Shown in pieces: positions 1-45,778 of a stretch of DNA of 45,778 nt. The translations under genes and the position numbers were made by a program. Positions within the stretch are counted from its first letter, which is position 1; each line of letters begins with the position of its first letter. The notes below the pieces were generated by a model. That model saw only the letters and a program-made list of their open reading frames with translations, did no database searches and was not told the origin of the DNA. The DNA is from an uncultured bacterium (GTDB lineage Bacteria > Cyanobacteriota > Vampirovibrionia > Gastranaerophilales > Gastranaerophilaceae), in contig CACXCI010000061.1 of the NCBI GenBank assembly GCA_902766105.1, positions 1-45,778 on the forward strand. The letters are read 5' to 3'.

Positions 1-65
1 TCTACCCTACTGCTATTCCTTATTTTTTATTGATGAGTCAAACTTGTATAAAATATTAAAACGGT

Positions 66-85
66 GTCGACGCATCAACGCCGAC
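66..85. repeat. Degenerate copy of the GTCGGCGT palindrome
   Basis: The right arm ACGCCGAC is intact and is followed by CCTGC. The left arm has two mismatches to the GTCGGCGT arm seen at 10201, 13244 and 13439. A second small hairpin follows (TAGACT, two-base loop, AGTCTA, at about 95-108). The copy lies just beyond the 3' end of the minus-strand gene at 147-1736. Confidence 0.5.
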
Positions 86-146
86 CTGCTTTGGGTAGAC
101 TGAAGTCTAGCCTACTTACTTACTGACTGTATTTCTAATTTTAATT

Positions 147-1736
147 TTATACCTTTTTTGTATAATTGTCTGCTAATGTCCCAAGACGATTTAAAACTAT
201 ACCTGAAACCGCACCGAATACTATTGATTTAGTACCTGAAATTAGTTTTGTTGTAGAAATTAAGGTAGTTAATATCGCTCCTGCTATTGGTATTCCGGAT
301 TTTAACATAATAGATTTTTTCTCTGACGGATCTTTTGCTTTTATTAATGCGTTGGAGATTAAGGCGGATGAAAACAGTATTGTAAGTATATCTGTCGGCG
401 CTGAGCCTATCTCTAAATCTCTTAATTTATCAAAAAATTCTTTACTTTCAAGTTTTATTGAGTTATCAAACATTGTTATTGCTTTTTTTACGCTTTCTAA
501 TGCTCCGGATTTTGACAATTCAAATGGCGCAATTTTTTTATATATATCAATCATTTGTTGTAATTGTCCGGGAGCTTCTTCACTGATTATGTTTCGTATA
601 AGTTTTATGTTTGTATTTATATCATTGACAATTTGATCAGATTCTTTGTTTTGATTATAGTGTTGCTCAAGTTTATTTAATTCATTTAAAAAATTTTCCT
701 TGTGAAACTCTAATGATGATGAGTCTTTCATAAACCATTTAAGTCTTTTTGTTATATCCACTCCAATAGCATCATTTTCGGAAATAATACTGTTGATATT
801 GTCAATATATCCTGAAATGTAGGCCTTCATTTCAGCATCAGTATATGATAACATATCTCTGGCAAATGCTATATTTTTTGCTAAATCTGTTTTGTTTGCT
901 TTTACTTGTTCTGCAGCGATAAAAGTTTGCCACATTTCTTTTCGTTTAAATTTGTTATTTTTTGTCCAAAATTCTTTAAATGATGCATCCCAAAACTTTG
1001 TATAAAGCTCAGAGGTCGCTTGTTTCATGTATTCGTATCTTGTTTGCTGAGTGTTTTCGTGCAGAAATGCGTATATTACCAAACGAACATATTCCCGACA
1101 ATTACGTGCCATTTCTACTAATTGTTTTTTTGTATATTTGGTTTTGTCAAATTCTACTATTTCATCTCCAAAATTTTTCAGTATATATTCATCAAGTTTG
1201 TCAAATTTATCATACATTTTATTAAATTGTTTTTGTGTTTTCTTGTACGACTTTTTGACCGTATTTCTCGATAATTTCTCAAATAAATCAGAAATCGATT
1301 TATGAATTGATTTTGTAATAGAAGTTTTGTACATAAGCTTCATAAATAATATATCTTTTAATGAGTTAATATTATTTATACTTTCGGATTTTTTTATAAA
1401 AGAATTAATTCTTCTTATAAAATGTTCATAAAAAGAAATTTTTGGAGTATGTTCATCTAAAAAAGAGTTATTCAATTTATTTTCAAGATGCCCTTTTAAA
1501 AACTCAAGGAAATTTTTAGAATGTTTCTGCACCCCTTTAGACATAAACAACATGCCGACACCAAGAGTGGATAATCCGATAATTGTTAATTTATTTTTTT
1601 TATCATTTGTTTTATGGGGAGAAGAATTTTCTGTATCAAAATTTTTCAAGTCAGATTTTTTATGTTTTGAAAATCTTTGTTGAACATTTTTGAAATTATT
1701 ATATATTAGATTGTTTGATACAGTGTTAGTGTACAT
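147..1736 (-). CDS. Lineage-specific membrane protein, function unknown
   Basis: A 529-residue protein I do not recognise. It starts with about 45 polar, Asn/Lys-rich residues, then one hydrophobic segment (about 50-67). A long, highly charged, Lys/Glu-rich helical region (about 75-440) follows. The last 80 residues hold about three hydrophobic, Gly/Ser/Ile-rich segments, so the protein is probably membrane-anchored at both ends with a large helical domain between. The ATG at 1736 has a plausible Shine-Dalgarno AAGGAA about 11 bases upstream. No catalytic motif is visible. It is followed on the same strand, toward the window start, only by repeat DNA. Similar unassigned proteins are plausible lineage-specific genes of Gastranaerophilales, but that is inference. 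Confidence 0.75.
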   Translation of the reverse strand: MYTNTVSNNLIYNNFKNVQQRFSKHKKSDLKNFDTENSSPHKTNDKKNKLTIIGLSTLGVGMLFMSKGVQKHSKNFLEFLKGHLENKLNNSFLDEHTPKISFYEHFIRRINSFIKKSESINNINSLKDILFMKLMYKTSITKSIHKSISDLFEKLSRNTVKKSYKKTQKQFNKMYDKFDKLDEYILKNFGDEIVEFDKTKYTKKQLVEMARNCREYVRLVIYAFLHENTQQTRYEYMKQATSELYTKFWDASFKEFWTKNNKFKRKEMWQTFIAAEQVKANKTDLAKNIAFARDMLSYTDAEMKAYISGYIDNINSIISENDAIGVDITKRLKWFMKDSSSLEFHKENFLNELNKLEQHYNQNKESDQIVNDINTNIKLIRNIISEEAPGQLQQMIDIYKKIAPFELSKSGALESVKKAITMFDNSIKLESKEFFDKLRDLEIGSAPTDILTILFSSALISNALIKAKDPSEKKSIMLKSGIPIAGAILTTLISTTKLISGTKSIVFGAVSGIVLNRLGTLADNYTKKV

Positions 1737-1824
1737 TATTTGGGATATTCCTTGGTAATTGATTATTTAAAATTATATACTAAAGTATCAAAAAACAATA
1801 TTTTGCTAGATATATTACAAAATT

Positions 1825-3102
1825 TTATATTAATATTTGCGTTGCAAGGATAATTTTATGGCTGTCTTTGGCATTTTGGTTGTCGCAAAATACGTAATTT
1901 AGTACAATCTTCAGTGCTTGACCTTTTATAAACCAGTTTATGCCAATTGTGTATTCTCTTTTCAAGTCGTGTGCTTTATTTCTGTCCGGATCAAATTGGT
2001 CTACTCTGCCTATTAATTGTACGTGTGGAGTAAATTTCCACCCCAGTGTGTATGCCCAGCCGCAAGATTTATTTGATGTAATTCCGGTTGAACCGTTTGA
2101 GCCGTTGGCTATTGCGGCTTCAAAGTTTGTCCATAATCTTTTATGATTATATGAAACATAGACACTGCCGACATTATAATCTGTTCTGTTATGACCGTGG
2201 TTGTACCCGCCGCCTATTATAAATTTACCGTATTTTTGTGATTTGTTGCCAAAAGGTTTGAAATTTATCCAGCCGTTAAATTCCGCACCGGGAAAACCGC
2301 TTATAATTGATCTTCCACCACTTCCGACAAACAAGTTGTAATCTACGTATTGATAGTTACCTATAACTTTTGCACCTAAAGAACGGTAGTTGCCGTAGTT
2401 TCTGGCAATTTGTGAACGTGTTACAAATGGCAGAACATAAGACGATTTTCCGCCTTCAATACCTGTATTTATTCTTGAATTACCGAGTACAATTTGATGG
2501 TTTGGTATACTTGTGTTTACTATAAAAGCATCAGCTATAAATTTTTCAAGATAGTTTGTCCCTTGTTTGTGTATGGGGTTAAAGGTTAATTGAAATTTAT
2601 AATTAGGATTTCTGAAAGAACCGTACATACCTATTTGATTTTCATAATTTTCGTATGTTGTTGAATATTGGCTGCTGAGCCATGAAGCTTGAAGCCCGCC
2701 TCTGTACGCAATCCAAGGCTGAATTTTGCTAAACGGACCTTTTTTAAATTCAAAGGTCAAATCATCTTGTAAAAGATATGTCGGAACATCTGTTCTTGTA
2801 ATTTTGCTGTGTAATATTTTTCCAAATAGGGATTCTTCTTGAATTTCCTCTGTTGGTTTTTCTTCATCAAGTTTTTTAAATAATTCAAATTCTATTTCGT
2901 TATTTTCGGCAGCTTCATCGGTTTTGACTTCTTCTGGTTGCTTATTCTCCTGTTCAAGATTCAATACAATTTCGTCTTTTTGCGGATTTTCAAGCAGTTC
3001 TTCGGATATTTCATCGTTTGAATATGCTGTCGGTGGGATTAAAAACAGCACAAAGAGGAATAATATAATATCTAGCTTCGGGATAGTGTTTATCTTTTTC
3101 AT
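1825..3102 (-). CDS. Outer-membrane beta-barrel porin (OprP/OprB-like)
   Basis: 425 residues. Residues 1-28 look like a Sec signal peptide: a Lys start, then a hydrophobic LFLFVLFLIPPTAYS core. Residues 29-95 form a Glu-rich, low-complexity segment that may span the periplasm or contact the cell wall. From about residue 125 to the end there are alternating aromatic/polar strands with many Gly, Asn and Tyr turns (for example GGGYNHGHNRTDYNVGSVYV), typical of a 14-18 strand barrel. The C-terminal strand ends in ILI rather than the canonical Phe. The fold fits phosphate- or carbohydrate-selective porins, but the substrate cannot be read from the sequence. The gene is divergent from the decarboxylase gene across only 61 bases, with overlapping promoters. 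Confidence 0.75.
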   Translation of the reverse strand: MKKINTIPKLDIILFLFVLFLIPPTAYSNDEISEELLENPQKDEIVLNLEQENKQPEEVKTDEAAENNEIEFELFKKLDEEKPTEEIQEESLFGKILHSKITRTDVPTYLLQDDLTFEFKKGPFSKIQPWIAYRGGLQASWLSSQYSTTYENYENQIGMYGSFRNPNYKFQLTFNPIHKQGTNYLEKFIADAFIVNTSIPNHQIVLGNSRINTGIEGGKSSYVLPFVTRSQIARNYGNYRSLGAKVIGNYQYVDYNLFVGSGGRSIISGFPGAEFNGWINFKPFGNKSQKYGKFIIGGGYNHGHNRTDYNVGSVYVSYNHKRLWTNFEAAIANGSNGSTGITSNKSCGWAYTLGWKFTPHVQLIGRVDQFDPDRNKAHDLKREYTIGINWFIKGQALKIVLNYVFCDNQNAKDSHKIILATQILI

Positions 3103-3111
3103 TATGTAAAG

Positions 3112-3140
3112 ATTGTAACATATTTTTTTAGAAAATTAAA
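3112..3140 (-). promoter_or_regulatory. Promoter of the porin gene, nearly leaderless
   Basis: On the minus strand, TTTAAT (3140-3135), a 17-base spacer and TACAAT (3117-3112). The predicted transcription start is about 3 bases before the ATG at 3102, leaving no room for a Shine-Dalgarno. It overlaps the divergent promoter at 3129-3157. Confidence 0.45.
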
Positions 3141-3157
3141 GTTTTTTGTAGTATATT
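3129..3157 (+). promoter_or_regulatory. Promoter of the decarboxylase gene, leaderless
   Basis: TAGAAA (3129-3134), a 17-base spacer and TATATT (3152-3157). The A of the start codon at 3164 is 7 bases after the -10 box, so transcription should begin at the start codon. There is no Shine-Dalgarno. Confidence 0.45.
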
Positions 3158-3163
3158 TTTGGT

Positions 3164-4591
3164 ATGCCCAATATTTTGAAAAACGATAAAGATTTAAAAG
3201 TAAAAGCCCCGATTGTAGAAGCCTTAAAGACAGCTTATGACAATCCGACATATCAGTTTCATATTCCCGGACACACAAAAGGTCTTGGTACGTTGCCTGA
3301 TTTTAAGAATTTGGTAGGGCAAAAAGCCTTAAAGGTAGATACAACTGATGAATTTGATAATTTGGGTACACTAACTCCTGCAACAGGACCGATAAAAGAA
3401 GCTGAAATTCTTGCAGCTCAGGCTTTCGGAGCAAAAAGAACATTTTTTTTGTTGAACGGTTCAACTGTGGGTAATCTTGCTATTGCAATGGGTTTAACTA
3501 AAAAAGGTCAAAAAGTTATAGTAAACAGAAATTGTCATCGTTCTGTTTTAACAGGTCTTATTATATCAGGCGCCGATCCTTTGTGGATAATTCCGGAAAA
3601 ACTTTCGGAATGGGGTATTTGGGGAAATATTGAAGCCAAGGATGTAGAAAATTTATTAAAAAATAATGATGATGTTTCTATGGTATGGATAACAAATCCG
3701 ACATACGAGGGAGTTGTTTCTGATATCAAAGCTATTGCTGACATTTGTAAAAAATATGATGTACCATTGGTTGTTGACGAGGCACACGGCTGCTTATGGA
3801 ATTTTAATGAAAAATTGCCGGAAACCTCTTTGAAATTAGGTGCTGATATCGTTGTTCATTCTCTGCATAAGACAGGCGGCAGTATGAGTCAATCTTCAAT
3901 GCTTCATATAAGTGAAAATTCTAAAGTTCCTGCTGATGATGTAGAACGAGCCTTGATGCTTTTACATACCACAAGTCCTTCTTTAATGCTTTTGGGCAGT
4001 TTAGATGCAGCAAGGGCTAATTTGCAATCATCAAGAGGGCAAAAGCAGCTTGCAAGGGCAATATCAAATGCAAAATATCTTCGCTCCGAAATTGATAAAA
4101 TGAATACTATTCATCACTTGAAGGCCGGATTTGGTTATAAAACCGATGTAACGAAAATATTTATCAAAGCTGACGGTTTGTCAGGAAAGCGTTTAGAGTC
4201 AATTTTGGAAATTGATTTTGGCATAGAGGTAGAAAGTGCTTCTGATGAAGGTCTTTTGCTACTGTCTAATATTGGTAACAAACGCTCAGATTTTGAATAT
4301 TTGGTTGAGTGTTTACACAAAATTGATATTCATAATTACAAAGATATTTATTATCTTGAAAACAAAAAGCACATGCCTATGCTTACACCGATTATTAAAA
4401 AGAGTTTGAGAGAGGCTTATTTTTCAGAAAAAGAGATAATACCTAAAAAAGATGCGGTAGGCAGATTATCAGGAGAGGTTGTTGCAGAGTGTCCACCCGG
4501 AATTTCGATTTTGTTACCCGGTGAATTGATTACAGAAGCTCATCTTCCTTATCTTGCAGATTACGAGTATATAGAAGTATTAAAAGGGTAG
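3164..4591 (+). CDS. Orn/Lys/Arg decarboxylase, PLP-dependent (SpeA/Cad type)
   Basis: 475 residues, the usual length of the short fold-type-I decarboxylases of Firmicutes and Cyanobacteria that lack the N-terminal wing domain. It decarboxylates a basic amino acid (arginine, lysine or ornithine) to a polyamine precursor; the exact substrate cannot be told. Visible motifs are the N-terminal FHIPGHTKG (32-40), TDEFDNLG near 61-68, the PLP-ring aspartate D205 in VVDEAHG, and the Schiff-base lysine K236 in HSLHKTGGSMSQSS. The C-terminal domain ends near ECPPGISILLPGE, typical of the family. ATG at 3164 is chosen because it lies exactly at the predicted transcription start. The alanine racemase gene follows 75 bases downstream and has its own promoter. 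Confidence 0.92.
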   Translation: MPNILKNDKDLKVKAPIVEALKTAYDNPTYQFHIPGHTKGLGTLPDFKNLVGQKALKVDTTDEFDNLGTLTPATGPIKEAEILAAQAFGAKRTFFLLNGSTVGNLAIAMGLTKKGQKVIVNRNCHRSVLTGLIISGADPLWIIPEKLSEWGIWGNIEAKDVENLLKNNDDVSMVWITNPTYEGVVSDIKAIADICKKYDVPLVVDEAHGCLWNFNEKLPETSLKLGADIVVHSLHKTGGSMSQSSMLHISENSKVPADDVERALMLLHTTSPSLMLLGSLDAARANLQSSRGQKQLARAISNAKYLRSEIDKMNTIHHLKAGFGYKTDVTKIFIKADGLSGKRLESILEIDFGIEVESASDEGLLLLSNIGNKRSDFEYLVECLHKIDIHNYKDIYYLENKKHMPMLTPIIKKSLREAYFSEKEIIPKKDAVGRLSGEVVAECPPGISILLPGELITEAHLPYLADYEYIEVLKG

Positions 4592-4630
4592 TATATACAT
4601 AATTTGGACAAGATATTAGCTTTTTACAAA

Positions 4631-4659
4631 TTGCTTAATAAACGGATTTGTCATATACT
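4631..4659 (+). promoter_or_regulatory. Promoter of alr, leaderless
   Basis: TTGCTT (4631-4636), a 17-base spacer and TATACT (4654-4659). The A of ATG at 4667 is 8 bases after the -10 box and no Shine-Dalgarno is present. This decides the start against the in-frame TTG at 4604, which lies upstream of the predicted transcript. Confidence 0.5.
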
Positions 4660-4666
4660 TATAGTT

Positions 4667-5791
4667 ATGAAGAATACTAGACAAACAAATGTAAATATTC
4701 ACAGAGATGCTTGGGTTGAGATAAATATTTCAAATCTTGAGCATAATATTAAAGAGATAAAAGCAAATATTCCAAAAGGTGTAAAATTATTAGGTGTTGT
4801 AAAAGCTGATGCTTATGGACATGGTTCAATAATGCTTGCTCCGACAATATTAGCATCCGGTATTGATATGCTTGGTGTAGCATCTATTGATGAAGGTGTT
4901 GACCTTAGAAATGCAGGTATAAATTGTGATATCTTAATCCTTGGCGCGGTTCCTGTATGGGCTGTAGAAAGTGCCGTTAAATATGATTTGAATATCCCTA
5001 TTTTTTCAAAAGAACATATAAAAGCTTGTGAGCAAACATATTTAAGGCTTGGAGTTAAACCAAAAGCTCATATAAAGCTTGATACAGGCATGAATAGAAT
5101 TGGGATAAGAGCAGATGAAGCTGTTGAATTTATTAATAAGGTACAAAAGCTTGATTATATTGATCTTAGAGGAATATTTACCCATCTTGCGGCAGCAGAA
5201 GAACTGGATAAAGCAACAGAACAAATTAAGAAATGGAATAGTGTAATTGATAATATAAACACAGACGGTTTACTTTTGCATATTTTAAATACCGCAGGCA
5301 GTATTTGTTATGATGTTCCAAATTCTAATATGAGAAGAATAGGAATTTCTTTGTATGGTTTGTATCCGGATTTTCCGGATGTGGAATTTAAAAAGCCTGA
5401 TTTAAAACAATTGATTTCATTGAAAGGTCGTATAGTAAATATTCATATTGCAAAAGATGGCGAAGGTATAAGTTATTGTCATACCTATACGGCAAAAGGC
5501 GACAGAACTATTGCAACTGTTCCTATAGGATATGCAGATGGTGTGCCAAGGCTTTTATCAAACAAGATAAAAGGCGTCTTAAACGGAGTTGAGGTTCCTC
5601 AGGTTGGTAATATTACAATGGATCAAATGATGTTTGATATAACAGGAGTTAAAGCGTCAACTGGTGATATAATAACTGTTTTGGATGAACAACATTCAAT
5701 TGATGAATGGGCAAGAATATTAAATACAATAAATTATGAACTTACCTGTAGATTAAAAGTTCGTCTGCCAAGAGTTTACACCAGAGGATAA
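4667..5791 (+). CDS. alr: Alanine racemase
   Basis: 374 residues from ATG 4667. A longer frame reaches back to a TTG at 4604, but its extra 21 residues are not family-like and the promoter lies inside them. The enzyme interconverts L- and D-alanine for peptidoglycan. The N-terminal RDAWVEINISNLEHNIKEIK matches the family start. The PLP lysine is K46 in VVKADAYGHG. The second catalytic base is the tyrosine in GISYCHTYTAKGD. TVPIGYADGVPR and VGNITMDQMMFD are the classic C-terminal domain motifs. Full length and intact. It is followed 40 bases later by the flavoprotein gene on the same strand, with which it may be co-transcribed. Confidence 0.95.
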   Translation: MKNTRQTNVNIHRDAWVEINISNLEHNIKEIKANIPKGVKLLGVVKADAYGHGSIMLAPTILASGIDMLGVASIDEGVDLRNAGINCDILILGAVPVWAVESAVKYDLNIPIFSKEHIKACEQTYLRLGVKPKAHIKLDTGMNRIGIRADEAVEFINKVQKLDYIDLRGIFTHLAAAEELDKATEQIKKWNSVIDNINTDGLLLHILNTAGSICYDVPNSNMRRIGISLYGLYPDFPDVEFKKPDLKQLISLKGRIVNIHIAKDGEGISYCHTYTAKGDRTIATVPIGYADGVPRLLSNKIKGVLNGVEVPQVGNITMDQMMFDITGVKASTGDIITVLDEQHSIDEWARILNTINYELTCRLKVRLPRVYTRG

Positions 5792-5831
5792 TGGTGTAAA
5801 GAGATATATAAAAGAATCTTAGGAGTTGTAA

Positions 5832-7067
5832 ATGGTTGAAAGTTTTGATATAGGAATAGTTGGAGGTGGTCCTGCCGGTTATACTGCGGCAATTCATGCC
5901 GGAAATCAAGGTAAAAAAGTAGTACTTTTTGAAAAAGATAATATCGGTGGAGTTTGTCTTAACAGGGGTTGTATTCCGACAAAAACTATATTGCATATAT
6001 CAGAATTATTTCAGCAAATAAAAAATGCTCAAGAATTTGGTATTTCGGCTGAAAATGTTGATTTGGACTGGTCAAAGGTAATTGAACGAAAAAATATTGT
6101 TATAGAAAAGCTCCGCAAAGGAATAGAGCTTGCACTTAAAAATGCAAAAGTATTTACCATAAAGGCTCAAGCGCAAATTATTGATAATAAAAGAATTGAA
6201 GCAGAAGGAATATTATATAACTGCGATAAAATAATATGTGCTACAGGTTCTTCTCCAAAGATTATTAAAGGTTTAGAATTTGACCATGAATTTTTATTAT
6301 CTTCAGATGATATCTTGAATTTAAAAAAATTACCACAAAGTATCTTAATTGTTGGTTCAGGTGCTATTGGAATTGAATGGGCAAGAATTATGTCAAATTT
6401 TGGGGTTGAAACAACGATTGTTGAATTGGCTGAGCATCTTTTACCTTTGGCAGATGTTGAGGTATCAAAAAGAATTGAGCGAATTTTCAAAACTCAAAAA
6501 ATAAATTTTTATACTCAAACATCAATTGAAAAAATTGAAAACAAATCTATTACATTATCTAATGGTGAAATGATTAAACCTGAGATAGTTTTAGTTGCTG
6601 TTGGCAGAACTTTAAATATGACAAAAAAGATTGAAGGTGTTCAATATATAGGTGATGTTTCAGGAGAAATTCAGCTTGCTCATTTTGCGATAAAGCAGGC
6701 AATAGAGCAGATTGATGGGATAAATTTTATAAAGGATTTAACTCCGAGTGTGATATACGGAACTCCCGAAATTGCATGGACAGGTAAAAGAGAACAAGAT
6801 TTAGAGCCTCATTCGTACAAAAAACACTTTGTTCTGATGTCTGCACTTGGAAAAGCTCATTGTGATAGTCAAACAGACGGGTTTATAAAAATATTAACTC
6901 AAAATGATAAAATAGTAGGCGCACATATAGTATCTGCGGAGGCATCATCGTTATTACAACAAGTTTTGATTGCAATGCAAAACAGTATTTCAACAGATAA
7001 GCTAAAAGAAATATGTTTTGCCCATCCGACATATTCAGAAGGGATTTTTGAAGCATTATTTAAGTAA
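5832..7067 (+). CDS. Compact dihydrolipoamide-dehydrogenase-like flavoprotein
   Basis: 411 residues against about 460-475 for typical Lpd. The class-I pyridine-nucleotide disulfide oxidoreductase layout is complete: FAD dinucleotide fold IGIVGGGPAGYTAA (about 7-20), redox disulfide C42/C47 in GGVCLNRGCIPTKT, NAD fold IVGSGAIGIEWA (173-184), a GD motif (YIGDVSG, about 272-278), and the dimer-interface His-Glu pair H398/E403 in AHPTYSEGIFEAL. The shortening falls mainly between VAVGRT (256-260) and the GD motif, where the usual 25-30 residue loop is nearly absent. The interface domain is also trimmed. ATG 5832 has a good TAGGAGTTG Shine-Dalgarno. No 2-oxoacid dehydrogenase or glycine-cleavage gene is nearby, so the physiological substrate (lipoyl protein or another disulfide) is open. 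Confidence 0.82.
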   Translation: MVESFDIGIVGGGPAGYTAAIHAGNQGKKVVLFEKDNIGGVCLNRGCIPTKTILHISELFQQIKNAQEFGISAENVDLDWSKVIERKNIVIEKLRKGIELALKNAKVFTIKAQAQIIDNKRIEAEGILYNCDKIICATGSSPKIIKGLEFDHEFLLSSDDILNLKKLPQSILIVGSGAIGIEWARIMSNFGVETTIVELAEHLLPLADVEVSKRIERIFKTQKINFYTQTSIEKIENKSITLSNGEMIKPEIVLVAVGRTLNMTKKIEGVQYIGDVSGEIQLAHFAIKQAIEQIDGINFIKDLTPSVIYGTPEIAWTGKREQDLEPHSYKKHFVLMSALGKAHCDSQTDGFIKILTQNDKIVGAHIVSAEASSLLQQVLIAMQNSISTDKLKEICFAHPTYSEGIFEALFK

Positions 7068-7076
7068 TAACGGCAA

Positions 7077-7104
7077 TTGAATAAAAAACTTTTTAGGATA
7101 AAAT
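7077..7104 (+). promoter_or_regulatory. Promoter of the oligopeptide ABC ATPase gene, leaderless
   Basis: TTGAAT (7077-7082), a 16-base spacer and TAAAAT (7099-7104). The A of ATG 7111 is exactly 7 bases after the -10 box. No Shine-Dalgarno lies between. Confidence 0.5.
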
Positions 7105-7110
7105 TTCACT

Positions 7111-8082
7111 ATGACAGGTAATCTTGCGGAAATAAAAAATTTGAATATCGTATATCAGACAAAGAAAAATGCTTTTGGTGGCGTTCAAAATGTTTATGCA
7201 GTAAATGGACTTGATTTGGAAATTAAAAAAGGTGAAATTCTTGCAATAGCAGGGGAATCCGGTTGTGGGAAATCTACTTTGGCAAAGGCTTTAATGAAGC
7301 TTATTGATGTGAAATCAGGAAAAATTTTAATTGACGGCAAAGATATTTTAGCTATAAAATCCCGTGAGGAAATAAAAGATTTCTATAAAAAAGTTCAGAT
7401 GATATTTCAAAATCCATATTCAAGCCTGAATCCCAAGATGAAAATAGGGCAAATACTATCTGAACCGTTAGAAATTAATACAAATCTTACAAAAGAACAA
7501 ATAAAAAAAGCCGTGCTGGAAACAATTAAAAAAGTAGGATTAGATGAAACTTCTTTAAATAATTATCCTCACGAGTTTTCAGGTGGTCAAAGGCAAAGAA
7601 TAGCTATTGCACGAGCTTTGATTTTAAATCCGGAGTTTATAATAGCAGATGAGCCTGTTAGTGCGCTTGATGTAAGTATTCAGGCACAAATAATTAATTT
7701 GTTAAAACAATTAAAGCAGGATTTTAATTTAACTTTTTTATTTATATCTCACGATTTAAGTGTTATAAAATATTTGTCTGACAGAATAGCAGTTATGTAT
7801 TTGGGTGAGATTGTTGAAATCGGGAATACTGAAGAAATTTTCAGTAATCCAAAACATCCGTATTCAATGGCTTTGTTAAGTGCTGTACCGGAACTTGGCG
7901 GAGATAAAAACAGAGAAAAGTCAGCGCTAAAAGGAGAATTACCATCTCCTGAAAATTTGCCTTCCGGTTGCAAATTCCATACAAGATGCCCTTATATCAA
8001 AGATATTTGTAAAAAATCAGAACCAAGTAAAATAGATTTCTCGCAAACTCATAGCTGTAAATGTTTTTTGTATGAATCATAA
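7111..8082 (+). CDS. Oligopeptide/dipeptide ABC transporter ATP-binding protein (OppF/DppF type)
   Basis: 323 residues, the usual length for OppF/DppF. It couples ATP hydrolysis to peptide (or nickel/heme-type) import through an inner-membrane permease. Walker A is GESGCGKST (48-56), the Q-loop is in MIFQNPYSSLNPKM, the ABC signature is FSGGQRQRIAIARAL, Walker B is FIIADEPVSALDV, and the switch histidine is in FISHDLSVIKYL. The C-terminal oligo_HPY domain with GCKFHTRCPYIKDIC marks the peptide subfamily. No permease, binding protein or partner ATPase (OppD) is adjacent, so the partners must lie elsewhere. The gene sits alone between the flavoprotein gene and smpB. Confidence 0.9.
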   Translation: MTGNLAEIKNLNIVYQTKKNAFGGVQNVYAVNGLDLEIKKGEILAIAGESGCGKSTLAKALMKLIDVKSGKILIDGKDILAIKSREEIKDFYKKVQMIFQNPYSSLNPKMKIGQILSEPLEINTNLTKEQIKKAVLETIKKVGLDETSLNNYPHEFSGGQRQRIAIARALILNPEFIIADEPVSALDVSIQAQIINLLKQLKQDFNLTFLFISHDLSVIKYLSDRIAVMYLGEIVEIGNTEEIFSNPKHPYSMALLSAVPELGGDKNREKSALKGELPSPENLPSGCKFHTRCPYIKDICKKSEPSKIDFSQTHSCKCFLYES

Positions 8083-8083
8083 T

Positions 8084-8111
8084 TTGTATAAAAAACCCTC
8101 TATGCTATAAT
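8084..8111 (+). promoter_or_regulatory. Promoter of smpB, leaderless
   Basis: TTGTAT (8084-8089), a 16-base spacer and a perfect TATAAT (8106-8111). ATG 8118 begins 7 bases after the -10 box. Its -35 region starts immediately after the stop of the ABC ATPase gene. Confidence 0.55.
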
Positions 8112-8117
8112 GAATTT

Positions 8118-8567
8118 ATGGACAAAAAAGTTATAACAACAAACAGGAAAGCTTTTCACGACTACAACATTTTCGATAAATATGTAGCCGGTATGGTTTT
8201 GACCGGAACTGAAATAAAATCCATTCGTAAAAATGCGATAAATTTAAAAGACAGTTTTTGCAAAATAGAGGATAATGAGATTTTTTTATACAACTGTCAT
8301 ATTTCGCTGTATGAACAGGGAAACAGAAATAACCATAAAGAAGAACGAGTCAGAAAACTTCTTTTGACCAAAAAAGAAATATTAAAAATGCATTCTAAAA
8401 TAAAAAAAGACGGCTATACAATAGTTCCATTGGAGGTCTTTTTAACCCACGGATTTGCAAAGGTTGAAATTGCACTTGCAAAAGGTAAAAAGTTATATGA
8501 CAAACGTGATGCCTTAGCTAAAAAAGACCAACAACGAGATATAGAACGCTCAAAGGGTAAATATTAG
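8118..8567 (+). CDS. smpB: SsrA-binding protein SmpB
   Basis: 149 residues, full family length. SmpB binds the tRNA-like domain of tmRNA and delivers it to stalled ribosomes for trans-translation. The start VITTNRKAFHDYNIFDKYVAG and GTEIKSIRKNAINLKDSF are the signature beta-barrel motifs. The basic C-terminal tail with KGKKLYDKRDALAKKDQQRD is the part that enters the decoding centre. No tmRNA (ssrA) gene was recognised beside it. The start is fixed by a leaderless promoter. A degenerate palindromic repeat lies right after the stop. Confidence 0.97.
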   Translation: MDKKVITTNRKAFHDYNIFDKYVAGMVLTGTEIKSIRKNAINLKDSFCKIEDNEIFLYNCHISLYEQGNRNNHKEERVRKLLLTKKEILKMHSKIKKDGYTIVPLEVFLTHGFAKVEIALAKGKKLYDKRDALAKKDQQRDIERSKGKY

Positions 8568-8585
8568 GGATAAATATAAGAGTAG

Positions 8586-8605
8586 GCCGGCGTTGTCACG
8601 CCGAT
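8586..8605. repeat. Copy of the GTCGGCGT palindrome (diverged)
   Basis: GCCGGCGT, loop TGTC, ACGCCGAT, preceded by GTAG. It sits in the 50 bases between the convergent smpB and XRE genes and could work as a weak hairpin between them. Confidence 0.6.
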
Positions 8606-8617
8606 ATTGAACTTATA

Positions 8618-8905
8618 TTATTTATCATCGATTAGTGTAAAATCTTTTGGTAATTGTTGCTCGACTTCATTTATAAATTCTCCAAAAGTCATACCAAAAG
8701 AATTTACAATTTTCCATAAAGTTGTAATTTGAGAATCTCTTAGTCCTCGTTCAATAAGATTTAATGAGCTGCTAGGAATATCAAATTCATAGGAATGTAA
8801 TAGAATTCCTTTCTTTGTCTTTAATCTGTGCTCCTTTATAATTTTTCCGATTATTTTAATGAGCCTAGCTTTATTATTTGATGTGCCATTTTTATCAACT
8901 TGCAT
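8618..8905 (-). CDS. XRE-family helix-turn-helix regulator
   Basis: 95 residues and essentially one Cro/C1-type DNA-binding domain. ARLIKIIGKIIKEHRLKTKKGI is helix 1 to 2. The YEFDIPSSSLNLIERGLRDSQITTLWKIVNSFGMTFGEFI stretch carries the recognition helix (SSSLNLIERG) and helices 4-5. There is no extra sensory or protease domain. The start at 8905 has a TATAAT only two bases upstream, so the true promoter or start is uncertain. Two perfect palindromes in the divergent intergenic region (8937-8946 and 8953-8964) are candidate operators. The neighbouring divergent gene is a FemAB-like transferase, which may be its target; this is inference. Confidence 0.8.
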   Translation of the reverse strand: MQVDKNGTSNNKARLIKIIGKIIKEHRLKTKKGILLHSYEFDIPSSSLNLIERGLRDSQITTLWKIVNSFGMTFGEFINEVEQQLPKDFTLIDDK

Positions 8906-8936
8906 ACATTATAATTCTATGTTATTATCTACAATA

Positions 8937-8964
8937 AGGTATACCTAATTAGTAATAGCTATTA
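8937..8964. promoter_or_regulatory. Tandem perfect palindromes between XRE and FemAB-like genes
   Basis: AGGTATACCT (8937-8946) and TAATAGCTATTA (8953-8964) are both perfect palindromes, six bases apart. They lie in the 98-base divergent intergenic region and are candidate binding sites for the adjacent XRE regulator. Confidence 0.4.
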
Positions 8965-9003
8965 ATTCAATAAACTAGTGCATAATGGAGTACATTAATA
9001 TTT

Positions 9004-10110
9004 ATGTTGTATAAGATAAAACATTTTTCAGATATCCAAAAAGAACAATGGGATGAGTTTGTGAATTCTAATTCTATGGGTTGGGCATATTTTTTGTATG
9101 ATGTAATTAAAATACATCGGCATAACTCATATAAAAATAAATCTTTTTGTATATTAAATGACAAAAATGAAATTATCTTTGTTATTCAATTACACTTAAC
9201 ACCCAAAAGAACACTAACATCTCAGTGGGGGTTTTGCGTAAAAGACAATTTACCGCCTAAGCAACTGAAAAAATTACAAAAATTCTTTCAAGAATATATT
9301 GATTTTTATATAAAAGAACATAAAATAAAGGAATTTACTGTAAATTTTTCACCCTTAACTGATGCTAATAATCCTGCCAGATGTAATTTAATTAATCCTG
9401 CAATATTTTTTGGTTTTGAACCTAATATCAGATATACATATCTGGTTGATTTATCAAAATCTGATGAGAAAATGTTGGCAGATTGTGAAGAAACGACTCG
9501 TCAAGCGATACGAAAAATTGGAAATTCCACAAGGTATTCAGTGGTAGAATCCAATGGTTCGAAAGATGATTGCAAAAAATATATTGAGTTGCATAAAGAA
9601 ACTTACACCAGAACAGATAATTCCCGTGGAATAATTGATGATAGCTTTCATTTATATATTTTTTCAAAACTAGTTCCGTCAGGACGATGCAGGGTATTTT
9701 TTTTAAAAGATAATCATAAAAATGAGTATATTGCTGCAACTATAATTTTAATATATAAAAAAAGCGCATATTATTGGTGGGGCTGTTCGAAAAATGAAAA
9801 AGATATTGGTATAAATAAATATTTATTGTTTAAATCTATTTGCGCAGTAAGAGAGTCTTTTGGCAGAACAGGTTATTTTGAAACAGGGGATGCATATCCT
9901 TATTTACGAAGCGGAAAACATAAAGGGTTAAGTGATTATAAAAAATGTTTTGGAACATTTTTGCAACCTATATATGGGGGTACATATACGTCTAATATTA
10001 TAAGAAAGCAATTTAAACTTTGTGGAATTAAAATTAAATATAGAACACGAATTAATCCAAAAGAAATTTTTGTAAAAAATATACAAACAAAAGAGTGGGA
10101 AATTGCATAG
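9004..10110 (+). CDS. FemAB/GNAT-fold aminoacyl- or acyl-transferase
   Basis: 368 residues. The layout matches the FemABX/CelD-type double GNAT fold. Region VDLSKSDEKMLADCEETTRQAIRK (about 151-174) is the classic tRNA-dependent or acyl-dependent FemAB segment. The C-terminal YYWWGCSKNEKDIGINKYLLFKSI and KGLSDYKKCFGTFLQPIYGG carry the second GNAT core and the FK-FG ending of the family. Family members add amino acids to lipid II side chains or acylate other cell-surface molecules; which applies here cannot be told. No Shine-Dalgarno is close to ATG 9004. Its downstream end is a bidirectional terminator at 10165-10192 shared with adhE. Confidence 0.75.
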   Translation: MLYKIKHFSDIQKEQWDEFVNSNSMGWAYFLYDVIKIHRHNSYKNKSFCILNDKNEIIFVIQLHLTPKRTLTSQWGFCVKDNLPPKQLKKLQKFFQEYIDFYIKEHKIKEFTVNFSPLTDANNPARCNLINPAIFFGFEPNIRYTYLVDLSKSDEKMLADCEETTRQAIRKIGNSTRYSVVESNGSKDDCKKYIELHKETYTRTDNSRGIIDDSFHLYIFSKLVPSGRCRVFFLKDNHKNEYIAATIILIYKKSAYYWWGCSKNEKDIGINKYLLFKSICAVRESFGRTGYFETGDAYPYLRSGKHKGLSDYKKCFGTFLQPIYGGTYTSNIIRKQFKLCGIKIKYRTRINPKEIFVKNIQTKEWEIA

Positions 10111-10130
10111 ATTATGCGATAAAATAAATA

Positions 10131-10220
10131 TGTAGTGTTTAGTTTTAACCGAACCAATTAATTGAAAAGGTGCGTCATTTGACGCACCTTTTCGTTGTAG
10201 GTCGGCGTGGCAACGCCGAC
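10131..10220. repeat. Compound repeat: diverged TGTAG element plus GTCGGCGT palindrome
   Basis: TGTAGTG, then a TTTAGTTTTAACCGAA hairpin, then the GGTGCGTC/GACGCACC hairpin and TTGTAG. This follows the same order as the two 62-base elements at 13309-13370 and 45084-45145. It runs straight into GTCGGCGT-GGCA-ACGCCGAC at 10201-10220. The whole block lies between the convergent FemAB-like and adhE genes. Confidence 0.65.
10165..10192. terminator. Bidirectional terminator between FemAB-like gene and adhE
   Basis: A perfect 12-base stem AAAAGGTGCGTC / GACGCACCTTTT with a four-base loop. A/T tracts on both sides make it usable from either direction, and both neighbouring genes run toward it. Confidence 0.75.
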
Positions 10221-10230
10221 TTTAAGTTAA

Positions 10231-12927
10231 TTATTTAGAAGATTTTGATGATTTTTTTGTTGTTGGATAATAATCTCTGACAACACCATTGAAAGCATCT
10301 ATATAGATTGCTTTGATATCAGACATTAGAGGATATGCAGGGTTAGCGCCTGTGCATTGATCGTCAAATGCCAATTCAACCATTTCATCTAATTTTGCAT
10401 AGAAATCTTCTTCTGTTACACCAAAATCTTTGATAGAATTTGGTAAATTAACTGCTTTCATCAATTTGTCAACTGCTTTAATTAACAAATCAACTTTTTC
10501 ATCTTCAGTTTTACCGCCTAAGCCTAATTCATCAGCAATTTGACCGTATTTAGCTTTTGCGTTAGGGAATTTATATTGAGGGAATGTTGCTTGTTTTTTC
10601 GGGCAATCTACAGCATTGTATTTGATTACCTGTCTGATTAACAATGCGTTAGCAACGCCGTGTGGAACATGGAACATTGCACCCAATTTGTGAGCCATAG
10701 AGTGGCACAATCCCAAAAATGCGTTTGCAAATGCCATACCTGCAATTGTTGCTGCATAGTGCATTTTTTCTCTTGCGATAGGATCATTAGAACCTTCGGA
10801 CCAAGATCTTTCCAAATATTTGAATACCAATTTTGCAGCTTCCAAAGCATTTGAATTTGTAAAGTTTGTAGCCATACAAGATACATAAGCTTCAATTGAG
10901 TGAACTAAAGCGTCAATACCTGATGCCGCTGTCAAACCTTTTGGCATACCGTCAACAAAGTTCGGATCGATAATTGCCATATTTGGTGTTAGAGCGTAAT
11001 CTGCAATTGCATATTTAACATGAGTTTCATCATCTGTGATGATTGCAAATGGTGTAACTTCAGAACCTGTACCTGATGTTGTAGGAATAGCAACCATAGT
11101 AGCTTTTTTACCCAAATCAGGGATTCTGCAAATTCTTTTTCTGATATCCATAAATCTCATAGAAATGTCTGAAAAATCTGTATCCGGTTGTTCATACATC
11201 AGCCACATAATTTTTGCAGCATCCATCGGAGAACCACCACCTAATGATATGATTACATCAGGTTCGTAAGGTCTTATAATATCCATTGCTTGGTTAATAG
11301 TTGATAATGTCGGATCAGGTTTTACATCAAAGAATATTTGATAATCAATTCCGATTTCATCTAGGACATTAGTAATACTATATACAGCGCCTGAATTGAA
11401 TAAGAATCTGTCTGTTACGATAAACGCACGTTTTTTACCTTGTAATTCACGTAAAGCTAAGTCGATAGCACCACGTTTAAAGTAAATTTTTTGAGGAACC
11501 TTAAACCATAACATGTTTTCTCTCCTTTCAGCAACTGTTTTATAGTTTAGTAAGTTTTCTACGCCGATGTTACCTGATACAGCGTTTTTACCCCAAGAAC
11601 CGCAGCCTAAAGATAATGACGGCTCTAGCTTAAAGTTGTACAAATCACCAATACCACCTTGTGATGACGGTGAGTTAATCAATACACGGCAAGATGGCAT
11701 CAATTCTGCATAATGATCAATTCTTTCGGATGTTCTGGCATCTGTATAAAGAACTGAGGTATGACCTGCACCACCTTTTGAAACTAATTCAAAAGCCATT
11801 TCTGCGGCTTGTTCATAATTTTTAGCCTTGTACATAGTCAAGATTGGAGATAATTTTTCTCTTGAGAACGGATCTTCCCAATCAACAGAAGGTCTTTCAA
11901 CTAACAATATTTTAGATGTTTCAGGAATAGAAAATCCTGCCAATTCAGCGATTTTATGTGCCGGTTGACCAACGATTGCAGGATGAGCTGTTCCTCTTTT
12001 CGGATCGATAAACGGTAAATCAACCATTTTCTTTTGTTCATCTTTGCTTACTAAATAAGCGCCTCTGTATATGAATTCTTTTTTAACGTCTTCGTAAACA
12101 TCTTCAACAACGATAACTGATTGTTCAGATGCACAAATCATACCGTTATCAAATGTTTTTGACATCAATATTGAAGATACTGCCATTTTAATATCAGCGG
12201 TTTCATCTATAACAGCTGAGGTATTACCGGGACCAACACCTAAAGCCGGATTTCCTGATGAATATGCGGCTTTAACCATTCCCGGGCCACCTGTTGCTAA
12301 AATGCAAGCAATACTTGTGTGGTTCATCAATTGTCCTGATAATTCAACTGAAGGAACATCAATCCAACCGATAATATCTTCCGGAGCACCTGCTTTAACA
12401 GCTGCTTCTAATACTAATTTTGCAGCTGCAATAGTTGATTTGGTTGCTCTTGGGTGTGGTGAAAAGATTATACCGTTTCTTGTTTTTAAAGCTATTAATG
12501 ATTTGAATATTGCAGTTGAAGTTGGGTTTGTTGTAGGAATGATACCTGCAATAACACCTAAAGGTTCAGCTACAATTTTTGTTCCATTAGCTTTGTCTTC
12601 ACTTATAATTCCGCAAGTTTTTGCGTTTTTATGTTTGTTGTAAATGTATTCTGATGCAAAGTGATTTTTGATGATTTTGTCTTCCAAAACACCCATTCCT
12701 GTTTCTTCAACAGCCATTTTTGCAAGAGGAATACGAGCTTTATCTGCTGCTGTTGCTGCAGCTTTGAAAATTTTATCTACTTGTTCTTGAGTGAATGTAG
12801 AATATACTTTTTGAGCTTTTTTTACTCTTTCAATAAGTAATTCTAACTGTTCTGCGTTGTCAACAACAGTAGACTTGTTTAATGTTTTTTCAAGTTTTTC
12901 AACTGTTTTTTTACTTTTTGTTGCCAT
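10231..12927 (-). CDS. adhE: Bifunctional acetaldehyde-CoA / alcohol dehydrogenase
   Basis: 898 residues, full length for AdhE. It converts acetyl-CoA to acetaldehyde and then ethanol, reoxidising two NADH, and forms filamentous spirosomes in other species. The N-terminal aldehyde dehydrogenase domain (about 20-460) has the thiol in TFDNGMICASEQSVIVV. The linker leads to an iron alcohol dehydrogenase domain (about 475-885) with the NAD motif GGGSPMDAAKIMWLMYE and metal-binding histidines in CHSMAHKLGAMFHVPHG. The Lys-rich first 20 residues are an extra tail. ATG 12927 has an AAAGGAG Shine-Dalgarno. A consensus -10 box overlapped downstream by a Rex-like operator implies control by the NADH/NAD ratio. 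This gene is the best evidence for a fermentative life style. Confidence 0.97.
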   Translation of the reverse strand: MATKSKKTVEKLEKTLNKSTVVDNAEQLELLIERVKKAQKVYSTFTQEQVDKIFKAAATAADKARIPLAKMAVEETGMGVLEDKIIKNHFASEYIYNKHKNAKTCGIISEDKANGTKIVAEPLGVIAGIIPTTNPTSTAIFKSLIALKTRNGIIFSPHPRATKSTIAAAKLVLEAAVKAGAPEDIIGWIDVPSVELSGQLMNHTSIACILATGGPGMVKAAYSSGNPALGVGPGNTSAVIDETADIKMAVSSILMSKTFDNGMICASEQSVIVVEDVYEDVKKEFIYRGAYLVSKDEQKKMVDLPFIDPKRGTAHPAIVGQPAHKIAELAGFSIPETSKILLVERPSVDWEDPFSREKLSPILTMYKAKNYEQAAEMAFELVSKGGAGHTSVLYTDARTSERIDHYAELMPSCRVLINSPSSQGGIGDLYNFKLEPSLSLGCGSWGKNAVSGNIGVENLLNYKTVAERRENMLWFKVPQKIYFKRGAIDLALRELQGKKRAFIVTDRFLFNSGAVYSITNVLDEIGIDYQIFFDVKPDPTLSTINQAMDIIRPYEPDVIISLGGGSPMDAAKIMWLMYEQPDTDFSDISMRFMDIRKRICRIPDLGKKATMVAIPTTSGTGSEVTPFAIITDDETHVKYAIADYALTPNMAIIDPNFVDGMPKGLTAASGIDALVHSIEAYVSCMATNFTNSNALEAAKLVFKYLERSWSEGSNDPIAREKMHYAATIAGMAFANAFLGLCHSMAHKLGAMFHVPHGVANALLIRQVIKYNAVDCPKKQATFPQYKFPNAKAKYGQIADELGLGGKTEDEKVDLLIKAVDKLMKAVNLPNSIKDFGVTEEDFYAKLDEMVELAFDDQCTGANPAYPLMSDIKAIYIDAFNGVVRDYYPTTKKSSKSSK

Positions 12928-12971
12928 TTTTTTCTCCTTTATATTAATATAGCATAAATAGTATGCTCAAT

Positions 12972-12989
12972 TCGTGATTTTTTTCACAA
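12972..12989. promoter_or_regulatory. Candidate Rex (redox) operator upstream of adhE
   Basis: TCGTGAT-TTTT-TTCACAA matches the Rex consensus TTGTGAA-N4-TTCACAA at 12 of 14 defined positions. It starts 45 bases before the adhE ATG and overlaps the transcription start predicted from the -10 box at 12994-12999, where a repressor would block initiation. No rex gene is in the window. Confidence 0.55.
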
Positions 12990-12993
12990 ATAC

Positions 12994-13022
12994 ATTATAA
13001 TGCAAAGTGCGGATAAAAGCAA
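12994..13022 (-). promoter_or_regulatory. Promoter of adhE
   Basis: Minus strand: TTGCTT (13022-13017), a 17-base spacer and a perfect TATAAT (12999-12994). It gives a leader of about 60 bases containing the Rex-like site and an AAAGGAG ribosome-binding site. Confidence 0.5.
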
Positions 13023-13136
13023 GTGTAAAATTTACAATCTTTATAATATCTTTATATGTTCTTTAATAGCTGCTAAACAAATACGGTTATAGCGATTTTG
13101 CAATTATATACAATGTTGTAGTAAATATAGCTAAAA

Positions 13137-13155
13137 CCTCTCAGTATGGGAGAGG
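13137..13155. repeat. CCTCTC/GAGAGG hairpin repeat
   Basis: CCTCTC, a seven-base loop, GAGAGG. It belongs to the same family as the 9-base-stem copy at 13280-13304. A weaker relative (TCTCC/GGAGA) lies at 32459-32473. Confidence 0.5.
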
Positions 13156-13243
13156 CTGGAAAATCAAGTTGAGTTTACGAAACTTAGCCGTAGGATAGAG
13201 TTCAGTCTGCCAAAAAGTATATTTTCAAACCCAACATCATTAT

Positions 13244-13263
13244 GTCGGCGTAGCAACGCCGAC
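13244..13263. repeat. GTCGGCGT palindrome, consensus copy
   Basis: GTCGGCGT-AGCA-ACGCCGAC followed by CTAC. It is identical to the copy at 13439-13458 and differs by one loop base from 10201-10220. Confidence 0.85.
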
Positions 13264-13279
13264 CTACTACTTGTAATTA

Positions 13280-13304
13280 CCCTCTCCTAAAGAGTAGGAG
13301 AGGG
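13280..13304. repeat. CCCTCTCCT/AGGAGAGGG hairpin repeat
   Basis: A perfect 9-base stem with a seven-base loop. It lies 16 bases after a GTCGGCGT palindrome and directly before a TGTAGGGTG element, so three repeat families are stacked here. Confidence 0.65.
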
Positions 13305-13308
13305 CAGA

Positions 13309-13370
13309 TGTAGGGTGTGGTTTTAACCGCACCATTTATATTTTGGTGCATCAAACGATGCACCCTACAA
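13309..13370. repeat. 62-base TGTAGGGTG...CACCCTACA element with two inner hairpins
   Basis: Outer ends TGTAGGGTG and CACCCTACA are inverted. Inside are two hairpins: GTGTGGTT/AACCGCAC and GGTGCATC-AAAC-GATGCACC, the second perfect. The element can fold as a three-way junction. A near-identical copy lies at 45084-45145 and a diverged one at 10131-10200. Confidence 0.8.
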
Positions 13371-13438
13371 GACTTTTATTTGTTATGTTATATAAAGGCT
13401 GGATTTCTCGGTTTACACCTCGAAATGACATGCTCATT

Positions 13439-13458
13439 GTCGGCGTAGCAACGCCGAC
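13439..13458. repeat. GTCGGCGT palindrome, consensus copy
   Basis: GTCGGCGT-AGCA-ACGCCGAC followed by CTACTTAG. This is the second consensus copy in this intergenic region. Confidence 0.85.
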
Positions 13459-13651
13459 CTACTTAGATTTTCTAAATAACGTTTTGTCTTGAAATTTATT
13501 TCTCTCCCCCATTGTACATACATTCCTCATTTTTTAATAATTTAGGTAAATAGTTATAAGATTTAAAAATTTTGGTATGCAGAATTGAACTAAAGGATTA
13601 ATTTAGGATAACCGTATAAAAACAGCATTTTTTGCTATTGGCATGCTAAAT

Positions 13652-13674
13652 ATCACCCGAGTGGGGGATTTTTT
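13652..13674 (+). terminator. Possible rho-independent terminator without an upstream gene
   Basis: ATCACCC-GAGT-GGGGGAT has one internal mismatch and is followed by TTTTT. On the plus strand no coding region precedes it, so it would end a short non-coding transcript or be fortuitous. Confidence 0.35.
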
Positions 13675-13786
13675 ACCAAAAGAACAAACAACTCAAAACG
13701 CCCAATAAGTGCATTTTGTACACTTTATACCCAATTCCACTTATTGCAATTGTTTACACCCACTTAATAAAAGTTAACAATAGGGG

Positions 13787-13815
13787 TTGACAAAATTTTT
13801 ATTATAGATTATAGT
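13787..13815 (+). promoter_or_regulatory. Strong sigma-70 promoter of the small gene at 13873
   Basis: Perfect TTGACA (13787-13792), a 17-base spacer and TATAGT (13810-13815). It is the most consensus-like -35 in the window and predicts transcription from about 13822, giving a 50-base leader. Confidence 0.75.
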
Positions 13816-13829
13816 AAAAATGTTAGATG

Positions 13830-13848
13830 AAGTGTTCAAATAACACTT
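13830..13848 (+). promoter_or_regulatory. 5'-leader hairpin before the small gene
   Basis: A perfect 7-base stem AAGTGTT-CAAAT-AACACTT placed 8-26 bases into the predicted mRNA. It precedes AGGAGG (13861-13866) without covering it, so it may stabilise the 5' end of the message. Confidence 0.5.
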
Positions 13849-13872
13849 AATAACAAACAAAGGAGGTTAATT

Positions 13873-14175
13873 ATGTTAACAATCAATCCAATTAACTTAA
13901 ATACATACAGTAAAAAATATATATCATTTGGTGAAAACCAAAATTATAATAACAATAATAATAAAATTGGTGTTATGTCATTAGACAAAAAACCAAATAC
14001 TAAAATAAATTTTGAGAAAGATATGTTTGAAGCTAAAAATGCTGATATGGTTCAAACAAACCCTATTAAAGCATTAGGCTACAACTTTGTTAAGGCTTAT
14101 AATACACTTGTTACCCCAACAAGAAAAAATAATAAAACCGAATCAACATACATTCACATGCCATATATGGCATAG
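13873..14175 (+). CDS. Small, probably highly expressed protein of unknown function
   Basis: 100 residues with no known domain. It is polar and Asn/Lys-rich, with no signal peptide or membrane segment. It starts MLTINPINLNTYSKKYISFGEN and contains a run of Asn (about 27-33). The NPIKALGYNFVKAYNTLVTP segment (about 61-80) could form an amphipathic helix. The ISFGE near residue 22 resembles the N-terminal F-x-G signature of the proteins at 15542, 16189 and 44608. It is a monocistronic unit with a near-consensus promoter, a leader hairpin, a full AGGAGG Shine-Dalgarno seven bases before ATG and a clean terminator. That architecture suggests abundant expression. Function is unknown. Confidence 0.82.
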   Translation: MLTINPINLNTYSKKYISFGENQNYNNNNNKIGVMSLDKKPNTKINFEKDMFEAKNADMVQTNPIKALGYNFVKAYNTLVTPTRKNNKTESTYIHMPYMA

Positions 14176-14263
14176 TGAAATCATTTGAAAGACTTAACTC
14201 TTTTCATTTACCCTACAAAACCAGTGCAGTTTACCCCAATTGCAATGGTTTTTATTTTAGAAG

Positions 14264-14294
14264 CGACTCTTAACAAAGAGTCGGTTTTTATTTT
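14264..14294 (+). terminator. Rho-independent terminator of the small gene
   Basis: An 8-base stem CGACTCTT-AACA-AAGAGTCG followed by a T-rich run (14285-14294). It ends the monocistronic 13873 unit and separates it from the kinase gene. Confidence 0.85.
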
Positions 14295-14353
14295 ATCTGA
14301 AATTAGTCTAGTGGCTAATATTATCTGCTAATTTAGTTTATAAAATTATTATT

Positions 14354-15211
14354 GTGAATATTTATTACACTATATCAACGTTTTTACTCCTTTTGATGGC
14401 AATATATTTGTTTTGTCAAAACAGGCATCTTGCGAAAAATTTACGTTTTGTACGAGAGATTGAAAATAACCAGCAGGCTTTTGTTGCAACAGTTGTACAT
14501 GATCTCAAAACCCCGACAAATGCACAAATAAATTCCCTAAACCTTTTAAAAAACGAGGCTTTTGGTAAGTTGAATTCTGAGCAGCAGGAGATTATATCCT
14601 TGACTCAAGAATCTTGTAAATACATGTCAAATCTTATTGGAACTATTATGGAAACTTACAGGAACGATTTGGGGAAAATTCCTCTCAATAAATCAGAATT
14701 TGATATTATCAAATTAATTAGAGCAATATGTGAAGAAACAAAGGTTTTGGCAGCCAAAAAGAACCAAATTTTAAATTTTGATTATACCGGTTTGCCAATA
14801 AGCATTTATGCTGACAGGTTACAAATAATGCGTGTTATTCAAAATTTACTTTCAAATGCCATAACGTACGGTTTTTGTGATACAGAAATTGTGGTAAGTA
14901 TAGAAAATTCCCACAATAATTTGTCATTTTATGTCCAAAATCAAAGTAATGAAATTCCATCAGGAGAGCTTGCTACAGTTTTTGACAAGTTTAAAAAGAC
15001 AAAATATGCCAACATAAACAGTTCAGGAACAGGTTTGGGTTTGTATTTGGCAAAGCAGATAATTGAGAGTCATAACGGTAAAATGTTTGCAGAAAGTAAT
15101 AAAGACGGAATTTGTTGTTTTGGTTTCTGTATACCACAAAAAGCAAATTTAAAGGCAACTAAATATACTGTTAAAGAGGTAAATAAAGATAACTTTTCGA
15201 AAATTAATTAA
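14354..15211 (+). CDS. Orphan membrane-anchored sensor histidine kinase
   Basis: 285 residues from GTG 14354. One N-terminal membrane segment (about 5-22) is followed directly by the transmitter, with no periplasmic or PAS sensor. The H-box is VVHDLKTP with H49. The N-box is QNLLSNAITYG with N168. The glycine-rich G2 box is SSGTGLGLYLAKQII (about 223-237). The G1 box is weak (VQNQSNEIP), lacking a standard DxGxG. The kinase core is therefore intact, unlike the kinase-like protein at 43314. No response regulator is in the window. The GTG lies 7 bases after a possible -10 TAAAAT, so it may be another leaderless gene. Its stop overlaps the stop of the convergent small gene by four bases. Confidence 0.88.
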   Translation: MNIYYTISTFLLLLMAIYLFCQNRHLAKNLRFVREIENNQQAFVATVVHDLKTPTNAQINSLNLLKNEAFGKLNSEQQEIISLTQESCKYMSNLIGTIMETYRNDLGKIPLNKSEFDIIKLIRAICEETKVLAAKKNQILNFDYTGLPISIYADRLQIMRVIQNLLSNAITYGFCDTEIVVSIENSHNNLSFYVQNQSNEIPSGELATVFDKFKKTKYANINSSGTGLGLYLAKQIIESHNGKMFAESNKDGICCFGFCIPQKANLKATKYTVKEVNKDNFSKIN

Positions 15212-15441
15212 GCAATCAGAGATAAATACTTACGGCTTTCATCCTGTTTATCATTTGAAAACAAGGATTTACAGTTATCCAAAAAACGGGTAAAATAACT
15301 CTCATTTTCTTTTATACGGCCTTCATTAATATGTCCAAAACCTTCGTTTAAGTTAACTTTAGAAGATTGATTATTTACTACATAATCCCTGTGAGCCATA
15401 TTTGTTAGCGGATTAAAATACCCTATTGATGAAACCAGCAT
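15208..15441 (-). CDS. Small protein of unknown function
   Basis: 77 residues with no recognised domain. It begins MLVSSIGYFNPLTNMAHRDY and is charged and polar afterward, with an ENESYFTRFLDNCKSLF helix-like stretch. ATG 15441 is preceded by GGGGTAA about nine bases upstream, a poor Shine-Dalgarno. It converges on the histidine kinase gene with a four-base overlap of stop codons. The coding status rests on start, composition and its place among similar small genes, and is only moderately sure. Confidence 0.5.
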   Translation of the reverse strand: MLVSSIGYFNPLTNMAHRDYVVNNQSSKVNLNEGFGHINEGRIKENESYFTRFLDNCKSLFSNDKQDESRKYLSLIA

Positions 15442-15541
15442 TCAAATTTACCCCAATTAATTCCTACAAGAGAATTGTATTACAAATAAATAATAAAATC
15501 AAGAATAGCAAATTTTAAATTTACATGTTTTATAAAATACA

Positions 15542-16186
15542 ATGAAAATAACAACTCAATCACAATACCCCCAATATCGTATAACTCCTCAATTTAAAGG
15601 TTTGTTAACCTCAAAGTGTGCGAATCTTAACATATATAAAATAGAGGATAATTTTGATTTAAAATTTGTTAAGGATTTAGAAGGAAAAATTAATTTTGAA
15701 TCTTTAATGCCCGGGTTGTCTAAATCTCAGTATTCAAGATGGCATGAAATGCTAGAATATGCGGTATATAATGCTTCAAATCCGAATAATATAACATATA
15801 TTGCAACATCCAATAACAAAGTATGTGGAATAATAACATATTTTCCTGATAAAACGACCTCATTGGATTGTATTTGTACCTGGCCTGTTGAGGTTGGTAA
15901 AAAGGTAAAATTTGGCGGCAAGGCGTTATTTCGTCAAGTATTTGAGGATTTTTTCAAACAAAATGGTACAAGAATGAAATTAGAAGCAATAACAAACGGA
16001 CCATTTGACACTATATCAAAATATGAGCCTTTGGGTTTTCATACGACATCTGATATTTATCCGACAAAAGTTGTCATGGAAGCAAACAAATACAAAATAA
16101 AAGAAAGTCTAGATTTTTTGAACGGGTTATTACATTATAAAAAAGTACCCCCCAAAAAAGTGAATTTACGTGAATTAGAAATATAA
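15542..16186 (+). CDS. GNAT-like acetyltransferase with N-terminal F-x-G signature
   Basis: 214 residues. Residues 1-22 form a polar leader ending in ITPQFKG. From about residue 85 the pattern fits a GNAT fold: ITYIATSNNKVCGIITYFPD (beta2-beta4), then VGKKVKFGGKALFRQVFEDFFKQNG, where the first part would be the acetyl-CoA pyrophosphate loop and helix. MKLEAITNGPFDTISKYEPLGFH is the usual C-terminal strand-helix-LGF ending. The acceptor substrate is unknown. The next gene starts three bases after its stop, so the two are co-transcribed and probably translationally coupled. No clear Shine-Dalgarno precedes ATG 15542. Confidence 0.65.
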   Translation: MKITTQSQYPQYRITPQFKGLLTSKCANLNIYKIEDNFDLKFVKDLEGKINFESLMPGLSKSQYSRWHEMLEYAVYNASNPNNITYIATSNNKVCGIITYFPDKTTSLDCICTWPVEVGKKVKFGGKALFRQVFEDFFKQNGTRMKLEAITNGPFDTISKYEPLGFHTTSDIYPTKVVMEANKYKIKESLDFLNGLLHYKKVPPKKVNLRELEI

Positions 16187-16188
16187 AT

Positions 16189-16695
16189 ATGCAAGTATCA
16201 TTTCAAGGAATAAATAATCTTTCGATTGTGAATACCAAATATAAAACAGACGGTCTGTACAAGGCGATAAACGGTCAGGTTAAGCATGGAAACATGAACT
16301 ACAGCAGTTATAATTTAAAATGCCGTTTAACCAACGATACAGATGGCGATGACTTGCAGTATTTTCATGATCAACTTGCAAAATGTCGTATGTGTTATCA
16401 AGTTAATTGTTTGGATATGAAAAATCCGGATATCGTTGATATTGCTATGGTAAAAAGAAGCGCTGCGGATAGCAAAGAGGATAATTTCATATTTTCAATA
16501 AGAGATTATGTAATAATGCTTGATGAATTTCAGGTGTTGCCGCTTGTTGATTTTATTGCAAAAATTACCAAAAAAATTTCACAAAAATCTGACATTTCCA
16601 AAAAGGACAGATTGATTGCACAATTTATGAATGAGTCTATAGCGCAAAAGGCAAAGAGTTTTATTGAAAAAGGCGAAAATGGACATCTGAATTAA
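16189..16695 (+). CDS. Hypothetical protein with N-terminal VSFQG signature
   Basis: 168 residues, no known family. It opens MQVSFQGINNLSIVNTKYKT, with the F-x-G signature at residues 4-7. The middle part contains three cysteines (CRMCYQVNC, about 70-80), a possible metal-binding or structural cluster. A hydrophobic/charged helical C-terminus follows. It begins three bases after the GNAT-like gene and runs to within one base of the ruvA stop, so the region is very compact. Function is unknown, but pairing with an acetyltransferase suggests a partner or substrate role; this is inference. Confidence 0.7.
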   Translation: MQVSFQGINNLSIVNTKYKTDGLYKAINGQVKHGNMNYSSYNLKCRLTNDTDGDDLQYFHDQLAKCRMCYQVNCLDMKNPDIVDIAMVKRSAADSKEDNFIFSIRDYVIMLDEFQVLPLVDFIAKITKKISQKSDISKKDRLIAQFMNESIAQKAKSFIEKGENGHLN

Positions 16696-16696
16696 C

Positions 16697-17320
16697 TTAT
16701 ACGGATAAAATTCTTAGAGTTTCTTTTAAAATTTCTTCTGCCGGTGCATTATCTGATATTTTAGCAAGAACTTTTTCCATCGCAGGTGCAATTTCATTGT
16801 TGTTATAACCCAGTGATAACAGTACCATTTGAGCATCTTCTATATTCTGATTTCCTTCGGAGGAAATTTTTGACATAGTTTTTTGTGGTAGTGTGCTTCC
16901 CTGGTAAGAGGTTAATTTATCCTTCAACTCTAATATAATTTTTTGCGCAAGTTTCGGACCTACTCCTTTTGCTTTTGTCAGTTCTTTAAAATCACCGTCA
17001 AGTACAAATCCGACTAAATCGGAAACGCCGAAAGAATTTAGCAAAACAAGTGCCATCTTAGTGCCTACTCCTGAAACTGAGGTTAAGATATTAAATATAT
17101 CTCTGTCTTCACGTTTTAAAAATCCGCAAAGACACATTTTATCTTCTCTGTGTATTAAAACTGAGTATATTTTTATTTCATCTCCAATTTCGGGAAGATT
17201 TGTAAAATCTCTTTCCATAATTTCAAAACTGTAACCTGCGCCGGCAGCTTCAACAGTTGCATAGCATCCTTTAGTACCGGAGGTTTTGTATGTAAAAATT
17301 CCTTTTATATAATCAAACAT
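16697..17320 (-). CDS. ruvA: Holliday junction branch migration protein RuvA
   Basis: 207 residues, full length. RuvA tetramers hold the four-way junction and load the RuvB motor. The N-terminal OB-fold begins MFDYIKGIFTYK. Two helix-hairpin-helix motifs are visible: SVSGVGTKMALVLL and AKGVGPKLAQKIILEL. The C-terminal domain III (EDAQMVLLSLGYNNNEIAPAMEKVL), which contacts RuvB, is present. The gene starts five bases after dnaA, with TAAGGAG in the dnaA tail as its ribosome-binding site, so dnaA-ruvA form an operon. No ruvB or ruvC is nearby. Confidence 0.96.
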   Translation of the reverse strand: MFDYIKGIFTYKTSGTKGCYATVEAAGAGYSFEIMERDFTNLPEIGDEIKIYSVLIHREDKMCLCGFLKREDRDIFNILTSVSGVGTKMALVLLNSFGVSDLVGFVLDGDFKELTKAKGVGPKLAQKIILELKDKLTSYQGSTLPQKTMSKISSEGNQNIEDAQMVLLSLGYNNNEIAPAMEKVLAKISDNAPAEEILKETLRILSV

Positions 17321-17325
17321 TTCCC

Positions 17326-18750
17326 CTACTCCTTAAATGTTGTTTTTATTTCGTCAATAATATTTTGCAGTTCGTTATCAACTTTTAATTTATCAACCAC
17401 CATATCGCAGGAATACATAATTGTGGAGTGTTTTTTGGCAAAATATTCTCCGATTGATTCATAACTCATTCCCAAAACATCTCTGGCAAGATAAATGGCG
17501 ATATGACGAGCTTTTGCAATTTTTTGCTGACGTGCGGTACTTTTTAATTCTTTCAGAGTTAAGCTATAGTAATTTGCAACAGATTGAGCGATTTTGTCTA
17601 TGGTCAAATCTCTTTTACGAACCTCACAATTAAGAGCTTTTTGTGCGGTTTCTATTGTAATTCCCTGATTAAAAAATTCTGCGTATGCGCTAACTTTGTT
17701 GAATGCGCCTTTAAGCTCACGAACATTGTTTACAAAGTTATCCGCAATATATTCAAAGACATCTTCTTCGGCCTCAACTCCTAGACTGGCAGCATAAGCT
17801 TTTACGATTTCAACCCTTGTTTCAAAAGCCGGAGGTTTAATATCAACAACCAAACCTGTTTCAAAACGGGTTCTCAGACGATTATCAAGCTTTGGTATAT
17901 CTGCAGGCAATCTGTCTGATGCTATTACGATTTGCTTGTTGTTTGTGTATAAAGCCTCAAAAGTTGAGAAAAATTCTTTCATTGTACCGCTTTTTGATTC
18001 AATAAACTGAATATCATCCATAAGTAAGATATCAATATTTTGAAATTTCTGATGGAATTTTCTCATCATTGTGTTATTTGTGTCTGTTGAACGTTTTTTG
18101 TCAGGTGTTGAATTGTATTGAAAGCATTTTACCCATTCGTTAAAATATTCTTCCATACGAATATAACGCACTCTCAATTGAGGTTTGTTAAAAATAATAT
18201 AATGCCCGATTGCTTGCAGGAGGTGAGTCTTTCCTAAACCGGATGCGCCATATATAAACAGCGGATTAAACTTTTTAGCAGGATTGTTTGCAACTGAAAA
18301 TGCCGCATTATAAGCAAAACTTGAATTATCACCGACAACAAAATTTTCAAATTTCAAATTAAGATTCAAATTTGCACTCGATTGCATTTGTGCCAAAGAT
18401 TTTTTTGCATCCTGCTCTTGTTTTTCTTCTTCGGTTTGCCCTGCAATTTGTTTTGATAATTCTGTTTTGCGTGCTTTTATATATTTTTTTGCATAATCAG
18501 GGTCATAAGTAAGAGAAAAAGTTGCACTTTCTCCCAAAACCGACCTTACGGATTCTTTGATTTTTTCAGTCCAGCCTTTTTTTATAATGTCTATTGCCAT
18601 AGGATGAGGGGATAACAAGACAAGCGTATTGTTTTCACAGTCTGCCGCCTCAAGAGGTTTAACCCAAGTATTAAAAACATGCTCAGGCAAATTTGCCTCA
18701 AGCTCGCATTTAACCTTGTTCCATACTTCTTTAACCTCAACAATATCCAT
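17326..18750 (-). CDS. dnaA: Chromosomal replication initiator DnaA
   Basis: 474 residues, normal length. Domain I (1-85) starts with the typical WNKVKCELEANLPEHVFNTWVKPL. Domain II is a short Glu/Lys/Gln linker (about 90-130). The AAA+ domain III has Walker A GASGLGKT (168-175), Walker B with ILLMDDIQFIE and sensor motifs near NRLRTRFETGL. Domain IV carries the DNA-binding signature YESIGEYFAKKHSTIMYSC. Usual partners dnaN, recF or gyrB are absent; ruvA follows instead. No cluster of DnaA boxes was found on either side, so the origin is probably elsewhere. Confidence 0.97.
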   Translation of the reverse strand: MDIVEVKEVWNKVKCELEANLPEHVFNTWVKPLEAADCENNTLVLLSPHPMAIDIIKKGWTEKIKESVRSVLGESATFSLTYDPDYAKKYIKARKTELSKQIAGQTEEEKQEQDAKKSLAQMQSSANLNLNLKFENFVVGDNSSFAYNAAFSVANNPAKKFNPLFIYGASGLGKTHLLQAIGHYIIFNKPQLRVRYIRMEEYFNEWVKCFQYNSTPDKKRSTDTNNTMMRKFHQKFQNIDILLMDDIQFIESKSGTMKEFFSTFEALYTNNKQIVIASDRLPADIPKLDNRLRTRFETGLVVDIKPPAFETRVEIVKAYAASLGVEAEEDVFEYIADNFVNNVRELKGAFNKVSAYAEFFNQGITIETAQKALNCEVRKRDLTIDKIAQSVANYYSLTLKELKSTARQQKIAKARHIAIYLARDVLGMSYESIGEYFAKKHSTIMYSCDMVVDKLKVDNELQNIIDEIKTTFKE

Positions 18751-18900
18751 ATGAAAATTCTACAATAAAAAATAGAACTTATGTACAAAAAGTTAAAATA
18801 TATTACCCGACTGTTTAATTGTAAAAAATACAATTATTTTATTTAATGTAGTTATAGATTAAAAATCTTTTTCATACTTCCAGCTATTCTTAATTCCAAC

Positions 18901-18924
18901 GAGGACTTTTGTCCTCTTTTTTTT
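18901..18924 (+). terminator. Rho-independent terminator with no upstream coding gene
   Basis: GAGGAC-TTTT-GTCCTC followed by eight T. It points rightward, but the DNA before it is the upstream region of dnaA, which runs leftward. It could end a short non-coding RNA started between about 18790 and 18870. Confidence 0.7.
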
Positions 18925-18937
18925 ACATGTTTAGCGA

Positions 18938-18966
18938 TTGCAAAATATTAGTAAAATATATATACT
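18938..18966 (+). promoter_or_regulatory. Promoter of the PHP-domain gene
   Basis: TTGCAA (18938-18943), a 17-base spacer and TATACT (18961-18966). The predicted start near 18973 leaves room for the GCAGG Shine-Dalgarno before ATG 18997. Confidence 0.5.
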
Positions 18967-18996
18967 TGTTAAGTATAAATGATTGCAGGTTTTGGT

Positions 18997-19956
18997 ATGA
19001 AAAAATTAATAAGTTGTGTGATATTATTTTGGATATTATTATTTATCGGATACTCGGTCTGTAATTCGTACAGATACAAGATAAAAACTCCAATGCCGGA
19101 TATTGAGTATAAAAAATCTATTATCAGAGATTCACACAATTTAACTTATACTTTAGAGGCACTCAGACCAGTGATGGGACCAGAAGAATTGTCGGAATTT
19201 ATAAAGGCTAACGATAAAAATCCGCAGATTTACATTCCTAATAATATAAACAGGGTTAAAGGTGTGTACAGAGCTAATCTTCACACTCATACAACAAATT
19301 CGGATGGAATAGCAACTGTTGAAGAAAGGATGAATGAGGCTCAAGCATACGCCCAAAAACACATTAAAGATGGTTATATGGTGCTTGCAATTACTGATCA
19401 CAATACGGTATTAGGTGCGCAGGAGGTTATAAGGGTTCTTGAAAGAAATAAAAACAAGTATACTAACATAAAAGTCATTCCTGGAATTGAAATTTTTACT
19501 CAGTACCAAAACAGTAAACATTCATTTTACCCTATGGAAATTCATGTTTTAACTTGGGGCATAAACCCTTTTGACCGTTTTTTAAAACATGAATTTTATA
19601 AGAAGGATAAAAAGGACAAATGGAATAGAACAACTCCTGACAGAGATTTTGACCGTACAATAACTATAATGTCAAAATACGGACTTGTTGGAGTTGCTCA
19701 TCCGGCAAGGTATACGGAAGAAATGGGCAAATACAAATATCCTTATATTACAGAAATGTTTTTAAGATATAAAAATTTGAATCAGAATATCAAATTTGCG
19801 GAAATCTACTATCAGGCTTATGAAAAATCATATACTGCCAAAAAACTTGGTAATGAATATCATAAGTACATAAATTATATAAATAGTGAGGCCGTAAGGC
19901 TTGGTATTATTCGCACAGGCAGTACAGATGCCCATGGATTAAGCATTTTCAAATAA
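18997..19956 (+). CDS. Membrane-anchored PHP-domain metal-dependent phosphoesterase
   Basis: 319 residues from ATG 18997. An in-frame ATG at 18979 adds six residues, but 18997 has an AGG Shine-Dalgarno and begins with a typical MKKLISCVILFWILLFIGY signal anchor. The PHP metal-site motifs are all present: NLHTHTTNSDG, ITDHN, PGIE, VAHPAR and GSTDAHG. PHP enzymes hydrolyse phosphoesters with a di- or tri-metal site. With its N-terminal anchor this one probably acts outside the cytoplasmic membrane. The substrate is unknown. It is followed by the convergent mini-DprA gene 23 bases later. Confidence 0.87.
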   Translation: MKKLISCVILFWILLFIGYSVCNSYRYKIKTPMPDIEYKKSIIRDSHNLTYTLEALRPVMGPEELSEFIKANDKNPQIYIPNNINRVKGVYRANLHTHTTNSDGIATVEERMNEAQAYAQKHIKDGYMVLAITDHNTVLGAQEVIRVLERNKNKYTNIKVIPGIEIFTQYQNSKHSFYPMEIHVLTWGINPFDRFLKHEFYKKDKKDKWNRTTPDRDFDRTITIMSKYGLVGVAHPARYTEEMGKYKYPYITEMFLRYKNLNQNIKFAEIYYQAYEKSYTAKKLGNEYHKYINYINSEAVRLGIIRTGSTDAHGLSIFK

Positions 19957-19979
19957 AGACCAATATAAAGTAAAACGGA

Positions 19980-20579
19980 TTAATCTAGGTAGAATACAGT
20001 TATAACTTTATGACCTTCTTCTGCATATTCAACAGCACTATGTAAAGTTCTGCTTGTATGAGAAAGGAAACATATTAACTGATTACATTCATCAATAATT
20101 TCTCTGTTACAAACTCTTGAAGCATCAGCCAAAGTCATCATAGCACGGTCTGAATGTTCAATAATATTAGGAACGCCAATAAGTTGATCCTGAACATCAG
20201 ATGGCTGTTGTCCAATAGTTTGTGGTAAAATTACACACAATTTATCAGGATTAGCCTTCATTGCACCACGAATAGCTGCTGCGTTTGTTCCTGAAGAACC
20301 GCCTGATGTTATAATTGTATTTCCCTGCATAACAAGAGCGGTTGCGAGGGTTTCAATCATTTGTTGGTGGGTGATTGGAAGATTACGGCTTCCGATGATT
20401 GCAATTTTCTTTGCTGATTGTTTTATTGTTGCTAATTCCATTGCTAATTCATCTACTGTGTTTGGTGATTCTGATTTTACAGTGTCCATATCGTCATCAA
20501 TAGGTACTACAATCGATTTTTGAACATCGTCTTGATTTTCGTCTAAACTTAACAAAATTCCCATATCACTATCTGTCAT
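19980..20579 (-). CDS. Stand-alone DprA/SMF-like Rossmann protein
   Basis: 199 residues against about 290-380 for full DprA. An acidic N-terminal tail (1-45) precedes a single Rossmann-like domain: AKKIAIIGSRNLPITHQQ (the IVGSR motif), then IITSGGSSGTNAAAIRGAM, matching the SGxAxGxDxxAHxGAL motif of DprA with the His missing. RTLHSAVEYAEEGHKVITVFY closes the fold. There is no SAM or winged-helix domain. Small DprA-like proteins of about 200 residues are annotated as recombination mediators in cyanobacteria. A LOG-type or nucleotide-binding function is also possible. The Shine-Dalgarno AAAGGAAG fixes the ATG at 20579. It is divergent from pcrA. Confidence 0.75.
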   Translation of the reverse strand: MTDSDMGILLSLDENQDDVQKSIVVPIDDDMDTVKSESPNTVDELAMELATIKQSAKKIAIIGSRNLPITHQQMIETLATALVMQGNTIITSGGSSGTNAAAIRGAMKANPDKLCVILPQTIGQQPSDVQDQLIGVPNIIEHSDRAMMTLADASRVCNREIIDECNQLICFLSHTSRTLHSAVEYAEEGHKVITVFYLD

Positions 20580-20667
20580 TTTCTTCCTTTACCTTTTTAA
20601 TTTGCATTATATATTTTTTTCAACTATGCTAGATTATATCATATTTTTTTTGATTTGGGAAGAGGTC

Positions 20668-23187
20668 ATGGAAAATCTATTAGAAAATCTTAATACGCAA
20701 CAGGTTCAAGCTGTTCAAACGACAACAGGTTCTCTGTTAATACTTGCCGGTGCAGGTTCGGGAAAAACAAAAGTTTTGACAACCAGAATTGCTTATATGA
20801 TAAAAAACGGTATAAAGCCACGCAATATTTTAGCCGTAACATTTACAAATAAAGCTGCTAAGGAAATGAAAGAGCGTATCGGTAAAATTTTGGGTGAAGA
20901 TACCGTTAAATATATGTGGGTTGGCACATTCCACGGTATATGCGGAAGAATTCTAAGAGAAAATATTGACAAATACAACACCGCAACAGGAAAGCATTTG
21001 GATAAAAATTTCACGATATATGATGATTCTGACACCAATCAAATTATTACACGAGCTATAAAAAAGCTGAATTTGGATGAAAAAGTTTATCCTGTAAAAA
21101 TGGTTAAAACTGTTATATCAAATGCAAAAAACAAAATGCAGGATGCAACAAATTTTTCGACTTATGCGAAAGATTTTAAATCCCAAAGAATCGCATCTAT
21201 TTATGAAGAATATGAAAAAACGTTAAACAGCAACAATGCAATTGATTTTGATGATATGTTAATGCTTACTGTTAAGCTTTTAGAGCAAAATGAAGATGTC
21301 AGGGATAAATATTATGAACGTTTTCAACATATTATGGTTGATGAATATCAAGATACAAACCTTGCCCAATATAATTTGGTGAATATGCTATACACAAATC
21401 TTTCAAAAGATGTTCCTTCTGAGCGTTCATTATGTGTTGTTGGTGATGTTGATCAATCCATTTATTCGTGGCGTGGTGCGGATTTTAGAATAATATTAAA
21501 CTTTCAGCATGATTACCCTGATGCAAAGCTGATTAAGCTTGAACAAAACTATCGTTCAACTGCTCATATTCTTAATGCGGCCAATGCCGTTATTGAAAAC
21601 AATGAAGAACGGGTTGAAAAAGTTTTGTATTCCAATAAGGGTGAAGGTGAGAAATTAAGCTACTATATAGCTGATGATGAAGCTGATGAAGCAAATTATA
21701 TAATAAGTAACATAAAGCGTACCGCAGGCGGAAATTACAATCAATTTGCAATTCTATACAGAACAAACAACCAATCACGTGCGTTAGAAGAAGCATGTAT
21801 GGCATCAGGTGTTCCGTATAGAATTTATGGCGGTACAAAGTTTTATGACAGAGCTGAGGTTAAAACGGTTATATGTTATTTAAAATTAATAAATAATACC
21901 GACGATTCTCAGAGTTTACGCAGAGTAATAAATATACCAAAGCGTGGAATTGGTGATACAACTATTAAAAACTTATCTGATTTTGCAAACGAACGCGATA
22001 TCAGCCTTTTTGAAGCTATAAAAATTTGTGAGGAATCAGAAATTCCGACCAAAACTCAATCAAAATTAAAAGATTTTGCAAATTTAATTCAAAAGTTTAG
22101 AGATGCACAAAATGCGTATAATTTAAAAGATTTTGTAACTCTCGTAATTGAAAAATCAGGATATTTAGCAGAGTTACAGGCAAAAGCTGCAACAAATCCT
22201 GAATTTCAGGATGATATAAATAACTTGCAAGAACTTGTTAACGTAGCAGAAGAGTTTGTCCCAGAAGAAGAAGATAATTTGCTTGGTGAATTCCTGCAGC
22301 AGGTTGCATTAGTGTCTGATTTGGATTCTATGGTTGATGAGGCAAATAACGTTACTATGATGACGTTGCATGCTGCAAAAGGTCTTGAATTTCCGACTGT
22401 CTTTATTGCAGGAATGGATGAAGGAATATTTCCAAGTCAAAGAACGCTTCAAGTTCCGTCCGAAGTCGAAGAAGAACGTCGCTTGATGTATGTGGGAATT
22501 ACAAGAGCTGAGGAAAAATTGTATCTTGTTTCTGCAAAGCGTCGCCAAACGTGGGGCGAATACCGATATTATAACCCTTCAAGATTTATAGAAGAAATTC
22601 CTCATAATCTTATAGAATCCTATGAATCAGAAGGTTATTCCCGTAATTCTTCAACTTTCCGCTCTGCTGTTAGTAAGGCAAAGGAAAATTATGCAAAATC
22701 AGACTCTGACGGATATGTAAAACCATCAACAGGATTTGGTGCAAATTTTGTTGCACCTCAAAGAAGAGGGCTTGCTTCATCTTCAAGTTCGTCCGGAAAT
22801 AACAATTATTCAGCATACAAAAAGCCGACTTCTAATCGTACTCCTCAGAGGACTATTATAGTTAAATCAGTTGTAAACAAAAAACGTGAAGAAGAAAAAA
22901 TTGCAGCATTTTTTAAAGATAATGCGATAAAAAGAATGGCAGAAGAACGCAGACAAAGACTTGAAGCAGAACGAATACAAGCACAAGAGCGTGAAGCACA
23001 AAGGAACAGCAATAAATTTGTCGAAGATGTTTTAGCTGTGGGACAAAGGGTTTTTCACGACAAAATGGGCATAGGGCATATTACAGATGTGGTAAATGTA
23101 GGTGATAGCATTATGTATACTGTTGATTTTGGTAAGCTTGGGAAAAAAGCTATGGATGCTTCTTATGCAAAATTAAAAAAAATCTAG
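20668..23187 (+). CDS. pcrA: UvrD/PcrA-family ATP-dependent DNA helicase
   Basis: 839 residues from ATG 20668, which has an AGAGG Shine-Dalgarno. The longer frame from TTG 20602 adds 22 non-family residues. This is a superfamily-1A 3'-5' helicase for repair, replication restart and removal of RecA filaments. Motifs in order are Q-motif LNTQQVQAV, motif I LAGAGSGKT, Ia AVTFTNKAAKEMKERI, II MVDEYQDTN, III VGDVDQSIYSWRGAD, IV KLEQNYRST, V MTLHAAKGLEFPTVFI and VI EERRLMYVGITRAEEKLYL. The C-terminus has a Lys/Glu/Arg-rich coiled stretch and a Tudor-like end (GQRVFHDKMGIGHITDV) used by PcrA to contact RNA polymerase. Confidence 0.96.
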   Translation: MENLLENLNTQQVQAVQTTTGSLLILAGAGSGKTKVLTTRIAYMIKNGIKPRNILAVTFTNKAAKEMKERIGKILGEDTVKYMWVGTFHGICGRILRENIDKYNTATGKHLDKNFTIYDDSDTNQIITRAIKKLNLDEKVYPVKMVKTVISNAKNKMQDATNFSTYAKDFKSQRIASIYEEYEKTLNSNNAIDFDDMLMLTVKLLEQNEDVRDKYYERFQHIMVDEYQDTNLAQYNLVNMLYTNLSKDVPSERSLCVVGDVDQSIYSWRGADFRIILNFQHDYPDAKLIKLEQNYRSTAHILNAANAVIENNEERVEKVLYSNKGEGEKLSYYIADDEADEANYIISNIKRTAGGNYNQFAILYRTNNQSRALEEACMASGVPYRIYGGTKFYDRAEVKTVICYLKLINNTDDSQSLRRVINIPKRGIGDTTIKNLSDFANERDISLFEAIKICEESEIPTKTQSKLKDFANLIQKFRDAQNAYNLKDFVTLVIEKSGYLAELQAKAATNPEFQDDINNLQELVNVAEEFVPEEEDNLLGEFLQQVALVSDLDSMVDEANNVTMMTLHAAKGLEFPTVFIAGMDEGIFPSQRTLQVPSEVEEERRLMYVGITRAEEKLYLVSAKRRQTWGEYRYYNPSRFIEEIPHNLIESYESEGYSRNSSTFRSAVSKAKENYAKSDSDGYVKPSTGFGANFVAPQRRGLASSSSSSGNNNYSAYKKPTSNRTPQRTIIVKSVVNKKREEEKIAAFFKDNAIKRMAEERRQRLEAERIQAQEREAQRNSNKFVEDVLAVGQRVFHDKMGIGHITDVVNVGDSIMYTVDFGKLGKKAMDASYAKLKKI

Positions 23188-23216
23188 TATATTACGTGTA
23201 TTTTATGCAAAACAAA

Positions 23217-23245
23217 TTGATACCTCGTCCAAAATATGATAAAAT
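23217..23245 (+). promoter_or_regulatory. Promoter of the metal-exporter pair
   Basis: TTGATA (23217-23222), a 17-base spacer and TAAAAT (23240-23245). The short leader of about 26 bases carries GTGAGG before ATG 23278. There is no room for a manganese riboswitch. Confidence 0.6.
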
Positions 23246-23277
23246 TATGAAAAATTAGTTATATGTGAGGATTTGAA

Positions 23278-24252
23278 ATGGAAGGTATAATTCAAAATAT
23301 ACAACAAGTGCTTGGTGTTCCTGCTTTTTTAATAAATCAGTGTACATTTATACCTGAATTTATCAGAGAGGCTATAATTCAAGCTATAGTATTTGTACCA
23401 TGGTTATATTTTATATATTACGCAATAGAGCTTATTGAACGTTTTTTCTTAAAAAATATAGGGCTATTTATAAAATTTTGTAAAAATTTAGGACCTGTTT
23501 TTGGTTCCGTAATCTCTGTTATTCCTGAATGCGGATATCAGGTTTTGGCAAGTACCTTTTATTCAAGAAAATTAATAACCAGAGGTACTTTGATTGCATT
23601 TTATATCTCTTGTACTGATGATGCTTTACCTTTGTTGTTTATGGATTTTAGTAAGGCTGTGGTTATAATACCTATAATTATTGTAAAATTAGTAGTTGCT
23701 GTAATTGTCGGTTTTTTGGTTGATATTGTATTTTTCTCCAGACAAAAACTTGAAAATACAAATGCTGTAAATATTGATATCAATGAACCCGGCTGCTGTC
23801 ATCACAAAATGATGACTGTTGAGCATCCGCCGTATTGGTGGGCGCATCCGTTACTTCATACTTTTAATGTTTTTATGTTTTCGGTTTTTGTCTTGATATT
23901 TATAAATTGTTTAATAATGAATATGGGTGGCGCTCCGGCTGTTGCATCTGTTATGATGATAGATTCTCCTATTCAGCCGGTAATTGGTGCTGTTTTTGGA
24001 TTAATTCCAAACAGTTTGACATCAATATTTCTTGCTTTAGCTTATGTTAAAGGAATAATAAGTTTGCCGACACTTATGGCAGGTTTAACCTCTACGACCG
24101 GTATAGGGTTATATGCTCTTATGAAATACAACAAAAAGAACGGCGATAACACATTGATAATGGTAATCTTGTTATTAACTGCTATTGGTGTAGGTTTATT
24201 GATGCAGGCAAATATGGATCTAATATCTTCGATTCAGGGATTGTTTCACTAG
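23278..24252 (+). CDS. Putative 10-TM heavy-metal exporter (ArsP_2/DUF2899-like), paralogue 1
   Basis: 324 residues with about ten hydrophobic segments arranged as two similar halves. First-half core: FGSVISVIPECGYQVLAST followed by RGTLIAFYISCTDDALPLL. Second half: VFGLIPNSLTSIFLALAYV then LPTLMAGLTSTTGIGLYAL. The family is annotated as a putative heavy-metal or manganese exporter; the cation is unproven. The half-site cysteine C85 (IPECG) has serine S246 as its second-half counterpart (IPNSL). The central loop holds CCHHK and HPPYWWAHPLLH. It is the first gene of a two-gene tandem; the second starts 12 bases after its stop. Confidence 0.75.
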   Translation: MEGIIQNIQQVLGVPAFLINQCTFIPEFIREAIIQAIVFVPWLYFIYYAIELIERFFLKNIGLFIKFCKNLGPVFGSVISVIPECGYQVLASTFYSRKLITRGTLIAFYISCTDDALPLLFMDFSKAVVIIPIIIVKLVVAVIVGFLVDIVFFSRQKLENTNAVNIDINEPGCCHHKMMTVEHPPYWWAHPLLHTFNVFMFSVFVLIFINCLIMNMGGAPAVASVMMIDSPIQPVIGAVFGLIPNSLTSIFLALAYVKGIISLPTLMAGLTSTTGIGLYALMKYNKKNGDNTLIMVILLLTAIGVGLLMQANMDLISSIQGLFH

Positions 24253-24264
24253 AAAGGCTTTAAT

Positions 24265-25284
24265 ATGACGGATTTGATACATACATTGACTCACATTTTA
24301 AAATTTATCGGTTCAATGCCGGAGGAATTAATCGAGCCGATTGAATTCTTGCCGGATTTTTTGAAAGATGCAATGATAGATAGTTTGAATTTGATACCGT
24401 TCTTGTTCGTCATTTTTGTATTTATTGAAATTGTTGAACATTACATGACAAAGAAAAAACATTTATTTGTTTTTTGGATGAAGAAGATAGGTCCGTTGTT
24501 TGGAAGCTTGTTTGCGTCATTTCCACAGTGCGGCTTTTCGGTGGTTGCAAGCACTTTGTATGTAAGAAGAATTTTAAGCAGAGGTACAATCTTGGCGGTT
24601 TATATTGCAACCTCGGATGAAGCTATACCTGTCTTGATAGCAGAGCCTTCAAGTGCTTATTTAATATTACCGATTATATTGATAAAGATTGTAATAGCCG
24701 TAATTGTCGGTTATTTGGCAGATGTTTTGGTTAAATATGAAGCAAAAGAGCCGGCACCATTGGATAAGGAATTTGTCCATGTTCATGATGAGCATTGTCA
24801 TTGTGATTGTACTCATCATTATCCTGTAAAGCTTCGTGATGCCGTTAGAACCAGAGGTTTTTGGATGCATCCGCTGAAGCATACATTTGGAATTTTTATA
24901 TTTATTTTCCTTGTATCCGTTGCTCTGGGCTATTTTATGGAGGCTGTAGGAACAGAGGAAAATCTGGCAAAATATTGTTTAATAAATTCTCCGCTGCAGC
25001 CGCTTTTGGTTTCATTGTTAGGCTTAATTCCAAACTGCGCAGTATCGGTTGCTATGACATTGTTATTTATTAAGCATACGATAAGTTTTGGCTCATTGAT
25101 TGCCGGTTTGTCAACCTCTGGCGGATTGGGGTTATTGATTTTATTTACCAAAAACAATGATAAAAAAGACACTGCAATTATGTTGACAATATTGGTCGCT
25201 GTTAGTACGATTGTTGGTTTAATTTTACAGTATAATATTTTTGGAATAAACAAAATTTTCGAAATATTTGGTATGCAAATATAA
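24265..25284 (+). CDS. Putative 10-TM heavy-metal exporter (ArsP_2/DUF2899-like), paralogue 2
   Basis: 339 residues, clearly homologous to the preceding gene over its whole length, so the pair arose by tandem duplication. First-half motif FGSLFASFPQCGFSVVAST with C89; second-half motif LLGLIPNCAVSVAMTLLF with C258, so both half-site cysteines are kept here. The central cytoplasmic or periplasmic loop (about 170-187) is a His/Cys cluster, HVHDEHCHCDCTHHYP, a likely metal-sensing or metal-delivery element missing in the same form from paralogue 1. The Shine-Dalgarno AGAAAGG lies before ATG 24265. The two proteins may work as a heterodimer or with different metals; this is inference. Confidence 0.75.
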   Translation: MTDLIHTLTHILKFIGSMPEELIEPIEFLPDFLKDAMIDSLNLIPFLFVIFVFIEIVEHYMTKKKHLFVFWMKKIGPLFGSLFASFPQCGFSVVASTLYVRRILSRGTILAVYIATSDEAIPVLIAEPSSAYLILPIILIKIVIAVIVGYLADVLVKYEAKEPAPLDKEFVHVHDEHCHCDCTHHYPVKLRDAVRTRGFWMHPLKHTFGIFIFIFLVSVALGYFMEAVGTEENLAKYCLINSPLQPLLVSLLGLIPNCAVSVAMTLLFIKHTISFGSLIAGLSTSGGLGLLILFTKNNDKKDTAIMLTILVAVSTIVGLILQYNIFGINKIFEIFGMQI

Positions 25285-25302
25285 GTTTGGGGGAATTTTT
25301 TA

Positions 25303-26772
25303 GTGGCTTCATCCCAAAAATTTGAACAGGCTTTTAAAAAGCATAAACAGGGGCAGTTGACCGAGGCTCGTGATTTGTATATGGAAATTTTGGAAAAAGA
25401 GCCGAAAAATGACCAAGTGTGGGATTTGTTGGGTGTTTTGTATCACCAAATAAATGATTACCCCGAGTCTGAGCTTTGTATAAAAAAGGCTTTGCAATTA
25501 ACTCCAAGGTTATATTATCTTGAAAATTTGGCAAGTTTATATCTTGATAAGGGTGATTTTGAGCTTTCTGCCGCTTTATATTCCGATATTGTAAAACATA
25601 ATTCCACGTATGAAAACTGGTTTAATCTTGCTATGGCATACAAGGGGTGTCAAAATTGGGAAAAATCAAAAGAAGCTTACTATAAATCATTAGAAATTAA
25701 CCCTGATGGTTATGAAGCTCATTTTAATCTTGCTTACCTTGCTTTGAATGATAATAATCCGCAAAAGGCAATAGAGTGTTACAAAAAGGCATTGAATATA
25801 AAACCTGAAGATTGGGAAGCTACATATTTTTTGGCTTTAGCATATATGCAAAATAAAGATTATAAAAATGGACTAAAAGCATTTGAATCACGTCTTTGCC
25901 GCCAAAGTGCAATAATGTCGCAAGAAAAAATATATCCTCATTTAATGAAGGAAAAACCGATTTGGCAGGGTGAAAATTTGAAGGATAAAGTTCTGTTTAC
26001 ATATTATGAAGCAGGCTTTGGCGATATTTTAATGTTTTATCGTTATATGCCGATATTAACAAAAATGTGTAAAAAGGTGATTATAAAACCTCAAAAAGAA
26101 CTTGCTGCGTTGTTTAGAGAAAATTCATACGGGGCAGAAGTTTTAGAAATTTTTGATTTTGAAAAAGAAATGTATTTTGATTATCATATTCCGTTTTTAA
26201 GTATACCTTATGTCTTAGGTTATGAAGGGGATAATATATTTGTTCATCATGATGACGGGTATTTGAGGGCAAATTCTGCTAAAACAAAATATTATAAAGA
26301 AAAATACTGTCAAAATAATAAACTTAAAATCGGAATTAAATGGCAGGGAAATACTCACTATGATTTGGAAAGAGTATTAAAGGTAGAGGATTTTTTCCCG
26401 CTGTTTGAGATTGAAAATACACAATTTTATTCATTCCAAACCTTTGAAGGGGCAGAAGAATTTGAAAAAATAAGGAGTAAATACAATGTTATTGATTTAG
26501 GTTCTACATTTACAAATTTTTCTGATACGGCAGGAGCTATTGAAAATATGGATTTGATAATATCAAACGACACTTCTTTGGTGCATTTGGCAGGTGGTAT
26601 GCAAAAACAATGCTGGGTGCTGTTACCATATATTTATAACTGGCGCTGGCATACTGATTTATCAAAATGTGATTGGTATGACAGTGTTAAAATTTATCGT
26701 CAAAAAGTCCATGGTGATTGGACGAGTGTCTTTACAAAAGTTAAAGAAAATTTGATAAAATTGGCAAAATAA
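25303..26772 (+). CDS. TPR protein with C-terminal GT9/GT41-like glycosyltransferase domain
   Basis: 489 residues from GTG 25303, with GGGGGA as ribosome-binding site. Residues 1-205 contain about five tetratricopeptide repeats (for example QVWDLLGVLYHQINDYPESE and YEAHFNLAYLALNDNNPQKA). The C-terminal part (about 215-489) looks like the nucleotide-sugar-binding half of GT9/GT41-type enzymes: LKIGIKWQGNTHYDLERVL, FYSFQTFEGAEE, NMDLIISNDTSLVHLAGGM and CWVLLPYIYNWRW. The DTSLVHLAG motif is the usual donor-site segment. TPR glycosyltransferases of this class modify proteins or surface glycans; the acceptor is unknown. It follows the exporter pair by 18 bases and may share its transcript. Confidence 0.78.
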   Translation: MASSQKFEQAFKKHKQGQLTEARDLYMEILEKEPKNDQVWDLLGVLYHQINDYPESELCIKKALQLTPRLYYLENLASLYLDKGDFELSAALYSDIVKHNSTYENWFNLAMAYKGCQNWEKSKEAYYKSLEINPDGYEAHFNLAYLALNDNNPQKAIECYKKALNIKPEDWEATYFLALAYMQNKDYKNGLKAFESRLCRQSAIMSQEKIYPHLMKEKPIWQGENLKDKVLFTYYEAGFGDILMFYRYMPILTKMCKKVIIKPQKELAALFRENSYGAEVLEIFDFEKEMYFDYHIPFLSIPYVLGYEGDNIFVHHDDGYLRANSAKTKYYKEKYCQNNKLKIGIKWQGNTHYDLERVLKVEDFFPLFEIENTQFYSFQTFEGAEEFEKIRSKYNVIDLGSTFTNFSDTAGAIENMDLIISNDTSLVHLAGGMQKQCWVLLPYIYNWRWHTDLSKCDWYDSVKIYRQKVHGDWTSVFTKVKENLIKLAK

Positions 26773-26825
26773 ATCATTTTTGTATTTAATGCAAGTGTAA
26801 GTATAAAAACAGTAAAGGGGAAAAT

Positions 26826-27560
26826 ATGGTAGAAGCAATAAATGGTGCAAATCGCAATACAGTAATATATACAGCAGCCGGTGCGGTAGCAGGTGGCGGC
26901 GCAGCTGCTACATTCGGATATTTATCAAAACCTTATATAAAAAACGGTATTCCGACAGACGGATTTTGCGACAGCTTTATTTCTGTTGTAAAAAAAGATA
27001 ATCCTGATATTACAAAAACTGTTGAAAACATATATTCCGCTCTTAAAAGTATAAACAGTAAAGAAGATTTAAAGGCAATGGCAAAAGTTGGGGAAGCAGC
27101 ATTGATGCAAAATTTGGATGAAGATATGTTTGCTCAGATAAAAGCTGCTGTTTCACAAGGTCAAGAGGCGATATCAAAAGTTGGTGTTGATAATAAAGAT
27201 ATAGCTAAAATTTTTAGCGGCATAACGGAAGCTGAAAGTCCGGAACAGCTAAAAGGGACTGTCAGCGAAATTATCAATAAAGGTATTGATTTAATTGATA
27301 TAGAGGCTTTCAAAAAAGCTATCAGTGATATAGAAGCAAACAGCAAACTGATAAAAAAAGCAATTGGTGCAGGTGCTTGGTATACCAGTATTGACAATGA
27401 AGGTAAATTGATGTCAGAAGAAATCAATCCTGTCGTAAAATATATAAAAGCTGCTGCTAAGAAAGTAAAACTAAAAACTGCAGGTATATATGGCGCTATA
27501 GGTGCAGCAGTTGTCGGTACAGCAGGATATATAGCAAGCAAGACGGATAATAAAGTGTAA
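26826..27560 (+). CDS. Hypothetical protein with hydrophobic ends
   Basis: 244 residues, no recognised family. There is a Gly/Ala-rich hydrophobic segment near the N-terminus (about 14-32, VIYTAAGAVAGGGAAATFGY) and another at the C-terminus (about 219-238, AGIYGAIGAAVVGTAGYIAS). Both have glycine-zipper spacing typical of membrane-inserting helices. The middle is mostly short amphipathic helices with repeated I-x-K/E patterns. ATG 26826 has AAAGGGG eight bases upstream. A strong terminator follows. The bilateral-anchor design recalls the larger protein at 147-1736, but no sequence identity is evident. Confidence 0.7.
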   Translation: MVEAINGANRNTVIYTAAGAVAGGGAAATFGYLSKPYIKNGIPTDGFCDSFISVVKKDNPDITKTVENIYSALKSINSKEDLKAMAKVGEAALMQNLDEDMFAQIKAAVSQGQEAISKVGVDNKDIAKIFSGITEAESPEQLKGTVSEIINKGIDLIDIEAFKKAISDIEANSKLIKKAIGAGAWYTSIDNEGKLMSEEINPVVKYIKAAAKKVKLKTAGIYGAIGAAVVGTAGYIASKTDNKV

Positions 27561-27576
27561 TATTATAATATAATCT

Positions 27577-27612
27577 AAAAACACTTTATCGCCGAACCGA
27601 TAAAGTGTTTTT
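27577..27612. terminator. Bidirectional terminator between the 26826 gene and the small minus-strand gene
   Basis: A 15-base stem AAAAACACTTTATCG / CGATAAAGTGTTTTT with a six-base loop and T-rich tails on both strands. The convergent genes on each side both end at it. Confidence 0.85.
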
Positions 27613-27769
27613 ATTTTTGAATTTCGTTGTCATCTATCCAAACAACTGTTATTTCATGTTGCTTGTAAAAAGGATTAAACCAATGACTTTCGTCTGTAAA
27701 ATCAATTATGGCATTGTAATAAGAGATTTTTTCGGCAATTTTTTTTGTGTAATTTAGCAAATCAGTCAT
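27611..27769 (-). CDS. Small hypothetical protein
   Basis: 52 residues from ATG 27769, which has AGGA six bases upstream. A longer frame reaches 27796 but lacks a ribosome-binding site. The protein starts MTDLLNYTKKIAEKISYYNAI and ends in VVWIDDNEIQK, with two aromatic-rich stretches. No family is recognised. Its stop lies inside the terminator at 27577-27612, as expected of a real convergent gene. Confidence 0.5.
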   Translation of the reverse strand: MTDLLNYTKKIAEKISYYNAIIDFTDESHWFNPFYKQHEITVVWIDDNEIQK

Positions 27770-27895
27770 AATTTTCCTAACTATCATAACAATCATATTT
27801 TGTCGATTTTATTTGATGAAAACATTACCAAAAAGTTGTGATTTTGAGATAAATATGTTGCCCTGTTGTATTAGTCTTAGAATTGTTATTATATA

Positions 27896-27924
27896 TTGTA
27901 TTTATAAGGTTTATTATATATAAT
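27896..27924 (+). promoter_or_regulatory. Promoter of the AsmA-like gene, almost leaderless
   Basis: TTGTAT (27896-27901), a 17-base spacer and a perfect TATAAT (27919-27924). The predicted start is two or three bases before ATG 27934, excluding a Shine-Dalgarno. The longer frame from 27883 overlaps the promoter. Confidence 0.45.
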
Positions 27925-27933
27925 ATTTGTAAT

Positions 27934-30900
27934 ATGAATAGAAAATGGAAAATTACATTAATATCGGGAGCTTTGTTAGTTGTCGGAGCGGGGTATTTTT
28001 GGGGAATACCGGCTATTGTAAATATAAAGGCGCATAAAAGTTTTATAGAAAAACAAATTTATGAAACATCAGGCTACCGTGTTGATATAGGTAACCCAAA
28101 ACTTTCTATGGGCTGGTTTCCTTCGGTTTGGATAGAGAGTGATAATATTTCTCTGTTGAATAAAGATAATTCAAAAGCTCTATCTGTTGATAATCCCAAA
28201 TTAAAGTTAAAGCTTTTTCCATTGTTAAGAAAAAAAATCGAAATATCAAATTTATCAGCAACAAAAGAGGATGCTAATTTTATATATTCAAAGGAATCTA
28301 AATTTTATATAGGAGATTATCCGATTGAATTACCGCAAAAAAGCAGTGATTTTACCCTTTCAAAAATGAGTTTGGATGTAGAAAATTATAATATAAATCT
28401 TGATGACAGATTAAATAATGAAAAATTAAATTTGAGCGGAGAATATTTAAACGGCGGACAATATATCAGGAATAAACATCTAAAGCTTGCAACAAAAGGG
28501 GTTATAACGGCAAAAAATAAATCTACCGATATTTTTGCAGACATAGATATAAAATTGCCGATTGACAGAATTTCAGAGGATAAGTTAAAAATCAATGCTC
28601 AGATTAAAGATTTTGACTTATCTACGGTTTCAAATTATGTTGGAACGCTATCAAAGGGTGTCGTACTGTCCTCTGCCGGAATATTAAATATTAAAGCTGT
28701 TACCAAAACTGATGAGTGGAAACATAAAAATGTTTCTATAAATATAAATACAAAGAATTTAGCAATTGTAGGTAAAGATAAAGCATCTTCAATAATATTT
28801 AAAGACAGACTAGACGCAGATTTTGATTTTACAACCGTTGAAAACGGAATAGATTTTAAAAAATTATCATTAAATGCAAAAAGGATACATGCAAATGCGT
28901 ACGGTAAGTTATACAATATAGGGCGAAAAGCTCCATCTTATGATATAACAGCAGAAGTTAAAAACACCAAAGTGGAAGATGTTACAGCTCTTTTACCCGG
29001 ATATGGAGATTTATTACCGGATTTTGATTTGTATAAATTAAAAAAGTATGTGTTCTATGCTGACGGTGAAGGAAAACTCAGATTTAAAGGTAAGGGTACT
29101 TTTCCTAATGTTACCGGAAATATAAAACTGTCCAATGCTTATTTGATTAAACCTATTCGGGGGGCAAAAGCGAATGCTGAGATTGCTTTAAAATTTGTAG
29201 GACAAAAGATGTTTGTTGATGTATTTGTTCCTGCAACAAATAATCAAAGCGTTAAAGTTACGGGTTTTGCGCTGTTAGATGGTTCAAAATATTCCGAACT
29301 TAATATATCAAGTACGGATTCTGTTGTATTAGGCCCTGCTCAAGAGGTTTTAAATCCATTACATGAAATTTTGAAATTCCAATTAGGACCTGTTCCTTTG
29401 ATGGCAATTGAAGGAATTGGTAACATAAAAGTTCATTCGGCAGGAAGAAAAGTTGATCCTCATATTTGGGGTTATGTAAATTTTAGAAATGCGACAACTT
29501 CCTTTCTTCAGGTTCATAATCTTGTATTAAATAACGGTTCCGGGGAAGTTTTATTTGATGATACAAAGGTTACTTTCAAATCTCATACTGCCTTAATAAA
29601 CGGTTTGCCCGTAGAAATTAAGGGTGATTGCGTGATGTTGGACAAATTAAATGTATATGTTACTGCTAAAGGACAAAATGTTCAAAAACTTATAAAAGCA
29701 GTTAATACTTCTCCGATATTAGCCGATGTGCAGAAGGTTTTAAAACCGTTTACAAATCCTGAAGGGATTGCAGATTTATTTTTGCATGTTTACGGTAAAG
29801 TTAAACCTGATGTTGAAACAATTGTTTTTAATGAAGATTTGTTTGCAAAAGGTACGGTAACATTACATAATTCAAAAACTCAATTGCAAGATACTTTTAT
29901 CCCTTTTACAAGGGTAAACGGTGTTGTAAATTTTGATCAGTACAATGCTGATTATGACATCTCTGGGAATTTAAGAGGTTCTCATCTAAAGGTGTGGGGT
30001 AAAGGTACAAAAAATTCAATTGATTTGAAGGCTCATTCTGATAATTTTGAAGTGATGGATGTTTTTGATTTGCTGCATCCAAATATGCTTTTACCGTTTA
30101 AAAACGAGATTGGTAAAATCAGAGCAAGTTTTGATGCTTCGTATAAAGGCAAGGTAGAAAATAATAAATTAAATTATAACAATATTAAAGTTAATGGTAA
30201 ATTTATACCGAATATGTCCTCAAATAATCAAATAAAATTGAGCGGCGGGACATTTAACATTGATAAGGGTTATTTGAGAACCTCTACGCTGAAGGGTTTG
30301 TTTGACGGAAATCCGTTTACTTTGTCTATAGTCGTAAAAGATTTGGATAAAGCGGTTATGAGTATAGCTGATGCAAAATTTGATTTTAGAAATTTTGATA
30401 TTACCTCAATAAATAATATAAAAAAACAAGTAAGGTTACCAAAAGATATCGCATCTCAAATAGATAATATTGTTGATATAAAAGGGATTATAGACATTGT
30501 AGGTAATGTTAAAAATAATCATGTTACCGCTGATACCAATCTTGCAAACATTTCTTTTATCTACAAGCCATTAGATGCTGTGGTAAGAATTATAAACGGC
30601 CGGGCAAATATAAGAGGAAATGTTTTATATCTGGATAAGATAAATTCAAGAGTAAGTTCAATGCCAATGTTTTTAGACGGTAGAATTTCCGACATATATT
30701 CACAAAATCCGGCATTGAATTTATTTGTAAGTACCAAATTAACTCAGCAATTTTTTGACAGATTCTTCAATGAAAAATCTGTGTATCCGATAAAAATTAA
30801 AGGTGATATAAACTTTAATTCAAGGATATCGGGAGTATTAAATGCTATAAGAGCAAAATCAAATTTGAATATCGGAGAAAATTCTTCCATATATTATATG

Positions 30901-32442
30901 GGTGCAACTCTTGCCGGCGCTCCGACCGGAAACATAAACAGCGAAGGTATGACAACAAATCCTGTAAATGTAGTTTCAGATATCATAATTTACCCGAATA
31001 AAATAGCGTTAAATTCTCTAAATTATAATCAGACAATAACATCACAAAATAAAAAGAAATCTGTTCAAAATCAGGTATCAATGTCAGGTGATATCAAGTT
31101 TTTAAAAGACAAACTTTTAGGTTTTTCAAATTTAAAAATAAAAACAGAAAATCCGACAAATGCAAGAATATTTAACGTTTTATTTAAAAAGCCTACAATA
31201 AAACAGGGTGTATTTACATCTGATTTAACAATCAACGGAACTTCAGAAGCCCCTTATATAGTTGGTTTGTTAGATATAAAAAGTGTCGATATACCTTTGT
31301 TGGATTCTACGGTTAGAGATATTAATATTGATTTTAAAAAAGATTATATATATCTTAACTCAAAGGCAACACTTTTAACAAATGATATTGTAACCAATGC
31401 AAAAATAGTTAATAAGCCGCAAAAACCTATAGTTGTTGAAAATTTGGATGTCCAAATGGATGAACTTAACTTGAATACGGTAGCATCATCTTTGAGCGAT
31501 TTAGAGGCTGATAACACAAGAATAAGCAAATTAAAATCGGGTGAAACCCAAAGTATAATTGCACCGGACGTATTAATTATAAAAGATGCCAATATACATG
31601 CCGATAAAATTCTTATAAAAAAAGCTAATGCAACAGATTTCAAAACCCACATGACACTTGGTAATGATCAAATTATTGATGTGGACAAGTTTGAATTTAA
31701 TATTGCAAATGGTTCTGTTGACGGTAATATCAAATATAATTTAAAGGATCTGAACGGTTATGCGCAAATGAGTATAAATAAAACAGATGCCCAGATTATA
31801 GCAGAGAATTTCTTTGATATGCCGGGACAGGTTTATGGTACGGTAACAGGAAAACTCAATGCTTCTTGTTCAGGGATAAACAGTGTTGATTGTGTAAATA
31901 CTCTGTCAGGCAGCGGAAGTTTTGAGGTTATTGACGGAAGGATGCCAAAACTCGGTTCTTTGGAATATTTGCTAAAGGCCGGGAATTTGATTACGAGTGG
32001 TGTTACAGGGGTTTCAATCAATGGAATTATTGATTTAATTACGCCTCTAAAGACAGGACAATTTAGCAGTATAAACGGCGATATTAGTGTGAATAACGGA
32101 ATTGCCGATAAGATAAATGTATATTCAAGCGGTCAGGATTTGAATATGTATATGACAGGCTCTTACAACCTTTCAACCCTTGTTGCAGATATGGAAATAT
32201 ATGGCAGCTTGTCAAAGAATTTCTCCACTCTTTTAGGAAAAATTTCAAATGCTTCACTAAATACATTGTTTAACACAATTCCGGGCATAAAAATCAATGA
32301 TATAAATCCGAATTCATCAAGTAATATCAGAAAAATTCCTAATTTCTCAAAAGAAAATGTATTAAGGGTGTTTAAGGCTGAAATATACGGTGATATTAAC
32401 GGAAATAATTATGTAAAAAGTTTCCGCTGGATAAAAGATTAA
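27934..32442 (+). CDS. Giant AsmA/TamB/YhdP-like envelope protein
   Basis: 1502 residues from ATG 27934. A signal anchor (WKITLISGALLVVGAGYFWG, about 4-23) is followed by an AsmA-type N-terminus (HKSFIEKQIYETSGYRVDIG then W-FPSVWIESDNISLLN). After that comes a very long series of repetitive beta-strands in the alternating pattern of bridge-like lipid transfer proteins. The last 200 residues (FEVIDGRMPKLGSLEYLLK, VTGVSINGIIDL, and a block ending near TLLGKISNASLNTLF) match the AsmA_2 C-terminal domain. Proteins of this class span the periplasm and move phospholipid to the outer membrane. Close to lpxA (181 bases upstream), it fits an outer-membrane biogenesis pair. Three other large ORFs on the opposite strand within it are shadows. 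Confidence 0.85.
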   Translation: MNRKWKITLISGALLVVGAGYFWGIPAIVNIKAHKSFIEKQIYETSGYRVDIGNPKLSMGWFPSVWIESDNISLLNKDNSKALSVDNPKLKLKLFPLLRKKIEISNLSATKEDANFIYSKESKFYIGDYPIELPQKSSDFTLSKMSLDVENYNINLDDRLNNEKLNLSGEYLNGGQYIRNKHLKLATKGVITAKNKSTDIFADIDIKLPIDRISEDKLKINAQIKDFDLSTVSNYVGTLSKGVVLSSAGILNIKAVTKTDEWKHKNVSININTKNLAIVGKDKASSIIFKDRLDADFDFTTVENGIDFKKLSLNAKRIHANAYGKLYNIGRKAPSYDITAEVKNTKVEDVTALLPGYGDLLPDFDLYKLKKYVFYADGEGKLRFKGKGTFPNVTGNIKLSNAYLIKPIRGAKANAEIALKFVGQKMFVDVFVPATNNQSVKVTGFALLDGSKYSELNISSTDSVVLGPAQEVLNPLHEILKFQLGPVPLMAIEGIGNIKVHSAGRKVDPHIWGYVNFRNATTSFLQVHNLVLNNGSGEVLFDDTKVTFKSHTALINGLPVEIKGDCVMLDKLNVYVTAKGQNVQKLIKAVNTSPILADVQKVLKPFTNPEGIADLFLHVYGKVKPDVETIVFNEDLFAKGTVTLHNSKTQLQDTFIPFTRVNGVVNFDQYNADYDISGNLRGSHLKVWGKGTKNSIDLKAHSDNFEVMDVFDLLHPNMLLPFKNEIGKIRASFDASYKGKVENNKLNYNNIKVNGKFIPNMSSNNQIKLSGGTFNIDKGYLRTSTLKGLFDGNPFTLSIVVKDLDKAVMSIADAKFDFRNFDITSINNIKKQVRLPKDIASQIDNIVDIKGIIDIVGNVKNNHVTADTNLANISFIYKPLDAVVRIINGRANIRGNVLYLDKINSRVSSMPMFLDGRISDIYSQNPALNLFVSTKLTQQFFDRFFNEKSVYPIKIKGDINFNSRISGVLNAIRAKSNLNIGENSSIYYMGATLAGAPTGNINSEGMTTNPVNVVSDIIIYPNKIALNSLNYNQTITSQNKKKSVQNQVSMSGDIKFLKDKLLGFSNLKIKTENPTNARIFNVLFKKPTIKQGVFTSDLTINGTSEAPYIVGLLDIKSVDIPLLDSTVRDINIDFKKDYIYLNSKATLLTNDIVTNAKIVNKPQKPIVVENLDVQMDELNLNTVASSLSDLEADNTRISKLKSGETQSIIAPDVLIIKDANIHADKILIKKANATDFKTHMTLGNDQIIDVDKFEFNIANGSVDGNIKYNLKDLNGYAQMSINKTDAQIIAENFFDMPGQVYGTVTGKLNASCSGINSVDCVNTLSGSGSFEVIDGRMPKLGSLEYLLKAGNLITSGVTGVSINGIIDLITPLKTGQFSSINGDISVNNGIADKINVYSSGQDLNMYMTGSYNLSTLVADMEIYGSLSKNFSTLLGKISNASLNTLFNTIPGIKINDINPNSSSNIRKIPNFSKENVLRVFKAEIYGDINGNNYVKSFRWIKD

Positions 32443-32458
32443 GGAATTTATATACATC

Positions 32459-32473
32459 TCTCCAATGGGGAGA
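32459..32473. repeat. Eroded CCTCTCC hairpin repeat
   Basis: TCTCC, a five-base loop, GGAGA. It lies just after the AsmA-like stop and resembles the copies at 13137 and 13280. There is no T-run, so it is a poor terminator. Confidence 0.35.
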
Positions 32474-32623
32474 AAAGAATTTCAAAACGTAACATAGTCA
32501 TAATTACCAAGATTAATATTAAAAATATGTAAAGGAATAAGATATATCTCGGATTTGTACTATAATTGACATAAGAAGAGTTAAAAGTCGGAGATGTTCT
32601 CACGACAATGAGAGGAAGAGATT

Positions 32624-33430
32624 ATGATAGATAAAACAGCGATAATTCACCCTTCTGCTCAAATTGCGGAAGATGCAATAATAGGGCCTTATGTTGTAAT
32701 AGGCGAAGGCGTAAAAATAGGAAGCGGAACAAGAGTAATTTCAAATGTCCATATTGAGCATGCTGAAATCGGAAAAAATTGTACAATATCACCTTTTGCA
32801 ACGATAGGTTCAGAACCGCAGGATTTAGGTTACAAAGGCGAAGATACAAAAGTTGTTATAGGTGATGAAACAATTATCAAAGAAAATGTAACAATTCACA
32901 GAGGTGCAGCTTGCGGAGATTTTACAACAAGAGTCGGCAACAAATGCTTACTTATGGTAGGTTCGCATGTTGCTCACAACTGTGTATTGGAAGATCAGGT
33001 AATCTTAGCTAATTTGGTTACGCTTGGCGGGCATGTACACGTTGGTTTTGGTGCTTTTGTTGGTGGAATGAGCGTATTCCACCAAAATATCAGGATTGGC
33101 TCAATGTCTATTGTAAGCGGGTTTTCAGCTTCTCGTCAGGATATTTTACCGTATTCTAAAGGTGAAGGCAGACCGCCTGTTCCTCGTGGACTTAACGTTA
33201 TTGCTATGAAAAGACGCGGTGTACCTCTGGAGATTCGTACTGCAACAAATGAAGCATTCAAATTGCTAATTTCTGAAGAATATAATACCTCACAGGCTAT
33301 TGAAAAGATTAAAGCAGAGATTCCTATGAATGAATATATTGAAAATATGATAGAGTTTATCCAATCTTCAAAAAGAGGAGTCCTGTTAAAATCACACAAA
33401 TCAGGGCACGAATCTTTAGACGCTGAATAA
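32624..33430 (+). CDS. lpxA: Acyl-ACP--UDP-N-acetylglucosamine O-acyltransferase
   Basis: 268 residues, usual length. It catalyses the first step of lipid A synthesis in the cytoplasm. The left-handed parallel beta-helix is visible as hexapeptide repeats from residue 6 (IIHPSAQIAEDAIIGPYVVI...). The catalytic histidine is H118 in VGSHVAHNC. The acyl-chain region FVGGMSVFHQNIRIGSMSIVSG precedes the C-terminal helical part with RGLNVIAMKRRGVPLEIR. A GxxRPPVPRG insert before this is slightly unusual. TATAAT at 32561-32566 gives a 51-base leader with GAGAGGAAGAG as ribosome-binding site. LpxC, LpxD and FabZ, commonly adjacent, are absent. A strong bidirectional terminator follows. Confidence 0.94.
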   Translation: MIDKTAIIHPSAQIAEDAIIGPYVVIGEGVKIGSGTRVISNVHIEHAEIGKNCTISPFATIGSEPQDLGYKGEDTKVVIGDETIIKENVTIHRGAACGDFTTRVGNKCLLMVGSHVAHNCVLEDQVILANLVTLGGHVHVGFGAFVGGMSVFHQNIRIGSMSIVSGFSASRQDILPYSKGEGRPPVPRGLNVIAMKRRGVPLEIRTATNEAFKLLISEEYNTSQAIEKIKAEIPMNEYIENMIEFIQSSKRGVLLKSHKSGHESLDAE

Positions 33431-33450
33431 TCAAAACTAAATATATAAGA

Positions 33451-33486
33451 AAAAAAAGGAGTACATTATATCATACTCCTTTTTTT
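33451..33486. terminator. Bidirectional terminator between lpxA and the glycosyltransferase gene
   Basis: A perfect 13-base stem AAAAAAAGGAGTA / TACTCCTTTTTTT with a ten-base loop. A and T tracts form its base, so it works for both convergent genes. Confidence 0.85.
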
Positions 33487-33502
33487 ATATATTTATTAAT
33501 AA

Positions 33503-34318
33503 TTACAATAATTTTTTTAATAAATTTGATAATGTATTATTTAATTTTAGAAATTCTTTTTCTGATAATTTTTTATATTTATTTGGCATCCATGAATTGT
33601 GTAGTAAAATAATTCCTATTGAATTATCTAATACATAATCAGAATAATCATTTTCTATATAAAAATTTTGAAACATAATTTCATTTTTTTTAAAAATTAA
33701 ATTGTTTGTATTTGCAAATTTACATTCCGGCATATAATCATAATTTCCATTGCAAAGTGAAATATATTCTTTGGGTTCGGCGTTCATAAGATGTTGATTC
33801 AGCAGCCCGTTTCCCAAAACATCCCATTTCATCATTTTTTGTACTTTTTTAGGATTGAAAATACGCAGTATATTTCTTAATGGTCGACATAATAGATTTG
33901 TCCTATCCCATATTAATTTTTCTTTTACTTTTGCAACCCATGATTTCAAAATTTTTGAATGCTTTTGTGCATAAATAAATCCTAAATGCTTTCCAAACAT
34001 TGCAAGTTCCGTATCTAAATTATTTAATTGTGTTTCAAAGAATTTATTTGAGGTAATTATAGTATCTAAATCAAGCCAAATTCCTCCATTTTGTTCCAAA
34101 ATGGCACATCTAATGGCATCAGCTTGTTTTGCTAATGAATAGTTTTTATATAATGATGTATCATAAAAATTTTTGCCAAGATATTTATCTAAATTTTTGT
34201 AATTTAAAATAATAATTTCGTAATCTGGTAAATATTTTTCCCAGGTTTTTAAGCATAATTTCAAATAACCGGGTGTGTTATTTTCCGGTTCCCAAAATGT
34301 AAATATTTTCTTATTCAT
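33503..34318 (-). CDS. DXD-motif glycosyltransferase (GT32/capsule-type)
   Basis: 271 residues. The start IFTFWEPENNTPGYLKLCLKTWEKYLPDYEI and the motif SLAKQADAIRCAILEQNGGIWLDLDTI (D83 and D85 as the metal/sugar DXD) are the hallmarks of the Gly_transf_sug (GT32-like) family. Later VLGNGLLNQHLMNAE and LLHNSWM match its acceptor half. Family members add hexoses to capsule, LPS or secreted glycans; the substrate is unknown. The gene is more AT-rich than its neighbours and sits alone in a patch with an XRE regulator and a palindromic element, which may mean acquisition by transfer. GGGGGG lies 10 bases before ATG 34318. Confidence 0.85.
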   Translation of the reverse strand: MNKKIFTFWEPENNTPGYLKLCLKTWEKYLPDYEIIILNYKNLDKYLGKNFYDTSLYKNYSLAKQADAIRCAILEQNGGIWLDLDTIITSNKFFETQLNNLDTELAMFGKHLGFIYAQKHSKILKSWVAKVKEKLIWDRTNLLCRPLRNILRIFNPKKVQKMMKWDVLGNGLLNQHLMNAEPKEYISLCNGNYDYMPECKFANTNNLIFKKNEIMFQNFYIENDYSDYVLDNSIGIILLHNSWMPNKYKKLSEKEFLKLNNTLSNLLKKLL

Positions 34319-34367
34319 ATAGTAAACCCCCCTTCATAGTTATTGCTATGACTAAATTTACGCATAA

Positions 34368-34430
34368 TTTTTAGCTAATGCAATAATATTATTTATTATA
34401 TATAATAAAAAGTCAAATTATTTTTAGCTA
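34368..34430. promoter_or_regulatory. 18-base perfect palindrome between two TTTTTAGCTA direct repeats
   Basis: TTTTTAGCTA occurs at 34368-34377 and 34421-34430, 53 bases apart. Between them lies TTTATTATATATAATAAA (34392-34409), a perfect palindrome. It lies between the minus-strand glycosyltransferase gene and the plus-strand XRE gene, where an operator would be expected. Confidence 0.45.
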
Positions 34431-34484
34431 TAGGGTTATTAAAATTGTTAAAAATTTAGTTTATAAGTTCTTTGAGGGATAAAA

Positions 34485-34799
34485 ATGAAAAATATAAAAG
34501 AACTTTTAGGTAAACGAATAAAAGAATTAAGAAAGAAAAAAAATTTAACACAGGAAACTCTTGCTGAGTTTGCGGATATTGAAATTCCAAGTTTAAGCAA
34601 TATTGAAAACGGAAAAAACTATCCAAATCATGAAACATTAGGCAAAATAGCAAAAGCGTTAAACGTTGAGCCATACGAACTTTTTATATTTGGATATTAT
34701 AAATCTGCTGATGAAATGATAGATGAGATGTTTAAAGAAATGAAAAATAACGAATTGCTGGTGCAGAAAATGTATAAATTCTTTTTGTGTGTTAAATAA
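34485..34799 (+). CDS. XRE-family helix-turn-helix regulator
   Basis: 104 residues. The N-terminal 70 are a complete Cro/C1 HTH: LGKRIKELRKKKNLTQETLAEFADIEIPSLSNIENG with the canonical LTQETLAE helix 2 and SLSNIENGKNYP recognition helix. The Lys/Glu-rich tail (DEMIDEMFKEMKNNELLVQKMYKFF) may form a coiled-coil dimer. GAGGGA lies before ATG 34485. It is divergent from the glycosyltransferase gene across a region with a perfect palindrome. It is unrelated in sequence detail to the other XRE protein at 8618. Confidence 0.85.
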   Translation: MKNIKELLGKRIKELRKKKNLTQETLAEFADIEIPSLSNIENGKNYPNHETLGKIAKALNVEPYELFIFGYYKSADEMIDEMFKEMKNNELLVQKMYKFFLCVK

Positions 34800-34819
34800 T
34801 ATCTACCCTTATTCAAAAT

Positions 34820-34903
34820 TGTCATTTTGAGGTTTTAGCCCGAAAAATCGCAAGGTTTTGCAAAATTATGAGATTCTTCACACACAGGGGGTTCAGAATG
34901 ACA
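34820..34903. repeat. 84-base inverted-end element (TGTCATTTTGA...TCAGAATGACA)
   Basis: The ends TGTCATTTTGA and TCAGAATGACA are inverted repeats with one mismatch. The inside contains GAGATTCTTCACA, typical of short miniature elements in gut bacteria. It lies between the XRE gene and the sigma-factor gene. A partial relative (CTCGAAATGACA) lies at about 13420-13431. Confidence 0.55.
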
Positions 34904-34958
34904 GATAAATTATTTGCAAGTGGCGCGAAATGTCCAAAATATTTACCCCCTCACACTC

Positions 34959-35636
34959 CTAGTATCCGTATTGTTCGTGGGCATTCAAGTATTCACGAAC
35001 GGTATTTAATGATGATTGTACAATACGTGTAACACGTGATGGGGATAAGCCGATTTGGGTTGCAATATCTTTTACCTGCATATTTCTGTAAAATCTGTAT
35101 TCAACAACTGTTCTTTCTTTAGGCGGTAATTTAGAAATAGCCGCTCTTATCATTTTACCCATTTCAGAAATCTCTGCATTTTCATCAGGAGTTGCGTGAG
35201 GGTCTTTTACAAAATCAAATGGTGAATCATTATCACTTGCGGCTGCTGCCAAACCATCAATTGACAGGATAGTTTCGTAAATTGCTTCACGAACCTTTGC
35301 CTGCTTCATATCCATTCCTTCTACTGCTTCTTCCTCATCATATTCATCTTCTGCTTTATGTTTTAGAGAATACCATTTATATCTTATTCTAAGTTCATTA
35401 CGGATTGCCCAGCGAACGGCTGTTGCAATGTATGCAGAATTATATTTTTCCAATTGTTCAGGGGTTTTATTTTTAATCATAACCTGAATAGCGATAATAC
35501 CAATTGAAAGCAGCTCCTCGTATTCGACCATGTGTGCCGGAATACGTCTATGCTCAACTCTTGCTACCTTTTGAACAATGTCTATGTAGTGCTGTAAATT
35601 AGTTTTTTCGTCTTTACCAGTCATAACTTTACTCAT
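34959..35636 (-). CDS. Sigma-28/FliA-like RNA polymerase sigma factor
   Basis: 225 residues from ATG 35636; the TTG three bases earlier is not needed. Region 2 has VEYEELLSIGIIAIQVMIKN and SAYIATAVRWAIRNELR, resembling the FETYA...IRGAILDELR block of FliA/SigD. An acidic linker (about 95-150) is longer than usual. Region 4 is LPPKERTVVEYRFYRNMQV then DIATQIGLSPSRVTRIVQS. It follows flhB by 30 bases on the same strand, a flagellar-type neighbourhood. Whether it drives flagellar or other genes is not shown; other motility genes are absent here. No clear Shine-Dalgarno is present. Confidence 0.8.
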   Translation of the reverse strand: MSKVMTGKDEKTNLQHYIDIVQKVARVEHRRIPAHMVEYEELLSIGIIAIQVMIKNKTPEQLEKYNSAYIATAVRWAIRNELRIRYKWYSLKHKAEDEYDEEEAVEGMDMKQAKVREAIYETILSIDGLAAAASDNDSPFDFVKDPHATPDENAEISEMGKMIRAAISKLPPKERTVVEYRFYRNMQVKDIATQIGLSPSRVTRIVQSSLNTVREYLNAHEQYGY

Positions 35637-35666
35637 CAATAATACTACAAACTTTATAATTTACTG

Positions 35667-36731
35667 TCATTTATTTGAAGGATTTTTCATTTTGTATACA
35701 AATAACAGAATTTCTGCAACTGCTTTATAAAGTTCCGGCGGAATCGGCTGATTAATATCGCACATTCTAAATACTGCCCTTGCAACGGGAGGATTTTCAA
35801 TAACCGGAACATTATGTTCTTTTGCAATATCTATAATTTTTTTTGCAATTAATTCTGTTCCTTTGGCAATAAGCATTGGAGAATCCATTTCTTCTGCAAC
35901 ATATTTAAGTGCGCAGGCAACGTGTGTAGGGTTTGTTACGACAAAATCTGCTGTTGGCACAGCATCCATAGCGCCTTGCTGAAGCATTTGCATACGGCGC
36001 TGGCGAAGTTGTGCTTTTACATTCGGATCTCCTTCAGAGTTTTTATATTCATCTTTAATTTCTTTAAAAGACATTTTTTGGTCTTTTAAAAATTTCCATT
36101 TTGTAACTCCGTAGTCTGCTGCGGCAATTATCAAAAAGGCTATGCAGGCTTTAAAAATAAATTCAGTCATAAGCTTGCCAAATTCAATCATTACGGCAAA
36201 GTTGTTATCAATTGAAGCAAGCATTAAAATAGCTTCAATATGTTCTTTATATACAGCCCATCCTATGTAGCCTAAGATGATTACTTTTACGATGTTTTTA
36301 AATAATTCAAAAAGAGTTTTTATAGATATAATATTTTTAAAATATTTTGTAGGATTTAATTTATCTAACTTTGGAACAAGCGGTGCAATTGCAACTAAAG
36401 GTCCAACTTGTATAAAATCAGCTAATACTGCAACCAACCATGCAATAGCCAAAATAGGTCCAATGATTAGAGCCGCACCTTTTACTGCAATTAACAGTAC
36501 ATACATATAGCCTATTTTATCCATGTTTGCATTGGGAATTTGTTCATATAAAAGTGTAAAAACCTGAACAATTTGATCCCAAATAAATGGAGCTAACCCA
36601 AAAATAACCATAAACAAAACAAGCAGCGAAACAGCGGTTGAAAAATCTTTCGATTTAACTACCTGACCTTCTTTTCTTGCCTGCTCGAGCTTTCGAGGGG
36701 TTGCATCAAACTGCTTGTCCTCATCACCCAT
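35667..36731 (-). CDS. flhB: Flagellar/type III export switch protein FlhB
   Basis: 354 residues, normal length. It is an inner-membrane component of the flagellar (or type III) export gate that switches substrate class after self-cleavage. The start DKQFDATPRKLEQARKEGQV is the family signature. Four hydrophobic segments lie between about 30 and 205. The cytoplasmic domain has the auto-cleavage motif N267-PTH in DFVVTNPTHVACALKY, and the ending PELYKAVAEILLFVYKMK is typical. The Shine-Dalgarno AAAGGAA lies before ATG 36731. No other flagellar genes are present in the window. An SctU-type role is possible, but the sigma-28-like gene next door favours flagellar origin. Confidence 0.9.
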   Translation of the reverse strand: MGDEDKQFDATPRKLEQARKEGQVVKSKDFSTAVSLLVLFMVIFGLAPFIWDQIVQVFTLLYEQIPNANMDKIGYMYVLLIAVKGAALIIGPILAIAWLVAVLADFIQVGPLVAIAPLVPKLDKLNPTKYFKNIISIKTLFELFKNIVKVIILGYIGWAVYKEHIEAILMLASIDNNFAVMIEFGKLMTEFIFKACIAFLIIAAADYGVTKWKFLKDQKMSFKEIKDEYKNSEGDPNVKAQLRQRRMQMLQQGAMDAVPTADFVVTNPTHVACALKYVAEEMDSPMLIAKGTELIAKKIIDIAKEHNVPVIENPPVARAVFRMCDINQPIPPELYKAVAEILLFVYKMKNPSNK

Positions 36732-36802
36732 TTGAGATAGTTCCTTTCTGAAAATATTATATCATGGATTATAAGGAATATTTTACCAATTACAAACGTT
36801 AG

Positions 36803-37453
36803 TTATGAAACTATTTTAACTCCTGAACTTGTACCAAGTCTTACTGCACCTGCTTTAATCATAGCTAATGCGGCTTGTTTATCTCTTATTCCACCTGAGG
36901 CTTTTACCTGTAGTCCTGCAAAATTTACTGTATCATACATCAATTTTACATCTTCCGCTTTTGCTCCAACACCGCCTTTTACAAATCCTGTTGAGGTTTT
37001 TACAAAATCTGCTCCGCCTTTTATACACAGTTCACATGCTAATTTTATTTCATCTTTTTCCAGTAAATCTGTTTCTATTATAACCTTTAGGTTATGCCCT
37101 TGGCAGGCGTGCTTTATTTGTTGAATTTCATCAACTATATAGTCGCTTTCCCTATCTTTTAATTTGGTTACGTTTATAACCATATCAATCTCATCTGCAC
37201 CGTCATTTATAGCGTTTACGGTTTCAAAAACTTTGGTTTTTGTTGTGTTTGCACCAAGAGGAAAACCAATAACAGTAACAATTTTGACATCACTGCCTTT
37301 TAGATTTTCTTTAGCCAATTCAACATAACAAGGATTTACACAAACTCCTAAAAATTTATACCTCTTTGCTTCATCAAATAATCTTATTAAATCAGCTTTT
37401 TTTGCATCTTGTTTTAATAGAGTATGTTCAATGTATTTATTTAAGTTTTCCAT
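36803..37453 (-). CDS. deoC: Deoxyribose-phosphate aldolase
   Basis: 216 residues, usual for the short bacterial DeoC. It splits 2-deoxyribose 5-phosphate into glyceraldehyde 3-phosphate and acetaldehyde. The Schiff-base lysine is K152 in FVKTSTGF. The proton-relay aspartate is D90 in ADEIDMVINV, and the second lysine is in VKASGGIRD. GGAGG lies before ATG 37453, two bases after metF. The acetaldehyde it forms could be used by the AdhE encoded at 10231, though that link is only metabolic inference. Confidence 0.95.
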   Translation of the reverse strand: MENLNKYIEHTLLKQDAKKADLIRLFDEAKRYKFLGVCVNPCYVELAKENLKGSDVKIVTVIGFPLGANTTKTKVFETVNAINDGADEIDMVINVTKLKDRESDYIVDEIQQIKHACQGHNLKVIIETDLLEKDEIKLACELCIKGGADFVKTSTGFVKGGVGAKAEDVKLMYDTVNFAGLQVKASGGIRDKQAALAMIKAGAVRLGTSSGVKIVS

Positions 37454-37455
37454 AA

Positions 37456-38298
37456 TTACCTCCGAATAATATTGTCTAAAATTTTCGATACCATATCTGA
37501 ATGATTAAGCGTATAAAAATGCAATCCGCTTACCTTGTTATCAATTAAGTCCTGACATTGATTTATCGCATATTCAATTCCTACTTTATGAGCTTCTTGC
37601 GAGAATTTTTCCAAATCTGAAGATAATTTTTTAGGAATTTTTACTTGCGTCATATCTACCATTTTTTGAGCCTGAGCAAGGCTTCTTACAGGCATGATTC
37701 CGGCTGCAACAGGAATTGTAATTCCGGCAGCTTGCACTTTTTCAATATAGTTGTAGAATTTTGCATTGTCAAAAAATAATTGGGTAAAAATGACACTTGC
37801 TCCGGCATCAACTTTTCTTTTAAGATTTTCTATATCTTTATCAATACTTTCAGCCTCGGGATGACCTTCGGGGTATCCGCCTACACCTATTGAAAGTGTG
37901 GTTTTTTGATGTATAAAATTCACAAGCTCGTTCGCATAACGAAAATCAAGACTGCAAGTGTCTTTATTTTCCCCTAAATCACCGCGCAGAGCCAAAATAT
38001 TTTCTATACCCATATTTTCAATTTGGACTATATAGTGTTCAATGAGTTCTTTTGTCGCACAAATACAGGTAAAATGCGGCATTGGATTTAGTTCTAAATC
38101 TAATATCATTCTAAGAATTTCAAGTGAAAAATCCCTTGTTCCGCCATTTGCACCGTATGTCAAAGATACAAGTGCCGGATTGTATTTTTTTAATATTCTT
38201 AACTCCTCAAAAAGTTTTGAAATATTACCATCTTTTGGCGGGAATATTTCAAAAGATATTTGAGGTTTATTGCTTTGATAAATTTCAGATAATTCCAT
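37456..38298 (-). CDS. metF: 5,10-methylenetetrahydrofolate reductase
   Basis: 280 residues, full-length MetF TIM barrel. It reduces methylene-THF to methyl-THF for methionine synthesis, with FAD as cofactor. Visible family motifs are QISFEIFPPKDGN (catalytic Glu), VSLTYGANGG, HFTCICATKE, ILALRGDLGE, FTQLFFDN and IPVAAGIMPV. It starts two bases after the atpC stop with no Shine-Dalgarno, so translation is probably coupled. No metH or metE is close by. No S-box or other riboswitch precedes it. Confidence 0.95.
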   Translation of the reverse strand: MELSEIYQSNKPQISFEIFPPKDGNISKLFEELRILKKYNPALVSLTYGANGGTRDFSLEILRMILDLELNPMPHFTCICATKELIEHYIVQIENMGIENILALRGDLGENKDTCSLDFRYANELVNFIHQKTTLSIGVGGYPEGHPEAESIDKDIENLKRKVDAGASVIFTQLFFDNAKFYNYIEKVQAAGITIPVAAGIMPVRSLAQAQKMVDMTQVKIPKKLSSDLEKFSQEAHKVGIEYAINQCQDLIDNKVSGLHFYTLNHSDMVSKILDNIIRR

Positions 38299-38300
38299 AA

Positions 38301-38714
38301 TTAATTTAGTTTAAATCTTTTCTCACCGGACAAGCTTGCCTTTAAACGAGCTTCAGCTCTTGCAATTGCAGCTTCGGCTCTTTTGGCCTCAATTCTTGCT
38401 TCAGCATTTCTCAATTTTCTTTTTGCTCTTTCTAAAGCATCTCTTGCTCTTGCTTCGTCAATTTCTTCCCCAGCTTCTGCTAAAGTTGTTAAAATTAAAC
38501 ATTCTTCGTCTTTAAACTGCAAAATACCACCCATTGTTGTGAAGCTTTTTGTTTCATCCCCGATAACAGCTCTGGTTACACCAATATCAAGGGCAGTCAT
38601 AATAGGTACGTGTCCTTTTAGTATTCCGAACTCTCCGTCAATACCTCTTGTGTAGACAGCATCAACTTCTTCATCAAAAACAACTCTTTCTTGTGTAATT
38701 ATTTTCAATTTCAT
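38301..38714 (-). CDS. atpC: ATP synthase F1 epsilon subunit
   Basis: 137 residues, normal length. The N-terminal beta-sandwich (MKLKIITQERVVFDEEVDAVY, GEFGILKGHVPIMTALDIGV) is followed by the two-helix C-terminal domain (EEIDEARARDALERAKRKL and EAAIARAEARLKASL) that can inhibit rotation. It lies 30 bases downstream of atpD with a perfect hairpin at the junction, and is followed by metF two bases later. No Shine-Dalgarno precedes ATG 38714. Confidence 0.95.
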   Translation of the reverse strand: MKLKIITQERVVFDEEVDAVYTRGIDGEFGILKGHVPIMTALDIGVTRAVIGDETKSFTTMGGILQFKDEECLILTTLAEAGEEIDEARARDALERAKRKLRNAEARIEAKRAEAAIARAEARLKASLSGEKRFKLN

Positions 38715-38726
38715 AGGATTTATACA

Positions 38727-40172
<1,446 letters not shown>

Positions 40173-40286
40173 TCATATTTTACAAATTGATTATATCATA
40201 ATTGTTAAAAATTTTCCAAAATGCTGGCAAAAATTTTTTTTCTTAGGTATTATACATGTCATATCTCACGAAATTTGGAAAAGAAT

Positions 40287-41144
40287 ATGCAGTTATTAAT
40301 TAAAAACGAATTGGGTTCTAACGATAAGATATACAAACCCGACTTTAACTCAAAATCAGGCAGGGAATTGCTGGCATTTTATTTGCAGACAAAGTTTAAG
40401 CAAATATTTTTATTTGACAAAAAGCAGGCAATCCCGATTATAAACAACATTCATCCTGATTTTATTAATAAGTTTACAAAAAGAATTATAAATAATCCTA
40501 CAAAACGTTTGTTAATTGGTGTAACAGGAGAATCAGCCTCCGGTAAATCCACCATTTGTCATGAAATAAAAAATGTCATAGAACAGTTGGCAATGCCGGT
40601 TACGGTATTGAGTACAGATAATTATTTTAATGATATTTCTGTTTTGATTAACAAGTATGGCTCTTTTGATAATTTGAGAGATAACGGTTATGATGTAGAT
40701 GCTCCGACAAGTTTTCAGCTGGATATTTTACGTTCGGATCTTGAGGATTTATCAGACGGTCTGGATATAAAAGCTCCTATGTATCTTCCAAACGGTACGG
40801 GCGTTTCTATGCCAAAAGCAATTGATGTTCCGTCAAGGAAAATTATTGTTGTCGAAGGTATTGCAACTATGTATGAAGCTGTAAAAGATGTATTTGATAT
40901 AAAAATATATGTTGAAACAGAAAATGAACTCAGAAAAAGCCGTTTTATGAATAGAGCTGTGGAAGAACGTAATCAAAGCAAAGAAAATGCTATCAAGCAC
41001 TGGGATTATATATCAAGTGCCGGCGAAAAATATGTAAAACCGTTCAGAAAAGAAGCAGATTTAGTTATCAATGGAAATTCCGATCTGAAATATTTTGCGC
41101 ACATGCTTGAGTATATTCACGAAATTACCCAGTTTGGTGAGTAA
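40287..41144 (+). CDS. Uridine kinase / phosphoribulokinase-family P-loop kinase
   Basis: 285 residues from ATG 40287, preceded by GGAAAAGAAT; the upstream frame start at 40221 lacks a ribosome-binding site. Walker A is GESASGKST (81-89). The LSTDNYFND motif (catalytic Asp region) and DAPTSFQLDILRSDL and KAPMYLPNG stretches match uridine kinases. VVEGIATMYE is the expected strand-helix, and R-rich KSRFMNRAVEERNQ is the lid. The first 70 residues are an extra N-terminal region not found in short Udk. The substrate could be uridine/cytidine or another ribosyl compound. Confidence 0.8.
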   Translation: MQLLIKNELGSNDKIYKPDFNSKSGRELLAFYLQTKFKQIFLFDKKQAIPIINNIHPDFINKFTKRIINNPTKRLLIGVTGESASGKSTICHEIKNVIEQLAMPVTVLSTDNYFNDISVLINKYGSFDNLRDNGYDVDAPTSFQLDILRSDLEDLSDGLDIKAPMYLPNGTGVSMPKAIDVPSRKIIVVEGIATMYEAVKDVFDIKIYVETENELRKSRFMNRAVEERNQSKENAIKHWDYISSAGEKYVKPFRKEADLVINGNSDLKYFAHMLEYIHEITQFGE

Positions 41145-41245
41145 TAATAAGTTATATTTTCTTAAAATAGATTAACATAATGTCAAAAATTTTTATGTTT
41201 TACATTATTATTTAATGTAAATATTTATAGAATTAGGAGATAGAA

Positions 41246-42301
41246 ATGCCAATAAACTATATTAGTGTAGGTAGAGATATAGCCGGATATATTACCCAAA
41301 AGACAAATAAAGCTGAGGTATTGTACGACAGACATGGTATTAAAGCCTTGGCTAATTCAAAAAATTGTCTTTCAGAAATTGTTAAGGATATATTTGTAAA
41401 TGCGGATAGTCCTTCGCTAACTATGAGCGCTCGAGAAGGTAAAAGTCATACAATATTAAAAATGACAACAAAAGATGGAGTTGAAATTATTGACTCTAGA
41501 GAGTTTATTATTCCAAAAGAAGCTGATGTTATTGCTCATACCCCTAATGTAAAAGGTAAAACTTCAAAATTAATAATGAATAGATCTGATATACAAGAAC
41601 TTTTAAAAGATAATTCAAAGTTTTCAGAATATATAAAATCTTTTCTTCAGGGTTCAAAAAATCCGATATTAGAAATAGCAACAAAAGATTCTGAAAAATA
41701 TAACCTTTCGGCATTTGTGTTAAAGGATGGTGATGTTGTTTTAACACAAGGTGCATTTTCAACCGGTAGAGATAAATATGGACGTACAATAAGAAAATAT
41801 CATTTCAATACCGGAGATGAAATTGCTTCAGGTTTTGTTGGTGAGGGTAAAAAAAGAATAAAAGTATTACCTTATTTATCAAAAGAAAAACAAGAAAAAT
41901 ATGAAATTTTAGCTCCAATGTTATTTACAAACAGAGCGACAAATATTTTAAGAGATTTCTATGGTATTGAACGCAAACGTCTAAATCTGGGCGCTCTTGC
42001 CGATAAATATATGTTAACAAAGGAAAGATGCAGACAAATTATTGCAAAGATAATTACGAAAATGGATAACGTAAAAAGTATGCAATCTCCTGAATTAGGA
42101 GTTGATGTAAGACGTCTGAAACCATATAAATATTTAAGTGAAGATGAATTAGATAAATTTAATGTATACAGATCCAAATTATTAAGCCAAGATGAGGAAG
42201 AAAGAAAACTGGCTGTTGATGTACTTGAGCAGCTAAAACTTGAAAGTAAAAGACGTGCAGCGCTAAAAACTTTAGACGTTATAAAGCGTAATGAAAATTA
42301 G
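41246..42301 (+). CDS. Unassigned protein with a sigma region-4-like helix-turn-helix
   Basis: 351 residues. The first 200 residues form no family I know. From about 225 to 275 there is [20 protein letters not shown] followed by [21 protein letters not shown], which matches sigma-70 region 4 (LPxREREVLRLRYGL ... IGExxGVTRERVRQIExxAL) in spacing and key residues. No region 2 (core-binding, -10 recognition) is visible, so it is not a normal sigma factor. The C-terminal 75 residues are charged and helical. AGGAGA lies before ATG 41246. The start [11 protein letters not shown] loosely resembles the F-x-G signature proteins. The stop overlaps that of the convergent ABC ATPase gene by four bases. 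Confidence 0.75.
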
Positions 42302-43296
42302 TATATTCGCTTGCCAGTTTCAATATTAAATTTGTATAAATCATTTTGATTAATTGACAAATTCAATGTTTTACCGATATTGATATCTGCGTCAAGTTTT
42401 GCACTGCATTTGCTGTTTCCTATATTGAAATATGCAATTTTTTCTGCTCCAAGCATCTCTGAAATTTCAATATCTACTGTAAGTTTTATATTTCCGTCTG
42501 GCTTTATCATTTTTTCAGGTCTGATTCCATATAAAATATTTTCATCCAAACCTAATTCTTTGCCTTTAATAAAATTCATTTGAGGTGAGCCGACAAAACC
42601 TGCAACAAACGAATTTGTAGGGTTGTTATAAATTTCATCCGGTGTACCTACCTGTTGGATATCACCATTATTTAATACGACAATTCTATCACCCATAGTT
42701 AAGGCTTCTGTTTGGTCATGTGTAACGTATATAAATGTTGTCTGTAATCTTTCATGTAATTTTTTTATTTCAGAACGCATTTGAACTCTCAACTTTGCAT
42801 CCAAGTTAGATAAAGGTTCATCCATTAAAAATACTTTAGGGTTTCGAACTATAGCTCTGCCTAAAGCTACACGCTGTCTTTGTCCGCCGGAAAGTTGTTT
42901 GGGTTTACGATCTAAATATTCACCTAAATTCAGTATTTCTGCCGCTTCTTGTACTTTTTTGTCAATCTCTGCTTTGGGAACTTTTCTCATCTTTAATCCA
43001 AACGAAATATTCTCTCTGACTGTCATGTGAGGATACAGTGCATAACTTTGGAAAACAAATGCGATATCTCTGTCTTTTGGTGGAATATTATTTACTTTTG
43101 TTTCGCCTATATATATTTCACCTTCTGTTATGTCCTCTAAGCCTGCTATCATTCTCAATAAAGTAGATTTCCCGCAGCCGGAAGCCCCAACCAGCACAAC
43201 AAACTCTTTATCTTTTATTTCAAGATTAACGTTATTAATTACTGTTTTATTGTTGTCATAAGTTTTTTTGATGTTTTTTAAAACTATGTTGCTCAT
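42298..43296 (-). CDS. Sugar-type ABC transporter ATPase (UgpC/MsmK/MalK family)
   Basis: 332 residues, slightly shorter than the 360-375 of MsmX/UgpC because the C-terminal TOBE region is reduced. Walker A is GASGCGKST (37-45), Q-loop [17 protein letters not shown], signature [15 protein letters not shown], Walker [13 protein letters not shown] and H-loop [12 protein letters not shown]. MsmX-type ATPases often serve several sugar transporters encoded elsewhere, which fits the absence of permeases here. AGGA lies before ATG 43296, and it starts 17 bases after the sensor-kinase-like gene, so the two are co-transcribed. Confidence 0.9.
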
Positions 43297-43313
43297 TATT
43301 TTTCCTGTTTAGC

Positions 43314-44438
43314 CTACATGTTTTTATCTATTGGTACTAAAATTGTGTATTTTGTACCATGCATAACCTCAGAGCGGATATCAATTTGACCTACAACTCT
43401 TTTTATCATAATTGTTGCACTGCCAAGTTGAAGAGCTCTTAATAAATTTTTCTTCCCATTTGTTAATTGAGCGTATGGCTCACATAAGTATCTCAAATCA
43501 TCTTCAGAAACACCAACCCCTGTATCTTGTATGGTTATTTGAATGTAAGATGCTGATTTTTCAGGGTTGATTTTGAATTTATAACAGGTATCTTCATTCG
43601 GCTGCTCTAATTTTACAGAGATATATCCGTTATCAGTCATTGATATAGCAACTTCCAAAATGTTTCTGATGGCATTTTTAATAGAATTTACATCAGTATA
43701 AACTGTACGTTTATCAATGCTATCGTAGTCTATATCAAAAGCCAAACCTTTTGCCTGTATTGATTGTTCAAGATCTTTAGATATTGATTTTAAAGCTTCG
43801 ATAATGTCAAAATTGTGGTAATCAGATTCATATATTGAGGATTCAGCCTTTGAAAACTCTAAAAATTTATCCATAAAATGATATAATTCTTCAGAATTGT
43901 TATTAATAATTTTTACATATTTTTCTTGTTTTTCGGTTAATTCTCCGCCAATGCCGTCAAGTAAACCTCTGGAAAATCCGCTAATTGATGTAATGGGTGA
44001 TTTTATATCCCCTTCCAATTTTGCCAGCATGGCATTTTTTTCTCGATTAAAAACTTTTGTTTTTTCATCATTCATAATGTCAGTTGTCATTTTTGTCAAA
44101 TCACGTATACTGATTGTGTAACCGCCAAAACTTTTACTGACATTCATCTCTATATAAAAATCTCTTCCGGGAATTGATGCTGTAGCCAAGACAGGTTTTC
44201 CCGCTTCTGCGGCATTAATAAGAACAGTCATGCCGTCTTTTACAATCTCATCAAACCCTACAGGTTTAAATTCCTCATAATTCAGTCCAAATAATTCCTG
44301 AGCTTTTCTGTTATAATGCTTCACCTCTCCGGAATTATCAACAAACACTATTGCATCCGGCAAATCATTTATTGTTTTTATTGCCGTTATGCTCCACCAT
44401 AAATCTTTTGCTAATTTATCCAAGTTCATAATTTGCAT
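43314..44438 (-). CDS. PAS-containing histidine-kinase-like protein, probable pseudokinase
   Basis: 374 residues, no membrane segment. A PAS domain (about 22-115, LPDAIVFVDNSGEVKHYNRKAQELFG) is followed by a HisKA-like helical pair and an HATPase domain. The H-box position reads LEGDIKSPITSISGF: Gly143 stands where the phospho-accepting His should be. The N-box reads RNILEVAISMT with Val263 in place of the Mg-binding Asn. G1 (DTGVGV, 305-310) is intact, but G2 is degenerate (LQLGSATIMIKRVVG). It therefore probably binds, but does not transfer, phosphate; a sensory or scaffold role is likely. It starts at ATG 44438 with AGGA close upstream and precedes the ABC ATPase gene by 17 bases. Confidence 0.85.
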   Translation of the reverse strand: MQIMNLDKLAKDLWWSITAIKTINDLPDAIVFVDNSGEVKHYNRKAQELFGLNYEEFKPVGFDEIVKDGMTVLINAAEAGKPVLATASIPGRDFYIEMNVSKSFGGYTISIRDLTKMTTDIMNDEKTKVFNREKNAMLAKLEGDIKSPITSISGFSRGLLDGIGGELTEKQEKYVKIINNNSEELYHFMDKFLEFSKAESSIYESDYHNFDIIEALKSISKDLEQSIQAKGLAFDIDYDSIDKRTVYTDVNSIKNAIRNILEVAISMTDNGYISVKLEQPNEDTCYKFKINPEKSASYIQITIQDTGVGVSEDDLRYLCEPYAQLTNGKKNLLRALQLGSATIMIKRVVGQIDIRSEVMHGTKYTILVPIDKNM

Positions 44439-44607
44439 TAAATCCTATTGTAGTATATAATACATCATAACATGAAAAATTTATGAAAAATTACATGTAA
44501 ATTTTTGTAATTTTTTTAGAAACAAAGTAGCAAAAAATAATATTTAGACGTTTTCTATACGGATGACATGGAGATAGTGAGAAATTTTCTGAAAGATAGG
44601 TGATACT

Positions 44608-44934
44608 ATGAGAGAAATCGACAACAACAAAATCAGCAGTGTAAATTACCAAGGTATTCAAAAACCTCTACAGGAAGAATCTTTAGTTGAAGCTGCCCCG
44701 CAACCTAAAGAAACAAAAGAAATCAGTGATTTGTCGGCTATGCCTGCAGCATCTTTGGGTAAATCTCAGGTATCTTCCGATTCTATTGAGGGTGATATGA
44801 AATTTTTAGAAAAAAATCCGGCACTGGCAAAAGCTATAACTCAAGCAATTGATAAATATGCACAAAGCCATACCGAAGATGAAACTTTACAAATGATTGA
44901 AAAAGCTCATCAGGAGTTTGTTGTAAAAAAATAG
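44608..44934 (+). CDS. Small hypothetical protein with N-terminal NYQG signature
   Basis: 108 residues, no known family. It starts MREIDNNKISSVNYQGIQKP; the VNYQG at residues 12-16 is like VSFQG in the protein at 16189. A Pro/Glu/Ser-rich, probably unstructured stretch (about 17-60) is followed by an amphipathic helical C-terminus (FLEKNPALAKAITQAIDKYA). ATGs are limited, and the start at 44608 has a weak GATAGGTG upstream. It is divergent from the pseudokinase gene. Composition and conserved-looking start favour a real gene. Confidence 0.68.
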   Translation: MREIDNNKISSVNYQGIQKPLQEESLVEAAPQPKETKEISDLSAMPAASLGKSQVSSDSIEGDMKFLEKNPALAKAITQAIDKYAQSHTEDETLQMIEKAHQEFVVKK

Positions 44935-45199
44935 GTACATTTGCTGCTAACAAAGTATAATTCGAAAGACAGAATGCCCTCCGGTAGGGTAGTCTATGTT
45001 GCAGTATTCATAATTTATTGTTGGATTCACCCAATCTACAGGCTGTTACGTGGTTTGAGCGATTTGCGAGCAGAGGGCAAAATTGTAGGGTGTGGTTTTA
45101 ACCGCACCGATTATATCCTGGTGCATCAAACGAAGCACCCTACAAACTTTGACACAAAGATAGGCGGAGGCTTGCTATGGTTGGCAATAACATTTACCC
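44935..45199. other. Intergenic stretch with repeat DNA
   Basis: An open frame crosses it on the plus strand, but it runs through the 62-base repeat at 45084-45145 and has no ribosome-binding site, so I do not call a gene. GCCCTC (about 44976) and GAGGGC (about 45073) are inverted over 90 bases. A short GATT-CACCC-AATC palindrome lies near 45025. Confidence 0.55.
45084..45145. repeat. 62-base TGTAGGGTG...CACCCTACA element, second copy
   Basis: Nearly identical to 13309-13370, including ends and both inner hairpins. The second hairpin has one mismatch here (GGTGCATC / GAAGCACC). AGAGGGCA precedes both copies by a few bases, so the related block may be longer than 62 bases. Confidence 0.8.
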
Positions 45200-45655
45200 C
45201 TAGTCGTTTGCGCTTGTTAGGAAATTAACAAGACCTTGCAAACCTAATTTATAACTATCTATTTTAAAGCCGGAAATTTGTCCGACACAAACATCAGCAA
45301 ACATTGATTCGTGTCTAAATTCTTCACGTCGGTATATGTTTGATATATGGATTTCTACTGTAGGAATTTTAACTGCTAAAAGAGCATCACGTATTGCAAC
45401 ACTGGTGTGAGTGTATGCACCTGCATTTAATATAATTCCATCGAAATTTCCAAGAGCGTATTGAATTTTGTCTATAATTTCACCTTCAAAATTGCTTTGA
45501 AAGATTTCTATATTAATTCCGAGTTCAAAAGAATATTCGTGAAGTTCCATTTCTAAATCTTTGTATGATTTAGAACCGTATTGCTCAGGTTCTCTAACGC
45601 CGAGCATGTTTATATTAGGACCATTTATTATAAGAATATTTAAGTCTCTTTCCAT
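45200..45655 (-). CDS. aroQ: Type II 3-dehydroquinate dehydratase
   Basis: 151 residues from ATG 45655, the usual 145-155. It dehydrates 3-dehydroquinate to 3-dehydroshikimate in the shikimate pathway. The start ILIINGPNINMLGVREPEQYG carries the lid residues R21 and Y26. NAGAYTHTSVAIRDAL and VEIHISNIYRREEFRHES hold the active-site Asn, His and the second catalytic region. A longer frame reaches a TTG at 45682, but the promoter -10 lies inside it. The stop is close to the repeat region at 44935-45199. No other aro gene is in the window. Confidence 0.95.
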   Translation of the reverse strand: MERDLNILIINGPNINMLGVREPEQYGSKSYKDLEMELHEYSFELGINIEIFQSNFEGEIIDKIQYALGNFDGIILNAGAYTHTSVAIRDALLAVKIPTVEIHISNIYRREEFRHESMFADVCVGQISGFKIDSYKLGLQGLVNFLTSAND

Positions 45656-45661
45656 GCTTAT

Positions 45662-45690
45662 ATTATAATACAAAATCTTCAATTTGTAAA
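45662..45690 (-). promoter_or_regulatory. Promoter of aroQ, leaderless
   Basis: Minus strand: TTTACA (45690-45685), a 17-base spacer and a perfect TATAAT (45667-45662). The A of ATG at 45655 is exactly 7 bases after the -10 box. This is the clearest leaderless case in the window. Confidence 0.6.
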
Positions 45691-45728
45691 TTTTTGTTAA
45701 AATTTATAATACAAATGTAACAAATTTG

Positions 45729-45752
45729 ACATGCTTGTCATATCATGCATGT
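45729..45752. promoter_or_regulatory. Inverted repeat upstream of aroQ
   Basis: ACATGC and GCATGT are inverted with 12 bases between them, about 75 bases before the aroQ start. It could be an operator for aroQ or for a gene beyond the window. Confidence 0.25.
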
Positions 45753-45778
45753 ACAAACTATCCCAAAATCTCCTCCCA

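Follow-up and report, generated by a model that had tools for sequence, protein, structure and literature searches.

Looped repression through paired operators is known from LacI, which uses O1 and O3, and from GalR, which uses OE and OI. The locus described here is alike in having two dyads, one in the start region and one upstream of it, that lie about 120 bp apart and flank a sigma-70 promoter; we call the upstream dyad O1 and the downstream dyad O2. It differs in its half-site (ATNAAGTG), in its 9-bp spacer, in being family-wide and apparently single-target, and in being known here from its sites alone. Another comparison is with the CIRCE operator of HrcA, a leader dyad with the half-site GCACTC and a spacer of 9 bp. 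The locus shares the 9-bp-spacer dyad in the leader, but its half-site is AAGTG instead of GCACTC and its gene encodes no chaperone. Membership of the CIRCE/HrcA class was rejected, the half-site here being ATNAAGTG and not TTAGCACTC. Cyanobacteria, moreover, have small regulatory proteins, AtpTheta and further ones, and the protein studied here is about twice the length of AtpTheta. As far as the accessible part of the AtpTheta article goes (PMC9241938), that system is alike in combining a small protein, an elaborately regulated promoter and an HLR1-like element. The same part of the article gives HLR1, the RpaB site of cyanobacteria, as two copies of (G/T)TTACA(T/A)(T/A) placed 2 nt apart, and describes the region from -45 to -60 of the atpT promoter as essential (PMC9241938).

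In the window, by which we mean the whole stretch of 45,778 nucleotides that was analysed, O1 occupies positions 13704-13728 (AATAAGTG-N9-CACTTTAT, 25 bp, plus strand) and O2 positions 13827-13851 (ATGAAGTG-N9-CACTTAAT, plus strand). Both 25-bp dyads read ATNAAGTG-N9-CACTTNAT and lie at about -106 (O1) and +18 (O2) from a transcription start predicted near 13822. A previous sequence-only reading of this DNA had described inverted motifs upstream of the promoter and a leader hairpin downstream of it. The first motif, AATAAGTG at 13704, stands, but not its pairing with CACTTATT at 13738, a copy that is not general among relatives: comparison of the dyads across relatives shows that the conserved partner is CACTTTAT at 13721, 9 nt away. 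The dyad behind the leader hairpin also exists, as O2, but it is better read as a DNA operator, the same 25-bp dyad being found upstream of the promoter.

The comparison rests on 63 loci of the family, obtained from 70 matching loci by removing five duplicates and two others, and their upstream sequences are strikingly similar. With no limit placed on spacing, every one of the 63 loci has the O2 core AAGTG-N9-CACTT no further than 110 nt from the ATG, and 58 have a second core in a range of 400 nt, the exceptions being L016, L055, L056, L057 and L069. Two operators of the same sequence are hence found around one promoter in 58/63 loci, and their helical spacing is narrow: the core-to-core distance is 121 bp in one locus, 122 in eight, 123 in 29, 124 in 19 and 130 in one, so that 57 of the 58 two-core loci fall within 121-124 bp. 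When flanking bases are required in both dyads, 49 of the 63 loci retain the pair, and the spacer measures 9 bp in 112/112 flank-matched dyads although 8 to 10 were permitted. In 60 loci the -35 box stands 40 or 41 bp from O2, whereas the distance from O2 to the ATG ranges from 14 to 51 nt (60 loci). Between O1 and the direct repeat discussed below lies a segment whose bases vary almost freely but whose length is fixed. Some relatives carry additional copies, with a further dyad overlapping the -35 box in one genome (G175) and three g15 genomes having half-sites at the -35 and -10 boxes.

It is likely that O1 and O2 are DNA operators and not an RNA hairpin, because the predicted transcript does not include O1 and extra copies occur at the -35 and -10 boxes of some relatives. 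That two dyads bracket the promoter at an almost constant distance suggests a switched promoter and not just a strong one. A fixed spacing is expected of sites that keep helical phase, hence the idea of a repression loop, and we give DNA looping between O1 and O2 about even chances. The spacing could instead reflect contacts with RNA polymerase or with other bound factors, and a strict requirement for looping is weakened by the degenerate O1 of several lineages (g14, g15, g16 and g31) and by the five of 63 loci that have no second core. We found no candidate regulator for O1/O2.

Our overall model, which we hold to be slightly more probable than its negation, is that of a switched, single-target promoter, of predicted high output, that drives a small adaptor or inhibitor protein; it is built by inference from sequences, largely those of metagenome-assembled genomes. 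A dedicated DNA-binding protein would switch transcription of a monocistronic gene: a dimeric or tetrameric repressor would sit on O2, in the start region, and on O1, with a loop of some 123 bp of DNA joining the two. Once repression is lifted, an OmpR-family response regulator bound to the direct repeat would activate the promoter. The product, of some 75-125 amino acids and mostly disordered with two short helices, would then be made in bulk and engage a cellular partner, either as its adaptor or as its inhibitor. The adaptor function, taken by itself, is doubtful. In a lineage known chiefly through metagenome assemblies, a fixed-spacing, single-target operator pair could serve as bait for a new regulator, and it marks the small gene as probably important to physiology.

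The sites look single-target, because in this genome the third of three AAGTG-N9-CACTT copies sits inside an unrelated ORF and the other two are at the locus. A regulon search in eight genomes gave 13 such sites outside the locus versus 21 for the backwards control. Across the order, dyads paired 114-132 bp apart are found in 229/383 genomes, usually once, against 0/383 for the backwards control; these are pattern matches that were read individually in part, and the one in G377 is a different repeat, AAGTGACATTTAGTCACTT. More than one match occurs in G325, G029, G080, G154 and G181. The exact O2 sequence is present in 189/383 genomes, nearly always as a single copy (two in G325 and in G312), the backwards control giving 2. 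When the 149-bp module is turned into a sequence model, 359/383 genomes match it at E<=0.001, a count that includes weak and possibly generic-promoter matches, with no match listed for g19 and g35 genomes. Clusters of TTTACCCC were also seen among eight genomes, several in G079 and G241 and one each in G000, G061 and G027. Repeats of AAGTGACATTTAGTCACTT that are spaced by about 130 bp and have no relation to the module lie at G174:C25:194-469, where they are extra, and at G377:C1:159-302.

The direct repeat just upstream of the -35 box reads TTNACAAAAGTTNACAATAG; in the window it takes the form TTAATAAAAG TTAACAATAG (13764-13783, plus strand), has a 10-bp period, ends 3 bp before the -35 box and is conserved in relatives. 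Judged against the available part of the HLR1 description (PMC9241938), it shares the 10-bp period of two direct repeats, their position immediately upstream of the -35 box, and the setting, a small protein gene of a cyanobacterium (atpT). It differs in sequence, being mostly TTNACAAA as opposed to (G/T)TTACA(T/A)(T/A). Counted from the predicted start it spans about -58 to -39, close to the stretch of about -45 to -60 for activating HLR1 in what that source offers (PMC9241938). The HLR1 sequence is exact in some members (for instance L021) and diverged in the window, where the period matches. Three of the four PF00486 matches in this genome pass the cut-off as OmpR-family regulators, with RpaB orthology among them unassigned. 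A degenerate form of the repeat, TTNAYAAAANTTNAYA, gives 242 matches in eight genomes versus 60 for the backwards control, an excess of about four times pointing to a wider regulon; the matches read elsewhere (up to 30) have no visible shared position relative to a -35 box. HLR1-type activation is a tentative proposal, to which we give somewhat less than an even chance, and the HLR1 assignment is a lead, not proof.

The signals around the gene were largely as the sequence-only reading had described them. The sigma-70-type promoter TTGACA-17-TATAGT is indeed there (13787-13815, plus strand), with its -35 box at 13787-13792, its -10 box at 13810-13815 and a 17-nt spacer between them, and TTGACA lies within 130 nt of the start codon in 61/63 family loci. 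A simple promoter scan by itself would not have gone beyond chance, with 19 promoter-like sites found versus 14.3 expected. The Shine-Dalgarno AAGGAGGT (13860-13867, plus strand), 5 nt before the ATG at 13873, had been called perfect, in contrast to many neighbours that lack one. This is borne out among the 38 window ORFs of at least 100 aa (the small-protein ORF included, picked greedily and with uncurated starts), where it is the only full 8/8 match; 4/38 have a match of at least 6 nt at the called start, and 15/38 have no 4-nt match at any start codon of the first 25 codons. A Shine-Dalgarno of at least 5 nt precedes the gene in 63/63 family loci, where start codons had been picked for the best Shine-Dalgarno. 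The ORF itself (13873-14175, plus strand) has 100 codons, 18 of them for Asn, in keeping with the short Asn-rich protein announced. It is a real gene: over 97 codons it differs from one close relative at 13, 9 and 39 sites in codon positions 1, 2 and 3, and in eight further pairwise comparisons most change likewise falls at position 3. BLAST finds one convincing copy in the genome, the next-best and sole other match having an E-value of 0.16. Downstream, the terminator seen earlier holds, with a stem at 14264-14283 and a T-tract (14264-14294, plus strand), but it is preceded by another terminator-like hairpin in the predicted fold (14218-14251, plus strand), which has UUUACCCC at 14230-14237 and a C-run in its loop. 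The gene reads as monocistronic and self-contained, with strong-looking signals.

This 3' region might have a function of its own. The transcript could be dual, its 3'UTR also serving as a trans-acting or protein-binding RNA through exposed UUUACCCC seeds, a proposal that is compatible with the operator model and that we consider rather unlikely. It draws on the motif TTACCCC, found within 150 nt after the stop in 53/63 family loci versus 4/516 other ORFs, and a related copy of which (UUUACCC, 14207-14213, plus strand) is unpaired in the predicted fold of the window transcript. The UUUACCCC C-run falls in the loop of the terminator-like hairpin in six of the seven versions folded, the window included, with only the L012 version folding differently; the predicted fold of the whole transcript has a z of -6.0, and a neighbouring ORF (start 15441, minus strand) carries GGGGTAAA just upstream of its ATG. 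Against it, TTACCC is absent in 9/63 loci, including the g14 loci L054-L057 and L069, and, judged by eye, the sites listed do not show GGGGTAA to be generally enriched ahead of start codons. The neighbouring ORF (15208-15441, minus strand) encodes 77 aa ending in SLIA, and the GGGGTAAA before its ATG is the complement of the 3'UTR motif UUUACCCC.

The coding sequence is conserved in Gastranaerophilales, where the sequence-only reading had suggested a homologue search: BLAST matches the protein in 216/383 genomes and 20/52 genera of the order. It is matched in 66 public loci too, whose organism-bearing titles are mostly Candidatus Melainabacteria or Gastranaerophilales, along with one Cyanobacteria bacterium and one Fusobacterium sp. 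CAG:439. The control region can be traced even where the protein escapes BLAST. Downstream of O2 there is a small ORF even in genomes for which the protein search gave little or nothing (G111, G331, G085, G138, G262, G292, G137 and G198), in 20 further stretches, a few of which (for example in g3 and g14) had BLAST protein matches too, and in 30 loci of genus g20 (L316 of G125 among them). The presence of an ORF is no proof by itself, because an ORF of 60-130 aa also starts within 150 nt of 420/2000 random points in the same stretches, and protein resemblance weighs more. The g20-type protein (MKINSIN...SFKHTAVPYPEY...LLSVLA) looks unrelated to that of the window, and a g25 member resembles both, by E-values that were computed in a 17-sequence set without composition correction and that rank similarity only. 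A single fast-evolving protein family is the likelier account, and replacement of the ORF in some lineages, which may also have occurred, ranks below it. As a rule it is the coding sequence that stays recognisable over longer distances than its promoter. In this case the opposite seems to hold over many genera, the switch having apparently changed far less than the protein.

This asymmetry bears on two rival readings. In one of them, which we find unlikely, the small protein has an ordinary housekeeping role and is made constitutively from a strong promoter, and the dyads are minor modulators. The near-consensus promoter, the full Shine-Dalgarno and the presence in many family genomes would be explained in this manner, but not the persistence of two dyads and their spacing where BLAST no longer recognises the protein. 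In the other, the small protein is its own repressor, binding O1/O2 and holding its own level constant. Single-target-looking sites before this kind of gene in the loci read would fit autoregulation, as would the two short helices, which are predicted with low confidence. However, the dyad core is kept while the protein diverges past BLAST recognition between genera, when a protein that binds DNA would be expected to conserve its binding surface above all; a repressor family is hinted at by a single weak PHROG match, at E 7.5e-4 to positions 111-184 of the 202 in a model labelled transcriptional repressor, which 3/13 members match at E<=1. That the operator core persists and the protein does not makes autoregulation the less likely mechanism, and we regard it as quite improbable. 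The weakest proposal, that the downstream dyad is an RNA leader hairpin acting as mRNA stabiliser or translational switch, was set aside as very improbable: O2 does fall in the 5'UTR as predicted, and folding of the transcript predicts it to be paired, but O1 is untranscribed, the dyad is repeated upstream of the promoter in 58/63 loci, extra copies occur at the promoter in some relatives, and no compensatory change is seen in 14 dyad pairs across 61 sequences, a weak result in that 7/14 pairs are invariant and about one such change is expected from shuffles, the rows having been chosen for TTGAC and [AT]AGTG-N9-CACTT (one of 62 loci dropped), which makes those columns invariant by construction.

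Returning to the paired operators as a switch, a bolder version would make it lineage-defining: most family members would keep one promoter per genome with its own paired dyad, read by a single-target DNA-looping regulator, while the small protein would be nearly free to diverge and the transcript would also be a regulatory RNA through its UUUACCCC seeds. We think this conjunction improbable; if it were true, what is conserved in function might reside in the control region and the RNA no less than in the protein.

The protein itself has no assigned family, as had been anticipated: no match in Pfam, NCBIfam or PHROGs (13 members scanned) either exceeded the curated cut-off or recurred in the majority of members, and PDB sequences gave no convincing match, a single one appearing at E 0.021. 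Among viral contigs, 122 stretches matched a pattern and none was confirmed as a relative; an Rfam scan of the window had no match, and no title among the literature matches listed concerned this gene or the dyad site. A typical member begins MITINPVKLN...ISFGEGN, continues with a conserved NAKINFE.DL....ADMVQ and has a second helix near KAL..K..KAYNIL. AlphaFold2, run with 50 sequences, places helices at 47-62 and 64-79 and leaves the remainder at low confidence, so that the protein is predicted to be mostly disordered with two short helices; the mean pLDDT of 57 is too low for a fold search. The C-terminal residue is A or G in 39/40 members of the longer loci versus 52/629 other ORFs, a rule that most of the seven g13/g23 stretches read break. 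In one locus (L240, G137:C1, ~587 kb) that has no AAGTG-N9-CACTT, a different small protein has family-like N- and C-terminal features and ends in LYLIG.

Unrelated proteins of the window (15542-16186 and 16189-16695), and others in L034, L059 and L062, start with a stretch that ends in an S/P-F-K/G/Q-G-like motif. Such a start is common to the small-protein family too and is perhaps a lineage-wide N-terminal tag. Among 164 dereplicated proteins, one F-K/G pattern occurs in eight within the first 25-residue bin versus 0-5 in later ones, whereas the simpler F[KRGQ]G pattern has no N-terminal excess (5, 1, 4, 2, 3 and 6 per bin); the excess is pattern-dependent and weak.

The neighbours of the small-protein gene vary between lineages, and because they do, gene context does not reveal its function. 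A dnaA-like ORF, recognised by eye, lies about 3 kb downstream in the window (17326-18750, minus strand) and does not cluster with the gene's neighbours in other loci. A gene resembling a rhodanese domain, again by eye, is found downstream in 21/40 longer loci, the window being counted among those examined and having none itself; the Shine-Dalgarno of this rhodanese-like gene (AAAGGAT) often lies within a hairpin, ATCCTTTC...GAAAGGAT.
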